From: Gammaproteobacteria bacterium
GTDB lineage: Bacteria > Pseudomonadota > Gammaproteobacteria > Pseudomonadales > Halieaceae
Direction of reading: 5' to 3'
Assembly: GCA_024742415.1 (NCBI GenBank)
Contig: JANSYN010000003.1
Span: 186,001-250,000, forward strand
DNA length: 64,000 nt
Position numbers and translations under genes: made by a program. Positions 1-64,000 of this stretch are shown here, piece after piece (the stretch's first letter is position 1; every line of letters starts with the position of its first letter). Below the pieces are notes generated by a model that saw only the letters and a program-made list of their open reading frames with translations, was not told the DNA's origin and did not search any database.

Positions 1-1
1 C

Positions 2-943
2 TCTTTCAGCTTTTCCAGCAACGTACTTTTCATGCTGCTTTTCATGTCATTGACCATTGGCATCATCTCGGCAGGGGTGAGCAACGGTATCGAACGCTGG
101 TCGGCGCGCCTGATGCCCGTATTGATCGCAACGCTTGTTGCCCTTGTGGTTTATGTAATGACGCTGGATGGCGCGATGGATGGGCTCAAGGTCTATTTAT
201 TGCCTGATTTCGAACGAGCGCTCTCTCCCAAGCTGATTGTGGCCGCGCTGGGGGCCGCATTCTTCTCGCTGTCACTGGGTGTGGGCACAATGCTCATTTA
301 CGGCTCGTACATCAACGACAACGAAAACCTGCCAGTGGTTGGTGGCCTCGTGACCCTGGTTGATATCATGATTGCGGTTACCGCTGGCTTTCTCGTGTTA
401 CCTGCCATGTATGTTGCACTGCACAATGGCGTGGAAATTTTTACTGCAACCGGGCAACTCATATCGGAAGACACGCTAATTTTCACCGTTTTGCCTGAGC
501 TATTTGCAACGATGGGCATCGCGGGCATTGTCGTCTCTATCACTTTTTTTGCATTGATGAGCATCGCTGCACTAACGTCATCTATCTCGATGCTGGAGGT
601 TCCAGTGGCCTATGCCATCGAAGAGCACAACCTGCCACGGAAAAAAGCGGTACTGGTAATCGGGGGCTTGATTGCACTGGCCAGCTTGACCATTCTCCTG
701 AATTTTGAAGCCCTGTTCGGTTTTGTGATTACCTTTACCACGCGCTACAGCCAGCCACTACTAGGGCTGGCTTTGTGTATATTTACCGGCTGGCTGTGGC
801 ATCGCAATACGGTATTGAAAGAGCTGCAAAAAGGCGCACCCGATGTTGCAGCGGGCTGGTTCTGGAAAATCTGGCCCTGGTACATCAAGTTTTTCTGCCC
901 GGTGATTATCCTGGCAATCTTTGCGCAGAGTATCTGGGGCTAG
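2..943 (+). CDS. Sodium:neurotransmitter symporter (SNF/NSS) family transporter, 5' end missing
   Basis: The reading frame is open from the first bases of the window, so this is the C-terminal part of a protein that starts outside it. About nine hydrophobic helices are visible. The segment GVSNGIERWSARLMP matches the conserved loop of bacterial NSS (LeuT-like) transporters, and a late NLP/ITFTTRYSQPL region and a Trp-rich C-terminus (WFWKIWPWYIKF) are also typical. Members import amino acids or related solutes with Na+; the substrate cannot be read from this fragment. Na+ coupling fits a cell with a Na+-pumping NQR complex encoded further along. It stops just before the convergent lipoprotein gene, with 17 bases between them. 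Confidence 0.85.
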   Translation, partial: SFSFSSNVLFMLLFMSLTIGIISAGVSNGIERWSARLMPVLIATLVALVVYVMTLDGAMDGLKVYLLPDFERALSPKLIVAALGAAFFSLSLGVGTMLIYGSYINDNENLPVVGGLVTLVDIMIAVTAGFLVLPAMYVALHNGVEIFTATGQLISEDTLIFTVLPELFATMGIAGIVVSITFFALMSIAALTSSISMLEVPVAYAIEEHNLPRKKAVLVIGGLIALASLTILLNFEALFGFVITFTTRYSQPLLGLALCIFTGWLWHRNTVLKELQKGAPDVAAGWFWKIWPWYIKFFCPVIILAIFAQSIWG

Positions 944-960
944 GCCGCAACGCCCGCCGC

Positions 961-1419
961 TCAGGGTTGCAAGTTAATAACACCGGTGTCCTCGACACGC
1001 TGGGTCGGTAGCAGCCCCTTGAAGTCGATCTTTGCTGAAAACCTGTACTGCAGTGGCTCATCGGCTGCGGCTCCCAGTGTGGTGAACAGCCGCAGTAGCT
1101 CGAATAGCTGTATTCCCGCTTCCAACGTGACAACTTCCTCGCTATAGCCCTCGATCAGGGGGACGTCATTGGTCACACCGGTAATCAGCTCCCTATCGAG
1201 CAAGGCGATGCTGTAGCTGACTCCCGCAATATCCAGCGCCGTTGTGTTGGGATTGATGACCCTGAGTTTGATTTCGAAACGTGGCGCGGCGCCATCGCTC
1301 GGCAGGGCGCGAAAGCTGTCCACCGAGACCTTCGGTGGATCCATATCCTGGTAAACATTTGCACAGCTGACCAGGGTCAGCAGCGTAAACAGCGATACTA
1401 TCGACTTGATAACTGACAT
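961..1419 (-). CDS. LEA type 2-like lipoprotein
   Basis: About 152 residues from the ATG at 1419. That start is chosen because it gives a short signal peptide ending in a lipobox (TLVSC, Cys around residue 18); an upstream extension to 1593 would run into the neighbouring gene and adds no recognisable sequence. The mature part, with FEIKLRVINPNTTALDIAGVSYSI, has the beta-sandwich signature of LEA14/WHy-type proteins, which in proteobacteria are small envelope lipoproteins of unknown role. It follows the outer-membrane barrel gene on the same strand at 83 bases and may be co-transcribed. The family call rests on the NP-N-T-L-I pattern only. Confidence 0.7.
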   Translation of the reverse strand: MSVIKSIVSLFTLLTLVSCANVYQDMDPPKVSVDSFRALPSDGAAPRFEIKLRVINPNTTALDIAGVSYSIALLDRELITGVTNDVPLIEGYSEEVVTLEAGIQLFELLRLFTTLGAAADEPLQYRFSAKIDFKGLLPTQRVEDTGVINLQP

Positions 1420-1501
1420 CGGAGCCCTGCTATTGAAAAATGCCCTGGCAAACCGGCGCGGTGAAAGCCCTAAAACCGTCTTCGCGCAAGCGCATCGCCC
1501 G

Positions 1502-2320
1502 CTAGAAACTGTATGAAACAAAGGCGGTTGGACCATAGAACTGCACATCAAAAACGACCTCACGCGATGACGGTGCATACGTAAGATCGACATCTACGAC
1601 TTCGTAGCCCACACCCACTGCAAATCTGTCGGTGATGCGATAGTCGGTTTTTACGCTACCGAAAAGATACCGCCCATCGTAGTCGCCGGCGTTGGCGCTC
1701 AACAGGCCGACACCGCCATAGATGGCCCATTTGGGCGTGAGGGCATACACACCGTGCAGCCGAATATTCGGCAACGGTGCCAGCAAATCGTCGGCGGCAG
1801 CCGTCCGAGAGGTTGCCAGGTCGCCGGCAAACACCGCTGCATCAAAGCTCACGGAAAAATCGAACGCGTGCAAGCCGATCCCAAGCTGCAGCTCGGCCTG
1901 ATCACTGCGGTAGACGCTATAAAATACGTCTATCAGCAGTGCATCTACCGAGAACTCGCTGTCCAGCGAGGCCCCTGCCTCAAACGCTGTACCGTCAAAT
2001 TCGAAGGAATCTGTAATCCGTGTTGAACCATCGGTATCGAAGGTGTGCCCCAGAATATTCAGCGACCATCGATCGGCAAAGCGCCACTGATAGGCCAAAG
2101 TCCAGCTCAGGTAATTGTCGTCGACGTCCAGATTGTCAAGATCAATAGAACTGCCAGGCTCACCGTCGCGACTTGCTGAGACTGTTGTCTCAGCGCTCTG
2201 GCTGAACACACCTCCCTGAAAATAATGCGTATCATTCAGTGCCGGATGCGTGGCATCAGCCAGGGACGGTAGCGCGCTCAACAGAAGCGCGGTGGTCAAC
2301 ATCGTCAGGAATCGCTTCAT
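1502..2320 (-). CDS. Outer membrane beta-barrel protein (OmpW/OmpA-barrel-like)
   Basis: About 272 residues from the ATG at 2320, preceded by an SD-like GGAACC. The start gives a clean signal peptide (MKRFLTMLTTALLLSALPSLADA). The mature protein is a string of alternating-hydrophobicity strands (SWTLAYQWRFADRWSLNILG, IRLHGVYALTPKWAIYGGVG, YRITDRFAVGVGYEVVDVD) and ends in FVSYSF, whose terminal aromatic residue is the classic BAM recognition signal. Small barrels of this kind serve as porins, adhesins or stress proteins; no specific ligand can be inferred. An extension to 2368 exists but would place residues before the signal peptide. Confidence 0.75.
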   Translation of the reverse strand: MKRFLTMLTTALLLSALPSLADATHPALNDTHYFQGGVFSQSAETTVSASRDGEPGSSIDLDNLDVDDNYLSWTLAYQWRFADRWSLNILGHTFDTDGSTRITDSFEFDGTAFEAGASLDSEFSVDALLIDVFYSVYRSDQAELQLGIGLHAFDFSVSFDAAVFAGDLATSRTAAADDLLAPLPNIRLHGVYALTPKWAIYGGVGLLSANAGDYDGRYLFGSVKTDYRITDRFAVGVGYEVVDVDLTYAPSSREVVFDVQFYGPTAFVSYSF

Positions 2321-2507
2321 AAAAAGGTTCCGTTGATTATAAGTATTATGAGGCTCGCTGTATTTCAACTTGCAGGCGCAATGCCTTTACCGCTGCCGCA
2401 TCGGCTCTCTACCAGACGCTTCGCGAAGCTTCCATACTACGCACATTGTGCCTGAAGCCATTACAACTGCAAAGCAAAGCCACCGTAACTATTGCTTACG
2501 CCAGGCG

Positions 2508-3728
2508 TTACTCGCCCTCTGCCGCCAAGGCCTGCCTGCGTAACTCATGCATGAACGCCGATTCGCCTGGCACAGAGACACCTTCGAGAAACGACGACAA
2601 AAACTCCTCCATGGGCGGCTGCGCATATTCGGCAGGTACAACGTTCATCAGACGCACCACTTTATCTTCTAGGATGAACACAGCGGTACGGCCAATCATG
2701 GCTTCATCGCGGTCGTTTTGCAGTTCGACAGCCTGCGATAGTCCAGCATAGACACCGGCAGACGTTGCAATATGGGTCACCACCTCCTGACCAAACAGGA
2801 ACGACTTCCACAGGGACTGCTCGTAACCGAGCTGCACTTCGTTTCTCACGGCTAGAAGCTCACCCGCCAGATACTGCTGCACATCGGGCCACCGGGGCGA
2901 ACGTACCGGATAAACGCTAATCACGTATTCATCGAACTGGAAATCCGGCCGGATATAGCTGAGCCAGGCGCCTTCCAATGGTCCCGCCTGCTGCACGGGC
3001 CGCACCCTTTGATAAACACCGATGCGTTCGGGAGTGACAAGTTGCTGCGCATAATTTGTGGATTGCAGGGCAGCGGCCAGATACGGCCCGGTAAACACCC
3101 CCGACGCCCTGGCATCTTCGATGATGCGCGCCGACAACTTACCAGCGAGCTCGATGTGCACCTGATCCGGGTTGCTCAACAGTGACAAGGAGGCATCAAA
3201 GGGAAATTCATAAGTGAGCTGATTGATCGGAATATCGCGCCACAAAATCATCACTTCTACCACGACCTCACCGGAGAGAGTCAGGGGCAGCATCATCAGT
3301 GTGGCGCCAGCTAATGCCGCTTTGGCCAGATCGTCCACTGAGCCCGGGCTGAACCTTGTTTTGGTGATCGCTATCGCGTAGTCAAGACTTTCATCGGCAG
3401 AGCGCACCTCGGCAAAGAATCCGCTGTCTTGCAGCTGGGCCAGCTCATGATCGAGTGTGCGGATGCGCAGGCCACATTCGTTCAGGGCCGATGCTTTTTC
3501 GAACGCCTCGCAGCGCTCAATCAGCGCCCCTGAGGGCGCCTTGGGAAACAGTGATACCGCTGGCCAGAGAACATCGAACTCGGTGTTCTTTGCAGGCATC
3601 ACCTGGGGGGCTTGTGGCGTCGCGCAACCCGCCAGGGCAAGGGCGATACAACACAGCCGCAGAGCATGCGCCGCGCTTGGGCAGCGGGTTGCTACAACAG
3701 CGGTAACTAGCGCGAGCAGCCTGCGCAT
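2508..3728 (-). CDS. Large lipoprotein of unknown function
   Basis: 406 residues. A hydrophobic N-terminus ends in a lipobox (ALALAGC, Cys around residue 35), so the mature protein should be lipid-anchored. I do not recognise the family. The body is mixed alpha/beta with no obvious catalytic motif; it has a DEAMIGRTAVFILEDKVVRLMNV segment and a charged, probably helical C-terminus. The ATG lies only 35 bases from the attL copy of the tRNA-Cys repeat, so the mobile element now supplies whatever sequence lies upstream. Before integration this gene would have sat about 35 bases behind the CCA end of tRNA-Cys. Confidence 0.6.
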   Translation of the reverse strand: MRRLLALVTAVVATRCPSAAHALRLCCIALALAGCATPQAPQVMPAKNTEFDVLWPAVSLFPKAPSGALIERCEAFEKASALNECGLRIRTLDHELAQLQDSGFFAEVRSADESLDYAIAITKTRFSPGSVDDLAKAALAGATLMMLPLTLSGEVVVEVMILWRDIPINQLTYEFPFDASLSLLSNPDQVHIELAGKLSARIIEDARASGVFTGPYLAAALQSTNYAQQLVTPERIGVYQRVRPVQQAGPLEGAWLSYIRPDFQFDEYVISVYPVRSPRWPDVQQYLAGELLAVRNEVQLGYEQSLWKSFLFGQEVVTHIATSAGVYAGLSQAVELQNDRDEAMIGRTAVFILEDKVVRLMNVVPAEYAQPPMEEFLSSFLEGVSVPGESAFMHELRRQALAAEGE

Positions 3729-3763
3729 GCCAACGCCCTATAACTGTGTGTCGTTCTCATAAA

Positions 3764-3808
3764 TGGAGGCTCGGGTCGGAATCGAACCGGCGTACACGGA
3801 GTTGCAGT
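3764..3808. repeat. attL: 45-bp duplicate of the tRNA-Cys 3' end
   Basis: All 45 bases match 12556-12600. It covers the tRNA from the anticodon loop through the T-arm and acceptor strand to CCA. The 5' half of the tRNA is absent here, so it is not a working tRNA gene. This is the standard footprint left by a tyrosine integrase that uses a tRNA 3' end and restores the gene on the other side. Confidence 0.93.
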
Positions 3809-3820
3809 TTTCCTGAAAAT
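3808..3820. repeat. 13-bp inverted repeat touching attL (left copy)
   Basis: TTTTCCTGAAAAT, whose exact reverse complement is at 12540-12552, three bases inside attR. In the excised circle the two copies would flank the 45-bp core symmetrically. A role in integrase or excisionase binding is inferred. Confidence 0.6.
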
Positions 3821-3903
3821 GGCCCTGGGGGCTGAAACCCGCACTAATACTATACACCCGCTATCTAGAGTTTCCACTATTTTACAGTAAACTGCGTCCG
3901 CGC

Positions 3904-3921
3904 TGCGCACATATTGCGCAC
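3904..3921. repeat. Putative integrase arm-type site, left
   Basis: TGCGCACATATTGCGCAC: two direct copies of TGCGCAC. The same 18-mer with one mismatch, in the same orientation, is at 12481-12498 near the other end. Paired heptamer-like repeats inside both ends of a tyrosine-integrase element are typical of arm-type binding sites. Confidence 0.6.
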
Positions 3922-3973
3922 GGGTGTACGCGGATATTGGGTCCGTGCTAGATAAATTTGGCGAGATAGACAA

Positions 3974-5254
3974 ATGGGATTACTTACCGACGAATTCGAG
4001 AACCATCAGATTCACGCAGCTTTGGACGAGCTCGCAGCTACCATTGAGAGGCTCGACCGCAAGGAACACGAAGAGGACGAACTCTCATCGATTAGCTTTT
4101 CGGAGCAGGGCGTAAAGTATATTCAGTCTCGTTTGTCTATCTCTATACCGACGTTGACTACCGGCGGGACGCTAACTCCTATTCACGAGCATGTGGAACA
4201 ATGTTCATCTCACCTCAATGACTATCTAGCCAACAGGAACCTCGCTTCAATACATCAAGCAAAGCATTCGATGGAAAAAGCGGTTTTACAATCGTCATCG
4301 CTTGCTATCTTAGGAAATGTAGCCCCAGGATTCTCTGCCGAAGACGCGTTAGCGTTTTCAAAGACTGCCGAGGAGCTTATTAGGGGCCTTCAATCGAAGT
4401 TTGAGGAAGCCGAACACGGACTAAATGAACTTGGTAAACAGATCGCCGAAAGCCAATCCCTAGCTGCAGAGAACCTTTCACTCAATAAAGCTAACAGCGC
4501 AGAACTTAGAAATCTGGAAGTTACTCTCAAATCCAGCCATGACGCTAATCTCACCCAGCTAAACGCCGACAATTCTGCGAAGCTACAGGCGTTCCAAGAG
4601 AAACTGCATGAAGCAAGCTTGCAGAGAGACCAATATCTGCAAAAAGAGGGAGCAGAGCAAAAAAAGGCGGTTACTGACCTCATATCAAAAATTTCTGAAA
4701 AGAGCGACTTGTACTTTGAAGAGCTAGAGGCTTTCAAGAAAAGAGCCGAGTTCATCGTCGGCACCGTTGAAAACACAGGACTGACCGGCAACTTTCAGCG
4801 AACCTCCAAAAAGGACCGCGAAGCCGCTAACTGGCTGAGGGCTGGAGCTCTTGTCACCTACTTTGTCATGGTTTTCGTTGTTCTATCAAGCGTCCGTGAC
4901 TTCTGGCCAAGGGCAGCCGAAGATATCTCAGCGACGCCCTTTGACCCCTGGATGACTGGTTTCAAACTGATAGCCGCCTTTATCTTGTTGATACCTGCGA
5001 AATACCTTAGCGCAGAGGCCTCCAGGCACAGTATGCTCTCCGAGAGAAACCGCCGAATTGAGCTTGAACTGGCCACCATTGATGCCTATTTCATGGGTTT
5101 ACCAGATGATGAGCGCGCACAAAAGAAAGCAGCTTTTGCAGACAAGTATTTCGGACAGATTGATGAAGTCAGCACGGATCGCGATGACAGTACACACTAC
5201 AGTGACATGAAAGATATCGTAAGAGACTTGCTCAAGAAAGTCGGGCCCAAGTAA
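3974..5254 (+). CDS. Coiled-coil protein with two membrane segments, candidate cargo/defence gene
   Basis: 426 residues, the only gene of the element on the plus strand, next to attL. Residues 1-120 are soluble and acidic. Residues about 120-260 are a long, Ala/Glu/Lys/Gln-rich predicted coiled coil. Two hydrophobic segments follow (about 288-308 and 328-346), then a charged helix with RNRRIELELATIDAYFMGLPDDE and a short acidic tail. Codon use is visibly lower in GC than the surrounding host genes, which suggests transfer. I cannot name the family with confidence; the C-terminal part resembles DUF6161-like membrane coiled-coil proteins, but that is a weak impression. Its position at the att end, outside the phage operons and in opposite orientation, is where satellites carry accessory genes such as anti-phage functions. 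No enzymatic motif is visible. Confidence 0.8.
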   Translation: MGLLTDEFENHQIHAALDELAATIERLDRKEHEEDELSSISFSEQGVKYIQSRLSISIPTLTTGGTLTPIHEHVEQCSSHLNDYLANRNLASIHQAKHSMEKAVLQSSSLAILGNVAPGFSAEDALAFSKTAEELIRGLQSKFEEAEHGLNELGKQIAESQSLAAENLSLNKANSAELRNLEVTLKSSHDANLTQLNADNSAKLQAFQEKLHEASLQRDQYLQKEGAEQKKAVTDLISKISEKSDLYFEELEAFKKRAEFIVGTVENTGLTGNFQRTSKKDREAANWLRAGALVTYFVMVFVVLSSVRDFWPRAAEDISATPFDPWMTGFKLIAAFILLIPAKYLSAEASRHSMLSERNRRIELELATIDAYFMGLPDDERAQKKAAFADKYFGQIDEVSTDRDDSTHYSDMKDIVRDLLKKVGPK

Positions 5255-5485
5255 GTTACCCGATATTTTCGCACGCACTAGGAAAACAGCTAAAAACTCG
5301 AACCTACCTCTCAAAGGTCTGTACAGTCATTCGGTGAAAGTGCGCCCGTGGCGCCCCAGAAGAGGTTTGAGGCGTGGGCAGGCGCGGGCATGAGGCTATC
5401 GGTCCTCATGCGCCCTGAGGGTGGCATTGCAGGCAACATAGAACCTGCAGGGCATGGCCATCCACTTTACGCACATGCCGTGCGT

Positions 5486-7369
5486 TTAATCGGCTTCATG
5501 AAGTTCTGAGAAGCTTTTGCCATGACGCACAGCGATGTCACAATCTGCAAACACTGTGATGATGACATCGCCATAGCTCGCCCGTGTGTAAGGATCTACA
5601 ACAAAGTCGAGGCCAGACCACATGCCGATGACCAGGTCCGACCAGTTACCAAAGAGCACGTGGCCTGCAGGTATAAGGTTCGAAGTGAGAGCGCGGTAAC
5701 CGTTCATCCTGCCCTCACCTTGGTCAGTGGCCGTCCATATCATCTGCCCGGTTGTAGCTACTACCTCGGTCTGTTTCAGGAGGGCAGCAATGGAGCCGGT
5801 GGTGACGTATCCCAGGTTACCCATGTCCGCATCATCGACCATGAGCTCCTTCTCAAGGTCCACAATGTTCGGGAATGACGGACTACCCCCGTTAGCATAG
5901 GTAAGAGAGCCCACCCCCGTTTGGCCCAGAATCCCAAGCGGTTGATTGCTTGATCCAGTGCCGTTGATCGCGGCGGTATCGATTGCCTTCGCTACCGCAA
6001 AAGCGAGGGAATCCCTGACCAGCGTTTCGGAGGCAGGGTCGCCCTGCAGCAGCATTTTGCGGCTAATGGTACTGGAAACACCCACAGAGGTCGGGCGCAT
6101 AACGATCTTGTCATAGCTCGGGTCGCTCGGTGAAACCTGGTCAGACCCGTCGCCCGCTAACCAGGTTGCTGTGGAGTCCCCCGTCTGGCGCGGTATCTGG
6201 ATGTCCGAGGTGAGGCCAGGCAATATGGTTGCGCCCATGCGACCCGTGATGAGGCGAGCGCGTAGTGCTGGAATAAACTGTGAGGACATGTGGGCAGTGC
6301 CGATCAGGTTGCCCCCATCGCCGCCCTTGCTCACTGAGCGAAACAGCACTTCCTCCGGCAAGGTATGGCGGTCGCCCTGGCCTTTCCCTAGCCGTGTGGC
6401 CGCTTGTCGCATGATGTCCAATTCAGGGCCGCCAGTGCGAATGGTGTTAGGTTCGAATGTCAGCGCCAAGGCGCGACAGATTGAAAATTCTTCCATGGCG
6501 TGGTTACCTCCGCCGTTTCCTGCAGTGTTTACGTAAGCTGATATAGTGCGGGTTTCGGCGCTTTCGTCCTGGTTGCACCAGATATCAACGGACAGGTCGC
6601 TAATGCGTTGCTCACAGGCATTCGCGTCCGAGACTGATTTAGCCGTCATGATTCGTCGCTGTATGTCATGGAGGCGTTCTTGCGCGCCCTCATGCCCTAG
6701 GACTTCAGGCACCAGCCCAAGCATGTTTTTGTAGCGCCGATGAAGTTCGGCCTGCAGCTGTAGAATCCGCACTTTCTCGGGCAGATCGCGAAGCGCTCCA
6801 GTCTCGAAAGCTCGGTTTACACCAGCAGACAAGTCAGCAGGGCAAGCCACACACGACGCTTCAAACGGCGTCCAGCGCGTGGCGACCACTTCCAAAGAGC
6901 GGGTGTCCGAATCTTCTTTTTCAGTGTATTCGTCAATGTGGTAGCCGATGGAGATGCCGCGCACGATGCCAGCCTTGACGTCCTGCCAGATCTCTTCCGC
7001 CCGGGGGGACTCAGAGAAACGCAAGCGAGCTCGCAGCCTGCCCTGGTAAATTCGGACGTTTTCAGCCAGACCGATTTGCTGCTCCTGATTGTGTGACCAC
7101 AACAACGGCAGTGAGCTATCAATAGCGCGCTCTAGATTGACTGCATTTTCATCATGCTGGAGTATTTCTCGATATCCTTGGCGCACGACAGGAGCCTCTG
7201 TGGAAAGCGTGGCCTCTATCGTCCGCTGGTCTTTTTGCGCTCGACTGTGATCCAGCTCCATGAACCGATAACAGACCTTTCCTTGAGCTTGAGACGGCGG
7301 GACAGGCGCGTACGGGGCATAGAGGTTCGGAAAGTCACGAAACCAGGCATCAAAATTCATTTGTGTCAT
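5486..7369 (-). CDS. Fused HK97-type prohead protease and major capsid protein
   Basis: 627 residues. Residues about 35-190 form an HK97-family (S78/U35-like) prohead protease: LLWSHNQEQQIG carries the catalytic His (about 93) and VRGISIGYHI the catalytic Ser (about 140), followed by the typical RWTPFEASCVACPADL strand. A linker with heptad-like helices (about 195-275) fits the delta/scaffold region. Residues about 280-625 match an HK97-fold major capsid protein, with GGNLIGT, LPGLTSDIQIPRQTG, WLAGDGSDQVSPSDPSYDKIVMRPTS-type strands (E-loop and P-domain) and AIDTAAINGTGSSNQPLGIL. Fusion in one chain is known in some phages and satellites: the protease matures the head and removes the linker. 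No portal or large terminase accompanies it. A separate promoter (7550-7578) precedes it. Confidence 0.92.
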   Translation of the reverse strand: MTQMNFDAWFRDFPNLYAPYAPVPPSQAQGKVCYRFMELDHSRAQKDQRTIEATLSTEAPVVRQGYREILQHDENAVNLERAIDSSLPLLWSHNQEQQIGLAENVRIYQGRLRARLRFSESPRAEEIWQDVKAGIVRGISIGYHIDEYTEKEDSDTRSLEVVATRWTPFEASCVACPADLSAGVNRAFETGALRDLPEKVRILQLQAELHRRYKNMLGLVPEVLGHEGAQERLHDIQRRIMTAKSVSDANACEQRISDLSVDIWCNQDESAETRTISAYVNTAGNGGGNHAMEEFSICRALALTFEPNTIRTGGPELDIMRQAATRLGKGQGDRHTLPEEVLFRSVSKGGDGGNLIGTAHMSSQFIPALRARLITGRMGATILPGLTSDIQIPRQTGDSTATWLAGDGSDQVSPSDPSYDKIVMRPTSVGVSSTISRKMLLQGDPASETLVRDSLAFAVAKAIDTAAINGTGSSNQPLGILGQTGVGSLTYANGGSPSFPNIVDLEKELMVDDADMGNLGYVTTGSIAALLKQTEVVATTGQMIWTATDQGEGRMNGYRALTSNLIPAGHVLFGNWSDLVIGMWSGLDFVVDPYTRASYGDVIITVFADCDIAVRHGKSFSELHEAD

Positions 7370-7549
7370 TCAAAGTGCCTCTGAGAAAGGGACCGGCGCA
7401 ATACGCAAACGAAAAACGCCGAATCCGCTGATTAACAACGTATCCATGCGTCCGTCACATGCTGCGCCAGCCAAGGCACTTCTGAGCGAGGTATCAGCCC
7501 GCTCGTGGCTGTGGTGTGGACATCGCGGGAGCCACCCGCGCAAGTACAT

Positions 7550-7578
7550 ACTGTACATACAGTCAGTAGTCTGGTCAA
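7550..7578 (-). promoter_or_regulatory. Promoter with overlapping dyad for the protease-capsid gene
   Basis: Read on the minus strand there is a -35 TTGACC (7578-7573), a 17-base spacer and a -10 TACAGT (7555-7550). The -10 lies inside ACTGTA-N2-TACAGT (7550-7563), a 14-bp near-perfect dyad, so a repressor or activator could act directly on it. The leader before the ATG at 7369 is about 175 nt. From 7370 to 7601 I see no convincing gene. Confidence 0.5.
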
Positions 7579-7601
7579 CGTCGGCAAGGGTCTAATTCGC
7601 A

Positions 7602-8123
7602 CTATTCAATCCCTTCTTCTCGCAAATAATTCGTGAGTTGTGCTTCAATCCAGTCGGCGTCGGCCAGATGATCAAGGCTGTTCGCGCCCATGGCTATGAT
7701 CTCTTGCAGTACAAGTATCTGTTTAGGAGATAGATTGAGTCGCCGGCAGGCCTCGCCTGGAATCCTGTCATGCATTGCGCGGATCTCGCTGGCAGTCTGT
7801 GCCAGAACATAGCTTTGAAAATTTACGGGGGCGATCTCGTGCTTTAGCATTTTGTTTTTCATTTCGAGCGCGTCGGCTTGCTGGTTGGTGAGCCTAATCC
7901 GCGCCAGCTGAAGTGCGATCTTTCGCTCTTCATCTGAAGAGTCCAAATCTTCTGCAGATAGTTGGCGTTCTTCTCGGTTGAGAATGACCGCGGCAACGGT
8001 ATAAAAATTCTCCCTACCAATTTTGGCGATAGGCTCCACTCCCCAGGCTGAAAAGGCCTGAGTCGATATGCCCAGGCTTGCTGCCATGTTGGTTTGGTTT
8101 AACCAGTGCTTTTCCTTCTTCAT
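7602..8123 (-). CDS. Terminase small subunit-like protein (Nu1/TerS-type)
   Basis: About 173 residues from the ATG at 8123. The N-terminus (WLNQTNMAASLGISTQAFSAWGVEPIAKIGRENFYT) is a winged-helix DNA-binding domain like that of lambda Nu1 and related small terminases, followed by a long helical region (ERKIALQLARIRLTNQQADALEMKNKMLKHEIAP) typical of TerS oligomerisation and terminase-binding segments. A small terminase recognises the packaging site on the DNA. Without its own large subunit the element would have to use a helper phage's TerL, as satellites do. ATG 8141 is an alternative start. Confidence 0.75.
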   Translation of the reverse strand: MKKEKHWLNQTNMAASLGISTQAFSAWGVEPIAKIGRENFYTVAAVILNREERQLSAEDLDSSDEERKIALQLARIRLTNQQADALEMKNKMLKHEIAPVNFQSYVLAQTASEIRAMHDRIPGEACRRLNLSPKQILVLQEIIAMGANSLDHLADADWIEAQLTNYLREEGIE

Positions 8124-8264
8124 GTTCACACTCACATACAAACAACAAGGGGCAAATCTAGCGCCCTGATAATTACTGAGACTCTGCGGAGCCCGCCACC
8201 CGTACGCTAAGGCCTAAATCGGAGTACCTTTGCAGGGGGTGCGGGGTGGCAGGGCTCGCAACGT

Positions 8265-8693
8265 TCACCATGGATAACGCCAATCAAGTACATGGAACTG
8301 AAACGCCTGGTCGAACTCGAGGTCCGGAGCTCGCTTCCCAGCTTGCTTGTTTAGATACACGTGCGCTCGGTGCTGGTTCCGCGCCTCAATCACCCCCGCT
8401 TCGTCATCGAACTGATACGGCTCAGGCAGCGCTGGACTAGTCGAGAAGTCACGCGCTATGACGCCTTGCAGTGTCTCCAGCGCGGTTGATCCTGCCGATG
8501 GACACCAGGTAATACTTTCGAGCGCTGGTGGGGTGTGGCTGGGAAAGACGTCTTCTACTGACTCAGACAGCACAACCTTCTCACCCTCAACAGCAATGAC
8601 TTCACGCCGAATCAAGGTTATCCATTGCACGCCAATGTGGTCTGGCGGCGCGATCGCTTGCCTGTAGACATAATCTCCGATCGTAACTGGCAT
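8265..8693 (-). CDS. Hypothetical element protein (about 142 aa)
   Basis: Starts at ATG 8693, preceded by GGGAGAT at good spacing; ATG 8708, directly after the stop of the upstream gene, is the alternative. The N-terminal part (MPVTIGDYVYRQAIAPPDHIGVQWITLIRREVIAVEGEKVVLSE) looks like a small beta-barrel, and the C-terminus is acidic and aromatic. I do not recognise it. It sits in the same minus-strand run as TerS, so a packaging, head or regulatory role is possible but unproven. Confidence 0.6.
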   Translation of the reverse strand: MPVTIGDYVYRQAIAPPDHIGVQWITLIRREVIAVEGEKVVLSESVEDVFPSHTPPALESITWCPSAGSTALETLQGVIARDFSTSPALPEPYQFDDEAGVIEARNQHRAHVYLNKQAGKRAPDLEFDQAFQFHVLDWRYPW

Positions 8694-8708
8694 AGCTTGA
8701 TCTCCCAT

Positions 8709-8921
8709 CTAATGTTTCGTAATCATTTTTTCGAGCTTGTCCTCTGCCAGGATCCAGTAAAGAGCCGCCTCTCGGGCTTGCTCGACAAGCTCGCGCAGCT
8801 CTTCGTCGCGTAAATGCTCAAAGCTGAAGTACTCCAGAAAGTCCATCTCTGGTTTCTTTTGCAATAGCATCCAACATGCTTCCATTGTGAAAGGTGGCTT
8901 TGACTCGATGGTATCGCTCAT
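8709..8921 (-). CDS. Small acidic element protein (about 70 aa)
   Basis: Start ATG 8921 with AGGACG upstream. The sequence is helical and acidic (MDFLEYFSFEHLRDEELRELVEQAREAALYWILAEDKLEKM) with no family I can name. It is the first gene after the candidate origin/operator region and overlaps or nearly touches the next gene, so it opens the structural-side operon. Small acidic phage proteins of this sort often bind host or helper proteins, but nothing here shows that. Confidence 0.6.
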   Translation of the reverse strand: MSDTIESKPPFTMEACWMLLQKKPEMDFLEYFSFEHLRDEELRELVEQAREAALYWILAEDKLEKMITKH

Positions 8922-8951
8922 AGCTTTACGTCCTGTAGTTAGTAAACACTC

Positions 8952-9134
8952 TGTGGATAAACCCAGCTCCAAAAAGCTGGATAGGTGGCTTAGTAGGTGT
9001 GGTGTATATCCGACACCTGTGGCTCTCGAAAAACGGCTCTACAGGTGTCATATGTGATACCTGTGGCCCTGACATGGCACGCCAATGGTGTACATCTGAT
9101 ACCTGTGGCGCTCTAGAGGTGGCATATATACACC
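8952..9134. promoter_or_regulatory. Candidate replication origin: DnaA box plus four iteron-like dyads
   Basis: A perfect DnaA box (TTATCCACA on the minus strand) lies at 8952-8960. Four related dyads follow: 9001-9017 (GGTGTATATCCGACACC), 9044-9061, 9087-9103 and 9118-9134 (inverted, 14 of 17 match to the first). The first three share GAYACCTGTGGC on their right side. Their centres are about 43, 43 and 31 bp apart, close to 4, 4 and 3 helical turns, so bound proteins would lie on one face. The second is the centre of a longer 24-bp palindrome (9041-9064). The region adjoins the winged-helix-like gene at 9145. It could equally be an operator array for the operon starting at 8921. Confidence 0.55.
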
Positions 9135-9144
9135 GGTCAATCTG

Positions 9145-9522
9145 TTAATCACGGCATGTCCTTTCCCAATCATTAGTCGGTTCTCTCGACTGATATGGCA
9201 GCCATGTAAGGCGCCATGTTCTCGATTTGGATTGCGTGCGCGAGCAAAAAAGGCTCTCGTCTACCAACCTGATAAATCCACCCTCTTGCAGCTCTCTGAA
9301 TGCGCGCATGGCAACCTTCCTGCAGCAGGGTATCTTCTGCTCCGCCTCCCTCACGCCATACGCTACAGGCTCCAGGTTGCGCCAGTGAACGTGCATCAGC
9401 TGCATGAGCACCTTTGCATGTGGTGAAAGCTCTAAGTAGGCGGAAGACTCCAGTAGCCCACGGCGCACAGAGACAACACCGCCCCGCTTGTCGAACGGCA
9501 GGGCACCCTTGCTTTTGCCCAC
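9145..9522 (-). CDS. Winged-helix-like protein, possible replication initiator
   Basis: 125 residues from a GTG at 9522 that overlaps the stop of the preceding gene (TAGTG). The segment RGLLESSAYLELSPHAKVLMQLMHVHW, followed by KVAMRAFRELQEGGFIRLVDESLF and TWRLTWLPY, has the layout of the winged-helix domain found at the N-terminus of phage and plasmid replication proteins. Its gene ends 11 bases from the iteron-like dyads, which fits a cis-acting initiator. No primase or helicase motif is present and the protein is short, so it could instead be a transcriptional regulator of the operon beyond the repeats. Confidence 0.65.
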   Translation of the reverse strand: MGKSKGALPFDKRGGVVSVRRGLLESSAYLELSPHAKVLMQLMHVHWRNLEPVAYGVREAEQKIPCCRKVAMRAFRELQEGGFIRLVDESLFCSRTQSKSRTWRLTWLPYQSREPTNDWERTCRD

Positions 9523-9821
9523 TAGCGCAGCCTTTCAATTCGCCAAACATGGCTTTGACTCACTTCACCAAAACGATTTCGTTGTAGCGGCTTCGGCAGC
9601 TCTGCAATTACAGTAAGACCTTGCTTCTCCAGCGCAGGCTTGATGTAAGCCACAGCCGCTGAGAGATTCTGCGTAGCCGTTTGCTGACAAAGGTCACCCG
9701 TTAGCGTAGGCCCGTAGATATACAGATGATCTACGATTCTCTTGGCTTGTTTGCTTTTCGTTTCAGACTTGGCAGATTCAATTCGCTGCCACGTCAAAAT
9801 ATCCTGTGATAGACTTTGCAT
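9522..9821 (-). CDS. Small putative DNA-binding protein (99 aa)
   Basis: The N-terminus is charged (SAKSETKSKQAKRIVDHLYIYGP) and the middle part reads like a winged helix (TLTGDLCQQTATQNLSAAVAYIKPALEKQGLTVIAELPKP). The C-terminus (SQSHVWRIERL) is a typical wing strand. It overlaps the next gene by one base and is therefore probably translationally coupled to it. Phage regulatory or replication accessory protein is the best guess. Confidence 0.6.
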   Translation of the reverse strand: MQSLSQDILTWQRIESAKSETKSKQAKRIVDHLYIYGPTLTGDLCQQTATQNLSAAVAYIKPALEKQGLTVIAELPKPLQRNRFGEVSQSHVWRIERLR

Positions 9822-9864
9822 CGTTGTTTCCCCCCAGAAACAGCTTCACTGGACGGCCCCCGCC

Positions 9865-10122
9865 TCAAGCTGGGGCTGTCTTCTCAACGTGCTCACGCAC
9901 TAGCGATTCTTGGTTCTCGAGATACTCGATCAGACTGGGTATGTGGACATACCAACGATTGAAGCGCTTACGGAAGACCTTTTGTACCATCCGCGGCTCA
10001 GCTGCCAGGCGATCAATGATGTTTCGTGACTTGCGCGTGCTTAGAATTTCGGGGTGGTCATCTCCAAAGTCGGTTATCAAAACTACGCCTTCGGGATACT
10101 GCTCTAACAGGTAATGCTGCAT
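9865..10122 (-). CDS. Small putative DNA-binding/excisionase-like protein (85 aa)
   Basis: Start ATG 10122 with a good SD (ACGGAGAG). The segment IIDRLAAEPRMVQKVFRKRFNRWYVHIPSLIEYLENQE is basic and ends in the W-hydrophobic-x-IP-x-L-x-x-YL pattern common to AlpA/Xis-type small winged helices. It opens the second minus-strand group of the element, behind a region with two dyads (10130-10226). An excisionase or activator role is inference. Confidence 0.6.
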   Translation of the reverse strand: MQHYLLEQYPEGVVLITDFGDDHPEILSTRKSRNIIDRLAAEPRMVQKVFRKRFNRWYVHIPSLIEYLENQESLVREHVEKTAPA

Positions 10123-10129
10123 GTTTACT

Positions 10130-10226
10130 CTCCGTAACTCTCATAACCTTTCGATTACAGAGTTTACGGAGGCGTAGACTTTCGTGTGCCAATCTAGACT
10201 TGTTATTCTTATGCCGGAATTGGCAC
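10130..10226. promoter_or_regulatory. Two dyads upstream of the 9865-10122 gene
   Basis: First dyad: CTCCGTAACTC (10130-10140) and GAGTTTACGGAG (10160-10171), 11 of 12 with one base inserted. Second: GTGCCAAT (10186-10193) and ATTGGCAC (10219-10226), perfect 8-bp arms. They lie in the 109-base gap between the integrase group and the next gene group, where a promoter for the latter is expected; no good -35/-10 pair was identified. Confidence 0.4.
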
Positions 10227-10231
10227 GTGTG

Positions 10232-10774
10232 TTAGTTCGCGGCTCGGGCCTCTTTTAGAAGATAAGAAAACTTGCTTTTTTCCGGCTCAGAAATATCTGC
10301 CGCGCGCATGATGCCTCGCGCGACATCACGCGCTCTTCGATCTGAAGGATCATCAAAATAGCTGACTGCCAGGCGACAAGCCGACAATTGATACCAGCGT
10401 TCACTGTGTTTCTCGCGGAACTCTGATCGCATGCGCTCGATATCGGTCTGCGCACTCGCACAGCGCACCAGGGCCTCACGTATCGCATCACGGGCTAGAG
10501 CTACTTCTTTCGACACGTTTAAACCAGCAATGTGCCCCCTGCCCTGTGCCTCTCTATTCAGAAGGTGGCGGACTTCCCTAGCGGCACCCAGCAAATGTCC
10601 CTGCAGCCGCTCAAGGCGCAAGAGTGCGGATTCTGCCTCCTCATGAGAGTACGGCGCCAATGCACGCGGCGGCGCAGATGCAATGAAAGGCTCCACCAAG
10701 GATCTGCGCCTTGCTACCAAATACTCAGAACATTCTTTAATCCAAGTTTCTAGCTCTGTATCTCTATTCGCCAT
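10232..10774 (-). CDS. Hypothetical helical element protein (about 180 aa)
   Basis: Starts at ATG 10774, overlapping the integrase 3' end by 11 bases, with GGGGC upstream; the extension to 10834 would lie within the integrase. The protein is almost entirely helical and Arg/Glu-rich (EEAESALLRLERLQGHLLGAAREVRHLLNRE, VALARDAIREALVRCASAQTDIERMRSEFREKHSERW). I do not recognise a family. Co-transcription with the integrase is likely. Confidence 0.6.
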   Translation of the reverse strand: MANRDTELETWIKECSEYLVARRRSLVEPFIASAPPRALAPYSHEEAESALLRLERLQGHLLGAAREVRHLLNREAQGRGHIAGLNVSKEVALARDAIREALVRCASAQTDIERMRSEFREKHSERWYQLSACRLAVSYFDDPSDRRARDVARGIMRAADISEPEKSKFSYLLKEARAAN

Positions 10775-11819
10775 TCGTTTGCCCCGCCAATTCTGTAGAG
10801 GCAACGAAACTGGCGCTAACCTGGGCAGCAACATCTTTAGTCAAATGAGAGTATCGCTTAAGCATCTGACTGGACTTGTGACCTGTGACCAGTTGCACCA
10901 TGACAGGATTCATACCCGCCGTAAGGGCGGCCGTAGTGAAGGCATGCCGCAGGTCATGGAATCTAAAGTCTTCGATACCCGCGGCCTCCTTTGCCTCTTT
11001 CCAATGCGCCCGGTAATTGTAGGGAGCCTTGCCGGTGTAGCTGTTTCCAAAAACGTAGCCCTGCCATTTAAGTGCTTTTTCCTTGCGCCAAGTTTTCAAA
11101 AGCTCTAGAGCCTCACCCCCGACTACTACAGATCGCTTCTCATTGTTTTTCGATACTTTGATCTGGATATGACCAGTCTCTATGTCTAGATCTTGCCACT
11201 TGAGCCGCTGGACTTCGCTCGCGCGCATTCCTGTATATAGAGCTACCATAACGAAGGGGTAAAGGCTGGGCTCTGAGTGCTTCTTCAGCGCCTCATACAA
11301 TGCTTGTTGCTCCGCCCCGGACAAGAGCCGATCACGTTCATTGTGCTCCGGCAAAGCGCGCACATGGCAAGGATTGTCCCGCGCCCAATCCCACTCCTCG
11401 ATTGCGATCCGAAATACTTTACTCAACAGCGCAACGCGACGATTCACCGTAGAAGGCGCCAGTGGTTTACCTTTGTTGGGGCCTTTTTGGACGAGATTAG
11501 TAAGCAGTGCTTTCCGTGCTTCAATGACATGCGCCCTGCGGATTTGGGACAGCTTCCGCCGTCCCAACTCCTTATCCCAAAAGTTGAGCACTGTCACATG
11601 GTACGCCTTAGGTTTTTCCTCTTCCTTGTAGCGACCTATGGCATCGGAAACAGTCTTGTTGGTGAGATTGTGCAGATCCCCAGACTCAATGGCGACTTCC
11701 GTCTCCTTTGCCCATTTCTGGGCGGCTTTCTTCGTGATGAACACTTTTGACATGGGTTTGTGACCTTGCCGGCGAACCTCTGCCCTCCACTTGTCCCGGT
11801 ACTTTCTAATGCTCGCCAT
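10764..11819 (-). CDS. Tyrosine-family site-specific integrase
   Basis: About 351 residues from ATG 11819, preceded by GAGGTGG. An N-terminal arm-binding beta domain (ASIRKYRDKWRAEVRRQGHK...VFITKKAAQKWAKETE) is followed by a core-binding SAM-like domain and the catalytic domain. All catalytic residues are present: Arg in YTGMRASEVQRLKW, Lys in IKVSKNNEKRSV, HxxR in FHDLRHAFTT, His in VTGHKSSQM and the Tyr nucleophile in LKRYSHL. It catalyses insertion at the tRNA-Cys 3' end bounded by the 45-bp repeats. It overlaps both neighbours, so it is embedded in an operon with two small upstream genes. Confidence 0.95.
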   Translation of the reverse strand: MASIRKYRDKWRAEVRRQGHKPMSKVFITKKAAQKWAKETEVAIESGDLHNLTNKTVSDAIGRYKEEEKPKAYHVTVLNFWDKELGRRKLSQIRRAHVIEARKALLTNLVQKGPNKGKPLAPSTVNRRVALLSKVFRIAIEEWDWARDNPCHVRALPEHNERDRLLSGAEQQALYEALKKHSEPSLYPFVMVALYTGMRASEVQRLKWQDLDIETGHIQIKVSKNNEKRSVVVGGEALELLKTWRKEKALKWQGYVFGNSYTGKAPYNYRAHWKEAKEAAGIEDFRFHDLRHAFTTAALTAGMNPVMVQLVTGHKSSQMLKRYSHLTKDVAAQVSASFVASTELAGQTNGE

Positions 11820-12033
11820 GTCCACCTCGCTGCGAATCCGCACGCTGATTTACGACAAGGTGGCCTTCTCGATCGATTGAATTTGTCAAAGATAGAAGCT
11901 CTTTAGATAGCCGGGTTGCCGCGTTTAGAAGAATGGTCTGATCATCCTCTATAAATTCAGCAGCACGAAGGACTGCGTCCAACTCACGAGCCAAGAGAGA
12001 TAGATCACCTAGATTGGTGGTGACTTTATGCAT
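11806..12033 (-). CDS. Small element protein upstream of the integrase (75 aa)
   Basis: ATG 12033 lies inside the end of the upstream gene, and the stop is 14 bases inside the integrase gene. The sequence is helical (LGDLSLLARELDAVLRAAEFIEDDQTILLNAATRLSKELLSLTNSID) with a basic tail. No family is recognised. Position and coupling suggest a regulator or partner of integration. Confidence 0.55.
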   Translation of the reverse strand: MHKVTTNLGDLSLLARELDAVLRAAEFIEDDQTILLNAATRLSKELLSLTNSIDREGHLVVNQRADSQRGGHGEH

Positions 12034-12382
12034 GGTATGCCTCCCGATTTTTTGCGGAGAGTGGCGCCTGGGGGTCGGCGTTGAGTTCGTATGGCTTGCT
12101 CTGAATATCGCCCCAATCGAAGTCCTCGAGCGCAAGCTCATCCTTCAAACGCCCCGCGATTGTCATAATTTTTAAGTTTGCGGCCTCAACAGTGCTTAGA
12201 AGCCCAGCTGCACCTACAGGTGTGAGACGACCAATCTGTGAATCACTAGAGTTGATCTGCTCAGCTAGTATGTTGAGCATATCGAGTGAATACCATACGG
12301 CCTGGTGTATCTCAGCGAGGCATGCAAGGACTTCTAGCGACTGACTTTCGTCAGTGGGATAGTTTATATTTTCGGTAGTCAT
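12026..12382 (-). CDS. Small element protein, first gene of the integrase operon (118 aa)
   Basis: ATG 12382 is chosen because GAGGAG sits 9 bases upstream; it abuts the alternative ATG at 12391. The protein is helical and acidic (EVLACLAEIHQAVWYSLDMLNILAEQINSSD, GLLSTVEAANLKIMTIAGRLKDE). It overlaps the next gene by 8 bases. A phage-type regulatory protein is possible, but no DNA-binding motif is obvious. The dyad at 12419-12453 lies just upstream. Confidence 0.55.
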   Translation of the reverse strand: MTTENINYPTDESQSLEVLACLAEIHQAVWYSLDMLNILAEQINSSDSQIGRLTPVGAAGLLSTVEAANLKIMTIAGRLKDELALEDFDWGDIQSKPYELNADPQAPLSAKNREAYHA

Positions 12383-12418
12383 TGTCGTCATCTCCTCTAC
12401 AGTTGACGGTTGTGATCA

Positions 12419-12453
12419 GATTACAGCGCGGTGTTTCAGCACCCGCTGTAATC
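12419..12453. promoter_or_regulatory. Long dyad in front of the integrase operon
   Basis: The arms GATTACAGCG/CGCTGTAATC are continued by GGTG/CACC after one unpaired base, around the loop TTTCAG. There is no T tract on either strand, so it is more likely an operator than a terminator. It lies 37 bases upstream of the first gene's ATG. Confidence 0.5.
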
Positions 12454-12480
12454 GTCTACCTCATCTCAGTATAGAGTGAG

Positions 12481-12498
12481 TGCGCACAAATTGCGCAC
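12481..12498. repeat. Putative integrase arm-type site, right
   Basis: TGCGCACAAATTGCGCAC, 17 of 18 identical to 3904-3921 and in the same orientation. It lies 57 bases inside attR, whereas the left copy lies 95 bases inside attL. Confidence 0.6.
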
Positions 12499-12539
12499 AG
12501 AACGACTACCGCTACAGAGCAGATACGGTAAGTATCTGT

Positions 12540-12552
12540 ATTTTCAGGAAAA
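12540..12552. repeat. 13-bp inverted repeat next to attR (right copy)
   Basis: ATTTTCAGGAAAA, exact reverse complement of 3808-3820. Three T residues separate it from the attR core. Confidence 0.6.
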
Positions 12553-12555
12553 TTT

Positions 12556-12629
12556 TGGAGGCTCGGGTCGGAATCGAACCGGCGTACACGGAGTTGCAGT
12601 CCGCTGCATAACCACTCTGCCACCGAGCC
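12556..12629 (-). tRNA. tRNA-Cys(GCA); its 3' 45 nt are attR
   Basis: A 74-nt cloverleaf with encoded CCA. The anticodon loop reads ACTGCAACT (anticodon GCA, 12597-12595). The acceptor stem is GGCTCGG/CCGAGCC and the T-loop GGTTCGATTCC. The 3' 45 nt (12556-12600) are duplicated at 3764-3808, so this gene has been rebuilt by the integrating element and its 3' half is element-derived. It lies in the order pgsA, tRNA-Gly, tRNA-Cys, the same arrangement as E. coli pgsA-glyW-cysT. Confidence 0.96.
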
Positions 12630-12689
12630 TTTGAGGAAATGGAGATAGCGCGCCGCAGAACGCGAACTTACTAGTGCCCCTACCTGAAC

Positions 12690-12765
12690 TGGAGCGGGAA
12701 ACCGGGTTCGAACCGGCGACCTCAACCTTGGCAAGGTTGCGCTCTACCAACTGAGCTATTCCCGC
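12690..12765 (-). tRNA. tRNA-Gly(GCC)
   Basis: 76 nt with encoded CCA. The anticodon stem-loop is AACCTTGCCAAGGTT (anticodon GCC), the acceptor stem GCGGGAA, and the D-loop AGCTCAGTTGGTAGAGC. It is separated from tRNA-Cys by 60 bases on the same strand and is probably one transcript with it. Confidence 0.97.
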
Positions 12766-12872
12766 TACACTGTGTAGATTGTTGCGTTTCACCACCGCCG
12801 TGGCCGCCTGCATTGAGCGAGCGCCTATTGTAAGCACCGCCGCACCTGAGTCAAGCGAGAGTCGTGTTTGCT

Positions 12873-13445
12873 TCAGACGGTTGCATCTTTATCCTTGATG
12901 ATAGCCCATGCGGCCTGCAGGTAGACAAACATCGACCACAGCGTCAACACGGCTGCCGCATACAGCAGCAGATAGCTCAATGCCAGCAGCTCGTTGCCGT
13001 CCCTGGCCGGGTCAATCGCCAGCAAGGCCGTGATCGCGACCATCTGGAAGGCGGTTTTTACCTTCCCAATATACGAAACGGCTACTGAGGTGCGCTCTCC
13101 CAACTCCGCCATCCACTCGCGCAGGGCAGAAACCACAATCTCACGGCCGATGATTACCGTAGCTGCCAGCGTGAAAAGCAAGGTGTCATGCCGTTCTACC
13201 AGTAGCACCAGGGCAGTCACCACCATGAGCTTGTCCGCGACTGGGTCCAGAAAGGCGCCAAAGGCAGTCATCTGGCCCAGCTTGCGCGCGAGGTAGCCGT
13301 CGAACCAATCGGTGATGGCAGCCACACCAAATATCAGCGCCGCGACCAGCAGGTGACTCTCAAAAGGAACATAAAACACCACCACCAATACCGGTATCAG
13401 GATGATCCTGAGCAGTGTTAACGCATTGGGAACATTCAATGGCAT
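12873..13445 (-). CDS. pgsA: CDP-diacylglycerol-glycerol-3-phosphate 3-phosphatidyltransferase
   Basis: 190 residues. It makes phosphatidylglycerol phosphate in the inner membrane, the first committed step to PG and cardiolipin. The CDP-alcohol phosphotransferase signature is complete in TDWFDGYLARKLGQMTAFG plus AFLDPVADK (DGxxAR-x8-G-x3-D-x3-D), and there are about five membrane segments. Length is normal. It is transcribed towards the Gly and Cys tRNAs. In many relatives it directly follows uvrC; here an opposite-strand gene intervenes. Confidence 0.97.
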   Translation of the reverse strand: MPLNVPNALTLLRIILIPVLVVVFYVPFESHLLVAALIFGVAAITDWFDGYLARKLGQMTAFGAFLDPVADKLMVVTALVLLVERHDTLLFTLAATVIIGREIVVSALREWMAELGERTSVAVSYIGKVKTAFQMVAITALLAIDPARDGNELLALSYLLLYAAAVLTLWSMFVYLQAAWAIIKDKDATV

Positions 13446-13903
13446 GGAGTCTGGCTAAATCCGTCAACGCAGGGGCAGTGAATACAGCTGCAAGTTAACG
13501 GCATACTAACGTAAGCGGACTACTGCATACAGACTTTACTAGCCGCGCCTGCCTCTGCCAGACGCTGCCCGGGCCCAGGCCCAGGGGCTGCGACGGCGAT
13601 AACCTGATCCATAGCGGCTCTCAGCCGCTATTCGTAGGTCACTAGCGCCACAGCCAGCACATTTGTGGCCCGGTCTGCCACTTGTGCTTAAAAAGTGGCC
13701 TGCTATACGGCTGCCACCTTGAAAGCCGGCGTCAGTTTGATTTACATTCTGCGCCTGAAACAGAACTCGACGTCGTTTTTGGTGTCGTAACTCATTGATT
13801 TAGCAGGCATGGCACAGATGTTGCTCGATTTGGTGTGTTAGGCCAACCCAGCAGGAGAAAGATCACCATTGCGCTACAAAACGGTATCCAGGACGGCATT
13901 TCC
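13446..13903. other. Gene-free stretch between pgsA and the exported orphan
   Basis: No convincing coding region. A short hairpin (AGCGGCT-CTC-AGCCGCT, about 13613-13629) has no T tract. A strong SD-like AGGAGAAAG at 13850-13858 stands in front of an in-frame ATT at 13868, 36 bases before the ATG chosen for the next gene. Promoters for pgsA (minus) and the orphan (plus) must lie here, but none is clear. Confidence 0.4.
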
Positions 13904-14560
13904 ATGTTGAGAACAGGCTTATCGCTGGCAGCCCTGACAGCCTTACTCGCAGCGCCGCTGCCGGCCAGTGCTGCGCGTATTGATGCCGATGCAGTCTCGA
14001 TCCAGCAAAGCCCTGAGGGCATCAGGATCGTGGCCAAAGAGCAGGCTGCGACCAACGTTTTTGCGTTCTCACCGTTTGTCGCCCACCCCCGGAAAACAGT
14101 AGCAGGCTTTTCCGACCCACTGGGCGTAGGGGCTGACCCATTGCTCAAAGTGTTTGATGGCAGCGTGCGGCACATGGATGTCCTGGGGGATTTTCACCCT
14201 TCCAACCCTTATGACCCCAGCGACCTGGCAGCAACTCCGGAAAGCGTGCAAACGGACAGGATCATCAACGAGATTCTCTACGGGGTGAACATTCCCGGCA
14301 AAAGCGCACTGATTGCATCGCAGTTGGACCTGGCCTCCTCCACGCCCAGCGCGCTGGCTAACCAACCGCGCACAACAGAAACCAGTCCGCTGGTTTTGAC
14401 AGGCTTTGGGTCTATCTCCGAGTTTACAGACCCGATCCACCTGCACTGGACGCACTGCCCGGACTACGCCTTCAAGCGCTACCTGTTCAAGCGCACAGGC
14501 AAGGGCTCCAGTTCGGCGGTACAACGCTCACGGCCGCGCAACGACTGCTTCATGATCTGA
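13904..14560 (+). CDS. Exported protein of unknown function
   Basis: 218 residues from ATG 13904, chosen because it begins a textbook signal peptide (MLRTGLSLAALTALLAAPLPASAA). In-frame upstream alternatives are ATG 13835 and an ATT at 13868 behind a strong SD. The mature part has no family I recognise. It contains VQTDRIINEILYGVNIPGK, TSPLVLTGFGSISEF and a basic, Cys-containing tail (CPDYAFKRYLFKRTGKG). It lies on the plus strand between uvrC and pgsA, which are normally adjacent, so it is probably a lineage-specific insertion. The tail looks unlike the rest; a frameshifted end is possible. Confidence 0.5.
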   Translation: MLRTGLSLAALTALLAAPLPASAARIDADAVSIQQSPEGIRIVAKEQAATNVFAFSPFVAHPRKTVAGFSDPLGVGADPLLKVFDGSVRHMDVLGDFHPSNPYDPSDLAATPESVQTDRIINEILYGVNIPGKSALIASQLDLASSTPSALANQPRTTETSPLVLTGFGSISEFTDPIHLHWTHCPDYAFKRYLFKRTGKGSSSAVQRSRPRNDCFMI

Positions 14561-14595
14561 CCGCCTACTTGCCACACCACAATGCAAGAAAAGCC

Positions 14596-16419
14596 CTAGG
14601 GGGCACTGTGCAAGTGGTCGTAGATCTGTTGCGCGAGCGTCGCACTGATACCCTGGATTTTTCTTAACTCTTCGACATTGGCATTTTTTACGCCACTAGC
14701 GCTACCAAAATGGCGCAGCAGTTCACGGCGGCGCTTAGCCCCCACACCAGGAATATCGTCGAGGGTCGATTTTTGACGCGCCTTGTCTCGGCGGGCACGA
14801 TGGCCAGTGATGGCAAAACGGTGCGCTTCATCGCGTATCTGTTGAATGAGATGCAGTGCCGGGGAGTCTGCAGGCAGTTGCAAAGCCTGGCCGTCGGCAC
14901 CCCGTATCAGGGTTTCAAAGCCTGCTTTACGTGTGCTGCCCTTGGCAACGCCCACTACCTCTACACCGTCAACCTGCAACTCACGTAATACCTCCATTGC
15001 CTGGGTTACCTGGCCTTTCCCGCCATCCACAAAGAGCAAATCCGGTAATGCACCCTCCCCAGCCTTGAGGCGCTGGTAGCGACGCTCCAGGGCCTGCTGC
15101 ATGGCGGCGTAGTCGTCGCCGCCCGTAATGCCCTCAATATTAAACTTGCGATAATCTGCTTTGCGTGGCCCGCCCTGGTCAAACACTACACACGATGCCA
15201 CAGCGGCTTCTCCTGAGCTGTGGCTGATATCGAAGCACTCCATGCGTTCGGGCAAGCTGGCCAGCCCCAGGACTTCCTGGAGACGCTGCAGGCGTCTGGC
15301 AACCGTCTGTTTGCCGCTCAGGTGCGCCGCGAGATTGGTCTGGGCGGTTTGCTGGGCCATCTGCAACCACCGGGCGCGCGCGTCACGCACACGCGCCTTG
15401 ATCGTTACCTTGCGTTGTGCGTGCACGCCCAGGGCCTCTACTAACGGAGCCACCTCGTCAGGCAGGGCGTTAACGATAATCTCCGCCGGCGTGGCGCGAA
15501 CGTCACTCAGGTAGTACTGCGGCAGAAATGCCGCGAGGACCTGCGCCGGCCCCTCGTCCAGTTTCAACGGCGGATAATAGGTTTTACTGCCCAGTACGCG
15601 GCCACCACGCACAAACAGAACCTGAACACAGGCAACGCCGTGCTCGGTGGCGGCGGCAAGGATATCCAGATCACCGGAAACGCCTTCAATGCCCTGGCTG
15701 GCCTGTACGTGCTGTAGCTGGGCGATCTGGTCACGATATTGCGCGGCTTTTTCGTAGGCCAGTTCCGCGGCGGCTTTTTCCATGTCGTCTGCAAGGCGCA
15801 CCATTAACTCCTGCGATTTACCGCGCAGGAACAACTCGGTATTGGCAACCTGTTCGGCGTACTCCTGCTCGGAGACAAAATCAACACAGGGCGCACTGCA
15901 ACGATCGATCTGGTACTGCAGGCATGGCCTTGATCGATTACTGAAATAGCTGTCCTCGCACTGCCTGACCTTGAAGACCTTCTGCAGGAAATGCAGGGAT
16001 TCGCGTACTGCTGCGGCACTGGGGTAGGGACCGTAGTAACGCCCCTTGTTGCTCTTTTTGCCGCGGTGCAGTTCGATGCGCGGATAAGAGTGAGCAGACG
16101 AGACATAGATATAGGGGTAGGATTTGTCGTCCTTGAGCAGGATGTTGTAGGGCGGCCGGTGACGTTTTATCAGATTGTGCTCAAGCAACAGGGCATCGAC
16201 CTCGGTCGAGGTGACTGTGACCTGAATATCGGCAATACGCGACACCAACGCCATGGTCTTATCCGTCAGGCCACTGGCGCGAAAGTAGCTGCCCACCCGG
16301 TTTCTGAGGTTCTTGGCCTTACCGACGTATAACAGCTCGTTGGCGCCGTTATACATCTGGTACACGCCTGGCCGTGTCGTCAACGTTTTGAGTAGCGCCT
16401 TGTGGTCAAACTCGCTCAT
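14596..16419 (-). CDS. uvrC: Excinuclease ABC subunit C
   Basis: 607 residues, normal length. UvrC makes both incisions around bulky DNA lesions after loading by UvrA and UvrB. An N-terminal GIY-YIG nuclease (RPGVYQMYNGANELLYVGKAKNLRNRV) is followed by a Cys-rich stretch (RQCEDSYFSNRSRPCLQYQIDRCSAPC), a UVR segment (ADDMEKAAAELAYEKAAQYRDQIAQL), an RNase H-like C-terminal nuclease (MECFDISHSSGE, LLFVDGGKGQ) and tandem helix-hairpin-helix motifs (LDDIPGVGAKRRRELLRHFG). Its ATG overlaps the murB stop as ATGA, so it is the last gene of the envelope operon. Confidence 0.98.
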   Translation of the reverse strand: MSEFDHKALLKTLTTRPGVYQMYNGANELLYVGKAKNLRNRVGSYFRASGLTDKTMALVSRIADIQVTVTSTEVDALLLEHNLIKRHRPPYNILLKDDKSYPYIYVSSAHSYPRIELHRGKKSNKGRYYGPYPSAAAVRESLHFLQKVFKVRQCEDSYFSNRSRPCLQYQIDRCSAPCVDFVSEQEYAEQVANTELFLRGKSQELMVRLADDMEKAAAELAYEKAAQYRDQIAQLQHVQASQGIEGVSGDLDILAAATEHGVACVQVLFVRGGRVLGSKTYYPPLKLDEGPAQVLAAFLPQYYLSDVRATPAEIIVNALPDEVAPLVEALGVHAQRKVTIKARVRDARARWLQMAQQTAQTNLAAHLSGKQTVARRLQRLQEVLGLASLPERMECFDISHSSGEAAVASCVVFDQGGPRKADYRKFNIEGITGGDDYAAMQQALERRYQRLKAGEGALPDLLFVDGGKGQVTQAMEVLRELQVDGVEVVGVAKGSTRKAGFETLIRGADGQALQLPADSPALHLIQQIRDEAHRFAITGHRARRDKARQKSTLDDIPGVGAKRRRELLRHFGSASGVKNANVEELRKIQGISATLAQQIYDHLHSAP

Positions 16420-17441
16420 CGGGCTCCGTATACTCGCGGCTCTATCTGTAGCGCAATGTCAAACTGGCTGGCCACGTCTGCGGCTATTGCCTGCGCTAAA
16501 TCCAGCAGCGCCTTGCCGCTGTCACTGCCCGCATTGACCAGCACAAGCGCATGGTCTTTGTGTACAGCGACGCCGTCAGTCTGCCGTCCTTTCCAGCCAC
16601 AAAATTCAATCATCCATGCAGCAGAAAGCTTGCAGCTTCCATCAGGCTGGGCGTACACGGGCAGTGCAGGATGCTGTTGCTGCAGCGCATCAGCAGCGGA
16701 TGGGGATACCACAGGATTCTTGAAAAAACTGCCTGCGTTAGGCGTCACCGCAGGGTCCGGCAACTTACTCTGACGAATACGCACTACGGCGTCGAAGACA
16801 TCGCGGGCTCTGATACGGCCAGCTTCTTGCCCGGCAAAATACTCGACCAGCGCTGGATACTCAACGCGCGGGCAGGCATGCCTGTTCAGCACGAGATCGA
16901 TGGCGGTAATCACCACGCGATCGCGCAATTCCGCCTTGAAAATACTGTCGCGGTAACCGAATGCGCACTCGTGCGCTTGCAGTGTGCGTGCAACACCGCT
17001 GTGCAGTTCGAGCACGTGCACGCGGCGCAAGTACTCGGCAATCTCTACCCCATAGGCACCGATATTCTGCACTGGGGCGGCTCCGACTGTGCCTGGTATC
17101 AGGGCCAGATTCTCAAGCCCGCAGTATCCCTGTTGGAGTGACCAATCCACGAAAGCGTGCCAGTTCTCCCCCGCCTGTACGCGCAACTCAACCTGATGGT
17201 CGTTGCTCTTGAGCAGGTGCACACCTTGCAGTTCCATCTTCAGCATCAGCGCTTCCACATCACCGGCCAGGACGATATTACTGCCTTCACCCAGCGGCAG
17301 TATCGGCAGCGCCTGCTCCTGCGACCACCGCCATGCGGCCTGCAACTGCTGTGCGCTCGTGATCGCTGTAAACGCTGCGGCCTTCGCGTTCAGTCTGAGC
17401 GTATTGAAAAGCGCCAGTGGCTCATTGCGGTGGATGTGCAT
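16416..17441 (-). CDS. murB: UDP-N-acetylenolpyruvoylglucosamine reductase
   Basis: 341 residues, type I MurB length. It reduces UDP-GlcNAc-enolpyruvate to UDP-MurNAc with NADPH and FAD in the cytoplasm, the second step of peptidoglycan precursor synthesis. FAD-binding features are LPLGEGSNIVLAG and GLENLALIPGTVGAAPVQNIGAYG. The catalytic Ser is in VTPNAGSFFKNPVV, and the C-terminal substrate domain has GSCKLSAAWMIEFCGWKG and the final Glu region LQIEPRVYG. It overlaps the phosphatase gene by 20 bases and uvrC by 4. Confidence 0.97.
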   Translation of the reverse strand: MHIHRNEPLALFNTLRLNAKAAAFTAITSAQQLQAAWRWSQEQALPILPLGEGSNIVLAGDVEALMLKMELQGVHLLKSNDHQVELRVQAGENWHAFVDWSLQQGYCGLENLALIPGTVGAAPVQNIGAYGVEIAEYLRRVHVLELHSGVARTLQAHECAFGYRDSIFKAELRDRVVITAIDLVLNRHACPRVEYPALVEYFAGQEAGRIRARDVFDAVVRIRQSKLPDPAVTPNAGSFFKNPVVSPSAADALQQQHPALPVYAQPDGSCKLSAAWMIEFCGWKGRQTDGVAVHKDHALVLVNAGSDSGKALLDLAQAIAADVASQFDIALQIEPRVYGAR

Positions 17442-17928
17442 CAGCCCTGCCCTGACCAGAAATAGCCCGCAGCAACCCGGCGCTGGCGCCCTCGATCAGG
17501 TCAAGCACGCGGGCAAATCCGTCAGCCGCTCCATAATAGGGATCCGGAACTTCGCTCATCCCTGCACCGGGATAAAAATCCAGCAGTAACGACAGGTGGC
17601 CGTGATAATCGGCCGGACACAGTTCAACCAGTGTCCGCAGGTTGCTTTCATCCATCGCCAGAATATAGTCAAAGCGGTTGAAATCTTCGCTCGTTATGTG
17701 CCTGGCGCGCAGTGCACTGAGGTCATAGTTGCGCTCGGCTGCCGCTGCAATAGCGCGTTCATCCGGTGCCTTGCCTGTGTGCCAGTCGGCGGTGCCGCAG
17801 GAATCGACAGCGATACGGTGTGACAAATCGGAATGGTCGACGAACTGCGCAAAGACACCTTGGGCAGTAGGCGATCGGCAGATATTGCCGAGGCAAACAA
17901 ACAACACGCGTGTTTCTGCTGTGCTCAT
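17422..17928 (-). CDS. Low-molecular-weight protein-tyrosine phosphatase
   Basis: 168 residues. The P-loop CX5R is complete ([16 protein letters not shown]), and the general acid Asp sits in the DPYYG motif ([13 protein letters not shown]). Such enzymes dephosphorylate tyrosine kinases or sugar-phosphate enzymes, often linked to exopolysaccharide control. The position between kdsB and murB is the same as in Pseudomonas. The start overlaps the kdsB stop as ATGA. Confidence 0.95.
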
Positions 17929-18692
17929 GATTGCCCCTGCAACAGGTGCGCGCGCACCAAAGCAAGATCAGCTTCGGTGTCTACGCCTGGCGGCACAAAG
18001 TCGCACGCGGGCTCCACATGAATACCGATGCCATTGAACAGCGCCCGAAGCTGCTCCAGTTGTTCCAGTTGTTCAATCGGTGCCACGGGCCACTGCACAA
18101 ACTGATGCAGAAAAGCCGTGCGGTAGGCGTACACGCCAATGTGCCGCATCCAGGCGTTCCCCTGCGGCAAAACAGGCTCGGCCTGGGCAAAGGCATCGCG
18201 CGGCCAGGGAACCGGGGCGCGGCTAAAGTAAAGCGCATGCTGATGCGTATTGGCGACGACTTTAACAACATTGGGGTTGTGTAAATCAGCCAGTGTCGTA
18301 ATCGGCTCACAGAGAGTGGCGATGTCGGCCTGGTGACACGCACGAAGGTTGGAGGCAACCTGGTCGATAACAGCCGGGGGAATCAACGGCTCATCGCCCT
18401 GCACGTTGACGACGATCTCGTCGTCGGCAAGGCGCAGAATGCGCGCGACTTCCTGCAGGCGATCAGTACCGGAGGGATGCGCAGCCGAGGTCATTACGAC
18501 TTCAGCGCCAAAAGCCCGAGCCGCTGTCTCAATGCGCGCGTCATCCGTTGCTACGATCACGCGCCCGGCGGCACTGCGATTTGCCTGTTCCCAGACGCGC
18601 TGCACCATGGGCTTGCCCGCGATATCAAGCAGTGGCTTGCCCGGCAGTCGCGAGGAGCCGTATCGAGCGGGTATAACTACGCTGAACGTCAT
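17925..18692 (-). CDS. kdsB: 3-deoxy-manno-octulosonate cytidylyltransferase
   Basis: 255 residues. It activates Kdo with CTP to CMP-Kdo for the lipopolysaccharide inner core. Visible features are the nucleotidyltransferase motif [33 protein letters not shown], the metal-binding [11 protein letters not shown] and the C-terminal [11 protein letters not shown] with a Glu-rich helix. Length is standard. A gap of 94 bases separates it from lpxK; the small Trm112/YcaR-like gene often found there is missing. Confidence 0.97.
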
Positions 18693-18786
18693 GTGATGCC
18701 TGTAGCCTCAAAACATGTGCAGTAGGGGTAATGGTCTATCGTACCAATGAAGTACGCCGGGCGTTACTCCAGGCGTGACTATTCTC

Positions 18787-19851
18787 TTAGCCTCTTTCGT
18801 TATTTGGGTCAGTGGCTGGGTCATCACTCCTGCCACCAATTCGAGCAGTCCTGCTGTCGCCGCGCAGTGACCGAGGCACGGTTAGCAACGTGCGGATAGC
18901 CGCGTACACAGCCTCCGGCACCTGCGCATTCACCTGCAGGCACCACATGTTCGGCGTGGCAAACGCGGTGCATTTTACCGCGTCTTTTTCTGTCATGATA
19001 ACCGTGCTGTTTTCGACATCATGGAAGTCCTGTGCGGTAAAAGCATGATGATCCCGAAAGGCCCTGCCGTGTGCATCAATGCCCAGCGTGGCTAGCGCGT
19101 CAAAAAAGGCCTCGGGATGTGCTATGCCGGCATAGGCGTAAACGGTACCAGTAAAAAAACCCCGCGATGGGTTGGCGCGCTGCCCCGTCACCAGATTAAC
19201 GCACTCTCCGTGTTCCAGATAAAGGCTGTCAGGGGCAGGCGCCGCGACCTTGGCCAGAACAATATCAGCCCGGCGCAATCGGGAAAGCGGCTCACGCAAG
19301 GGCCCCACCGGCAGGCAGTGACCACTGCCGAAGCCTGTCTGCGCGTCATAAAGAACAATCTCCAGATCCCGCGCCAGCGCATAATGCTGCAGGCCGTCAT
19401 CGCTCAGCACAACTTGCACATTGCAACGCTCAACCAACGCCTTGACGGCGTCTACCCTGGATGGCGCGACCGCACACGCGCACCCGGTGCGCTGCACAAT
19501 GAGCAGCGGCTCGTCGCCTACCCGGGTGACATCGCTGTCTGCCGTGACCATTTGCAGATCAACGCCTTGTCGGCCATAGCCGCGACTCACTACGCCTACG
19601 CGTATGCCCTCGCGTTCCAGCGCATGAACAAGACTAATTATCATCGGAGTCTTACCGGTACCACCCAGGGCGATGTTTCCGACGACCACCACAGGTACCG
19701 GGGCACGATAGCACTGCGCAACGCCCAAGCGGTAGGCACAACGTCGCAGCGCAACAGCAGCACGGAACAGCCACTCCAGCGGGAGCAGCAGCAACAACCA
19801 GGGCGCCCTGCGCTCCCAGGCGCGCGCCAGTGACTGATGAAAGTCCGTCAT
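18787..19851 (-). CDS. lpxK: Tetraacyldisaccharide 4'-kinase
   Basis: 354 residues. It phosphorylates the 4' position of the lipid A disaccharide at the inner membrane. The Walker A loop is VVVGNIALGGTGKTPM, with the second motif VVSRGYGRQG and VLSDDGLQHYALARDLEIVLYDA (the DDGLQ motif of LpxK). An N-terminal amphipathic/hydrophobic anchor (PWLLLLLPLEWLFRAAV) is present. The start overlaps the msbA stop as ATGA, giving the conserved msbA-lpxK pair. Confidence 0.97.
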   Translation of the reverse strand: MTDFHQSLARAWERRAPWLLLLLPLEWLFRAAVALRRCAYRLGVAQCYRAPVPVVVVGNIALGGTGKTPMIISLVHALEREGIRVGVVSRGYGRQGVDLQMVTADSDVTRVGDEPLLIVQRTGCACAVAPSRVDAVKALVERCNVQVVLSDDGLQHYALARDLEIVLYDAQTGFGSGHCLPVGPLREPLSRLRRADIVLAKVAAPAPDSLYLEHGECVNLVTGQRANPSRGFFTGTVYAYAGIAHPEAFFDALATLGIDAHGRAFRDHHAFTAQDFHDVENSTVIMTEKDAVKCTAFATPNMWCLQVNAQVPEAVYAAIRTLLTVPRSLRGDSRTARIGGRSDDPATDPNNERG

Positions 19852-21683
19852 ACGGCGGAGAGATCGCCACTATACAGCTGTGCGTAAAGGCCCTCGCGCT
19901 GCAATAGCTCATCGTGTGTGCCACACGCGACAATACGGCCTTCATCCAGCACAACAATGCGTTGCGCCTGCGCTATAGCTGACAGTCGATGGGCGATGAT
20001 GAGGGTTGTCCTGTTGCTCATCAACTGCTGTAAGGCGTGCTGAACTCTGTGCTCTGCCGCGTAATCCAGCGCCGAAGTGGATTCATCGAGAATCAGCAGC
20101 GGCGCATCGCGCAACAGCGCCCTGGCAATAGCAAGCCGCTGGCGCTGGCCTCCGCTGAAACCCTCGCCGCCAGAGCCGACCCACGCTTGCAAGCCACCCA
20201 GGTGCTGTACGAATTCAAGTGCTGCGGCGCTATCGAGCGCCTGGTGAAGTTCGGTATCAGTGACGGGGCGCGTGACGCCCAACAAAAGGTTCTCACGTAC
20301 CGTACCTTCAAACAGCACGGGGTGTTGGTTGACTACCGCAAACTGCTCGCGCAGGAAAGCCAGCGTGAAATCCTCTACAAAGGTGCCGTCAATGCGGATA
20401 GTGTTGGCCGGTGGACTGTGCAGTCTTGTCAACAAATTGACCAGCGTGCTCTTGCCTGCCCCGGAAAGACCTACCAGCGCGACGGTTTCACCGGATTCAA
20501 TGCATAGATCAACGTTTGTCAGCGCAAGGGTACCCTCTGGCGGGTAACGGAAACTCAGGCCTGATATCTCTACTTTACCCTGGATGACCTGTGTATCTAT
20601 GTGGCCGCTATCGGTTTCAGCAGCAGTATCGAAGTGATCGTAGAGATCATCCGCCGCCACCAGCCCGCGTTGTAAATCAGCTTGTACAGCCGTTAGCTGG
20701 CGCACAGGTTTACCCACCTGCACCGCTGCAACAAGAAATGCCACCAATGCGCCAGCAGACAAAGAACCCATTACCGCAGGGTGCAGCGCTACCCAGACAA
20801 GAGCGGCAATCGCAAGGGCAAGTACGGTCTGCACCAACGGCGTACTCAGCCCATCGAGCAAGGCCAGCCTGATACCCTGTCGGCGATTGTCGTCACTGGC
20901 GGCGGCGAAGCGCCAGGCTTGTCGCGACTGCGCTCCAAACAGGCGTATATCGCGGTAGCCGCTGATACTTTCCTGGGCAACGTGCGCAACCTCGCCCATG
21001 GAGGCCTGGATGCGGGCACTGTGGGCGCGAAATCGCTTTCCCACGCGCGTCACAATCAACGCCACAATGGGCGTGATGGCCAGAAAAATGAGGCACAGCT
21101 TCCAGTTCAGGTAAAACAGGTAGGCAAGCAATGCCACAACGACGAGGCCCTCGCGCAGCAAAGTGCGCAGTGCGCCGGTCACCGCGCCTGCCACCTGCTC
21201 AACCGTGTAGGTCAGGCGCGTGACCAGCGCTCCGGGGGTGTTGCGATCAAAATAGCCTGAGGGGGCGACCAACAGCACCTGGAAAAAACGCAGGCGGAAA
21301 TCGTGCATCAGGTGCCTGCTTGCGGCAGCGATGCAATAATTGCCCATGAAATAACCTATGCCACGCAGCAGCACCAGTAGCAGTACGGCCACTGGAACCA
21401 CCGTACGCGCACTGTCAATGGTGGGCACGCCGCCTTGCAGCCCCATGCCGGCCATTGAACGGCTGACCAGGGATCGACTGGCCTGCTCGCCCTCACCGAG
21501 CGCATCCAGCAGGTACTGCATCAGGTCTGCCAGCAGCACCACACCGGCGGAGTAAACAAGATAGCCAAGCAGACTCAGAACCAGGTAGTGGCTATAGCGC
21601 AACAGTGCGCTCCACAGCGGGTGACGCAACAGACCCCTGCTGCGCAGCGCACCTTGCCCGTGACTGCGCGCCCTAACCATCAT
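19848..21683 (-). CDS. msbA: Lipid A export ABC transporter (MsbA-type) permease/ATPase
   Basis: 611 residues: six membrane segments (about 25-345) then an ABC ATPase. Walker A is ETVALVGLSGAGKST, the signature GEGFSGGQRQRLAIARALL, Walker B APLLILDESTSALD and the H-loop IIAHRLSAIA. It flips newly made lipid A-core to the periplasmic leaflet. It overlaps exbD by 11 bases and lpxK by 4, so the operon links lipid A export with an ExbBD-type energising pair. Confidence 0.95.
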   Translation of the reverse strand: MMVRARSHGQGALRSRGLLRHPLWSALLRYSHYLVLSLLGYLVYSAGVVLLADLMQYLLDALGEGEQASRSLVSRSMAGMGLQGGVPTIDSARTVVPVAVLLLVLLRGIGYFMGNYCIAAASRHLMHDFRLRFFQVLLVAPSGYFDRNTPGALVTRLTYTVEQVAGAVTGALRTLLREGLVVVALLAYLFYLNWKLCLIFLAITPIVALIVTRVGKRFRAHSARIQASMGEVAHVAQESISGYRDIRLFGAQSRQAWRFAAASDDNRRQGIRLALLDGLSTPLVQTVLALAIAALVWVALHPAVMGSLSAGALVAFLVAAVQVGKPVRQLTAVQADLQRGLVAADDLYDHFDTAAETDSGHIDTQVIQGKVEISGLSFRYPPEGTLALTNVDLCIESGETVALVGLSGAGKSTLVNLLTRLHSPPANTIRIDGTFVEDFTLAFLREQFAVVNQHPVLFEGTVRENLLLGVTRPVTDTELHQALDSAAALEFVQHLGGLQAWVGSGGEGFSGGQRQRLAIARALLRDAPLLILDESTSALDYAAEHRVQHALQQLMSNRTTLIIAHRLSAIAQAQRIVVLDEGRIVACGTHDELLQREGLYAQLYSGDLSAV

Positions 21684-22113
21684 CCACTGCGGGTGACGAC
21701 TCCGTGGGTTGGCGTGTCGTGATGCTCAGGTGTACGAAACCCATCTGGCCGGCAGCGTCCATAGCCTGCACCACATGCTCATGGGCCGCCTGTGCATCCG
21801 CAGTGATTATCATGGGAATGGTGGTATCACCACTGGATTCCTTATAAATGGCGGCTTGCAGTGTGCGCATCCTGCCATCAACAAGCGCCTTGCCATTGAC
21901 CCGGAAGCGCCCGGTTTCATCCACCAGTATTTCGATCTGGCGCTCTACGGATTCACGCGGCTGGCCCTTTGCCTCCGGCAAATCGATGCTGAGCTGCGTC
22001 TCGCGGGTAAAGGTGGTGGAGACCATAAAAAAAATCAGCAGCAAAAATACGATGTCGATCAGTGGCGTGAGATTAATGCCGACTTCTTCACGACTCTGAC
22101 GACGGAATTTCAA
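21673..22113 (-). CDS. exbD: ExbD/TolR-family biopolymer transport protein
   Basis: 146 residues. One N-terminal membrane segment (INLTPLIDIVFLLLIFFMVSTTF) carries the conserved proton-carrying Asp (PLIDIVF), followed by a periplasmic domain. With ExbB it forms the proton channel that energises outer-membrane processes through a TonB-like partner; no tonB lies in this window. It overlaps exbB by 4 bases and msbA by 11. Confidence 0.95.
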   Translation of the reverse strand: MKFRRQSREEVGINLTPLIDIVFLLLIFFMVSTTFTRETQLSIDLPEAKGQPRESVERQIEILVDETGRFRVNGKALVDGRMRTLQAAIYKESSGDTTIPMIITADAQAAHEHVVQAMDAAGQMGFVHLSITTRQPTESSPAVDDG

Positions 22114-22733
22114 ACGCTTGCTTCCGCGTTCTCTTCACTGTGCAAGGCATCGACAAGCTTGATGGTCTCCTGCTCGAGTTCAACGACGATACCGTCAATG
22201 CGACCGGTAAAGTATCGATGCATCACCAGCGCCGGGATCGCAACCGTCAGTCCCGCCGCGGTAGTAATCAGTGCCTCGGAAATACCGCCTGCCAGTGCGC
22301 TGGCGTTTCCGGTGCCCTGGGCCATGATCTCGGCAAACACCCGGATCATACCCAGCACGGTGCCTAACAAGCCCAGTAGCGGTGCTACCGCAGCAATGGT
22401 GCCCAGCGTATTGAGGTAGCGCTCCAATTCATGCACCACGTGCGCAGCGGCCTCCTGAATGCTCTCTTTCATAACATCACGCCCGTGATAGGCATTACTC
22501 AATCCCGCCGAGAGAATGCGCCCCAGTGGGGACGAATCGCGCAATGTACGGAGTCTTGAAGCATCCAGTTCACCCCGCTTGAGCTGCTTCCAAACGGTCG
22601 CCAGCAAATGCGGAGGCGCGATTTTTCTGGGATTGAGGGTGTACAGGCGCTCTATGCAGATCGCCAGGACGAGGATCGAGCACAGGACAATGAGCACCAT
22701 GAGCCAACCGCCCGCGACCAGTAGTTCCAGCAC
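22110..22733 (-). CDS. exbB: ExbB/TolQ/MotA-family proton channel protein
   Basis: About 207 residues from a GTG at 22733, chosen because ATGGGG provides an SD at 7 bases and the result begins like other ExbB proteins (VLELLVAGGWLMVLIV). A longer form from 22787 is possible. Three membrane segments are visible, including the paired late ones (LNTLGTIAAVAPLLGLLGTVLGMIRVF and ALITTAAGLTVAIPALVMHRYF) that carry the TolQ/ExbB signature. It is the first gene of the exbB-exbD-msbA-lpxK-kdsB-ptp-murB-uvrC series. Confidence 0.93.
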   Translation of the reverse strand: MLELLVAGGWLMVLIVLCSILVLAICIERLYTLNPRKIAPPHLLATVWKQLKRGELDASRLRTLRDSSPLGRILSAGLSNAYHGRDVMKESIQEAAAHVVHELERYLNTLGTIAAVAPLLGLLGTVLGMIRVFAEIMAQGTGNASALAGGISEALITTAAGLTVAIPALVMHRYFTGRIDGIVVELEQETIKLVDALHSEENAEASV

Positions 22734-22807
22734 AGCATTGCCCCATATTGTGATTAGTATCGGGTGATTATACGCAGGAGCTGGCACGGGGTGAAGCGGC
22801 GGCGACG

Positions 22808-25114
22808 TTACATCCAGTAAGGCAAACCCTGCCCCCTGAACCGCCTGACGGCGGCAAGCCCCGCCGCGTCAAACTCAAAAGTCAACGCACCGGCAGCCGC
22901 CGTATTGAAGATCGCTGAACCATATAGCCCAAGCCGCGCGAGGACGTCAGCCCGCGGATGCCCGAACGGGTTGCCATAGCTGGCGCTGACGACACTGATG
23001 CTTGGTTGCACTGCCTTGAGCAGTACGTGTGAACTCGATGTGCCGCTACCATGATGGGGAACCAGCAGCCATTCAGACTGCAGCTCGTGACGCCAGTAGA
23101 TTGCGATCTCTCGCTCACGCCGCTTGTCGATATCTCCGGCTAGCAGCAATCGGTAGTCGCCCAGTGCAATCTGCAGCACACAGGAGCCATTGTTGGTCGA
23201 ATCACCGGCTCTAGTGCCGGGTGACAAAAACATGAACTGCACGCTTTGTGTCCAGCGCCAGCTTTGCCCAGCGCGGCAGGGGCGGCCACCAGTACCAGTC
23301 GCAACACCAGTACCGTAGCGCAGGCGCTGCACCGTAAACTGCGACAGCAAGGTCTGCAGCCCGGCGCTGTGGTCCAGATCTCCATGACTGATGACCAGCG
23401 TATCGATGGACTGAACACCCTCAGCCTTGAGATACGGAATCAATACCTCGCTGGCGGCGTTGCGTCCCACGGGGTCGCCGCCGCCCGTGTCGTACACCAG
23501 CGTCTTGCCTTGGGCTCTGAGCACGACTGAGGTGCCTTGCCCTACGTCAAGCACTGTCAGTTGAGGTGTGCTGTCCTGCACGGCCGTCTCGCCGTTTGTA
23601 CGCATGACTGCGGCAAGCAGAAAAAGCATGACATAAGGCCTTGCTTGAGCGGCACGCGGTAACACCACGAGTGTCACAGCACAGACCGCCAGACACGCAG
23701 TCATAAAACTGACATCCAATGGCAGAAAAACCGCGCCGGGAGCAGCTTCAAGCGCCGCCCGGGAAATTGGCAGCAGCACTTGCAGGGGCAGTGACGCCAA
23801 CTGCCATAAGGATTGATAGCCAGGCAAGCCACACAGGAAGGCGACTGCGCCAAGCAAGGCTGGCGGCACCACCGTAAAACCAATAACGGGAATGAAAATG
23901 AGATTCGCCAGCGCGGCAACGACACTCGCGCCGTCAAAAAACCAAGCGCTCAGCGGCAGCATAGCCAGTGACATAAACACGTGTGTGCCGACCAGTCGGC
24001 GCCACAGGGGGATGGCAGGCCTTTGCCAGCGCGCCAACCACAGCAGGGCAAGCACCGCCCCGAATGACAACCAGAAACCACTACCGATGCCAGCCAGCGG
24101 ATTCACTACCAACACAACGCAGGCAGCCCAAAGCAGGCGCTGTTCGCCACTTGCCGGCCGACCCAGCGCTGTACACAGCAAGAAAACGCCGAGCATGATG
24201 GTGGCGCGCTGTGTGGGCAGTGAAAACCCGGCAAACGCGCTGTACACCAGGGCCGGTACAAGACCAAAAAGCGCAGGTAGCCACTGCACCCAGGCGGTCG
24301 ATGAGCGGAACAGCCTTGCCGCCGCTGTGCCCAGTAGCACTCCGAGGCCGCCCACCAGACCCACGTGCAAACCGGAAATTACCAGCAGGTGGCTGATGCC
24401 GAGGTCGCGAAACAAGCGCCATAGGCTGTTTTCGATACCATCTTTGTCAGCGACTACCAGCGCACGCAACACGGCAGACACAGACGGCGCGAAATGCATC
24501 TGCTGCAGCGCACTGCTGATCCGATGGCGATGCGTGTTAATGCCCGCCAAAGCGCCTGACCGGGATACGGCAGCCGATGTTGGCCAGGCCACTGACGAGG
24601 AACCCACGGCATCAATGCCCTGCTCTGCATACCAGGCCTGAAAACCCGGAGAACCCGGGTTTGCGCTACCCCACGGGCGCTTAAGGCGTGCGCTGAAGCT
24701 CCAGGCCTCGCCCGGCAACAGTGTCTGGTCACCATAGTAGGACAGGTACACAGAGCGTATACCACGGCAATGCACCGGTACCACGTCTGCGACGTCAAGG
24801 CGCACTGTTTGACGGGTATCGCCGCGATACGTGAGCTTGGCCGAGGGCAGCGAAGCGATGCTTCCGGACACGGTAATGGACTGCCCGGTGCACGCAGGTG
24901 CAACGCGTGCCTGTAGCAGCGCGTTACCGTGCCACCAGGCAACCGCAAGGCCGACGATCATGCCGAGTAGCAGCCTGCGCGTGCGCGCGCCGCAGCAACG
25001 CTCACAGAGCATCGCCGCCGCCAGTAAGGAACAGGCCCACAGCAGGTAGTGAAGCTGCGGTACGTAAGCAGCGCCCAGGACAGCGGCTAGAAATCCTGCA
25101 ATGAAGGCGCGCAT
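22808..25114 (-). CDS. comEC: ComEC/Rec2-family DNA uptake channel
   Basis: About 768 residues from ATG 25114; TTG 25135 is an alternative. The N-terminal part has two membrane segments and an OB-like periplasmic domain (ITVSGSIASLPSAKLTYRGDTRQTVRLDV). The competence-domain core with many helices includes LLVISGLHVGLVGGLG, and the C-terminus is a metallo-beta-lactamase domain (TVLDVGQGTSVVL, VISHGDLDHSAGL, LVPHHGSGTSSS). ComEC moves single-stranded DNA across the inner membrane in natural transformation. No other competence genes are in the window. Confidence 0.95.
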   Translation of the reverse strand: MRAFIAGFLAAVLGAAYVPQLHYLLWACSLLAAAMLCERCCGARTRRLLLGMIVGLAVAWWHGNALLQARVAPACTGQSITVSGSIASLPSAKLTYRGDTRQTVRLDVADVVPVHCRGIRSVYLSYYGDQTLLPGEAWSFSARLKRPWGSANPGSPGFQAWYAEQGIDAVGSSSVAWPTSAAVSRSGALAGINTHRHRISSALQQMHFAPSVSAVLRALVVADKDGIENSLWRLFRDLGISHLLVISGLHVGLVGGLGVLLGTAAARLFRSSTAWVQWLPALFGLVPALVYSAFAGFSLPTQRATIMLGVFLLCTALGRPASGEQRLLWAACVVLVVNPLAGIGSGFWLSFGAVLALLWLARWQRPAIPLWRRLVGTHVFMSLAMLPLSAWFFDGASVVAALANLIFIPVIGFTVVPPALLGAVAFLCGLPGYQSLWQLASLPLQVLLPISRAALEAAPGAVFLPLDVSFMTACLAVCAVTLVVLPRAAQARPYVMLFLLAAVMRTNGETAVQDSTPQLTVLDVGQGTSVVLRAQGKTLVYDTGGGDPVGRNAASEVLIPYLKAEGVQSIDTLVISHGDLDHSAGLQTLLSQFTVQRLRYGTGVATGTGGRPCRAGQSWRWTQSVQFMFLSPGTRAGDSTNNGSCVLQIALGDYRLLLAGDIDKRREREIAIYWRHELQSEWLLVPHHGSGTSSSHVLLKAVQPSISVVSASYGNPFGHPRADVLARLGLYGSAIFNTAAAGALTFEFDAAGLAAVRRFRGQGLPYWM

Positions 25115-25135
25115 CAATACATTTGCACGAGGCAA

Positions 25136-25408
25136 CTAACGGTGCGAATTGGCATTATTGACTTGAATGTGGTCAAACAACTCGGATAATGACAGGGCTG
25201 CAAGTTGACTGGCGTAAAGAATCTGACGCGTCAGCGCGCGATTTTCCTTAGTGTCCGGCCGGCCTCTGGCGTTTTTCGGCTGCAGGTGCGCTATTAACTC
25301 GCATTGGGCAAAACCTTTTATGCTACCGGGTATGCCACCGGGTATGCCACCGGGTATGCCACTTTGTGCCACCTGCGATGCGACTTTATGCGACTGGCCA
25401 CTGGCCAC
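25136..25408 (-). CDS. Dubious small ORF with GIPGG repeats
   Basis: Open for 90 codons from a GTG, ending one base before the TTG that could start comEC. The N-terminal half contains three 12-bp tandem units (about 25328-25365) giving GIPG repeats. The C-terminal half (KNARGRPDTKENRALTRQILYASQLAALSLSELFDHIQVN) looks like a real helical, basic protein segment. I cannot tell whether it is expressed or a remnant. No SD is obvious. Confidence 0.25.
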   Translation of the reverse strand: MASGQSHKVASQVAQSGIPGGIPGGIPGSIKGFAQCELIAHLQPKNARGRPDTKENRALTRQILYASQLAALSLSELFDHIQVNNANSHR

Positions 25409-25518
25409 TGGTCGCTGAACGTGTCATGAGCCCTGCACTGGCAAGATGCCTGGAGCACTTCAAGAACCCTTAGTCAAACACAGTCAACAGCGACATCACA
25501 CGTCAGATTTGATCATTC

Positions 25519-26040
25519 ATGCCGAAGAAAACCCTGCAATCCATCGTCCCGAGCCCCGCGAAAATTCGTGAGCTCAAGTCATTACAGGTATTGGGCGACT
25601 GGATTTACGCAGGCAACCTTTGGCATATCAATCGCTATTCCGCTTCAATGGCTTTTTTTGTTGGCCTGTTCGTTGCGTTCATGCCGATACCCGGACAAAT
25701 GCTCGCAGCCGCGGTCATGGCGATATTATTCAAGTGCAACATGCCCTTGTCGGTTGGGCTGGTGTGGATAACTAATCCCGTTACCATGCCTGCGATCTAC
25801 TTCCTGGCTTACAAGGTAGGCGCGATCATCATTGATGCGCCCGTGCAGGCACTGGATTTCGAGTTGAGTTTTTACTGGCTGACGCACAGTCTGGTAAACG
25901 TCTGGAAGCCCTTTTTGCTCGGCTGCCTGATTTGCGGGTTGTTCTTTGGTTGCCTGGGCTATTTCGTGATCAGTCAGCTTTGGCGCTGGCGCGTTGCCTA
26001 TCATTGGCAGCAACGCAAAAAGCGGCGCGCCCAGTTATAA
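25519..26040 (+). CDS. DUF2062 membrane protein
   Basis: 173 residues. The family hallmark is present: a basic N-terminal segment, then RYSASMAFFVGLFVAFMPIPGQMLAAAVMAILFKCNMPLSVGLVWITNPVTMPAIYFLAYKVG, followed by a third membrane segment and a basic tail (QQRKKRRAQL). The function is unknown. It is found beside comEC and lol genes in other gammaproteobacteria. It is transcribed alone, divergently from comEC. Confidence 0.92.
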   Translation: MPKKTLQSIVPSPAKIRELKSLQVLGDWIYAGNLWHINRYSASMAFFVGLFVAFMPIPGQMLAAAVMAILFKCNMPLSVGLVWITNPVTMPAIYFLAYKVGAIIIDAPVQALDFELSFYWLTHSLVNVWKPFLLGCLICGLFFGCLGYFVISQLWRWRVAYHWQQRKKRRAQL

Positions 26041-26219
26041 ATCGTACACTCTGTGGCGGCGAACCCTGGGCCACTACTACCGGTGCAACGGCTTGTCGGC
26101 GAACGCTGCGTCAGGTTTTAGCATAGACTGCAACGAGCGATCCCTTTACGCGTGAGTGTTGCACCGCTTCGTCATCTCACCAAGAGCCCTTGACTGCACG
26201 GCGCAGCGGGCTGTGTCTG

Positions 26220-27464
26220 CTACCTGTCCTGGTTTAACACGAGCGCCGGCGCAAGCCGGGCGGCACGGCGCGACGGATAGATTGCCGCCACAACACACAT
26301 CGTAAACGCGACAAGCCCTACCCAGAGGATGTCGTCAAGACGCACATCCACCGGCAAAAATGAAACCGGGTAAACATCGGTGCTCAGAAACTGTATGCCA
26401 AGCTGGCGCTCCAATGCAGCGACCAGCGTTGGTACCATGCTACTGCCTACTGCGCCCACTGCGCTGCCCAGCACAACACCCACGGTACCGATCATGGCGC
26501 CTTGCAGCATGAAGATCCAGGCAACATCGTTGGAAGACGCCCCCAGTGTACGCAAGATCGCGATATTGCCCTGCTTATCCATCACCACCAGCACGAGGGA
26601 GGACACGACGTTAAACGCCGCTACTGCGATAATCGAAAACAACAGTATTGACACCAGGCTGCGCGAAAGCTGTATGGCTGCATACAAATTGCCATGGGTC
26701 ATCATCCAGTTGGTGGTGTAAAATCCGGGGCCCAGCAGGTCGGATAGTTCCCAGCCGATTTGCTGGACATCAAACAGGGTTGTTGTCGTTACCCGGAAAC
26801 CGCTGACCTGGCCATTAAGGCCCGCCAAACGCGAGGCCAGTTCCGCCGAGACAAGCGCCAGTGTTTCATCCAGTTCAGTACCAGAGTGAAGCACACCCTG
26901 CAGGCGCACCGCCTGAAAAGTTGCGCCGGCAGCGCTGTTGATTTGCCTCTGGGCAGGCACAACCAGGGTGAGGGCGTCGCCAGGCTGCGCGCCCAGCTTT
27001 TGTGCAATCGCTGAACCCAGAATAATACTGTCTGCCTGTGACAAAGCGCCCTCGCCACCGACGGTCTGCAAGACACTGGCAAAGCTCGACATGGCGTTGA
27101 GGTCCTGTGCAGACAGACCAATACCCTGTGCGGTTTCAATAGCCGAGCCCTTGATCACCAGGGTATCGAAACGCACAAACGGCGACACGCTTGCGACCTG
27201 TGAATGGCTACGTAGCGTGGCCAGCGTCGCGGCAGTATCGATCTCGGATAGCTGCGCGTAGACAGAGATATGCGGTACCAGAGACAGAATTCTCTCGCGC
27301 ATTTCCTTGTCAAAACCATTCATGACAGACAGCACGATAATCAGTAGTGAAATGGCCAGCACCAATCCCACCATCGACAGAGAAGACAAAAACGTAGACA
27401 GATGTGCGCTACCACTGGGGAAGGTATAGCGCAGGGCCACGCGCAAACGATCCCCAAATGTCAT
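26220..27464 (-). CDS. lolE: Lipoprotein-releasing ABC transporter permease (LolE-like)
   Basis: 414 residues: an N-terminal membrane segment after [46 protein letters not shown], a large periplasmic MacB-like domain, and three C-terminal FtsX-type segments. With LolC and LolD it extracts outer-membrane lipoproteins from the inner membrane and passes them to LolA. It is third in lolC-lolD-lolE order and overlaps lolD as ATGA. C/E naming is by position only. Confidence 0.93.
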
Positions 27465-28132
27465 TGCAAGACACCCTGCTCCAGGCGCAGCGTGCGGTTC
27501 ATATGCGCCGCGATGGCAGCATCGTGAGTAACCACAACAAACGACGCCTGCTCCTGCCCCAGTTCATCGATGAGCGCCAGAACCTTTTGTGCGGAGTCAG
27601 GGTCGAGGTTACCAGTGGGTTCATCGAGAAGAATACAATCGGGACGACCCACCAGCGCGCGGGCAATCGCAACACGCTGGCGTTCACCGCCGGAAAGCTC
27701 CGACGGACGATGTTCCAGCCGATGCGCCATACCCACACGTTCCAGAACCGCTGCGGCCTGCTCATTGGAACTGGCCCTGGATTCGCCGCGAATCAGTAGT
27801 GGCATAGCAACATTTTCACGAGCGTCGAATTCGGGCAGCAGATGGTGGAACTGATAGACGAAACCCAAACGTCGATTGCGTACCCGGCAGCGCTGCCTTT
27901 CGTTCAGCACCGCCAGATCATCGCCGCCAAGCAGTACGCGGCCGCTGCTTGGGGCATCGAGCCCGCCAAGCAAGTTGAGCAGGGTCGACTTGCCAGAGCC
28001 CGAGGCTCCGACAATGGCAATCTTCTCACCAGCTGCCAGGGTCAGGTTGACATCTTTCAACACTTCTACCGTGCGGTGGCCGTCAACATAGCGGCGACCG
28101 AGTCCTTCGCACTGCAAGATAACTTCACTCAT
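27461..28132 (-). CDS. lolD: Lipoprotein-releasing system ATP-binding protein
   Basis: 223 residues. Walker A is [21 protein letters not shown], the Q-loop region [17 protein letters not shown], the signature [34 protein letters not shown], and the H-loop [10 protein letters not shown]. It powers the LolCE permease. It overlaps lolC by 8 bases and lolE by 4, so all three are coupled. Confidence 0.96.
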
Positions 28133-29393
28133 AACGTAGTACTTCCGCCGGCGCGATACGGGCTGCGCGCCACGCCGGGTACAGCGTGGCCAAGAGGCTT
28201 AACACCAGAGAAGCTGCCACCACCATAAACACATCGCTCCATTGCAAGCGGGCAGGTAATTCGCTGATAAAATACACGGCCGGATCGAACAGTTTAACAC
28301 CCACCGCGCCTTCAATCGCCGATGTTACCTGTGCAACATTAAGCGCCAGCAGCACGCCTATGGCAGCGCCAGCACCGACGCCTACCACGGCCAGAATCAA
28401 GCCATGGGCGATGAATATTGCCATCACAGCACCGGGGCTAGCGCCCATCGTGCGCAGTACAGCAATATCGCGACGCTTCTCGGTGACCGACATTACCAGC
28501 GTGGAGACGATATTAAAGGCGGCCACGGCGACGACGCTCAGCAGCAGAAAGCTGACCATCAGCTTTTCCATCTTGACCGCCGAGAACAAGGTGCCCTGCG
28601 TTTCACTCCAGTCCTTGACCGGATACTCGTTGTTCAAGTCTGAACGGATTTGCCGCATGATCGCGGGCGCCTCATCCAGCGAGCGAGTGCGAAGCTGCAA
28701 CCCATCAACGGCGCCGGCAGATTTCCCCAGCAGTTTTTGTCCCGCGCTGAGGGAGACATAAGCCTGGTAGGCATCAGGCTGGGCCCCGACTTCAAAAATA
28801 CCGCTAACGCGCAAGCGTTTGCTGCGTGGAAATACGCCCAGTGGGGTTACCGTCAATTTTGGCACAGTGACTTCCACGCTATCACCGGGGTAAACCCCAA
28901 GCGCGCGGGCCAGCGCCGCCCCCAGCACGACGTTGAAGCCAGGCTGCGCCAGGCTACCCAGTGCGTCGGCGGGCATCGCCGCGGCGATTTTTGACACATT
29001 GCGTTCGCTGTGGGGATCGATAGCAGTGAGCACTGCACCCTGTAACAGGCGGCGACTACCCAGAATGACTTTCGCGCTGAGGTAAGGAGAAACTGCCTCG
29101 ACATTCCGGGACTGCTCAAGCTGTTGCGCGAGGTCCTGCCAGTTCGCCATTCCACTGGCGTCGGGCGCCTCTACAAAGCCGTGTGGCACGAGCGCCAATA
29201 TGCGATTTTGCAGCTCGCCGGCAAAACCGTTCATCACGGCCAGCACGGTAATCAGGCTCGCTACACCAAGCACCATGCCCAGCATTGAAACCGTTGATAC
29301 CAGCGACGTAAACCGATTGCGTTTGCGCGTAAAACTGTAGCGCCGCCCAACAAACAATGCGTATCTCAGAGCGTTATGTCCTGAACGGCGCAA
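28125..29393 (-). CDS. lolC: Lipoprotein-releasing ABC transporter permease (LolC-like)
   Basis: 422 residues with the same layout as Lol[54 protein letters not shown] at the start, a periplasmic domain of about 220 residues, and three C-terminal membrane segments ([38 protein letters not shown], the FtsX/MacB signature). It is first in the lolCDE operon. It begins 20 bases from the end of nqrM, so the lol genes may partly read through from the nqr region. Confidence 0.94.
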
Positions 29394-29413
29394 TTATGAA
29401 CGCCTCTGATGGC

Positions 29414-29644
29414 TTAGTCTGCGGGATAAAACTGGCCGGGCCTGGCTTTACCCACCTCTGCGTCGCGGGTTTCTTCATCGCAGCGCTTTGGGTCACCGCC
29501 ACACAGTTCACAGGCAGCATCTGCTCCCAGGGCTCCGATACCACCGCAAGAGCCCTTGATCGGGGGCCTCCCGGCAATCACGCCCACGGCCATTGCTGTC
29601 ACCACCAGGCCCATTACCAGTACACTGATCAAGAACATTGTCAT
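29414..29644 (-). CDS. nqrM: Na+-NQR maturation protein NqrM
   Basis: 76 residues. One N-terminal membrane segment (MFLISVLVMGLVVTAMAVGVI) is followed by GRPPIKGSCGGIGALGADAACELCGGDPKRC, the DUF539/NqrM Cys motif that delivers iron for the membrane iron centre between NqrD and NqrE. SD GGAGAT lies 5 bases before the ATG, which overlaps the apbE stop as ATGA. Its place after apbE at the end of the nqr operon is the usual one. Confidence 0.95.
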   Translation of the reverse strand: MTMFLISVLVMGLVVTAMAVGVIAGRPPIKGSCGGIGALGADAACELCGGDPKRCDEETRDAEVGKARPGQFYPAD

Positions 29645-30696
29645 AGGGCATCTCCTGCTTGCCTGTGTCCATTCTCGCCTATATAGCGCGAAAAATCTTC
29701 AGTAAACGTATGCTGCAAAGCTTCACCCTGTCGACGGATGAAATAGGCGGCCAGGTGATGTCTCCGGGCAACCTGCCCAGCCTCCTGCGCCCCCAGCACC
29801 AACAGCGCTGTCGCCCAGGCATCGGCCAGCATGGCGCTGGGGTGAACCACCGTTACCGACACGAGGTCGTGGAGCACAGGATAACCGGTACGCGGGTCTA
29901 TCGAGTGAGAGTACCGCTGGCCATTGAACTCCACGAAATTACGGTAGTCGCCAGAAGTCGCAATCGCCGCGTCGGTCAACTCAATTGTTCTGGCAACCGA
30001 ACGGCTGGCAGCATCTGGCTGCTCGATTGCGACGCGCCAGAGATCATCGCGGTGACTGAGTCCGGCAACCCGCATCTCGCCACCGACTTCTACCAGGTAG
30101 CGCCCTATGCCGGCAGCTTCCAGCGCCAGGGCGACACGGTCAACCGCATAGCCCTTGGCCAGTGAAGAAAAATCCAGGCTTCTGGGAGCCAACTTGGTGA
30201 CAGTAAGCGCAGAACGATCAACCTGCAGTGCCGCCTGGCCTGTTTGCGCAAGCACGTCGACGATACGTTGGTGCGCAGGCGGCTCGTCCAGCGGTTCAGC
30301 CGGGCCAAAGCCCCATAGCTCTACCAGGGGCGCCAGTGTAACGTCGTAGGCGCCCTGGCTTCGCTCACCCACCGCCAGCGCCGCTTGCAGAACTTCCAGG
30401 AAGCCCTGTGACACTGACAACGGCACGCCTACAGGCGCTGTCGAGAAACGCGAAATTTCGGAATCTTCGCGATAGGTCGACATGGATTCATTCACAGCAT
30501 CCAGTTGCGCTACGATCAGCTGCTCAACGGCAGTACGCTCGGGCGCACCCGCAACAGGCAGGTAGGTCACCTGCCACGTTGTGCCCATGGTCATTCCTGT
30601 GAGCTGCTGTGCAGGCGCTCGCCGTTCGCAGCCGGAGAGCAACGCCAGCGCACACAGCATACAAAAAAGCCACTCTGTCGAGTGGCTTCCAGTCAT
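29641..30696 (-). CDS. apbE: FAD:protein FMN transferase
   Basis: About 351 residues from ATG 30696; TTG 30720 and ATG 30660 are alternatives. A lipoprotein signal peptide ends in LALLSGC. The ApbE core is clear: MTMGTTWQVTYLP, DFSSLAKGYAVDRVA, YLVEVGGEMRVAG and YSHSIDPRTGYPV. It attaches FMN by a phosphoester to a Thr in NqrB and NqrC, so it matures the complex encoded just upstream. The first codons contain a strong intrinsic terminator (30663-30688), so expression may be attenuated, or the real start may be ATG 30660 beyond the hairpin. Confidence 0.93.
   Translation of the reverse strand: MTGSHSTEWLFCMLCALALLSGCERRAPAQQLTGMTMGTTWQVTYLPVAGAPERTAVEQLIVAQLDAVNESMSTYREDSEISRFSTAPVGVPLSVSQGFLEVLQAALAVGERSQGAYDVTLAPLVELWGFGPAEPLDEPPAHQRIVDVLAQTGQAALQVDRSALTVTKLAPRSLDFSSLAKGYAVDRVALALEAAGIGRYLVEVGGEMRVAGLSHRDDLWRVAIEQPDAASRSVARTIELTDAAIATSGDYRNFVEFNGQRYSHSIDPRTGYPVLHDLVSVTVVHPSAMLADAWATALLVLGAQEAGQVARRHHLAAYFIRRQGEALQHTFTEDFSRYIGENGHRQAGDAL
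30663..30688 (-). terminator. Intrinsic terminator after nqrF, inside the apbE 5' end
   Basis: On the minus strand the stem AAGCCACTC/GAGTGGCTT with loop GACA is followed by a run of six T. It is a textbook Rho-independent terminator 38 bases after the nqrF stop. It falls within the first codons of apbE if the upstream starts are used. Confidence 0.75.
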
Positions 30697-30725
30697 CGGA
30701 TGGCGCACGCTACCCGTCAAGGCGT

Positions 30726-31949
30726 CTAGCCACCAAAATCATCAAGAAGAATGTTCTCGGGCTCAACGCCAAGATCGGTCAACATCTGGATGACAGCTGC
30801 GTTCATCATGGGCGGACCGCACATGTAGTACTCACAGTCTTCCGGTGCCGGATGATCCTTGAGATACTCTTCATAGAGCACGTTATGAATAAAGCCGGTG
30901 AGGCCATCCCAGTTGTCCTCTGGCTGTGGATCCGACAGCGCTACATGCCATTCAAAGTTGTCGTTCTCGGCAGCCAACTGATCGTACTCATCCTGGTAGA
31001 ACATCTCGCGCAGTGAGCGCGCACCATACCAGAATGAAATCTTGCGCTTGCTGTGCAGGCGCTTGAGCTGGTCGAACAGATGCGAGCGCATCGGTGCCAT
31101 ACCAGCACCACCTCCGATGAAAATCATCTCTGCATCGGTGTCCTTGGCAAAAAACTCGCCAAAGGGGCCGTACACTTTTACCTTGTCACCGGGCTTCAAA
31201 TCAAACACCCAGGAGGACATCACGCCCGGAGGAATGCCCTCACTGCCCGGCGGAGGTGTCGCAATCCGGATATTGAACTTTACAATGCCCTTCTCTTCAG
31301 GATAGTTGGCCATCGAATAGGCGCGGATAACGTCCTCTTTTACTACCGACTCCAACTTGAAAAACCCGAAACGCTCCCAGTCGCCGCGGTATTCTTCTTC
31401 GATCTCGAAGTCGGAGTACTTCACATGATGGGGTGGGCACTCCAGTTGCACGTACCCGCCCGCACGAAAGTCCACACTCTCGCCTTCGGGAAGGCGCAGC
31501 GTCAGCTCCTTGATAAAAGTGGCCACATTCGGGTTGGACTCCACGGTGCATTCCCACTGCTTAACGCCAAAGACTTCTTCGGGCACCTGGATTTTCATAT
31601 CCTGTTTAACGGCGGTCTGGCAGCTCAGGCGCCAGCCATCCTGCGCATCACGCTTGGTAAAGTGTGACTCTTCGGTGGGTAACATCGACCCGCCGCCCTC
31701 TTCGATGATGCACTTGCACTGGGCACAGGTGCCGCCACCGCCACAGGCTGATGGCAGGAACAGGTCTGCTTCCGACAGGGTCTGCAACAGTTTGCCGCCG
31801 GCAGGAACCGTAATGGTTTTTTCGCCATTGATCACTATAGTGACGTCGCCCGAACTCACCAACCGGGAACGCGCCAGCAGGATTATCCCCACCAGCACCA
31901 GCACAATAGCCGTGAACATGCCAACGCCATATACGATCGTTAAATCCAT
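30726..31949 (-). CDS. nqrF: Na+-NQR subunit F (NADH dehydrogenase, 2Fe-2S/FAD)
   Basis: 407 residues. An N-terminal membrane anchor is followed by a [2Fe-2S] ferredoxin domain with [22 protein letters not shown] and a distal Cys (LSCQTAV), an FAD-binding domain ([12 protein letters not shown]) and an NADH-binding domain ([33 protein letters not shown]). It is the electron entry point of the pump. Length matches the family. Confidence 0.98.
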
Positions 31950-31964
31950 TGCTGTTCTTCCCGC

Positions 31965-32573
31965 TTACAGATCAATACCGCCAAAGGACATGAAGCCCAG
32001 TGACATTAAGCCTACAGTGATAAACGTGATGCCCAGCCCGCGAAGCCCTTCGGGAACATCAGAATACTTCATTTTCTCGCGGATACCTGCAAGGGCGACG
32101 ATCGCCAGGGCCCAGCCGACACCGGAGCCCGCACCGAACACCACACTTTCGGCAAAACCATAGTCCCTCTCAACCATGAATAGGGAGGCACCCAGAATGG
32201 CGCAGTTCACCGTAATGAGGGGTAGAAATACGCCCAGGGCGTTGTACAGCGCGGGCACAAAGCGATCGAGAAACATTTCCAGGATCTGCACGATGGCCGC
32301 AATGACCCCAATGTACGAAAGAAGCCCCAGAAAGCTGAGGTCCATATCAGGCAGGCCGGCCCAGGCCAATGCGCCGTCGGCCAGCAAAAAGTTGTAAATG
32401 AGGTTGTTCACTGGAACGGTGATCGTCAGTACAACAATGACCGCGACGCCCAGGCCAAACGCTGCGGATATCTTCTTGGAGATTGCCAAAAAGGTGCACA
32501 TGCCCAGGAAGAAGGCCAGCGCCATGTTTTCAATGAAGATGGAGCGAATAAACAGGCTCAGTAACTCTTCCAT
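31965..32573 (-). CDS. nqrE: Na+-NQR subunit E
   Basis: 202 residues, six membrane segments. The conserved [46 protein letters not shown] region and the NqrDE-fold N-terminus ([25 protein letters not shown]) are intact, including the Cys residues of the shared iron centre with NqrD. It has one base of spacing to nqrD and 15 to nqrF. Confidence 0.98.
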
Positions 32574-32574
32574 G

Positions 32575-33237
32575 CTACGCGCCCTCCTCTACCGGTGTGT
32601 GTTTTGCCATCTTGAAATCCGGCTCTTCGACCTGCGCGTTGTCATAGCTGCGCAGTGCCCAGATGAAAAGTCCGATCAGGAAGAAGGCGCTGGGAGGCAA
32701 CAGGAGCATCCCGTTGGGGTTGTACCAGCCACCTTCGGTAACCAGCGGCAGTATCTCAAAGCCCATGAGCTTCCCTGAGCCGAACAGTTCCCGCACGATC
32801 GCGACCGCAATCAGTACTACGCTATAGCCCAGGCCGTTGCCGATGCCATCGATAAAACTCGCCCCTGGCGGATTCTTCATGGCAAAGGCCTCAGCGCGAC
32901 CCATGACAATACAATTGGTAATAATCAGCCCTACAAACACCGAGAGCTGCTTGCTGATGTCATAGGCATACGCCTTGAGGAACTCGTCCACCACAATCAC
33001 CAGCGATGCAATGATCACCATTTGCACAATGATACGAATGCTGCCCGGGATATGACTGCGAATCAGCGATACGCTGAGGTTTGAGAAAGCACAGACAAAG
33101 GTCAGTGCCACGCACATGACCAGCGTAACCTTGAGTGAAGACGTCACCGCAAGGGCAGAACAAATCCCGAGAATCTGCAGCGCAATGGGGTTGTTCCTGA
33201 GTATCGGACCGGTAAGGGTCTCTTTTACTGAGTCCAT
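32575..33237 (-). CDS. nqrD: Na+-NQR subunit D
   Basis: 220 residues, six membrane segments, paralogous to NqrE ([63 protein letters not shown]). Its Cys residues pair with those of NqrE to hold the membrane iron centre. It ends in a charged cytoplasmic tail. Confidence 0.98.
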
Positions 33238-33239
33238 GA

Positions 33240-34013
33240 TCAGGCCTCCCCAGCCTTGAGATTTTCCAGAAACGGGGCGAAGCCGCTGTCGCCCAACCAG
33301 TAGTGTACGAGATTTGACACACCGCGGGTGGTCAGCGTGGCCCCGGCGAGCCCGTCTACTTCATATGCGGCGTTTGCACTTTGCGGATCGGCTGTGCCCT
33401 TGAGTACCGTCAATTCCACTTCGCCGTCGTCATAGACCTTTTTGCCTGGCCACAGGCCTTTCCAGCGTGGGTTGTCGACTTCTCCCCCCAGACCTGGTGT
33501 TTCCTTGTGCTGATAAAAACCCAGCCCGGCCACCGTGTTGGCATCGCGCTCCAGCGCAATAAAGCCATACAACGTGCCCCAGAGGCCGTAGCCGTGGACG
33601 GGCAAGATGACACGGTTCAATTCTCCTTTATCGTCCTCGGCAAGATACACCAGCGCGTAGTGCTCACGGCGGAATATCTTTGCGATGTCTTCCTTGGGGT
33701 CAAGGCGAGTCGACATCTCGGGATCCTTGGAGGCCTTGATCTGGTCGTACTCGGCCGGGTCAACATCGTCGGTAAATCGGCCGGTGCGCAGGTCGACGAC
33801 GCGCGTCTGAATTTGTGCGAACTGCTCCTCAACCGTGCGGCCTGGATCCATCATGCCCGCTGCGGCCAGGATATTGCGTTTGCGGTCAAGCGCCTGGTTC
33901 ACTTCCTGCGTTGGTTTTAACATCACCGCCGCGGTAGATACGATCACCGAACAGACGATACACAACGAGAACGCGACCAGCAGCGTCTTTTTGATGCCAT
34001 CATTACTAGACAC
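33240..34013 (-). CDS. nqrC: Na+-NQR subunit C
   Basis: 257 residues from GTG 34013, chosen because GGAGG lies just upstream and the length equals characterised NqrC. One membrane anchor is followed by a periplasmic FMN-binding domain. The covalent flavin site is [13 protein letters not shown], where a Thr of the (S)GAT motif carries FMN through ApbE. The start overlaps the nqrB stop by 8 bases. Confidence 0.97.
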
Positions 34014-35199
34014 GCGCGAGCCTCCGTTTAATGTTTGCCTGCACCACAAAGTTGTCCATCAACGGGGCAAAGAGGTTGGCAAACAGGATTGCCAGCATGA
34101 TGCCCTCGGGGAAAGCGGGATTAATCACCCTGATCAGCACCGTCATCAGGCCGATAAGAATACCAAAGGCCCACTTGCCGGTGTTCGTCATGGCAGCGGA
34201 GACCGGGTCGGTCGCCATAAAGATCATGCCAAAGGCGAATCCACCGGTCACCAGATGCCAGTACCAGGGCATTGCAAATGCCGGGTTAGTCTCTGAGCCC
34301 ACCAGATTCAGCAGTGTCGACAGCGCGACCATGCCCAGGAACACACCTGCAATGATGCGCCATGAGGCAATTCGGGTGGCCAGCAACACCGCGCCACCGA
34401 TCAGGATTGCCAGGGTTGAAGTCTCCCCTATCGAACCGGGCACTGAGCCGATGAAGGCATCAAACCAGGTCCACTGTTGTTCGAGCGCCTCAACGCCTTG
34501 CGATGCGACCACGCTGAGTGCGGTGGCGCCGGTGTGGCCATCGACCGCCACCCAGACGCCATCGCCTGACAGCTGGGCGGGATAAGCAAAGTATAAAAAG
34601 GCGCGACCGGTGAGTGCCGGGTTCAGGAAGTTCTTTCCCGTGCCGCCAAAGACTTCCTTGCCAATGACGACACCAAAGCTGATGCCGATCGCGACCTGCC
34701 ACAGGGGAATATCCGGGGGGCAAATCAACGCAAAGAGCACCGAGGTCACAAAGAAACCCTCGTTGACTTCATGCTTGCGCCGAACGGCAAACAGGATCTC
34801 CCAGGAGATCCCCACCAGGAAGGTCGTGACGTAAATAGGAATAAAGAATACAGCGCCGTACCAAAAACAATCCCAGATACTGGAGGGGTCGTAGCCACCC
34901 ACGAGGCTGATTAGCCATCCCCTCCAGCCTTCCACTGCATAGCCCCCGGGCATGACCTCGGTAGCCTGGGCGCCGAGGTTGTACATGCCATAAAACATCG
35001 CCGGGAATGTTGCCAACCACACGGTGATCATGATCCGCTTGAGGTCTACCCCATCGCGCACGTGGGCGGTGGATTTGGTGACCGAAGAGGGTGCGTAAAA
35101 GAAAGTGTCGAATACCTCGTAGACAGGGAACAACTTTTCATAGCGCCCTCCCTCCTGGAAGTGGTGCTCGATGTTGTCAAAAAATCTGCGCAGTCCCAC
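34006..35199 (-). CDS. nqrB: Na+-NQR subunit B
   Basis: 397 residues, about ten membrane segments. Covalent FMN site [13 protein letters not shown] (GAT motif Thr). The conserved [35 protein letters not shown]-terminus and the [28 protein letters not shown] loop are present. NqrB forms the Na+ channel and the quinone site. Confidence 0.98.
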
Positions 35200-35202
35200 G
35201 GT

Positions 35203-36540
35203 TTAACCCTCCTTCTCGATGCGCGTCAGGTTATCCCGCAGGATAGGACCGTACTCGTATTTGCCCGAACAGACATAGCTACACAGCGCCAGGTCCTCTT
35301 CTTCCAGCTCGAGACAACCCAGGGCCTGGGCTGTCTCGGTATCGCCCACAATCAAGGCCCGCAGCAGTTGCGTCGGGAGAATATCCAGTGGCATCACGCG
35401 CTCGTAGCTGCCCACTGGCACCATGGCGCGCTCGCTACCGTTGGTATTGGTTGTCATCGGTAGCGGCTTGGTGCCGAAAAAGCTGGTGAGGTAGATGCCC
35501 AAATTCGAGTGCTTTTTGAACCCCGGCGAGAGCCAACCCATAAAATCCCGATGGCGACCCTCGAGCAGCACAGACACCTGGTTATGGTAACGGCCGAGGT
35601 AGGCAGTCCCGCCCTGGACGGCGCGCCCCCCCAACACCGAGCCAGAGATAATACGGTTTTCTCCCGCTTTCAACTGCCCTGCACACAGCGCCTGAAGATC
35701 GACTCCCAGGCGGGTACGCAACAAGCGCGGCTCTTCGACCTGGGGGCCGGCAAGTGCAATAACACGCTCGGTAAAGAGTTTACCGTCTAGAAATTGACGA
35801 CCAATCGCGATGACATCCTGATAGCCGATTGTCCATACGACTTTTTCAGCATTCACGCCCTCCAGAAAATGGACATGGGTGCCCACCAAACCGGCAGGGT
35901 GCGGACCGGAGAACTCGGCGACTTGCACGTTAGGGGCAGTGCCGGAAGGAATAGCGACACCCGGGGCCTTGCACACGTACAACGCGCCGCGCGTCAGTTG
36001 GGCCAGCAAATCAATGCCCAACTCAAATGCCTGGGCTTGTTCTGCAATGAACAGCGCCGGATCCGGCGCCAATGGGTGGGTATCGATCGCTGTCACAAAA
36101 ATAGCGGCGGCTTCGGCATCAGCTGCGGGAACTTTGCTGAAGGGTCGCGTGCGCAGCGCTGTCCATTGCCCACTGGCAATCAGGTTGTCGCGAATAGCCT
36201 GCGCGTCGGGCAGGCTTTCGGGAGTGCAGGTAGCAAAGGATTCCGCATCGTCGCCCTCTATCTCGATGACGACAGACTGCAGCACGCGCTTGGCGCCCCG
36301 ATTGATCGCCGCCACGACGCCGCTGGCGGGGGCGGTGTACCGCGCGCCGGCGTTTTTCTTGTCAGTGAAGAGCAACTGGCCCAGTTTGACGCGATCGCCT
36401 TCGGCGACCGCCATGGTCGGTTTCATCCCCACGTAGTCAAAACCGACCAGCGCACAGGCCCGCGCTGCAGGCGCATCTTCAATCGAGGGTCGGGGCGCTC
36501 CCTGAATAGGAATATCCAGACCCCGTTTGACTTTGATCAT
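35203..36540 (-). CDS. nqrA: Na+-NQR subunit A
   Basis: 445 residues. A cytoplasmic subunit without cofactor of its own; the N-terminal [53 protein letters not shown] and [22 protein letters not shown] match the family throughout. It is first in nqrABCDEF-apbE-nqrM. The operon promoter should lie in 36541-36829: the only candidate noticed is TATAAT read on the minus strand at 36701-36696, without a convincing -35. Confidence 0.98.
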
Positions 36541-36829
36541 ACGCTACGCCTACAAAAACAATAACAAGTGGATGGACTGAAGTCGCGCTGCAACATCCCC
36601 AAAAGAACCCCTGAATCTGGACTTGACGGCGAATTACCCCTGGGCACTGCCATTGTGCACGACCCAAATCAATCAAGGCAATTCAAGCCGCGCGCATTAT
36701 ACAGGAAGCGCTCGGCAAAACGCCACCTCGTCAGAGGAAGTTGTTTGATTTTGAACAAGTTTTGCAATGGCGGGGCGCTGTTACTCGCGACGCCGGCGCA
36801 ATGCTAGCGGCGCGCCCCCGTCGCCACGA

Positions 36830-38299
36830 TCAGGACTCTTTGGGATAGACCGCGTAGCTGATACCGGCCATCTGCTCGAGAATGCGATAGACCTGGCAGC
36901 TATATCCAAATTCGTTGTCGTACCACAGATAGACGACCGCCTGCTTACCGTTGACGATGGTCGCCTGGGCGTCGAAGACGCACGCGTGCCTGGAGCCAAC
37001 GAAATCGGTAGAGACCACTTCCGGCGACGCCGAGTAATCGATCTGGCGACGCAGCGGTGAATGCAGTGCCTGGTTACGCATAAACTCGTTCAGTTCATCG
37101 ACTGAGGTTTCGCGGGCCAGTGTCAGGTTCAGAATGGCCATGGACACATTGGGAGTAGGCACGCGAATCGCATTACCGGTCAGTTTGCCGACCAGTTGCG
37201 GCAGGACCTTGCCCACCGCGGAAGCGGCGCCGGTCTCCGTGAGCACCATATTCAGCGGCGCACTGCGGCCGCGCCGTGACGCCTTGTGGTAGTTGTCGAT
37301 GAGGTTCTGGTCATTGGTGTACGCATGCACTGTCTCCACGTGGCCGGCGACAATACCGTATTCGTCGTCCAGTGCCTTCAGGGGCGGAGCAATTGCGTTC
37401 GTGGTGCAAGAGGCGGCAGAGATAATGGTGTCGCCGGGTTCAATAATCGCGTTATTGATGCCTGCCACTACGTTTTTGAGATCCCCCTTACCCGGGGCAG
37501 TCAGGATGACCTTGCTGGCCCCCTTGCTTTGCAAGTGACGAGACAGGCCGGCTTCATCGCGCCACACGCCGGTGTTATCAATGATAATCGCGTTATTGAT
37601 GCCATACTCGGTGTAGTCGATGGTATCCGGGGCATCGGCGTATATCACCTTGACCTCGTTACCATTGGCAACAAACGACTGGCGCTCTTCGTCGACACGG
37701 ATAGTGCCCTCGAAGGCGCCATGCACGGAATCCCTGCGCAACAAGCTGGCGCGTTTGACAAGGTCGTTAGGAGCGGAGCCCTTGCGCACCACAATGGCAC
37801 GCAGGCGCAAACAATCGCCACCGTCCGTTTTATCGATCAGAATGCGCGCCATCAGTCGGCCGATGCGGCCAAAACCGTACAGTACAACGTCCTGCGGTTC
37901 AGCCACCGGCAGGCGCGGTGATTCAACGTAGGGACGCAGTTCCCGGTCGACATATTCGTCGATGCTCAGGCCATCGCCGGCACCGTGATCATAGTACTGA
38001 ACAGCAAGGCGGCCGATATCGATATGCGCAGGACCCAGATCCAGCTGGCTCATACGACTGATAATAGGGAACGTCTCAAACTCGGACAGTTCGTTCGCCT
38101 CGACCTGCCGCACATAGCGGTGATCTTTCATGATTTCGAGCACCGAGCGATTGACCAGCGGCTGGCCATAAATGTAACACTTAACGCTTTTTTCGCGTGA
38201 AAGCCGGCCGACCATAGGGATCATGCCCTCGGCCAGCGCTTCGCGCTCCTTCCAGTCCTTGAAGTAATCTGCGGGGCGTTCTCGCTTGCGATCAGTCAC
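36830..38299 (-). CDS. gap: Glyceraldehyde-3-phosphate dehydrogenase, long form
   Basis: 489 residues, about 150 more than the classical enzyme because of an N-terminal helical extension (about 1-125). The dehydrogenase part has VVLYGFGRIGRLMARIL (nucleotide binding), the catalytic ISAASCTTNAIAPPLKAL with Cys, HAYTNDQNLID and RVPTPNVSMAILNL. The same long form sits next to mfd and nqr in Pseudomonas. Direction, glycolytic or gluconeogenic, and NAD/NADP preference cannot be read. Confidence 0.95.
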   Translation of the reverse strand: MTDRKRERPADYFKDWKEREALAEGMIPMVGRLSREKSVKCYIYGQPLVNRSVLEIMKDHRYVRQVEANELSEFETFPIISRMSQLDLGPAHIDIGRLAVQYYDHGAGDGLSIDEYVDRELRPYVESPRLPVAEPQDVVLYGFGRIGRLMARILIDKTDGGDCLRLRAIVVRKGSAPNDLVKRASLLRRDSVHGAFEGTIRVDEERQSFVANGNEVKVIYADAPDTIDYTEYGINNAIIIDNTGVWRDEAGLSRHLQSKGASKVILTAPGKGDLKNVVAGINNAIIEPGDTIISAASCTTNAIAPPLKALDDEYGIVAGHVETVHAYTNDQNLIDNYHKASRRGRSAPLNMVLTETGAASAVGKVLPQLVGKLTGNAIRVPTPNVSMAILNLTLARETSVDELNEFMRNQALHSPLRRQIDYSASPEVVSTDFVGSRHACVFDAQATIVNGKQAVVYLWYDNEFGYSCQVYRILEQMAGISYAVYPKES

Positions 38300-38398
38300 G
38301 TTCCGTCACCTTGGCTGTTAGAGAGTCAAATCGGGGCGCGTATTATCATCTCCCACTAAAAGCGGCGCAAGCCACATGGTTCACATTCCCGTAGTTTT

Positions 38399-38427
38399 CT
38401 GGCGCTATGGCGCGCCTTCGTTATAAT
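38399..38427 (+). promoter_or_regulatory. Possible mfd promoter
   Basis: A perfect TATAAT (38422-38427) with a poor -35 (CTGGCG, 38399-38404) at 17 bases, 36 bases before the mfd ATG. It lies in the 163-base divergent gap between gap and mfd. Confidence 0.35.
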
Positions 38428-38462
38428 GGCCGCCCCTTCCAAGGTCGCGCTTCCTACTACCC

Positions 38463-41400
38463 ATGCTCCGCGAATTAATCAGCCCGACTCCATGGCCAGA
38501 CCGGGCCGGAACACGAACGTCAGTGGGCCCCTTTCACGGCTGTGCAGACACCTGCCTGATCGCTGAACTTGCGCAGATCGATCGACTGCTGTTAGTCGTC
38601 ACGCCCGATACCAGCTCCGCCCTGACCCTGGAGCGCGAGTTACCGTTCTTTACCGGCAGTGAAACACCCATATTGCCCTTTCCAGACTGGGAAACACTGC
38701 CCTACGACAACTTTTCGCCGCACCAGGACATTGTCTCGGAAAGACTCAACACCCTGTATCGGCTGCCGCAACTTGAGCGCGGCATATTGATTGTGCCGAT
38801 CGCTACCCTGATGCACCGCCTCGCCCCGACAGCGTATGTCGCCGGCAGCAGCCTGGTATTGTCACTCGGTCAACAGTTATCGATCGAACAGTTCCGCAGC
38901 AATCTGGTGTTCAACGGCTACCAGCCGGTAGAGACAGTCTATGAACATGGCGAGTTCGCCCTGCGGGGATCACTACTGGATATCTACCCGATGGGCAGTC
39001 CGCTGCCGTTCCGGATTGACCTGCTTGATGACGAGGTAGACACCCTGCGCACATTCGACCCGGAGTCGCAGCGCACTATCGACAAAGTCGATTCCATTAA
39101 CCTGTTACCTGCGCGTGAGTTTCCACTGGACAGCACAGCGATCGCGCGCTTCCAGATGAACTGGTACGACGCCTTTGACGGCGATGCAGACCTGTGCCCG
39201 GTTTTCAATGACGTCAGCGCAGGCCGCAGCCCCGGCGGTTGCGAATACTACTTGCCGCTGTTTTTTGAGCAGTGCGCAACGCTGCTTGACTACTTGCCAG
39301 AGCGAACCGCAGTCGTTGCACTGGGCCAGCATCATACCAATGCGCAACGCTTTTGGGATGAGGCAACCGCCCGCCACGCAGAGTACGGCATCGATCCGCG
39401 ACGACCGCTACTGCCTCCACAACGCTGTTTTCTGCAGGTAGACGAGCTATACCGCCGCCTGAAGGACTTCGCCACACTGGAACTGCGCTACGACGACGCA
39501 TCAACCGTGCACGTGCCAACGGAGCTTGACCCCCCGCCATCGCTTGCACCACAGGAAGACCGTCCCGATGCTATTCACAACCTGCAGCGCTTCATCGAGC
39601 GCCACCGCGCACCGGTGCTGTTGTGCGCCGAATCAGTTGGGCGCCGTGAAATACTGCGCGAGTCACTGCAAAAGGTTGGCCTTAACCCACCAGAAGTCGC
39701 CCATTGGCGAGATTTCCTGACCGGTAGCACCGAGTTTGCCATTGCGGTCGCGCCGATCGACCGCGGCCTCTACGCCGGCAACCATGCGCCCGCACTGATC
39801 GCAGAAAGCCAGCTGTTCGGACGTCGGGTCGCGCAGCGTCGGCGACGTCATGAAGCACAGGAGGCGGCCACCGCGAACGTCTTCAAAGACCTCAATGAAC
39901 TGCGACCAGGCGTACCGGTTGTGCACCTTGAACATGGTGTTGGACGCTACGTCGGCCTGCAAACATTGGACGTCGATGCGCAGCAGGCCGAATTCCTGAC
40001 ATTGGAGTACGCCGATGAGGCCAGGCTCTACGTACCGGTCTCTTCGCTGCACCTGATCAGCCGCTACTCTGGCAGCGACCCGGAGCATGCGCCGTTGCAC
40101 CGCCTTGGTTCGGACCAGTGGGACAAGGCCCGACGCAAGGCCTCGGAGAAAGCGCAAGACATTGCCTCACAGCTGCTCGAAGTCTATGCACGCCGAGAAG
40201 CACGCAAAGGTTTTGCCTTCACTGTGGATGCGCAAGCCTGGAGTCAGTTTTGCGCGGCTTTTCCATTCGAGGAAACCCCCGATCAGCAACTGGCCATAAA
40301 CGCCGTTCAAGCGGACATGTGCGCAGAGCGAGTTATGGACCGCCTGGTCTGTGGCGACGTCGGCTTTGGCAAAACGGAGGTGGCACTGCGCGCGGCATTC
40401 CTGGCTGCAGGAAGTGGCAAGCAAGTTGCTGTTCTGGTCCCAACAACCTTGTTGGCGCAGCAGCATTTCAGTACCTTCAGTGACCGTTTTGCGAACTGGC
40501 CAGTGACGGTAGAAGTCGTTTCGAGGTTCAAGGGGGGCCGCGAATCGGAGCAGATTATGCAGCGCGCCAGCCAGGGCAAGATTGACATTCTCATCGGCAC
40601 GCACAAGTTGCTGCAGAAGGATTTTCGTTTTAACGACCTTGGCTTGCTGATTATTGACGAAGAGCACCGCTTTGGCGTCAAGCAGAAGGAGGTGATCAAG
40701 GCACTGCGCTCAGAAGTCGACATTCTTACCCTGACTGCCACCCCAATCCCGCGAACACTGAACATGGCGCTGGGCGGCATGCGTGATCTTTCTATCATCG
40801 CCACCCCACCGGCCCGGCGCCTGTCCATCCGTACCTTTGTACGCGAGCACAATATCGCCCTTGTGAAAGAGGCAGTCACACGTGAGGTTCTGCGCGGAGG
40901 CCAGGTCTACTATCTCCATAATGAGGTCAAAACCATTGAGGAGACCGCGCGCAAACTACGCCAGTTGCTACCCGACGTGAGCATCGCCGTCGCACACGGC
41001 CAGATGCGCGAGACCGAACTGGAAGACGTGATGTCTGCGTTCTATCATCAGCGCCACCAGATCCTCCTGTGCACCACGATCATTGAAACCGGCATCGATG
41101 TACCCAATGCCAACACTATGATCATCGAACGCGCGGACAAGTTCGGGCTGGCCCAACTGCACCAGTTGCGTGGTCGTGTGGGGCGCTCACATCACCAGGC
41201 TTATGCTTACCTGCTAACGCCACCACGTTCGGCAATCACCCGGGACGCACAAAAGCGCCTCGACGCTATTGAGACGGCCGGTGACCTTGGCGCAGGGTAC
41301 CTGCTGGCTACCCACGATCTGGAAATTCGCGGTGCAGGCGAATTGCTGGGTGATGAACAAAGCGGCCAGATTCACACTGTTGGCTATGGCATGTACATGG

Positions 41401-41933
41401 ATCTACTACAGCGTGCCGTCGACTCTCTGCGACGCGGCGAAATCCCTGACGTTGACGCGCCACTGGAACAGGGCACCGAAGTGAATCTGCATATCGCGGC
41501 GTTAATTCCGCAGGACTACCTACCCGACATTAACAGTCGCCTGATACTGTACAAACGCATTGCCGCAGCCGGTTCTGAGGACGAGCTGAGAAACCTGCGC
41601 ATAGAAATGATCGATCGCTTTGGGTTGCTGCCAGTACAGGTCAGCAACCTGTTTGCGGTGTCATCCGTGCGCCTGCAGGCGCAGGCGCTGGGCATTCGTA
41701 CTATCGATGTTGGCCCTGGCGGTGGTAACATCGAGTTCAAGAAAAGCACACCGGTAGAGCCGATCACGCTGGTTCGTCTGGTGCAATCAGAGCCGTCAAT
41801 TTATCGGCTGGCGGGTGAAACCCGCCTGCGCTTCGATATAGAACTGCCCGATGCGGTGGAGCGACAGCAGTTTCTGGAAGTGCTGCTGGGGCGTCTTGTC
41901 GAGTCACCTGCTGGGAAATCTGCCAATGCATAG
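38463..41933 (+). CDS. mfd: Transcription-repair coupling factor
   Basis: 1156 residues. A UvrB-like N-terminal region (ILPFPDWETLPYDNFSPHQDIVSERL), an RNA-polymerase-interacting domain (LRPGVPVVHLEHGVGRYVGLQTL), RecG-like helicase motors with Walker A CGDVGFGKTEVALRAAF and DEEH box LLIIDEEHRFGVKQKE, and a C-terminal TRCF domain (ALIPQDYLPDINSRLILYKRIA) are present in order. It removes stalled RNA polymerase at lesions and recruits UvrA; uvrC lies in the same window. The stop overlaps the start of the next gene. Confidence 0.98.
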   Translation: MLRELISPTPWPDRAGTRTSVGPFHGCADTCLIAELAQIDRLLLVVTPDTSSALTLERELPFFTGSETPILPFPDWETLPYDNFSPHQDIVSERLNTLYRLPQLERGILIVPIATLMHRLAPTAYVAGSSLVLSLGQQLSIEQFRSNLVFNGYQPVETVYEHGEFALRGSLLDIYPMGSPLPFRIDLLDDEVDTLRTFDPESQRTIDKVDSINLLPAREFPLDSTAIARFQMNWYDAFDGDADLCPVFNDVSAGRSPGGCEYYLPLFFEQCATLLDYLPERTAVVALGQHHTNAQRFWDEATARHAEYGIDPRRPLLPPQRCFLQVDELYRRLKDFATLELRYDDASTVHVPTELDPPPSLAPQEDRPDAIHNLQRFIERHRAPVLLCAESVGRREILRESLQKVGLNPPEVAHWRDFLTGSTEFAIAVAPIDRGLYAGNHAPALIAESQLFGRRVAQRRRRHEAQEAATANVFKDLNELRPGVPVVHLEHGVGRYVGLQTLDVDAQQAEFLTLEYADEARLYVPVSSLHLISRYSGSDPEHAPLHRLGSDQWDKARRKASEKAQDIASQLLEVYARREARKGFAFTVDAQAWSQFCAAFPFEETPDQQLAINAVQADMCAERVMDRLVCGDVGFGKTEVALRAAFLAAGSGKQVAVLVPTTLLAQQHFSTFSDRFANWPVTVEVVSRFKGGRESEQIMQRASQGKIDILIGTHKLLQKDFRFNDLGLLIIDEEHRFGVKQKEVIKALRSEVDILTLTATPIPRTLNMALGGMRDLSIIATPPARRLSIRTFVREHNIALVKEAVTREVLRGGQVYYLHNEVKTIEETARKLRQLLPDVSIAVAHGQMRETELEDVMSAFYHQRHQILLCTTIIETGIDVPNANTMIIERADKFGLAQLHQLRGRVGRSHHQAYAYLLTPPRSAITRDAQKRLDAIETAGDLGAGYLLATHDLEIRGAGELLGDEQSGQIHTVGYGMYMDLLQRAVDSLRRGEIPDVDAPLEQGTEVNLHIAALIPQDYLPDINSRLILYKRIAAAGSEDELRNLRIEMIDRFGLLPVQVSNLFAVSSVRLQAQALGIRTIDVGPGGGNIEFKKSTPVEPITLVRLVQSEPSIYRLAGETRLRFDIELPDAVERQQFLEVLLGRLVESPAGKSANA

Positions 41934-42858
41934 CACCACTGCCCGCCTGACCACGTTCGTCACTTGCCTGCTTCTGGCAATGCCCGCACTGGCCCAGTGG
42001 GACGATGCCCGATGGTACAAGGTGGAGCTGCTTGTGTTTGCCCAACCACAAGGCAGCGCTGCGGAGCGCTGGCCCGCAAGCCCCGACCTGGCCTACCCCG
42101 CCAGCTGGCGCTTTTTAGTGCCACTGTCTGCTTCCGGTGGGCAGGCCTATGATGCCCAGGGGCGCCAGGTGGTGGATCACCGCACCGCTCCGGCCCAGGA
42201 CGACTCTGCATCTGCCGCTGAACCAGCGGCCACCGCGCTTGGGGCCAACTACAGTCTGTTACCACGCGCCGATCGCGAGTTTCGCGGCAAGGCGGCCTAC
42301 ATGCAGCGCAATGCCGGCTATCGGATTCTGTTCCATGAACACTGGCTGCAAGGCTTCGTCGAGGGCAAGAGCCCACCCGCGATTATTGTGGATAGCGCAG
42401 CACAGCAGGCATCCTGGCCCGAGTTACAGGGCACCATAAAGCTGTCCTTGTCACGGTTCCTGCACCTTGAAACCAACCTGTGGCTCAATACTGACGGCCG
42501 CTACCTCGATGGCGCATGGCAAATGGCAGCACCACCACCAAGTCCCGCCGCAATTTTGCTGTTGGAAGACGAGTTCACTGACGCCGATGCGGCCCTGGCG
42601 CAATCGACAGAAGCCGCAGCAGGCGCTGCTGCAGCGGCCGCACTACCCGCGGCCATCGATGACAACGGTACAGCCAATAAAGAGGTCGGCCCGCAGTATC
42701 CATTCAGGCACGCCGTACACATGCAGCAAAAACGTCGAATGCGCAGCAACGAAGTTCACTACCTCGATCACCCGATGCTGGGTGTCATTGCCAAAGTAAC
42801 CCCGCTTGACGCCGAGGAACTGGATGCGTACGTGACAGCAAGCCGCAGCGTTCAGTAG
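41926..42858 (+). CDS. CsiV-like periplasmic protein
   Basis: 310 residues from ATG 41926, which overlaps the mfd stop and begins a signal peptide (RLTTFVTCLLLAMPALAQ). The segment WYKVELLVFAQ matches the start of the CsiV domain, a peptidoglycan-binding family, with later ALGANYSLLPRADREFRGKAAYMQRNAGYRILFHEHWLQ. A low-complexity Ala/Pro region precedes the conserved C-terminus (QQKRRMRSNEVHYLDHPMLGVIAKVTPL). It is translationally coupled to mfd as in Pseudomonas. Confidence 0.85.
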   Translation: MHSTTARLTTFVTCLLLAMPALAQWDDARWYKVELLVFAQPQGSAAERWPASPDLAYPASWRFLVPLSASGGQAYDAQGRQVVDHRTAPAQDDSASAAEPAATALGANYSLLPRADREFRGKAAYMQRNAGYRILFHEHWLQGFVEGKSPPAIIVDSAAQQASWPELQGTIKLSLSRFLHLETNLWLNTDGRYLDGAWQMAAPPPSPAAILLLEDEFTDADAALAQSTEAAAGAAAAAALPAAIDDNGTANKEVGPQYPFRHAVHMQQKRRMRSNEVHYLDHPMLGVIAKVTPLDAEELDAYVTASRSVQ

Positions 42859-42862
42859 ATCG

Positions 42863-43603
42863 TCAAGCCTGGTCCAGCAGGGCCACCAGCAAAGCGCGCA
42901 CCACAAAAGCCTCCTGCACCAGGATGCTGCGCATCATGTCTAGTGTAAGCGGCAGATTCCCCAAACCCGCGGCAGGGTTCACCACCATGCAAACACAGGC
43001 ATAGGCGATATCCAGCTCCCGCGCCAATGCCGCCTCGGGCATGCCGGTCATGCCGACAACATCACACCCGTCGCGGGCCATACGCTGCACCTCGGCAGCA
43101 GTTTCCAGTCTCGGGCCCTGAGTGACACCGTGCACACCCGTTGATTCGTGGGTAATGTTGGCCATCTGCGCGGCGTTAACCAGTGCCATACGCAGCGTAC
43201 GGTCGTAAGGTTCGGTAAAATCCACGTGCAACAGGCTGCCGCTGTCACCGTTGTCAAACGTATGGTCCCGCCCCCACGTGTAGTCAATCAACTGGTCCGG
43301 TATCAGCAGACGGCCAGGGCGCATGGCGGGAGTGATTCCGCCAACGGCATTGATACCGACGATTCGATCCACTCCCAGACAATGCAGCGCCCAGACATTC
43401 GCGCGATAATTCACCAGGTGCGGCGGTACCGCAGCAGGACTGCCGTGCCGGTGCAAAAAAAACACGGTTTGATTGTTGAAACGCCCCTCCTGGATCGCCC
43501 TGGAAGGCTGCCCGAAGGGTGTAGCGATCTGGTGCTCGCCCGTTACCTCAAGCCCTTCCAGCTGGTCCAGCCCTGTACCACCGATGATGCCGAAGCCACT
43601 CAT
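42863..43603 (-). CDS. S-methyl-5'-thioinosine (or thioadenosine) phosphorylase
   Basis: 246 residues. Purine nucleoside phosphorylase family 2: FGIIGGTGLDQLEG (phosphate-binding GGTG), LHRHGSPAAVPPHLVNYRANVWAL, GVHGVTQGPRLETAAEVQRMARDGCDVVGMTGMPEAALAREL. The gene holds the position of the Pseudomonas MTI phosphorylase, which salvages the product of deaminated methylthioadenosine. Substrate preference between MTI and MTA is not decidable by eye. It converges with the CsiV-like gene. Confidence 0.88.
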   Translation of the reverse strand: MSGFGIIGGTGLDQLEGLEVTGEHQIATPFGQPSRAIQEGRFNNQTVFFLHRHGSPAAVPPHLVNYRANVWALHCLGVDRIVGINAVGGITPAMRPGRLLIPDQLIDYTWGRDHTFDNGDSGSLLHVDFTEPYDRTLRMALVNAAQMANITHESTGVHGVTQGPRLETAAEVQRMARDGCDVVGMTGMPEAALARELDIAYACVCMVVNPAAGLGNLPLTLDMMRSILVQEAFVVRALLVALLDQA

Positions 43604-44685
43604 TCCGTCGGCTCCGCCGGTGGCTGGTTGAGGTGCAGGGTTTGGGTCGGGAACGCCACATCTGCACCATTGCGATGAATGATCTCGAGAATGCTCAACA
43701 GGATTTGCTGCTTGATCTCATGATACTCGACCCACACCGTCGTGCGCGTGAAAGTGTACACGAAGAAGTCCAGGGAAGACGGGCCGAAGGCCACGAAGTT
43801 AACAATCAGCGTACGGTCGCGGTCGATGGCCTCATGCGCCTGCAGCATCTTCCGCACTTCGTTGACGATGGTACCTACCTTGCTGGCATCTTCATAACGC
43901 AGGCCAATGGTTTCATAAATCCGTCGATTGAACATGCGCGAGGGGTTCTCAACCGAAATCTGGCTAAACACGGCGTTGGGCACGTACAGCGGGCGCTGAT
44001 CAAATGTGCGTATCACGGTTAGGCGCCAGCCTATGCTCTCGACCGTGCCCTCTATCTGCTTGTCAGGCGAACGAATCCAGTCGCCGATGGTAAAAGGCCG
44101 GTCGAGGTATATGCTGATACCACCGAAAAAGTTCGCCAGTAAGTCCTTGGCGGCAAAGCCGACCGCGATGCCACCAATACCGCCAAATGCCAGCAGCCCC
44201 TCTACGCTGACCCCCAGGCTTTGTAACACCATGAGTGCGGTAATGGTCCACATGGTGATGCGGGCGAGCTTGGAGATCGCGCGCACGGTCGCCTTGTCCA
44301 CCGACGTTGCTGCACCGCGGGAGCTACACAGCATCTCCTGCTCCACTCCACTGATCAGCCGGTGCAGAAACCAGGCAAGTAGAAGAATCAGCAGGGTGTC
44401 GTTGGCGCGCAGCAGTGCCGCCTCAAGCGCCGGCGCGAGTTCGTAGACATGCAACGCCATCTGTGCGACGCCCACCCACAGCAGGCAGCGCACGGGGTTC
44501 TCAATGGCACTGACAAAGATGTCGTCCCACACTTTGGCGCTATAAGCGGCCACCTTGTGCAAGCGACGCAGGATAACGTCGAGCGCAACGTGGGCGATAG
44601 CACCTACAAGAACAACCAGAACAAGCTGTAGCAGTGTGGCATCGATGGCCAGCGCATCAGACCACTGCGCTATCAGGTCACTCAT
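43600..44685 (-). CDS. MscS-family mechanosensitive channel
   Basis: 361 residues from ATG 44685 (GTG 44715 is an alternative). Four or five membrane segments are present, the last being the pore helix LLAFGGIGGIAVGFAAKDLLANFFGGISIYLDRPFTIGDWI, with the Gly/Ala packing of MscS. A beta domain (IEGTVESIGWRLTVIRTFDQRPLYVPNAVFSQISVENPSRM) and C-terminal alpha/beta domain follow. It releases solutes on osmotic downshift. Its stop overlaps the start of the phosphorylase gene as ATGA, so the two form an operon. Confidence 0.95.
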   Translation of the reverse strand: MSDLIAQWSDALAIDATLLQLVLVVLVGAIAHVALDVILRRLHKVAAYSAKVWDDIFVSAIENPVRCLLWVGVAQMALHVYELAPALEAALLRANDTLLILLLAWFLHRLISGVEQEMLCSSRGAATSVDKATVRAISKLARITMWTITALMVLQSLGVSVEGLLAFGGIGGIAVGFAAKDLLANFFGGISIYLDRPFTIGDWIRSPDKQIEGTVESIGWRLTVIRTFDQRPLYVPNAVFSQISVENPSRMFNRRIYETIGLRYEDASKVGTIVNEVRKMLQAHEAIDRDRTLIVNFVAFGPSSLDFFVYTFTRTTVWVEYHEIKQQILLSILEIIHRNGADVAFPTQTLHLNQPPAEPTE

Positions 44686-44959
44686 GACCAGCCGCCGGGC
44701 ATGGAGCTGTCGCACATTTTTTTAGACAATTTATTTATGTCGCTCGACGTAGAATTAGATTCTGGCTATATAAAAGCGGTTAACATCATTAGTCAACCAA
44801 TGCCGCCTCGTGCAAGTAATTGATCCTGCGCGGGAAACACCCGCGACCCAACTAACGGTTATGCAACCCCTTCCACTTATGCAACAAGAACATAATGGAC
44901 AGCAGCGACCAAAGTGATATGTTCACAGGTTCCAGATCAGCAAGCGCGGAAGTGCTTTA

Positions 44960-45277
44960 ATGAAAATGATCAGTCCGGTAATTGGCGCATGGTACAAGGA
45001 TTTGCAAACCGACGCGCTGTTTGAGGTTGTCGATTGCGACATTTCCAGCGGCTTGATAGAAATCCAGTTCCTTGATGGTGAAGTTGCCGAATACGATTTT
45101 GACAGCTGGCGGCAATTGACGCTGCAATCGGCCGAGGCGCCAGAGGACTGGCGCGCAGCTTTCGAACTTGACGACGAGGACCGCCTGGACCCGGACCTAC
45201 CGATGCACCCTGAAGACTGGGGTAATCCGCTCAACAGTATTGAGCCGGACGCCATGTACGGTGTAGAGGATTACTAG
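44960..45277 (+). CDS. Small acidic conserved protein (DUF6763-like)
   Basis: 105 residues, SD GGAAG. The N-terminus (SPVIGAWYKDLQTDALFEVVDCDISSGLIEIQFLDGEVAEYDFDSWRQL) is a compact Tudor/SH3-like beta fold, and the C-terminal half is acidic (WRAAFELDDEDRLDPDLPMHPEDW). I believe this is the gammaproteobacterial DUF6763 family, function unknown. It stands alone between the channel and lexA. Confidence 0.75.
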   Translation: MKMISPVIGAWYKDLQTDALFEVVDCDISSGLIEIQFLDGEVAEYDFDSWRQLTLQSAEAPEDWRAAFELDDEDRLDPDLPMHPEDWGNPLNSIEPDAMYGVEDY

Positions 45278-45572
45278 CAGGCATAATACCCGCGGCTAAA
45301 CCGTCGTATGACGCCTCAGGCGTTCAAACCCGGACGAGTCGGCGTGGGCGCTCCACTGGCGCACTCTCTTGGGCGCCATGCGGCAACACCATGCTCCCAC
45401 GGCCTGACTACCCCTGCCCAGGCCGCCCTTATGCCCCTCCCACAATAAGCTGCCCGAAGCCACTAGCACAGTGCGCACGATCCGCGCCTGTGTACAACGC
45501 GACCTCGCCTCCCTGCTGTGCGGGAGTTGGCGCGCTGTTTTCATGCACTGGGTTGATACGCTGGAGGGTGCC
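45278..45572. other. Gene-free stretch before the lexA promoter
   Basis: About 295 bases. No coding region has family-like sequence on either strand, and I found no hairpin-plus-T terminator for the upstream gene and no RNA structure I can name. Confidence 0.4.
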
Positions 45573-45602
45573 TTGCAGGAAGTGACGACTACTGTATATA
45601 AT
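45573..45602 (+). promoter_or_regulatory. lexA promoter
   Basis: -35 TTGCAG (45573-45578), spacer of 18 bases, -10 TATAAT (45597-45602). The -10 lies inside the first LexA box, so bound LexA would block RNA polymerase. Confidence 0.8.
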
Positions 45603-45607
45603 CACAG
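45592..45607. promoter_or_regulatory. LexA (SOS) box 1 at lexA
   Basis: CTGTATATAATCACAG, exact CTGT-N8-ACAG. It overlaps the -10 element. Confidence 0.85.
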
Positions 45608-45610
45608 ATA

Positions 45611-45626
45611 CTGTACGTTTAAACAG
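45611..45626. promoter_or_regulatory. LexA (SOS) box 2 at lexA
   Basis: CTGTACGTTTAAACAG, exact CTGT-N8-ACAG, 19 bases after the start of box 1. Two tandem boxes at lexA are also found in E. coli and allow tight autoregulation. Confidence 0.85.
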
Positions 45627-45643
45627 ACCCTTTGGGAGCGCGC

Positions 45644-45644
45644 A
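45644..45644 (+). other. lexA start-codon choice
   Basis: ATG 45644 is preferred over the in-frame TTG at 45632 because GGGAG lies at proper spacing and the protein then begins MEKLTQRQQ like other LexA proteins. Confidence 0.8.
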
Positions 45645-46246
45645 TGGAAAAGCTGACACAGCGACAGCAACAGGTACTGGATATCGTTCGCCAGCACATC
45701 GAAGACACGGGCTACCCACCTACGCGAGCCGACATCGCCAATGAACTTGGCTTCAAGTCTGCAAACGCGGCCGAGGAACACCTCAAAGCACTCGCGCGCA
45801 AGGGTGCCATCGAAATGATCGCCGGCGCATCACGCGGCATCAGGTTGCCCGAGAGCAGCGGCATTCCCATTGTCGGGCGAGTTGCCGCCGGCAGCCCGAT
45901 CCTTGCCCAGGAACACATTGAAGAGTACTGCGATTTGCCCCCCAGTTTCTTCAAGCCGCGTGCCGATTACTTCCTCTCAGTGAGCGGCGACAGCATGATC
46001 GATATCGGCATCTTCGACGGCGACCTGCTCGCTGTCCACAGCACAACGACCGTTAAGAACGGCGACATCGTCGTTGCCCGAATTGACGATGAAGTGACCG
46101 TCAAGCGGCTGCACCGGGGCCGTGAGAAACACCGGTTGCAATTACTTCCCGAGAACGCGGACTACGAGCCTATAGACGTCGACCTGCGCGAGCAGGACTT
46201 CGCCATAGAGGGGCTGAGTGTTGGGGTGCTGCGCCGCGGAACCTGA
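45644..46246 (+). CDS. lexA: LexA repressor (SOS regulator)
   Basis: 200 residues. The winged-helix operator-binding domain contains [37 protein letters not shown]. The self-cleavage site is Ala82-Gly83 (GRVAAGSP), and the Ser/Lys dyad is Ser117 ([11 protein letters not shown]) and Lys154 (VTVKRL). RecA filaments trigger cleavage and induce the DNA-damage response. Two LexA boxes precede the gene. Unlike in Pseudomonas, sulA does not follow. Confidence 0.98.
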
Positions 46247-46265
46247 ACACCACGGCGCGGCTCTA

Positions 46266-46514
46266 CTAGTGCAGTATTCTTGGGGCATCCAGGGCGGGTT
46301 CGCTCTCTTCCTCGGAAGCGTCCGCGAGGGCCGCCGCCGTCTGAATGCCGGCCTGTATCATGGCTTTAGCAACTTCCAGACCATGGTCCATGAGATACAC
46401 GTTGGCTTCGTCTGAAAACCGAATGGTTACCAGCGGCTCAGCGTCCTCGCCCGAGCGCTGCAAAACAATCTGTCCATCACCAAGATCGACAATTTCCATA
46501 ATTGTATCGGACAC
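46266..46514 (-). CDS. Small conserved hypothetical protein
   Basis: 82 residues from GTG 46514 (GAGG at 8 bases); ATG 46499 is the alternative. It begins with beta-strand-like MEIVDLGDGQIVLQRSGEDAEPLVTIRFSDEANVYLMDHGLEVAKAMIQAGIQTAAAL and ends in an acidic tail. A similarly placed small gene is known between lexA and topA in related genomes, but I cannot assign a function. It converges with lexA. Confidence 0.65.
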   Translation of the reverse strand: MSDTIMEIVDLGDGQIVLQRSGEDAEPLVTIRFSDEANVYLMDHGLEVAKAMIQAGIQTAAALADASEEESEPALDAPRILH

Positions 46515-46595
46515 CCACGTTACCTCAGTGGTTTAAACATCTTGCGAGGAGTCTAGCAGTGACCATTTGGCACCGCTAGCACGGCACGGCCGCGA

Positions 46596-47066
46596 CTAGC
46601 ATTCGTCCAGAGAGTTGCGCATTCGCTCACAGATTCCTGCAAAATCCCTGGCCCAGACCTCTACGTCAGCGATGTCCGGCCCGGCATTGCCAACGATAGG
46701 CAGCGCGTTGGCGTTGTTCCGGCGAGGCGCGACCTCGCTACGGCTTTGCTCCAGGGGGGCGAGAAACCCTGCGCGCTCATGCCCCTGGAGCTCGCGCAGT
46801 TCAGCGCACTGGGCCCGCCCCTCGGGTAACGCCGGCAACTCATCGACACAGCGTGGCGGACCAGCCCCGGGACTCGACTCAACGTCGGCAACTTCCAGCA
46901 AAAACCAGCCATAGGCAGCTTGCAGGTGTTGCACTACGGCGGGGTGAAAGGCCAACTGCAGGGTCGAGGCTGGGATATCTTCTTCCAAGAGGTTCTGCCG
47001 CCAGGCGCGTAACAGTATGTTGCCCAGATACAGCGACTGGTTGGCTCGCGATCGCGCGTCACTCAT
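46596..47066 (-). CDS. Hypothetical protein coupled to topA (DUF6586-like)
   Basis: 156 residues from ATG 47066, which overlaps the topA stop as ATGA. The N-terminus ([23 protein letters not shown]) and [24 protein letters not shown] recall the DUF6586 protein found next to topA in pseudomonads; this is a resemblance from memory. The middle is low in structure, the C-terminus helical. A role linked to topoisomerase is suggested only by coupling. Confidence 0.7.
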
Positions 47067-49726
47067 GCCTTCTTCTTGGCGCCTGTGGCGCGTTTGGACG
47101 ATTGCTCGACCTGCCACTTACCACCTTGATACCAGGCCTTCCACCCTGTCGCCTTGCCATCCTGTTCAGTCATGACGTACTGCTCTTTCGTCTTGCGACT
47201 AAAGCGCACCTGCGCCGGGTTGCCATCGGGATCTGCGGTGGGTGCACTGAACAGAAAGCTGTATTTTGGATCGATCTCATCCTTGTGTGGCAGCAATTCC
47301 GTGACCAGCGGAGCGCGTGTCTCCCGATTGCGGGGGAACTGGCTTGCCGCCAGGAACAGACCGGCCGCGCCGTCACGCAAAATGTAGGTATCGTCGACCT
47401 TCTCACAAGTCAGTTCAGGCATGGGCACCGGATCCATCTTCGGCGGTGCCGCCTCACCGTTGCGCAGCAGTTTGCGCGTGTTCTTGCACTCTGCCGAGGT
47501 ACAGCCAAAGTACTTGCCAAAGCGCCCGGTTTTCAACTGCATCTGCGCGCCGCATTTATCGCATTCCAGGGTCGGTCCATCGTATCCGCGGATCTTGAAC
47601 TTTCCGGTTTCGACTTCGAAACCGGGACAATCAGGATTGTTACCGCAGACGTGTAATTTGCGCTGTTCATCCATGAGGTAGCTATCCATGGCGGTGTTAC
47701 ACAACTTGCAGCGATGCTTGTTGCGCAACAAGCGCGATTCCGCCTCGTCGTCCGCGTCCTCGCGGATCGCCTCGTCACCGGGCGTCAGGTTGAGCGTATT
47801 TTTGCAGCGTTCCTTGGGCGGCAGCGCATAGCCGGAGCAACCCAGAAAGACGCCCGTGCTGGCGGTGCGAATCTGCATGGGTCGGCCACAATCCGCGCAG
47901 GGGATGTCCGTCATCGTGGGTTCGTTGGGCTGCATACCCGCTGGTTCGGGCTCCTGGGCCTTCTCCAGTAGTTGCGTAAACTCCCTGTAAAACTCGTCGA
48001 GAAGATCGTTCCAGGCCATTTCTCCATGGGCAACCTTGTCGAGTCGTTCTTCCATGCTTGCGGTGAAACCGTAATCCAGCAGTTCCTCAAAACTTGACTG
48101 CAGACGCTGGGTAACGATGTCGCCCATTTTTTCCGCATAAAAGCGCTTGTTCTCGAGCTTGACGTAACCCCTGTCCTGGATCGTGGAGATAATAGAAGCA
48201 TACGTCGATGGACGGCCTATACCGCGTTTCTCCAGCTCCCTGACAAGGCTGGCCTCGCCATACCGTGGAGCGGGCTTGGTGAAATGCTGTGCAGGCTCAA
48301 GCTGCAGCAGGCGCAATGCCGCCCCCTCGGCGATGTCAGGGAGTACGGCATCCTCGTTTTTCTTGCCTGCCGGAGGCTGTACGCGCGTGTAACCGTCAAA
48401 ACTCACGATGCGCCCCTTGGCGCTGAGCTGGTATTCACCCGAATGCACAGTGATCTTGGTGGAGATATATTCGGCGTCTGGCATCTGGCAGGCAACAAAC
48501 TGGCGCCAGATCAGCTCATACAGACGCTCGGCATCACGCTCCATGCCCTGTAAAGCTGTTTGCAGAACATTGACATCGGATGGGCGAATCGCCTCGTGGG
48601 CCTCCTGGGCGCCCTCCTTGGAGCTAAACGAGCGGGGATTTTCCAGTAGATAGCGCGCCGGAAAATTCGCACTGATGTACTCCCGACACGAGGCTACCGC
48701 TTCCTGGCTGAGGTTGGTGGAATCGGTACGCATGTAGGTGATGTAGCCGGCCTCGTACAGGCGCTGTGCGAGCATCATGGTCTTCTTCACACTGAACCCC
48801 AGCCGGGTGCTGGCAGCCTGTTGCAGGGTCGATGTGATGAATGGCGTTGGTGCTTTCGAGCGTGTCGGCTTGTCTTCGCGCCTGGCCACGGCATAGGACT
48901 GCGCCTGCAGGGCGTCCCGCGCTGCCATGGCATCGGCCTCGTTGGTGGGGCGAAACTCGCTCTGGGCATGACGTGTGACCTGGAAGCGCAGATCCTCGCC
49001 CCTGGCTGTCTGCAGATCGGCATGGATCTCCCAGTATTCCTGGGGTTCAAAGGCACGTATCTCGCGTTCTCGCTCTACAATCAGGCGCACGGCGACAGAT
49101 TGCACTCGCCCGGCCGACAGACCCCTGGCCACTTTAGCCCACAACAGGGGCGAGACCATGTAGCCCACCACGCGATCGAGAAAGCGTCGCGCCTGTTGCG
49201 CATAGACGCGATCCATATCCAGTGTTGACGGCTGTTCAAAGGCCTCGGTAATAGCCTTTTTGGTAATTTCATTGAAGACAACACGCTGGTACCGCGCATC
49301 ATCGCCACCAATGGCTTCCTTTAAATGCCAGGCGATGGCCTCTCCTTCGCGATCAAGGTCAGTGGCGAGGTACACGGCATCGCAGTTCTCCGCCAGCTTT
49401 TTCAGTTCGTTGACGACCTTTTCCTTGCCTGGAAGGATCTCGTAGTTGGCCTGCCAGTTTTTTGCCGGGTCAATACCCATGCGGCGCACCAGCTGCTCTT
49501 TGGCTTTCTTCTTTTTATGCTGCTCTTTTTTGGCGGGCGATAGCTTGCGTGTCTTGGCCGCCTCGGCCGCGCGCTTCTTGGGGTCAATCTTGTCTGCGCT
49601 ATTGCCAGATGTTGGCAGGTCACGAATATGCCCGACGCTGGACTTCACAACAAAATCCTTACCGAGATACTTGTTGATCGTCTTGGCTTTCGCGGGAGAC
49701 TCAACGATGACCAGTGATTTACCCAT
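47063..49726 (-). CDS. topA: DNA topoisomerase I
   Basis: 887 residues. Toprim domain at the start ([38 protein letters not shown]), active-site Tyr in [17 protein letters not shown], and three C-terminal Zn-ribbon units ([65 protein letters not shown]). A lysine-rich tail ([12 protein letters not shown]) ends it. An insert with [30 protein letters not shown] in the toprim region is typical of pseudomonad-like enzymes. It relaxes negative supercoils behind transcription. Confidence 0.98.
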
Positions 49727-49856
49727 AAATTCCTTGTCGCGGTTGCGCGCTTGTGTGGCCCTGACTATGCCTGGGGCGCGGAAAAAAGTGGCATATATAT
49801 GTTGCTATGTACTTGGGGTCAAGCGAAAAAGCGTTTTTGATCACCCACCAGGCGCA

Positions 49857-50327
49857 TCAGCCGGGGGCTGAAGCCGCGCCGGACAGGACCTCCGACCACT
49901 GCTGCACCACCTGGCAAATCAGCTGTGCGTCCTCCTCCTGAGTGGACTCCACCCAATAGATGCCACAGCTACCCTGCGCAATCGCCGCAACCAATGCCAG
50001 ATCCCCCAGCGGCTTGAGCACCTCGGGTGGCGGCTGGCCATGCCGGTCACTGTTTCTCCATTTTCCGTGGTCACAAATCCAGGTGGACGCTGGCTGTGTC
50101 TCCACCACGGACGAAGGCAGGCGCTTGCCATAATAGATCACGTCACCGGTTCTCAGATCCCGGCCACTGGGCTGGCCAGGTAATTGCCGGAACTCCACAA
50201 ACATGCCATTGAGCGCCGCATGCTCTCGCATATTGGCTAACAGGCGCTGTCGTTTACTCGGCCGAAAGTGTGACAGCGGCGCGAGTGCGACCAACACAAT
50301 AAATGCAATCAGCAGGTACGTTAGCAT
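49857..50327 (-). CDS. Membrane-anchored hypothetical protein
   Basis: 156 residues. One N-terminal membrane segment (MLTYLLIAFIVLVALAPLSHF) is followed by a basic stretch (RPSKRQRLLANMREHAALNGMFVEFRQLP) and a globular domain with aromatic strands (VIYYGKRLP, WICDHGKWRN, SCGIYWVEST). It is of a type often next to topA in gammaproteobacteria, function unknown. It lies 130 bases upstream of topA on the same strand. Confidence 0.7.
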   Translation of the reverse strand: MLTYLLIAFIVLVALAPLSHFRPSKRQRLLANMREHAALNGMFVEFRQLPGQPSGRDLRTGDVIYYGKRLPSSVVETQPASTWICDHGKWRNSDRHGQPPPEVLKPLGDLALVAAIAQGSCGIYWVESTQEEDAQLICQVVQQWSEVLSGAASAPG

Positions 50328-50446
50328 GGCAGCTGGTAGAGCTTCCTGGTGTCTGACGCCGGCCTAATCCAGCGGCATCTCTCTTTTCGGCGCGCATTCT
50401 ATGCTATAACTAGCCAGGTATCTTCATTCAATCAAGGCGACCTGAT

Positions 50447-50878
50447 ATGGCACAGTACCAAAACATCCTTGTGGCAGTGGATCTGAGCGAAGAATCTTCC
50501 TCTGTGATTGATCGCGCACGCCAAATCGCGCAGGCGGGCACGCAGTTGCACCTTATACACGTGATTGAGCCGCTCAGTTTTGCCTATGGCGGGGATATTC
50601 CAATGGACTTCTCGGGCATTCAGGACGAGATCCATGAGCAGGCCAGCGCACAACTCAAACGCTTTGCGCAATCCCATGACATCGAGCCCGCCAGACAGCA
50701 TCTGCTGCTGGGGAAACCCGACGTAGAAATCCAGGCCCTGGCCGAAGAGCTCGACGCCGACCTGATAGTCGTGGGCAGCCATGGCCGCTCCGGGCTTGCA
50801 CTACTGATGGGGTCGACGGCCAACGGCGTACTCCATGGCGCCAAGCGCGATGTTCTGGCCGTCAGGATAGGCAAGTAA
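50447..50878 (+). CDS. Universal stress protein A family
   Basis: 143 residues. Starts QYQNILVAVDLSEESSSVIDRA. The ATP-binding motif is complete: DLIVVGSHGRSGLALLMGSTANGVLHGAKRDVLAVR (G-2x-G-9x-G-S/T). UspA-class proteins are stress-survival factors. A TATAAC-like -10 (50405-50410) lies upstream, with no clear -35. It converges with the glutaredoxin-like gene. Confidence 0.95.
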   Translation: MAQYQNILVAVDLSEESSSVIDRARQIAQAGTQLHLIHVIEPLSFAYGGDIPMDFSGIQDEIHEQASAQLKRFAQSHDIEPARQHLLLGKPDVEIQALAEELDADLIVVGSHGRSGLALLMGSTANGVLHGAKRDVLAVRIGK

Positions 50879-50883
50879 GCGTC

Positions 50884-51138
50884 TCACTGCTGCTGCAAGA
50901 AGCTGCACAGCTCTTCATCGGTAAATGGCCAGCCGAGCTCGTTGCCGTGGCTGTCCTGGATGACGGGTATTAACAGGCCATAGCGCTCGAAAAGTACATC
51001 GGATTCACTGATGTCTGTCTCGATGATGGCCAGGCCCGGGAACGTCGCGCTTGCCTGGTGCAACATGGCAGCGGCGAGTTCGCACAGGTGGCAGGCGCTT
51101 GTCCCGAATAACGTAATGCGAATCGCTTGCTCTGCCAC
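50884..51138 (-). CDS. Glutaredoxin/thioredoxin-like small protein
   Basis: About 84 residues from GTG 51138, which has GGGGCAGGG upstream; GTG 51159 is an alternative. ITLFGTSACHLCELAAAML carries the CxxC redox motif at the start of helix 1, and the cis-Pro is in YGLLIPVIQD. This is the DUF836/glutaredoxin-2-like family, probably a dithiol reductase; the partner is unknown. Confidence 0.88.
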   Translation of the reverse strand: MAEQAIRITLFGTSACHLCELAAAMLHQASATFPGLAIIETDISESDVLFERYGLLIPVIQDSHGNELGWPFTDEELCSFLQQQ

Positions 51139-51308
51139 TGGCCCTGCCCCTTGCAACACGGTTACGCCGCGTACTTTCGCGCCCTATCAATCGCCTCGCA
51201 CCGCTTTCAACTGCAGGACTTGAACTGCCTTTCAGGCACGGTTACCATGCTGGGCTAGGTACACTATATTAAACTAGCTAAACCCTCACCACTGTTGGAG
51301 TTGAGCAA

Positions 51309-52214
51309 TTGGCGCTATTTTCCCAACCTACAGCCAGGGCGCTGGCGATCCTTGATCTACTGATGGCAAACCCGCATCAGGCCTTTGGCCTGACCGAAAT
51401 GACGCGCCGTCTCAACCTCAACAAGGCGACCTGCCACGCGATACTTACCACGATGGCCAATTATGGCTTTCTCGTCCAGCATCCAAAGACTAAAGCGTAT
51501 CGCCTGGGACCGTCAATTATCGCGGCGGGTAATGCGGCATTCGCGCAGTTTCCCGTGTTGGAGTATGCGCGGCCTGAACTGGAGGCGCTGCAAAACGATC
51601 TAGGCGTGGGTTTTGCCGTCACCGGGCGTTCAAAGATGCACCAGGTGCTGCTTGCCCTCTATGGCAGGGCGTCCGAAATGATCGAATCGTTCCAGCTTGG
51701 CCTGCGACTGCCGAATACAGCGCCTGTAGCTGCCTGTTTCACCGCTTTCTCAGACGCCAAGTACCTGGAGGCCTGGCTAACCCGTTGCCACGAAACGCGC
51801 GGCGAGTACAACGAGAAGCTCGACCAGAAGCTACGCGTGTCTTTGATTGCCATACGCGCCCGCGGTTATGAAGTTACCCTGCGCACCCGCGCCGAAGCCG
51901 CTTTGCGAGAAGAACTGGAGCGCATCCATAATTCATGGAGCTTGACCCACCTGGAAGACGCCGCCAGTAAGTTTCAGCACGACCTGTGCGATGAGCACTA
52001 TCATCTTGATCGGGTGGATCCGAAATCCCGCTACGAGGTCAGCACCATTTCAGTTCCGGTCTTCGCGCACAAACAGATACCGCTGATGTGTTTCGTCGCA
52101 GGCTCCACAGACAAAATTATCCAGGGAGCGCAAATAGAAGAGATTGCCGCCCGCATGAAGGAATCTGCCGACAGGATCACCGCACTTGCGGCAGGCCGCG
52201 AAACGATTTCCTGA
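51309..52214 (+). CDS. IclR-family transcriptional regulator
   Basis: 301 residues from a TTG with GGAG upstream. An N-terminal winged helix (RALAILDLLMANPHQAFGLTEMTRRLNLNKATCHAILTTMANYGFLVQHPKTKAYRLGPS) is followed by the IclR effector domain. Family members usually control catabolic operons next to them; no such operon is adjacent, so the target and ligand are open. The effector domain has HQVLLALYGRASEMIESFQLGLRLPNTAPVAACFTAF, a standard start. The gene may share a transcript with the methyltransferase 58 bases on. Confidence 0.92.
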   Translation: MALFSQPTARALAILDLLMANPHQAFGLTEMTRRLNLNKATCHAILTTMANYGFLVQHPKTKAYRLGPSIIAAGNAAFAQFPVLEYARPELEALQNDLGVGFAVTGRSKMHQVLLALYGRASEMIESFQLGLRLPNTAPVAACFTAFSDAKYLEAWLTRCHETRGEYNEKLDQKLRVSLIAIRARGYEVTLRTRAEAALREELERIHNSWSLTHLEDAASKFQHDLCDEHYHLDRVDPKSRYEVSTISVPVFAHKQIPLMCFVAGSTDKIIQGAQIEEIAARMKESADRITALAAGRETIS

Positions 52215-52272
52215 GCACGTGTCACGCTTGAGCACTGACCCTAACCGCTACGCCACCCCGCCCATTTAAGCC

Positions 52273-53028
52273 ATGGATAGGGCACTGCTGCAGCGCGTTC
52301 TGACACTCTATGGTCGCAAGCCCGTGCTGGAAACGCTGGCGGACAGTACCCTGGAATGTCACGCTCTGCACCTGGCCCAGTCCAATCGCGACTCCGGCAT
52401 CATCAAGGAACTTGTCGCCAGCGCAGCGCGGCGCAACATACCGATACACCGACACACACGTACGGAACTTTCCCGGATTTCCAAAAATGGAAAACAGGAC
52501 CAGGGGGTAGCGTTGGATGTGATCTGCCCCAATTTCAAGACCCTTGGTGACCACCTTGCACAAATTGCTGAGCAACCCCAGGCCAGGCTGATCGCTCTGG
52601 ATGCCATCACTAACCCACAAAACCTTGGCATGATTATTCGCTCTGCGGCTGCAGGTGCTATTGACGCTATTCTAGTGCCCAGCAAGGGCTGCGCGGCACT
52701 GGGCCCCCTGGTGATCAAGGCCAGTGCGGGAACGCTGTTCAAGGCGCCGATCGTGCGCTGTGCCGCGCTGGCCGAAGCGCTGACTGACTACAAAAATGCC
52801 GGGGCCCACATTTGCACGTTGGAAGGCAATGCACGTAATTCGCTGTTCAGCCATCGCGAAAGCAGTTTTACAATTTATGTGTTGGGCAACGAAACAGAGG
52901 GTGTCTCAAAGGCAAGCTCTGCCCTGGCAGATCACCGCCTGGCGATTCCCATGCGGCATGGCGTTGAGTCATTGAATGTTGCCGTGGCTGCCAGCCTGAT
53001 AGCCTTCTCGCCTTACTTCGACAAGTAG
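52273..53028 (+). CDS. SpoU/TrmH-family RNA 2'-O-methyltransferase
   Basis: 251 residues. An N-terminal L30e-like substrate domain (GRKPVLETLADSTLECHALHLAQSNR) is followed by the SPOUT domain with all three motifs: LIALDAITNPQNLGMIIRSAAAGA, FTIYVLGNETEGVS and IPMRHGVESLNVAVAASL. It methylates a ribose in rRNA or tRNA with SAM; RlmB-like is likely, but the target is uncertain. It overlaps the convergent VWA gene by 16 bases. Confidence 0.93.
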   Translation: MDRALLQRVLTLYGRKPVLETLADSTLECHALHLAQSNRDSGIIKELVASAARRNIPIHRHTRTELSRISKNGKQDQGVALDVICPNFKTLGDHLAQIAEQPQARLIALDAITNPQNLGMIIRSAAAGAIDAILVPSKGCAALGPLVIKASAGTLFKAPIVRCAALAEALTDYKNAGAHICTLEGNARNSLFSHRESSFTIYVLGNETEGVSKASSALADHRLAIPMRHGVESLNVAVAASLIAFSPYFDK

Positions 53029-54188
53029 GACATACCCTCTTCAAGGCCTTTCAGCGTCAAGGGATACATGTGCCCTTCCATGAGTTGGTGCGTAATTGCA
53101 ACCGATTGCGTGTACTGCCACTCGTCCTCGGGTACGGGGTTTATCCAGATGACTTTGTCGTAAACCTCTTGCAAACGGCGCATCCAGATCTCACCGGACT
53201 CTTCATTCCAATGCTCGACTGAGCCACCCGGCTGCATGATTTCATAGGGGGACATTGAGGCGTCCCCGACAAAGACCACCTTATAGTCATGGCTGTACTT
53301 GTGCAGGATATCCAACAGCGACGTACGTTCGTTATGACGGCGAACATTGTTTTTCCAAACACTTTCATAGATGAAATTATGGAAGTAAAAGTATTCCATG
53401 TGCTTGAACTCGGTGCGTGCAGCCGAGAACAGCTCCTGGCAGACCCGCACATGGGGGTCCATGGAGCCACCGACGTCGAAAAACAACAAGACCTTGACGG
53501 CATTGTGGCGCTCGGGAACCATCTTGATGTCGAGCAAGCCGGCGTTGCGTGCGGTCGAACTGATGGTGTCGTCAAGATCGAGCTCGTCGGCGGCCCCGGT
53601 GCGCGCAAACTTTCGCAGCCGGCGCATTGCAATCTTTATATTGCGCGTTCCAAGTTCAACGCTGTCGTCGAGGTTCTTGAAATCTCGGCGATCCCACACC
53701 TTGACGGCTTTCTTGTTCTTGCCATTGGGTCCAACACGGATCCCCTCGGGGTGATAGCCCTCCTGGCCGAAAGGTGAGGTGCCGCCAGTGCCTATCCACT
53801 TGGAGCCGCCCTCATGCCGCTCTTTTTGTTCCTCGAGCCGCTTCTTGAACTCTTCGATGAGTTGTTCAAGGCCTCCCAGTGATTCGATCCTGGCCTTGTC
53901 TTCTTCCGACAGGTTTTTCAAGAACTCGCTACGCAACCAGTCGTCGGGAATCAACGCCTCGATCACATCGTCCAGCGCCTCCAGTTCTTTGAAATGCGCC
54001 CCAAAAGCCTTATCGAAGCGATCGAAATACTTTTCGTCCTTGACCATGCACGCACGACTGAAAAAGTAGAAATCATCAATATCGGCAAACACGACATGCT
54101 GCTTGAGGCCTTCCATGAGGTCCAGAAGCTCTCGCGTGGTAACAGGTACCCCAGCGTCGCGTAACCCGTGGAAAAAATTGATCAGCAC
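53013..54188 (-). CDS. VWA (CoxE-like) protein
   Basis: 391 residues from a GTG with AAGG upstream. A CoxE-type N-terminus (FHGLRDAGVPVTTRELLDLMEGLKQHVVFADIDDFYFFSRACMVKDEKYFDRFDKAF) and a charged middle region precede a von Willebrand A domain with MIDAS motif VLLFFDVGGSMDPHV and VVFVGDASMSPYEI. It works with the MoxR ATPase encoded just upstream, probably as a chaperone that remodels or metallates a protein complex. The client is unknown. The pair is common in gammaproteobacteria. Confidence 0.93.
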   Translation of the reverse strand: MLINFFHGLRDAGVPVTTRELLDLMEGLKQHVVFADIDDFYFFSRACMVKDEKYFDRFDKAFGAHFKELEALDDVIEALIPDDWLRSEFLKNLSEEDKARIESLGGLEQLIEEFKKRLEEQKERHEGGSKWIGTGGTSPFGQEGYHPEGIRVGPNGKNKKAVKVWDRRDFKNLDDSVELGTRNIKIAMRRLRKFARTGAADELDLDDTISSTARNAGLLDIKMVPERHNAVKVLLFFDVGGSMDPHVRVCQELFSAARTEFKHMEYFYFHNFIYESVWKNNVRRHNERTSLLDILHKYSHDYKVVFVGDASMSPYEIMQPGGSVEHWNEESGEIWMRRLQEVYDKVIWINPVPEDEWQYTQSVAITHQLMEGHMYPLTLKGLEEGMSYLSK

Positions 54189-54224
54189 AACAGATAAACC
54201 TTTTAGTCGCCTTGATTCTGCGCG

Positions 54225-55076
54225 CTAGCGCGTTTCACGTCTGTGCATGAACGCGAGACGTTCCAGCAAATGCACATCCTGCTCGTTTTTAAGCAGCGCA
54301 CCATACAGGGGCGGTATGGCCTTGGTTGGATCTCGATCCTTGAGGATTTCATCGGGGATGTCATCCGCCAACAGAAGTTTGAGCCAATCGATCAACTCAG
54401 AGGTTGAGGGTTTTTTCTTCAAGCCGGGAATCGCGCGCACATCAAAAAATACTTCCATGGCCTCTTGCACGAGTTCCTTGGCGATATTGGGATAATGGAC
54501 ATCGATGATCTCGCGCATCGTGTCGCGATCAGGAAAGTTAATAAAGTGGAAAAAGCAGCGGCGCAGGAATGCATCGGGAAGTTCTTTTTCATTGTTGCTG
54601 GTAATGATAATGATGGGTCGTTGTTTTGCCTTGATGGTCTCGCCGGTTTCGTAGACGAAGAACTCCATGCGATCCAGCTCGACCAGCAAATCGTTCGGGA
54701 ATTCGATGTCGGCTTTATCGACCTCATCGATCAACAAAACGACCTGCTCGTCGGCATCGAAGGCCTCCCAGAGCTTGCCCTTCTTTATATAATTAGCAAT
54801 GTCATGGACTTTCTCATCGCCCAGCTGGGAATCACGCAAGCGGGAAACCGCATCATATTCATAAAGGCCCTGCTGTGCTTTGGTGGTCGATTTGATGTGC
54901 CACTGGATGAGCCGCATCCCGAGGCCCTGCGCCACCTCCTCTGCCAACATGGTCTTGCCTGTGCCAGGCTCGCCTTTGATCAATAACGGACGCTGCAATG
55001 TCACTGCGGCATTTACCGCCATACGCAAATCGTCGGTTGCAACGTAACGCTCAGTACCTTCAAATCTCATAGTCAT
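54225..55076 (-). CDS. MoxR-family AAA+ ATPase
   Basis: 283 residues. Walker A PLLIKGEPGTGKTMLAEEVAQGLG, Walker B VVLLIDEVDKADIEFPNDLL, sensor 1 IIITSNNEKELPDAFLRRCFFHF with Arg finger. Length is typical. It is the first gene of the pair with the VWA protein (36-base gap). Confidence 0.95.
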   Translation of the reverse strand: MTMRFEGTERYVATDDLRMAVNAAVTLQRPLLIKGEPGTGKTMLAEEVAQGLGMRLIQWHIKSTTKAQQGLYEYDAVSRLRDSQLGDEKVHDIANYIKKGKLWEAFDADEQVVLLIDEVDKADIEFPNDLLVELDRMEFFVYETGETIKAKQRPIIIITSNNEKELPDAFLRRCFFHFINFPDRDTMREIIDVHYPNIAKELVQEAMEVFFDVRAIPGLKKKPSTSELIDWLKLLLADDIPDEILKDRDPTKAIPPLYGALLKNEQDVHLLERLAFMHRRETR

Positions 55077-55129
55077 TTCATCACTTGGTATTTATACGAA
55101 AGCGGCACAGATTACAGACTGCAACAGCC

Positions 55130-55474
55130 CTAATCAACCTGGGCGCGTTTACGAAAGGCGGTTATCCTCAGCAGCAGCGCCGCAACCAGCGCGGCGCCGC
55201 ACATGAACAGCAAAGGCCGCACCGCGTGCATCGCCGCATCCAGGCCGCCTGTCAAAAACTGAAAACCGACTACCACCAACGCCGGTGCCATGGTATCGAC
55301 CCCCTCCCTGGGAAAAGCAGGTGTTAACGCCAGCGCGCAGAGCAGCAGCCCCAGGGCAACATTGCGGGCAACCGGCAAGTATCGCCGCAGCCAGAAGCAC
55401 AGCAGCAGAATACCCAGCAGGGCTGCGCCAGCGTACACCGCGATGGCAGCCATGTATGAAGTCTCATCCAGCAT
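55130..55474 (-). CDS. Small membrane protein
   Basis: 114 residues with three hydrophobic segments (IAVYAGAALLGILLLCFWLRR, VALGLLLCALALTPAF, PLLFMCGAALVAALLLRI). A Gly-rich loop precedes the last one. No family is recognised. It follows ycgN at 12 bases and is probably the end of the rnd-ycgL-ycgN operon. Confidence 0.7.
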   Translation of the reverse strand: MLDETSYMAAIAVYAGAALLGILLLCFWLRRYLPVARNVALGLLLCALALTPAFPREGVDTMAPALVVVGFQFLTGGLDAAMHAVRPLLFMCGAALVAALLLRITAFRKRAQVD

Positions 55475-55486
55475 TGCGCGGCTCCC

Positions 55487-55942
55487 CTATTCTACCCAGT
55501 GGATTATGTGTTCATCGAAGCCATCGGGGTGCACGTACTCATCAGAGATGGCCCTGCCACGAATTGACACACCCTCGGTGTGTACCCGTTCGCGATCACC
55601 GCTTATCAGATAATGCCAGTTGGGCAATGGCTCACCTTTGGCGCGCAGGCGATAGGCACAGGTTGATGGCAGCCAGTCTAGCTGCGAGAGATCCCTGTCT
55701 TGCAAGTCGATGCAGTTGGGCACTCTGACGGCGCGGTTTTTATAGTCAGAACAGCGGCAGGTCTGCTCGATCAGCAAGCTACAACGGACCTTGGTATACA
55801 GCACTTCCTGGGTATCCGCGTCTTCAAGTTTGTGCAGGCAACACTTGGCGCAACCGTCGCACAACGCTTCCCACTCACTGGAACTGAGCGTTTCCAGCGG
55901 TTTTTCTGCAATCTTTGCATTGACTGCTTGCCTATTGCTCAC
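55487..55942 (-). CDS. ycgN: YcgN-family cysteine-cluster protein
   Basis: 151 residues from a GTG with GGAAGG upstream, overlapping ycgL by 11 bases. Cys motifs [29 protein letters not shown] and PNC suggest a metal site of the YkgJ/UPF0153 type. The [29 protein letters not shown]-like stretch is diagnostic for UPF0260/YcgN. The function is not established. Confidence 0.93.
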
Positions 55943-56204
55943 CGCTACCTTCCCGTGCCATCAGTTGTGCCAGCGTAGGTGGCATCTGCAAGTAGTAGCC
56001 CTGATGCTCTATGCTCTCCAGCACCTGTCGGGTGTCTGCCCTGGCCAGTTTACGATCGGGCGACAATGGCAGAACCATCACTGGCTCGGCTTCGCCAAAG
56101 GTGCGCAGTAAGTCTTCAGGCACGTCTTCGAGGCCGCGTTGTTTGTCGACGTACAGATACATTTCCTGTTTTTTCGGACTGCGGTAAATTTCGCATATCA
56201 GCAT
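55932..56204 (-). CDS. ycgL: YcgL-domain protein
   Basis: 90 residues from ATG 56204, which shares one base with the rnd stop (TGATG). The family signature [34 protein letters not shown] is clear, and [10 protein letters not shown] follows near the C-terminus. A small protein of unknown role, conserved next to rnd in gammaproteobacteria. Confidence 0.95.
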
Positions 56205-57334
56205 CAGCTCACCAGCTCCATAGCATTTTTTCGCAGTGGTTCTATGACGCATGCAGAACGCCATCCCGCCCAATGTGCCGGTGTCTCCACGGGCTGCCCC
56301 ATGGCCTCGCGTATCAACAGTTCATAGTCTTTACTGGGCAATATGGCTTCGGGGGCCACCTCGATCTCCTGTGCTATGGCACGAGCGCGTTGCTTGATTC
56401 TCTTCAGATAGCCCCTGCCCGCAGCGTCCAGTGGCGGTGACAGGGCCGGTGTTGGCGCACTGTTTACGTCACCAGCACGGCTAATGAGATCCAGCAGTTT
56501 ATCCCCATGCTTTCTCACCACCACCGGGGGCACATCCTCGACGGCACTCAACTGTGCCTGGGACGTTGGGAGTTGCTGGGCGAGCTGCAGGCACGCGTTG
56601 TCATCGAGTATCCAGCCACGCGGCTTGTCTTTCAACCTGGCGGTCGCTTCGCGCCACTCGCAGAGCGCCGCTAGCACCTGCAGTTGGTTGGGAGCGAGTT
56701 TCCATGCGCCCTTCATCTTAAGGTAGTAGGCTAACGTAGGGGCCTGCGCAGCACGAATCATGTCGTCGCCATCAGCCATGACCCACTCGTACTTGCCCTG
56801 TGCCTGGGCGATATCGCGCAGCTTGCGCCAAACCGGCTGCAGACAGGTGACGTCCAGTGCAGCATACTCGCATTGCGCGGCGCTCAATGGTCGCTGCAGC
56901 CAGTCGGAGCGCGTCTCGCCCTTGGGCAAATCGACACCCAGCATCTCCAACACCAGCGCACGGAAACCCATGCCAAACCCCATGTTCAGTAGCGCTGCAG
57001 CTTTTTGCGTATCAAACAACGGTTGCGGCAGAACGCCCAGCCATCGGCTGAATACCTCGAGATCCTCACTGGGCGAATGCAGCACTTTGATCAGTCTTTC
57101 ATTGGCCATCAATTCACGAATTGAATCGATGTCGTCAACATTCAACGGGTCAACCAGCCACGCATGCGGTTGCTGCTCGCTACCGTCATCAAATGCCAAC
57201 TGCAGTAACGCGACCTGTGGAAAGAACGTGTTGCGACGCATGAACTCCGTATCGATAACGACTGCCTCGCAGGCACTGGCCTGAACCAGCAATGCCTGCA
57301 GGTCAGCGTTTGTCTCAACCAGCTGCCACGTCAT
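56204..57334 (-). CDS. rnd: Ribonuclease D
   Basis: 376 residues. A DEDD exonuclease domain ([54 protein letters not shown]) is followed by HRDC-type domains ([23 protein letters not shown]). It trims the 3' ends of tRNA precursors. The start overlaps the recR stop as ATGA. Confidence 0.96.
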
Positions 57335-57936
57335 AAGGGATTGACCGGGCGGCGACCTGTCAGGGCATGCGCGAGGGTTGAACCGTCAACAAACTCAAGC
57401 TCGCCACCCAGGGGTACGCCGTGTGCGATGCGCGAAACGCTCACGCCCAGGGGCAGTAGCATCTCGGTCAAATAGTAGGCCGTGGCCTCGCCCTCTACCG
57501 TGGGGTTTGTGGCCAGGATGACTTCGGCAATGCCGTCTTCCACGACGCGCTCCTGAAAGAGGTCGAGGCCGATATCAGCCGGGCCGATACCGTCTATCGG
57601 CGACAAATGCCCCATCAGGACGAAATACAAGCCGCGAAAACTGCCGCTGTGCTCTATGGCAAGCACATCACCGGGGGTTTCTACGACACAGACGGTTGCG
57701 GCGTCCCGCTTGCCATCAATACACAGTTCGCACAACTCGAGCTCGGTAAAATTGCGGCAGCGCCGGCAGTGGCCGATACGTTGCACCGCGTCTTCAAGCG
57801 CATGAGCGAGCGTGGCCGCACCGTCGCGATCGCGCTCAAGCAAATGCAGGCTCATACGCTGCGCGGACTTGGGGCCCACGCCGGGTAAAACGCGTAACGC
57901 ATCAATGAGTGACTGTAAAGCCGGGCTGAATTTCAC
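57331..57936 (-). CDS. recR: Recombination mediator protein RecR
   Basis: 201 residues from a GTG. Helix-hairpin-helix ([24 protein letters not shown]), Zn finger [16 protein letters not shown], toprim domain ([38 protein letters not shown]) and C-terminal [19 protein letters not shown]. It acts with RecO to load RecA at gaps. It is 15 bases downstream of ybaB. Confidence 0.98.
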
Positions 57937-57951
57937 GAAGTCGAACCAGCC

Positions 57952-58275
57952 CTAAAACGGTAGTTTGAAGCCGGGAGGAAGCTCGATACCGGAAGCCAGA
58001 CCCGACATCGCCTCACGGTTGTGCGCCTCGACCTTGCGCACGGCATCGTTGACTGCTGCCGCCAGAAGGTCTTCGAGTACTTCCTTGTCCTCGGCAAGCA
58101 CTGCATCGTCAATCTGGACTTTTTTGACATCGTATTTACCTGTCATAGTAACGCTGACCAGGCCGGCGCCCGCTTCACCCTGCACCTGGGCGTTAGCGAG
58201 CTCCTGCTGAGCGTTCTGCATTTGCTCCTGCATCTTCTGCGCTTGTGCCATCAAGTCGCTGATGGATCCTTTCAT
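57952..58275 (-). CDS. ybaB: YbaB/EbfC nucleoid-associated protein
   Basis: 107 residues. Met/Gln-rich helix ([50 protein letters not shown]), then [25 protein letters not shown]: the family throughout. It binds DNA as a dimer. It is always found between dnaX and recR, as here. Confidence 0.97.
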
Positions 58276-58302
58276 TGTACTGACCTCTACTGGCTGAATA
58301 TG

Positions 58303-60108
58303 CTAGTTGGTATCCCTTGGCTGTATCGACGACTGGTCGAGCTCACCATCAAACCGCGAAATGATCGACTGCAGCTGCGCGTCACCGACGATGGCATTCA
58401 CCGCCCGTTGCTGACGCTCCGCCGCCAGTCGGGAGCGACGCTCTGCAGGCGTTTCCGTGGCAGGGTCGCCCAGTGTGACCTGCAGGCGGATCGATTCACC
58501 AAAGTATGCCTCCAGCGCCAAGCGTAATGTTTGCTCCTGCGAATCGTTAAACAGCGAAGCGTTGTTTCGATCCAGAATCAGCTCGATTGCGTTTCCTTCA
58601 CGAGACGCCATCACGCAGTTCAAGGCCACATTACCGACAATACCGGCAAGTTTCATATCATCGAGGATTTGCGCCCAGTTGTCGGCGTGCAGGTCCTGCA
58701 ATGACCAAGCCCCGGAAGCCTCCTCGTTGGCGGCCATTTCCAGTGCCGGCTCCGCGGCTTGCGCGACCGGGCGGCCGCGCTGCCGTAGCGAGGCTGCGGC
58801 ACTGGCGTGTGCTTCGGACTCTACCGAATCATCGGGAGATCGCAGCGCACGGCTGCCCTGCTGCGCTGGCCCATGGGTCTTACGTTGTGAAGCACTCGTT
58901 CGCGGCTCACCAACAGGATGGCGATCAAGCGCCGGGGGCTTTTTTACGCTGGCACCGCCCTCCACAGCGGCAGGCGATGAGGCGGGCTGCAAGTCGTCCG
59001 GCGAAAGCGCCATGTCAAGCATGGCAACCGGGCGGAAGGCCACCATACGCAATGCCAGCATCTCGAAACCCTCGCGCGGCTCTGGCGCAAGCGGAAGATC
59101 GCGCTTGCCGTTAAGTGCAATCTGGTAGTAAAGCTGGGTGTCTTCCGCTGCGAGCCCGCCAGCCAACGCAGCGACCTTATCGGCATCGCCCCAGTTGTTG
59201 TCAATTGCAGCAGGCACGGCCTGCGCAATCGCCAGGCGGTGCAACAGTGACAGAAGTTCGTCCAGCGCAGCGTAGAAGTCCGCACCGTGCTCGGCCATCT
59301 GCGCCACGACTGCAAGCACCTGCGCAGGGTCACCTTCACTCACAGCGTCCACGAGCGCGTACACGAAATTAAGGTCAACACTGCCGAGCATCGTGCGCAC
59401 ATCGGCTTCGGTCAAACTGCCCGAACCAAAGGCGATAGCCTGGTCAGTGAGACTGAGCGCATCGCGCATACTACCGGAGGCTGCCCGGCCAATGCGCCAC
59501 AAGGCGCCCTCTTCATGCGCAATCATTTCGTCATCAAGTACCCTGGTCAGGTGGTCAACCACCTGCTGCGGCGGCATGTTCTTGAGATTGAACTGCAGGC
59601 AACGCGACAAAACAGTGGCCGGCAACTTTTGCGGATCGGTCGTTGCGAGCAGGAATTTGACGTGAGGGGGCGGCTCTTCCAGCGTTTTCAACAGCGCATT
59701 GAAACTGTGGTTTGACAGCATGTGCACCTCGTCGATGAGGTACACCTTGAAGCGTGAATTGGTCGGCGCGTACTGCACGTTATCGAGAAGCTCTCGGGTA
59801 TCCTCGACCTTGGTGCGCGATGCCGCATCGACCTCCAGCAAATCGACGCTGCGACCCTCTGCGATTTCAACACAGGACGAGCACTGCCCACAGGGCTCGG
59901 AGCTGACACCGCTTTCACAATTCAAGCAGCGCGCGAGGATTCTAGCGATGGTGGTTTTACCGACCCCGCGTGTACCGGTAAACAGGTAGGCATGGTGCAG
60001 GCGATCGTGGTCCAGCGCGTTGATCAGCGCGCGCAGCACATGTTCCTGGCCGACCATTTCCCTGAAGTTTCGCGGGCGCCACTTTCGGGCCAGCACCTGA
60101 TAGGACAT
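58303..60108 (-). CDS. dnaX: DNA polymerase III subunits tau and gamma
   Basis: 601 residues from ATG 60108 (MSYQVLARKWRPRNFREMVGQ, the family's N-terminus). Clamp-loader AAA+ domain: Walker A LFTGTRGVGKTTIARILARCLNC, Zn site CESGVSSEPCGQCSSC, Walker B VYLIDEVHMLS, and sensor region FLLATTDPQKLPATVLSRCLQF. Domain III ends about 370, then a Pro/Ser/Arg-rich linker and the tau-specific C-terminus that binds polymerase alpha and DnaB. A frameshift signal at codons 388-390 should give a gamma product of about 394 residues. Confidence 0.98.
   Translation of the reverse strand: MSYQVLARKWRPRNFREMVGQEHVLRALINALDHDRLHHAYLFTGTRGVGKTTIARILARCLNCESGVSSEPCGQCSSCVEIAEGRSVDLLEVDAASRTKVEDTRELLDNVQYAPTNSRFKVYLIDEVHMLSNHSFNALLKTLEEPPPHVKFLLATTDPQKLPATVLSRCLQFNLKNMPPQQVVDHLTRVLDDEMIAHEEGALWRIGRAASGSMRDALSLTDQAIAFGSGSLTEADVRTMLGSVDLNFVYALVDAVSEGDPAQVLAVVAQMAEHGADFYAALDELLSLLHRLAIAQAVPAAIDNNWGDADKVAALAGGLAAEDTQLYYQIALNGKRDLPLAPEPREGFEMLALRMVAFRPVAMLDMALSPDDLQPASSPAAVEGGASVKKPPALDRHPVGEPRTSASQRKTHGPAQQGSRALRSPDDSVESEAHASAAASLRQRGRPVAQAAEPALEMAANEEASGAWSLQDLHADNWAQILDDMKLAGIVGNVALNCVMASREGNAIELILDRNNASLFNDSQEQTLRLALEAYFGESIRLQVTLGDPATETPAERRSRLAAERQQRAVNAIVGDAQLQSIISRFDGELDQSSIQPRDTN
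58925..58963 (-). promoter_or_regulatory. Programmed -1 frameshift signal in dnaX
   Basis: On the minus strand the slippery heptamer A AAA AAG (58945-58939) is in the same phase as in E. coli (GTA AAA AAG, Val388-Lys-Lys). An SD-like GGAGGG (58963-58958) lies 12 bases upstream, and a small stem GGCG/CGCC starts 5 bases downstream. In the -1 frame the ribosome reads Ala-Pro-Gly-Ala and then TGA. Confidence 0.75.
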
Positions 60109-60221
60109 GAACAGCAAAACCCTGATTGGAAAGACCGTTAAGGATACACCAGCCAACCGGGTGCAGGAACCTGCGAAGGACGTGAGCAGAGATAAAATAT
60201 GTAGCGTTGGAGGGAGTGGGT

Positions 60222-60322
60222 GGCAACCCAGACAGCCACACCCCGGCACACGAGTCGATAACTACCGTTGCTCCCTTCCGGGCCTGGCGGGTTTCACTAC
60301 CTATCGTTGCGAGGGGACCGCC
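60222..60322 (-). ncRNA. ffs: Signal recognition particle RNA, small bacterial type (4.5S)
   Basis: About 101 nt. The apical domain with the conserved internal loops AGGCCCGGAAGGGAGCA and GTGTGCCGGGGTGTGG-type strands matches 4.5S RNA. The ends (GGCGGTCCC and GGGTTGCC) pair with G-U wobble. It binds Ffh in targeting membrane proteins. The location directly upstream of dnaX is a known arrangement. Ends are accurate to a few bases. Confidence 0.93.
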
Positions 60323-60420
60323 TGGATCACCATAGCGCCGCAGGTCACAGCACAGCTGCCTCCCGCGGCGCGCCATTGTCCAGCAAACGCCGCCCGCTCG
60401 CAAGTCGCGTGCGGTGAGAA

Positions 60421-60642
60421 CTAGTCAAGTGGCACAATACTGAGTTGACTGTGGCTGGAAACAAAACCGGTATTCATCACGGTGATGTACCTGGCAAGGC
60501 GAATTTCGGCGTCGCTGCGGGCATCAAAGGGGCCTTCGTTGGTGCCCTCGCGGGTTGCGAAATACCACTGACCGGCATGCCTGAATAGCCTTTCGGTCTG
60601 GAAAATACCCTGCGTGCCCGTGTCTGTCTTGCGTTTGCCCAT
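60421..60642 (-). CDS. Small conserved protein (DUF6316-like)
   Basis: 73 residues from ATG 60642. QTERLFRHAGQWYFATREGTNEGPFDARSDAEIRLARYI resembles the short DUF6316 family (RFF-x-W-YFxTREG-x2-GPF pattern), function unknown. It sits between the SRP RNA and the Arg tRNA. From 60643 to 60830 I see nothing clear. Confidence 0.7.
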   Translation of the reverse strand: MGKRKTDTGTQGIFQTERLFRHAGQWYFATREGTNEGPFDARSDAEIRLARYITVMNTGFVSSHSQLSIVPLD

Positions 60643-60830
60643 ATCCTGAGTCTCGTTGGTCGCTGCTGCAGCAAGATTAATACAGGACACCGCAGTGTCT
60701 ACGCCTGATTTGACCTGAAATGGTCAGGTATGCACTCGAACGCGCCAGTTCAATGGGCGCCGTTTGCGCAGGGGTCCACTGCCGTACTGATCGCATGTCG
60801 GGGTGAGATAGCCGATTCTGCCGGCATGGA

Positions 60831-60907
60831 TGGCGGGGGCAGAAGGATTCGAACCCTCGACCTACGGCTTAGAAGGCCGTTGCTCTATCCAACTGAGCTA
60901 TACCCCC
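60831..60907 (-). tRNA. tRNA-Arg(TCT)
   Basis: 77 nt with encoded CCA. Anticodon arm CGGCCTTCTAAGCCG (anticodon TCT); acceptor GGGGGTA/TGCCCCC; T-loop GGTTCGAATCC. It is last of the three tRNA genes in transcription order. Confidence 0.96.
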
Positions 60908-60966
60908 AAGGAACGGACTATTCTGGACACGACAGTCGTGCTTTTGCAATGGCGCCGTGCGGGGAA

Positions 60967-61043
60967 TGGGGTGGCCGACGGGTCTTGAACCCGCCACCTC
61001 CGGAGTCACAATCCGGTGCTCTACCAGATGAGCTACGGCCACC
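60967..61043 (-). tRNA. tRNA-His(GTG)
   Basis: 77 nt including the encoded extra G at -1 that is specific for tRNA-His. Anticodon loop GATTGTGACTC (GTG). Acceptor GGTGGCC/GGCCACC, CCA encoded. Confidence 0.96.
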
Positions 61044-61102
61044 ATAGATTCCTGGTCTGGCCCTGGAGGCCACCTGAAACACCTGGATGTACTCGCTGAA
61101 AG

Positions 61103-61179
61103 TGGTCGGGGTAGAGAGATTCGAACTCCCGACATCCTGCTCCCAAAGCAGGCGCGCTACCAGACTGCGCTATACCCCG
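61103..61179 (-). tRNA. tRNA-Pro(TGG)
   Basis: 77 nt with CCA. Starts CGGGGTATAGCGCAG, which shows the C1 and GCGCAG D-arm typical of bacterial tRNA-Pro. Anticodon loop GCTTTGGGAGC (TGG). It is first in the Pro-His-Arg cluster, spaced 59 bases from His. Confidence 0.97.
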
Positions 61180-61439
61180 ACAGCTATTCCATGTGAAAGC
61201 TGCTGTTTCAAGCATGCTTGATTCGCCGCAAGACCTGCGCGTTGAATTCAAGCTCCATATTTCAGGAGCGCGAATGATACTCACCACCTGAGGCAGCGTC
61301 AACGCATGAGTAAGTATACTGCCCCGGAGTGTAAACTTCTCCCACTCTTTCACTGGCTGGCAAGGACGTTCACAATCGCGCAGCGCCATGTGACAATACC
61401 GCCCCTGTTCAGCCCCCGACCCGCCAAGGAACCGTTTCA

Positions 61440-62285
61440 ATGTCTGTACTCGTGCTCGATGGAAAAACCCTAGCGGCTGAAACCGAAGCCGAACTGCTGG
61501 CCCGTGTTGAATCCCTGAAGGCCAGGACTGGCGGCAAAACGCCCATATTGGCGACGATTCTCGTGGGCAATGACCCGGCCTCTGCGACCTACGTAAAAAT
61601 GAAGGGCAATGCCTGTCGTCGCGTGGGCATGGATTCGCTGGCCGTCGAACTGGCGGCATCCACGACCACCGCAGAGCTACTGGCCACCATCGGTGAGCTG
61701 AATGACAACCCCGATGTGCACGGCATTCTCTTGCAGCATCCAGTACCGCAGCAGATTGATGAGCGCGCCTGTTTCGATGCGATAGCACTACACAAGGATG
61801 TAGACGGGGTAACCTGTCTTGGCTTTGGCCGCATGGCGATGGGCGAAGAGGCCTATGGCTGCGCAACACCGCAGGGCATCATGCGCATTCTGGAGCACTA
61901 TGCCATCCCGATTGAGGGCAAGCATGCGGTCGTGGTTGGGCGCAGCCCCATTCTGGGCAAACCCATGGCGATGATGCTATTGCAAAAAAATGCCACGGTG
62001 ACTATCTGCCACTCACGTACGCAAAACCTCCCCGAACTGATCGCACAGGCGGACATTCTGGTAGGCGCGGTGGGCAAGCCGGAGTTCATCAAGGCTCAGT
62101 GGGTGAAAGATGGTGCGGTGGTCATCGACGCTGGCTATCACCCCGGCGGCGTTGGAGACATCGAACTGGCGCCGCTGATCGAAAGAGCTTCGGCCTATAC
62201 GCCCGTTCCGGGCGGGGTCGGCCCTATGACGATCAACACACTGATCATGCAAAGTGTCTTGTCAGCGGAAAAAAGCCTCGGGTAA
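61440..62285 (+). CDS. folD: Methylenetetrahydrofolate dehydrogenase/cyclohydrolase
   Basis: 281 residues. Substrate-site Tyr/Lys in [62 protein letters not shown] motif [31 protein letters not shown], and the final [12 protein letters not shown]. It interconverts one-carbon folates for purine and fMet synthesis. In many gammaproteobacteria folD lies beside cysS, as here (convergent). Confidence 0.98.
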
Positions 62286-62340
62286 GGCCCTCTAAGGCCC
62301 TCACGCACAGTGCTGCGGTACTGCCGGCAACATGCTGCGG

Positions 62341-63717
62341 CTAGCCGCGCTTCCAGCGCGTGCCCTCTCTGGAATCCTCCAACACGACACCCTGGGCCGC
62401 CAGCGTCTGGCGAATGTCATCGGCACGCGCGTAGTTCTTGTCCCGTTTGGCTTGCTGACGCTCCTCTATTAACGCCTCGATCTGCTCAGCTGGAATCGCC
62501 CCCTCGGCATCGGATGACTGCAACCAGCGCACAGGGTCTTGCTGGAGGATGCCCATGAGTTGGCCAGCAGAGAGCATTTTAGCCTTCAGCAGCGGGCGCT
62601 CTGCTTCGGGCGCCTTGTGCAACGCCTTGGCCAGCGCATGCAGCCCGGCGATAGCCTCGGGCGTGTTGAGATCGTCGTTCAAGGCGTGAAAAAAGGGTTC
62701 CTGTGGCAGGTCAACGTCGATCTTGGTGACATCGACCGGCACTTCGCGCAACGTGGCATATAAACTGTCCAGCGTGGCCTGCGCCTGCTCCAGCAGCTGT
62801 GCAGAAAAATCCAGCGGTGAACGATAGTGAGCGCACAGCAGCGCAAAACGCAGCACTTCGCCGCGATAGGTTTGCAACAGGTCACGCACCGTATGGAAAT
62901 TACCCAGTGACTTGGACATCTTCTCGCCGTCGATATCAATGTATGCGTTGTGCATCCAGTAACGCACGTAATCCCCGCCATGTGCACAGCGGCTCTGGGC
63001 GATTTCATTCTCGTGGTGCGGGAAAATCAGATCCCTGCCACCGCCATGTATATCGATCGTCTCGCCAAGGTGTGCCCTGATCATCGCTGAACACTCCAGG
63101 TGCCAGCCCGGGCGGCCACGACCCCAGGGGCTATCCCAGCCTGGGTCGGCTGCATCAGCCGGCTTCCATAGGACAAAATCTCCCGGATGGCGCTTGTAAT
63201 CGGCGACTTCAACCCGCGCACCTGCCAGCATGTCGTCCAGAGAGCGGCGTGAGAGTTTGCCGTAATCTTCCATGGACTCGACGGCGAACAATACATGCCC
63301 CTGCGACTCATAGGCATGCCCTTTATCGATCAGGGCCTGGGTGAGCGCTATCATTGGCTCAAGGTTATGCGTTGCATGCGGTTCAAGTGTCGGCGGCAGC
63401 GCGTTGAGTTGCGCCATATCCTCGCGAAACTTGGCGGTAAACTCAGCGGTCACCGCTTCTATCGTGCGCCCCCCTTCGCGCGCGGCGGCTATGATCTTGT
63501 CGTCAATGTCAGTGATGTTGCGCGCATAGGTCACACTGGCAAATTGCGTCTGCAGCAGCCGGAACAGGGTGTCGAAGACCACCACAGGGCGAGCGTTACC
63601 GATATGCGCGAGGTTGTAGACAGTAGGCCCGCAGACATACATCGTCACCGTATCGGGCACCAACGGCTCAAAGTGCTCTTTTTTGCCTGTCATGGTGTTG
63701 TAAAGCGTCAAGCTCAT
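62341..63717 (-). CDS. cysS: Cysteinyl-tRNA synthetase
   Basis: 458 residues. HIGH motif HIGNARP, Zn-binding residues CGPTVYN, CSAM and HHENE, KMSKS motif [18 protein letters not shown]-like helices and a C-terminal anticodon domain. It charges tRNA-Cys, the tRNA used by the mobile element. The ATG overlaps the glnS stop as ATGA. Confidence 0.98.
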
Positions 63718-64000
63718 GCGCTTTCACTCCAGCTGTCACGCAGGCCAATGGTCTTGTTGAACACCGGGACCTGGGGGCTGTGATCCCTGCGATCGGCCAC
63801 AAAGTAACCCTCGCGCTCAAACTGAAAGCCCTGTTCGGGCACAGCTTCTGCCAGCGAAGGCTCTATCCATGCTGTTTCGACCGTTATCAGCGAGTCCGGG
63901 TTGATGTGCTCCAGAAAGTCCTTGTCACCCTTGTCCGGAGCCTCATCGATAAACAGGCGATCATAAAGCCGCACGATTGCCGTGCGCCCCTCACTGGCTG
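63714..64000 (-). CDS. glnS: Glutaminyl-tRNA synthetase, C-terminal fragment
   Basis: Only the last 95 or so residues are in the window; the gene continues beyond it. [16 protein letters not shown]-like sequence, [37 protein letters not shown] and [11 protein letters not shown] match the anticodon-binding C-terminus of GlnRS. It lies upstream of cysS in one operon. Confidence 0.95.

Follow-up and report, generated by a model that had tools for sequence, protein, structure and literature searches.

The 8.8-kb element that sits at a tRNA gene in the window (the whole 64,000-nucleotide stretch of DNA that was analysed) is very probably a small parasite of phages. We predict, with a probability of about 0.6, that it is a PICI-like phage satellite that combines a small shell, either its own or a mixed one, with the portal, TerL and tail of a helper. 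Very probably the type of element is one known in outline, and its shell gene, which is unusual, is common to a set of similar elements. The label is PICI-like, and the element is not filed as a proven PICI, because an AlpA regulator and a primase were not recognised. A sequence-only reading had also preferred a satellite to a decayed prophage; the likeness to an element in another genome (G380), the grouping of the capsids, purifying selection in one pair of them and the recurrence of the backbone, all described below, favor that choice, and a decayed prophage is unlikely as the main reading.

The ends of the element are two perfect 45-bp direct repeats, spaced 8,792 bp apart, and the right copy is the 3' part of a tRNA-Cys gene called by ARAGORN. 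With repeats at both ends and the tRNA-Cys at the right, the coordinates 3764-12600 proposed earlier are correct. The features are as follows.

3764-3808, no strand: copy of the 45-bp att repeat farther from the tRNA, matching its partner exactly (repeat search)
3974-5254, plus strand: 426-aa protein, likely cargo, between the capsid and the distal att; the only long gene that runs against the common direction
5486-7369, minus strand: S78 protease and HK97-type major capsid fusion, 627 aa, intact (Pfam, PHROG, structure model)
7370-7558, minus strand: 62-aa ORF between TerS and capsid, doubtful (ORF list; no Pfam match)
7602-8141, minus strand: terminase small subunit (TerS), Nu1/phrog_57 type, with a TTG start at 8141 or an ATG at 8123 (Pfam, PHROG)
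8265-8708, minus strand: 147-aa protein (p147) upstream of TerS, which weakly resembles the product of a G380 element gene (E=4e-4)
8709-8972, minus strand: 87-aa ORF (p87) from the ORF list, with a weak PHROG match (E=0.007)
9013-9106, no strand: iteron cluster, probable replication origin (ACACCTGT/ATACCTGT and complements; also in L257, L258 and L261)
9145-9522, minus strand: p125, putative initiator of replication (its winged-helix match falls below the Pfam cut-off)
9522-9821, minus strand: p99, backbone gene common to L147 and L257-L262
9865-10122, minus strand: 85-aa protein (p85) at a spot possible for a regulator or excisionase, with a weak PHROG match (E=0.0099)
10232-10834, minus strand: 200-aa protein (p200) after the integrase (ORF list; Pfam and PHROG scans)
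10764-11843, minus strand: tyrosine integrase, reading inward from the tRNA end (PF00589)
11806-12141, minus strand: 111-aa ORF between the tRNA and the integrase (ORF list; Pfam and PHROG scans)
12026-12391, minus strand: 121-aa ORF nearest the tRNA end (ORF list; Pfam and PHROG scans)
12556-12600, no strand: att repeat within the 3' part of the tRNA-Cys (repeat search and tRNA call)
12556-12629, minus strand: tRNA-Cys (gca), the integration target, which remains intact (ARAGORN; Rfam)

Going inward from the tRNA along the minus strand, one meets two small ORFs, then the integrase, p200, p85, p99, p125, the iterons, p87, p147, TerS, the 62-aa ORF and the capsid fusion. All of the listed genes are on the minus strand except the 426-aa cargo gene, and the integrase adjoins the tRNA end. 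The G+C content of the element is 52%, versus 55% and 58% in its flanks, and the capsid gene is single-copy in the host genome.

The site is also recognisable in related bacteria. Among the 16 sister genomes with the pgsA locus, the 45-bp sequence is identical in 10 and matches at 43/45 positions in three; in the fetched stretch of the other three it was not found. G493 has, after the tRNA, homologues of three of the host genes found beside the element in the window; the 406-aa gene is lacking and the site occurs only once, so the insertion site is empty there. Among the 13 sister flanks that were read, that of G495 contains another, partial repeat at a distance of 1.7 kb, and in G483 the same tRNA-Cys is adjoined by a related integrase gene and a Terminase_6C gene.

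The integrase (PF00589, E=1.6e-32), the TerS (Phage_Nu1, E=5.9e-9; phrog_57, E=3e-25) and the capsid fusion (phrog_617, E=5e-111; PF05065, E=1.6e-29, and PF04586, E=2.3e-8, in a single open frame) all have Pfam or PHROG matches; the intact integrase, 45-bp att repeats, TerS-like gene and protease-capsid fusion of the sequence-only reading are confirmed. The absences that it listed also hold: in Pfam and PHROG scans none of the window proteins covered matched a family of TerL, portal, connector, tail or lysis proteins, and our own profiles likewise detect no portal or TerL in the window. An AlpA/MerR-type regulator and a primase family were also without a Pfam or PHROG match there, and the 85-aa, 111-aa and 121-aa ORFs are left as places where a regulator may be encoded. 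No broken genes were seen in the element, and its frames are intact. The 426-aa protein, with an N-terminal part that looks coiled-coil-like by eye and hydrophobic stretches near residues 284-311 and 327-350 in a hydropathy analysis, has no match in Pfam, PHROG or PADLOC scans.

A possible origin had been proposed as well, and it can be located directly 3' of p125, where the iteron words lie at 9013-9106. Four words of the ACACCTGT type occur within these 94 bp. The word was picked after the repeats had been seen; with 2000 first-order resampled elements as the null, none (0/2000) has four such words in 150 bp.

Similar elements are present elsewhere in the host family. When 140 genomes of the family were queried with the window capsid, 10 had matches at E ≤ 0.001, and a profile of seven satellite capsids found 8 of the 140 at E ≤ 1e-15; two of these eight (G484 and G495) match weakly, to another capsid type, and the G484 element is cf-PICI-like by eye. 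The nearest capsid relative, with 49% identity over residues 5-626, is encoded in G380 by an element bounded by 62-nt repeats (95% alike, spacing 9,874) at a tRNA-Ala. This element also carries an integrase, the capsid fusion, an IS3-like insertion (by eye) and a TerS that is 31% identical to the window TerS over 130 residues; TerL and portal are absent from it in our own profile scan, and an HTH_17 match is below the cut-off. It thus has the same gene set at another tRNA site, which the sequence-only reading had proposed to look for. The far-end slot that corresponds to that of the window cargo gene is occupied by bSEFIR, a defence gene (E=3.9e-76 in PADLOC).

Counting the one in the window, there are seven elements between repeats, 7.5-9.9 kb in size, that have a capsid and lack TerL and portal by our own profiles, which were built on lambda-type genes. 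One genome (G471) has three elements: C24, with 45-nt repeats (96%) at a tRNA-Gly and 7,479 bp; C30, with 51-nt repeats at a tRNA-Ala and 8,806 bp; and C10, with 24-nt repeats that are only 83% alike, no tRNA detected and 7,729 bp. The element in G111, a genome listed as belonging to the same class only, has 47-nt repeats at a tRNA-Arg and is 8,953 bp, and the element in G556 (L147; another family of the same order) has 53-nt repeats at a tRNA-Leu, is 8,593 bp and combines a Terminase_4 TerS with an unfused capsid. The same kind of gene set is present in G460 and G389, and no second repeat was found at either of them (in G389 the contig begins close by); the contig of G454, at 4.2 kb, is too short to judge.

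The 83 proteins of eight elements (the window, G380, the three of G471, G460, G389 and G556; G111 was left out) were scanned singly. Among the families listed (25 of 40 for Pfam and 25 of 94 for PHROG), capsid families match at least eight of the proteins, integrase families at least eight, S78 protease at least seven and Nu1 TerS at least two, and there is one AlpA match. Fifty of the 83 were rescanned with every matching family covered (10 Pfam, 14 PHROG), the other 33 being capsids, integrases, TerS, transposase, replication-like proteins and a few others; among the families matched by these 50 there is none of large terminases, portals or tails, and there is one of TerS. Altogether a TerS is recognised in three of the eight elements and none is recognisable in five. 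The G111 element encodes a tape-measure-like protein (27% identical to a phage one) and a Minor_tail_Z protein. These tail-type genes, together with a portal in G391 (see below), indicate that there is no sharp line between shell-only and fuller sets.

The window p99 matches a gene in G556 (E=6e-11), and a two-row p99 profile finds 7 of the 140 family genomes, the window's included. The window p125 is 61-63% identical to that of G391, G388 and G488 (L257, L258 and L261), and in all four the ACACCTGT words are directly 3' of the gene. The p125 of G380 is 57% identical to those of G422 and G507, and in these last two other repeated words occupy that place (by eye); BLAST does not firmly join the window and G380 versions (E=0.3). 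At E ≤ 0.01 none of 50,697 phage records matches the window p125; the G422 version has a weak match in one plasmid. The late parts that accompany this backbone differ. For example, G391 has a capsid and a PF04860 portal (tRNA repeats, 9,144 bp), G422 has a Gp13-like capsid (tRNA repeats, 9,854 bp) and G507 (L260), where no capsid was seen, has a Terminase_4 TerS together with an S78 protease. In G400 the backbone is followed by type I restriction-like genes (by eye), and the end of the element was not found. Judged from these comparisons, a backbone of p99, p125 and iterons that recurs in integrase-bearing elements with different assembly parts is that of a PICI-like satellite.

The capsid fusion was modelled with AlphaFold2 from 26 sequences (mean pLDDT 75, pTM 0.52). 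The best match among solved structures is 8gta (E=1.1e-20), and the top matches are phage and GTA capsids with the HK97 fold; HK97, SaPI1, a cf-PICI capsid and encapsulins are also among the matches. This fold comparison supports the HK97 fold for the C-terminal part of the model only. In the protease part, H93 and S140 are invariant in a seven-row alignment of satellite capsids, in keeping with the catalytic His and Ser of S78.

A capsid tree was made with 41 sequences, nine from loci where neither TerL nor portal was seen (the G111 and G454 rows among them) and 32 from phages or prophages, 18 of which were hand-picked from 82 contigs; the L140 and L093 rows are the same sequence. The nine satellite-type capsids are on one side of a branch and the 32 phage capsids on the other, with support of 94/90, which falls just short of the tool's star limit. 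When five long rows (three of them satellite) were removed, the remaining six satellite rows were still on one side (95/97). The tree is unrooted and leaves out the G556 capsid and the cf-PICI capsids. The capsids of G471 C24 and C10 have 93.7% amino-acid identity, with dN 0.053, dS 0.772 and dN/dS 0.069, and beyond a 2-kb stretch with the capsid gene the two elements share only two short DNA matches; for the other two pairs tried, dS was not estimable. The ratio implies that at least these two capsids were kept working without TerL and portal, and a capsid group found in satellites, one pair of it under purifying selection, says that the gene does something.

How such an element would be mobilised can be outlined. 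A helper phage would induce the satellite, Int would excise it and p125 would initiate replication at the iterons. The satellite TerS would then pass satellite DNA to the helper's lambda-type TerL, and the protease-capsid protein, by itself or together with helper capsid, would assemble on the helper portal into a small shell (perhaps T=3); tail and lysis would come from the helper. The guess of T=3 is made because 8.8 kb is 0.20-0.25 of the 34.6-43.7-kb genomes of four phages that have a capsid of this family, which is near the volume ratio (3/7)^1.5 = 0.28. No cos site was identified in the stretches before TerS in the window and G380, which were viewed unaligned. A search of the host genome for PF05136 portals and PF05876 terminases gave no match, so a resident helper with the expected type of packaging did not turn up; some genomes are described in PMC11389934 as holding such helper-dependent elements without any possible helper. 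Among virome contigs there is no close capsid relative (best 37%): queries with three capsids (window, G380, G471-C10) and with p99 led to phages or to nothing similar. These negatives, the unrecognised AlpA and primase, the five of eight elements without a recognisable TerS and the fuller gene sets of G111 and G391 weigh against the satellite reading.

Shell building by the capsid cannot be taken for granted, because in E. coli the capsid gene of PICIs is reported to be dispensable for transfer (PMC10111431). In another version of the same satellite, the capsid protein would not be the shell of its own particle. It would interfere or co-assemble with the helper head in a Ccm-like manner, or be a spare copy, and TerS alone would give transfer in helper shells, perhaps as concatemers. 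We regard this version as possible but rather unlikely. There are precedents for it: PMC6092414, which covers PmCI172 and EcCICFT073, reports that the Ccm of SaPIbov5 forces small heads and that SaPIbov5 and PmCI172 have capsid homologues, and PMC10111431 describes an E. coli PICI that is packaged as phage-length concatemers. The backbone relative L260, with protease and TerS and no capsid seen, points the same way. A spare copy is harder to reconcile with the intact fused protease, the separate satellite capsid group and the one pair under purifying selection, which look like those of a working shell protein. The same evidence says nothing against a Ccm-like role.

The element could also be what a deletion left of a prophage, with its TerL, gpW, portal, tail and lysis genes gone, which we consider very unlikely. 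In the phages Mica, VP882, S-LBS1 and RcCronus, TerS is followed by TerL, one or more small genes, portal and capsid and then by the tail genes, and full phages or prophages with this capsid have the order TerS-TerL-gpW-portal-capsid. The window retains the first and the last of these head genes, in phage order, while the middle and all later genes of the four phages are missing. Similar full prophages exist in the same order of bacteria. Seven (L140-L144, L146 and L148) of the ten capsid loci of the order search have portal and TerL by our own profiles; the other three are L145, which resembles a cf-PICI by eye, L147, the element of G556, and L149, which was left unclassified. IMG/VR and genome contigs supplied 82 capsid loci: 58 have a portal by our own profile, 13 are cut off too near the gene and in 11 that profile found no portal. 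Four of these 11 were read, alongside the related L028; L022, L024, L054 and L064 were rejected as satellites, being phage-contig-like with a longer capsid gene and tail-side genes. A portal was found by our own profile in 13 of the 20 loci of the phylum search, and the other seven include three that are cf-PICI-like, one with a portal-like gene by eye and one whose capsid is divided between two frames. The cf-PICI-like loci, in G820 (L145), G484 (L124), G953 (L236), G1217 (L240) and G1115 (L243), were judged so by eye from ORF lists.

The sequence-only reading had taken homologous full prophages at the same place as the sign of a deletion. Full prophages and phages with this type of capsid do exist, but their capsids are only about 22-37% identical to the window's, and none of the 13 sister flanks that were read (several are short) has such a capsid next to this tRNA. 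The att repeats are perfect and no broken gene is seen; another bounded element, that of G380, has the same set with 49% capsid and 31% TerS identity, and this closest relative is likewise without TerL and portal. The satellite capsid grouping, the shared backbone and an integrase that points inward, a criterion taken from PMC10111431, all argue against a deletion. Finally, it is most improbable that the shell has been domesticated for the host as an encapsulin-like compartment or a gene-transfer-agent-like particle: encapsulin and GTA capsids are among the structural matches, but a phage capsid is the top match, neither the protease domain nor TerS has been lost, and the integrase, the att sites and the patchy spread (8 of the 140 family genomes at E ≤ 1e-15, two of them with the other capsid type) speak for a mobile element.

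For the PICI-like satellite itself, a broader history can be proposed tentatively. It would belong to an old satellite lineage with its own protease-fused capsid, apart from phage capsids, that is spreading in a gammaproteobacterial family and makes small T=3-like shells on borrowed portals. One backbone would swap single assembly parts (TerS and capsid, capsid and portal, the other capsid type, or protease and TerS), which would imply that these elements break in at different steps of head assembly. Elements with one backbone and different assembly parts are a natural series for asking which step each one captures, and the far-end slot holds an anti-phage gene in one relative (the bSEFIR gene of G380). 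Many Gram-negative PICIs reportedly have a capsid gene that is yet reported as not needed for transfer, which raises the question of what such genes are for.

The closest known systems are the Gram-negative PICIs, such as EcCICFT073 and PmCI172, which are described in PMC6092414 and PMC10111431 as having an inward integrase, unidirectional genes and iterons 3' of a replication gene, some of them with TerS. The window element shares the inward integrase, the nearly unidirectional order of integration, replication with iterons and late genes, the specific att site, the small size (8,792 bp), the cargo genes, the TerS of some PICIs and the lack of any TerL, portal, tail or lysis family found. It also shares the capsid: 21 of the 29 reference Gram-negative PICIs in PMC10111431 carry a major capsid gene. 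Given this count, the SaPIbov5 and PmCI172 homologues and a satellite-plasmid with capsid E, protease and TerS (PMC13230959), the earlier suggestion that a shell-plus-TerS set is unusual is not supported; the arrangement is less unusual than proposed there. Where Gram-negative PICIs specify a primase or rep gene with iterons 3' of it, the window has iterons directly 3' of p125, a candidate initiator; where they specify an att site that is unused by prophages of the species, the integrase and Terminase_6C gene of G483, of unsettled nature, are at the same tRNA-Cys. Unlike those PICIs, the window has no recognised AlpA or canonical primase, both named as essential there, its capsid is an HK97 protease-capsid fusion and its host is no enterobacterium.

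The likeness to SaPIbov5 is a satellite-coded capsid homologue, reported in PMC6092414 to make small heads; the window capsid differs in its fused protease, its Nu1-type TerS partner and its Gram-negative host, and may differ in its role. The cf-PICIs of PMC10690885 carry capsid, protease, portal, connectors, TerS, TerL and HNH genes. The window has the capsid and the maturation protease in common with them and lacks portal, connectors, TerL and HNH, and with no TerL, portal or HNH it was rejected as a cf-PICI. PISP TG93 of Vibrio crassostreae also has a capsid, a head maturation protease and TerS, and TerL and portal are not named for it in the part of PMC13230959 that describes it; unlike the window element, it is a plasmid without an integrase, with a capsid of PF03864.

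With the phages VP882 (Hapunavirus), Mica (Micavirus), RcCronus (Cronusvirus) and S-LBS1 the element shares TerS and the protease-capsid family in the same relative order, whereas the phages add TerL, small gene(s), portal and tail, and their capsids are 31-34% identical to the window's. P4-like satellites have Psu, Sid, delta and alpha-primase genes, none of which had a match in the Pfam and PHROG scans of the window. Marine VEIMEs and tycheposons are further satellite types. PMC10803314, where both are named, gives the absence of capsid remodelling genes as a criterion for a PICMI, and the window element, which has a capsid, was not assigned to that type. VEIMEs and tycheposons may include close matches to the window element, and its gene set may already have been seen among them. 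Apparently new are the clade of protease-fused capsids and the way in which late modules are swapped on a common backbone.

Another element adjoins the tRNA-Cys used by the window's satellite-like element in the sister species G483 (L187:375-10318; coordinates with L numbers are within the fetched locus). It has a related integrase and a Terminase_6C gene, with a UvrD-type helicase on the opposite strand, and no second att copy was found for it. At the tRNA-Cys of a second sister genome, G495 (L189:339-2098), two att-like copies are spaced 1.7 kb apart, and the gene that they enclose resembles, by eye, a PIN-type toxin; we regard the pair with its gene as a small island or a remnant. Directly beside the window's distal att, on the host side, is a gene for a 406-aa protein (window 2508-3728), which has matches in only two of the 18 genus genomes, the window's own included.

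In G380, the sister element has a bSEFIR anti-phage gene (L111:13106-13876; PADLOC E=3.9e-76) in its far-end cargo slot. The G556 element encodes a protein between its capsid and the tRNA-Leu att (L147:8076-8789) that, judged by eye, is compatible with the Zeta-toxin match found for one scanned protein. Two small integrase-bearing elements, in G111 (L119:8281-12146) and, by eye, in G363 (L125), have a capsid plus an added tape-measure-like gene. Two TGA codons break a capsid-like match in G206 (L156).

Elements with a backbone like the window's display several assembly parts. The one at tRNA-Arg in G391 (L257:5569-8156) combines a related backbone with a capsid and a PF04860 portal, and no large terminase was seen in it. 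In the satellite-like element of G507 (L260:11555-12646), a Terminase_4 TerS accompanies an S78 prohead protease; no capsid was seen in this element, which would leave the protease as its only assembly part. Finally, the related backbone in G422 has a Gp13-like (PF20036) capsid (L259:4307-5320), which is a third capsid type.
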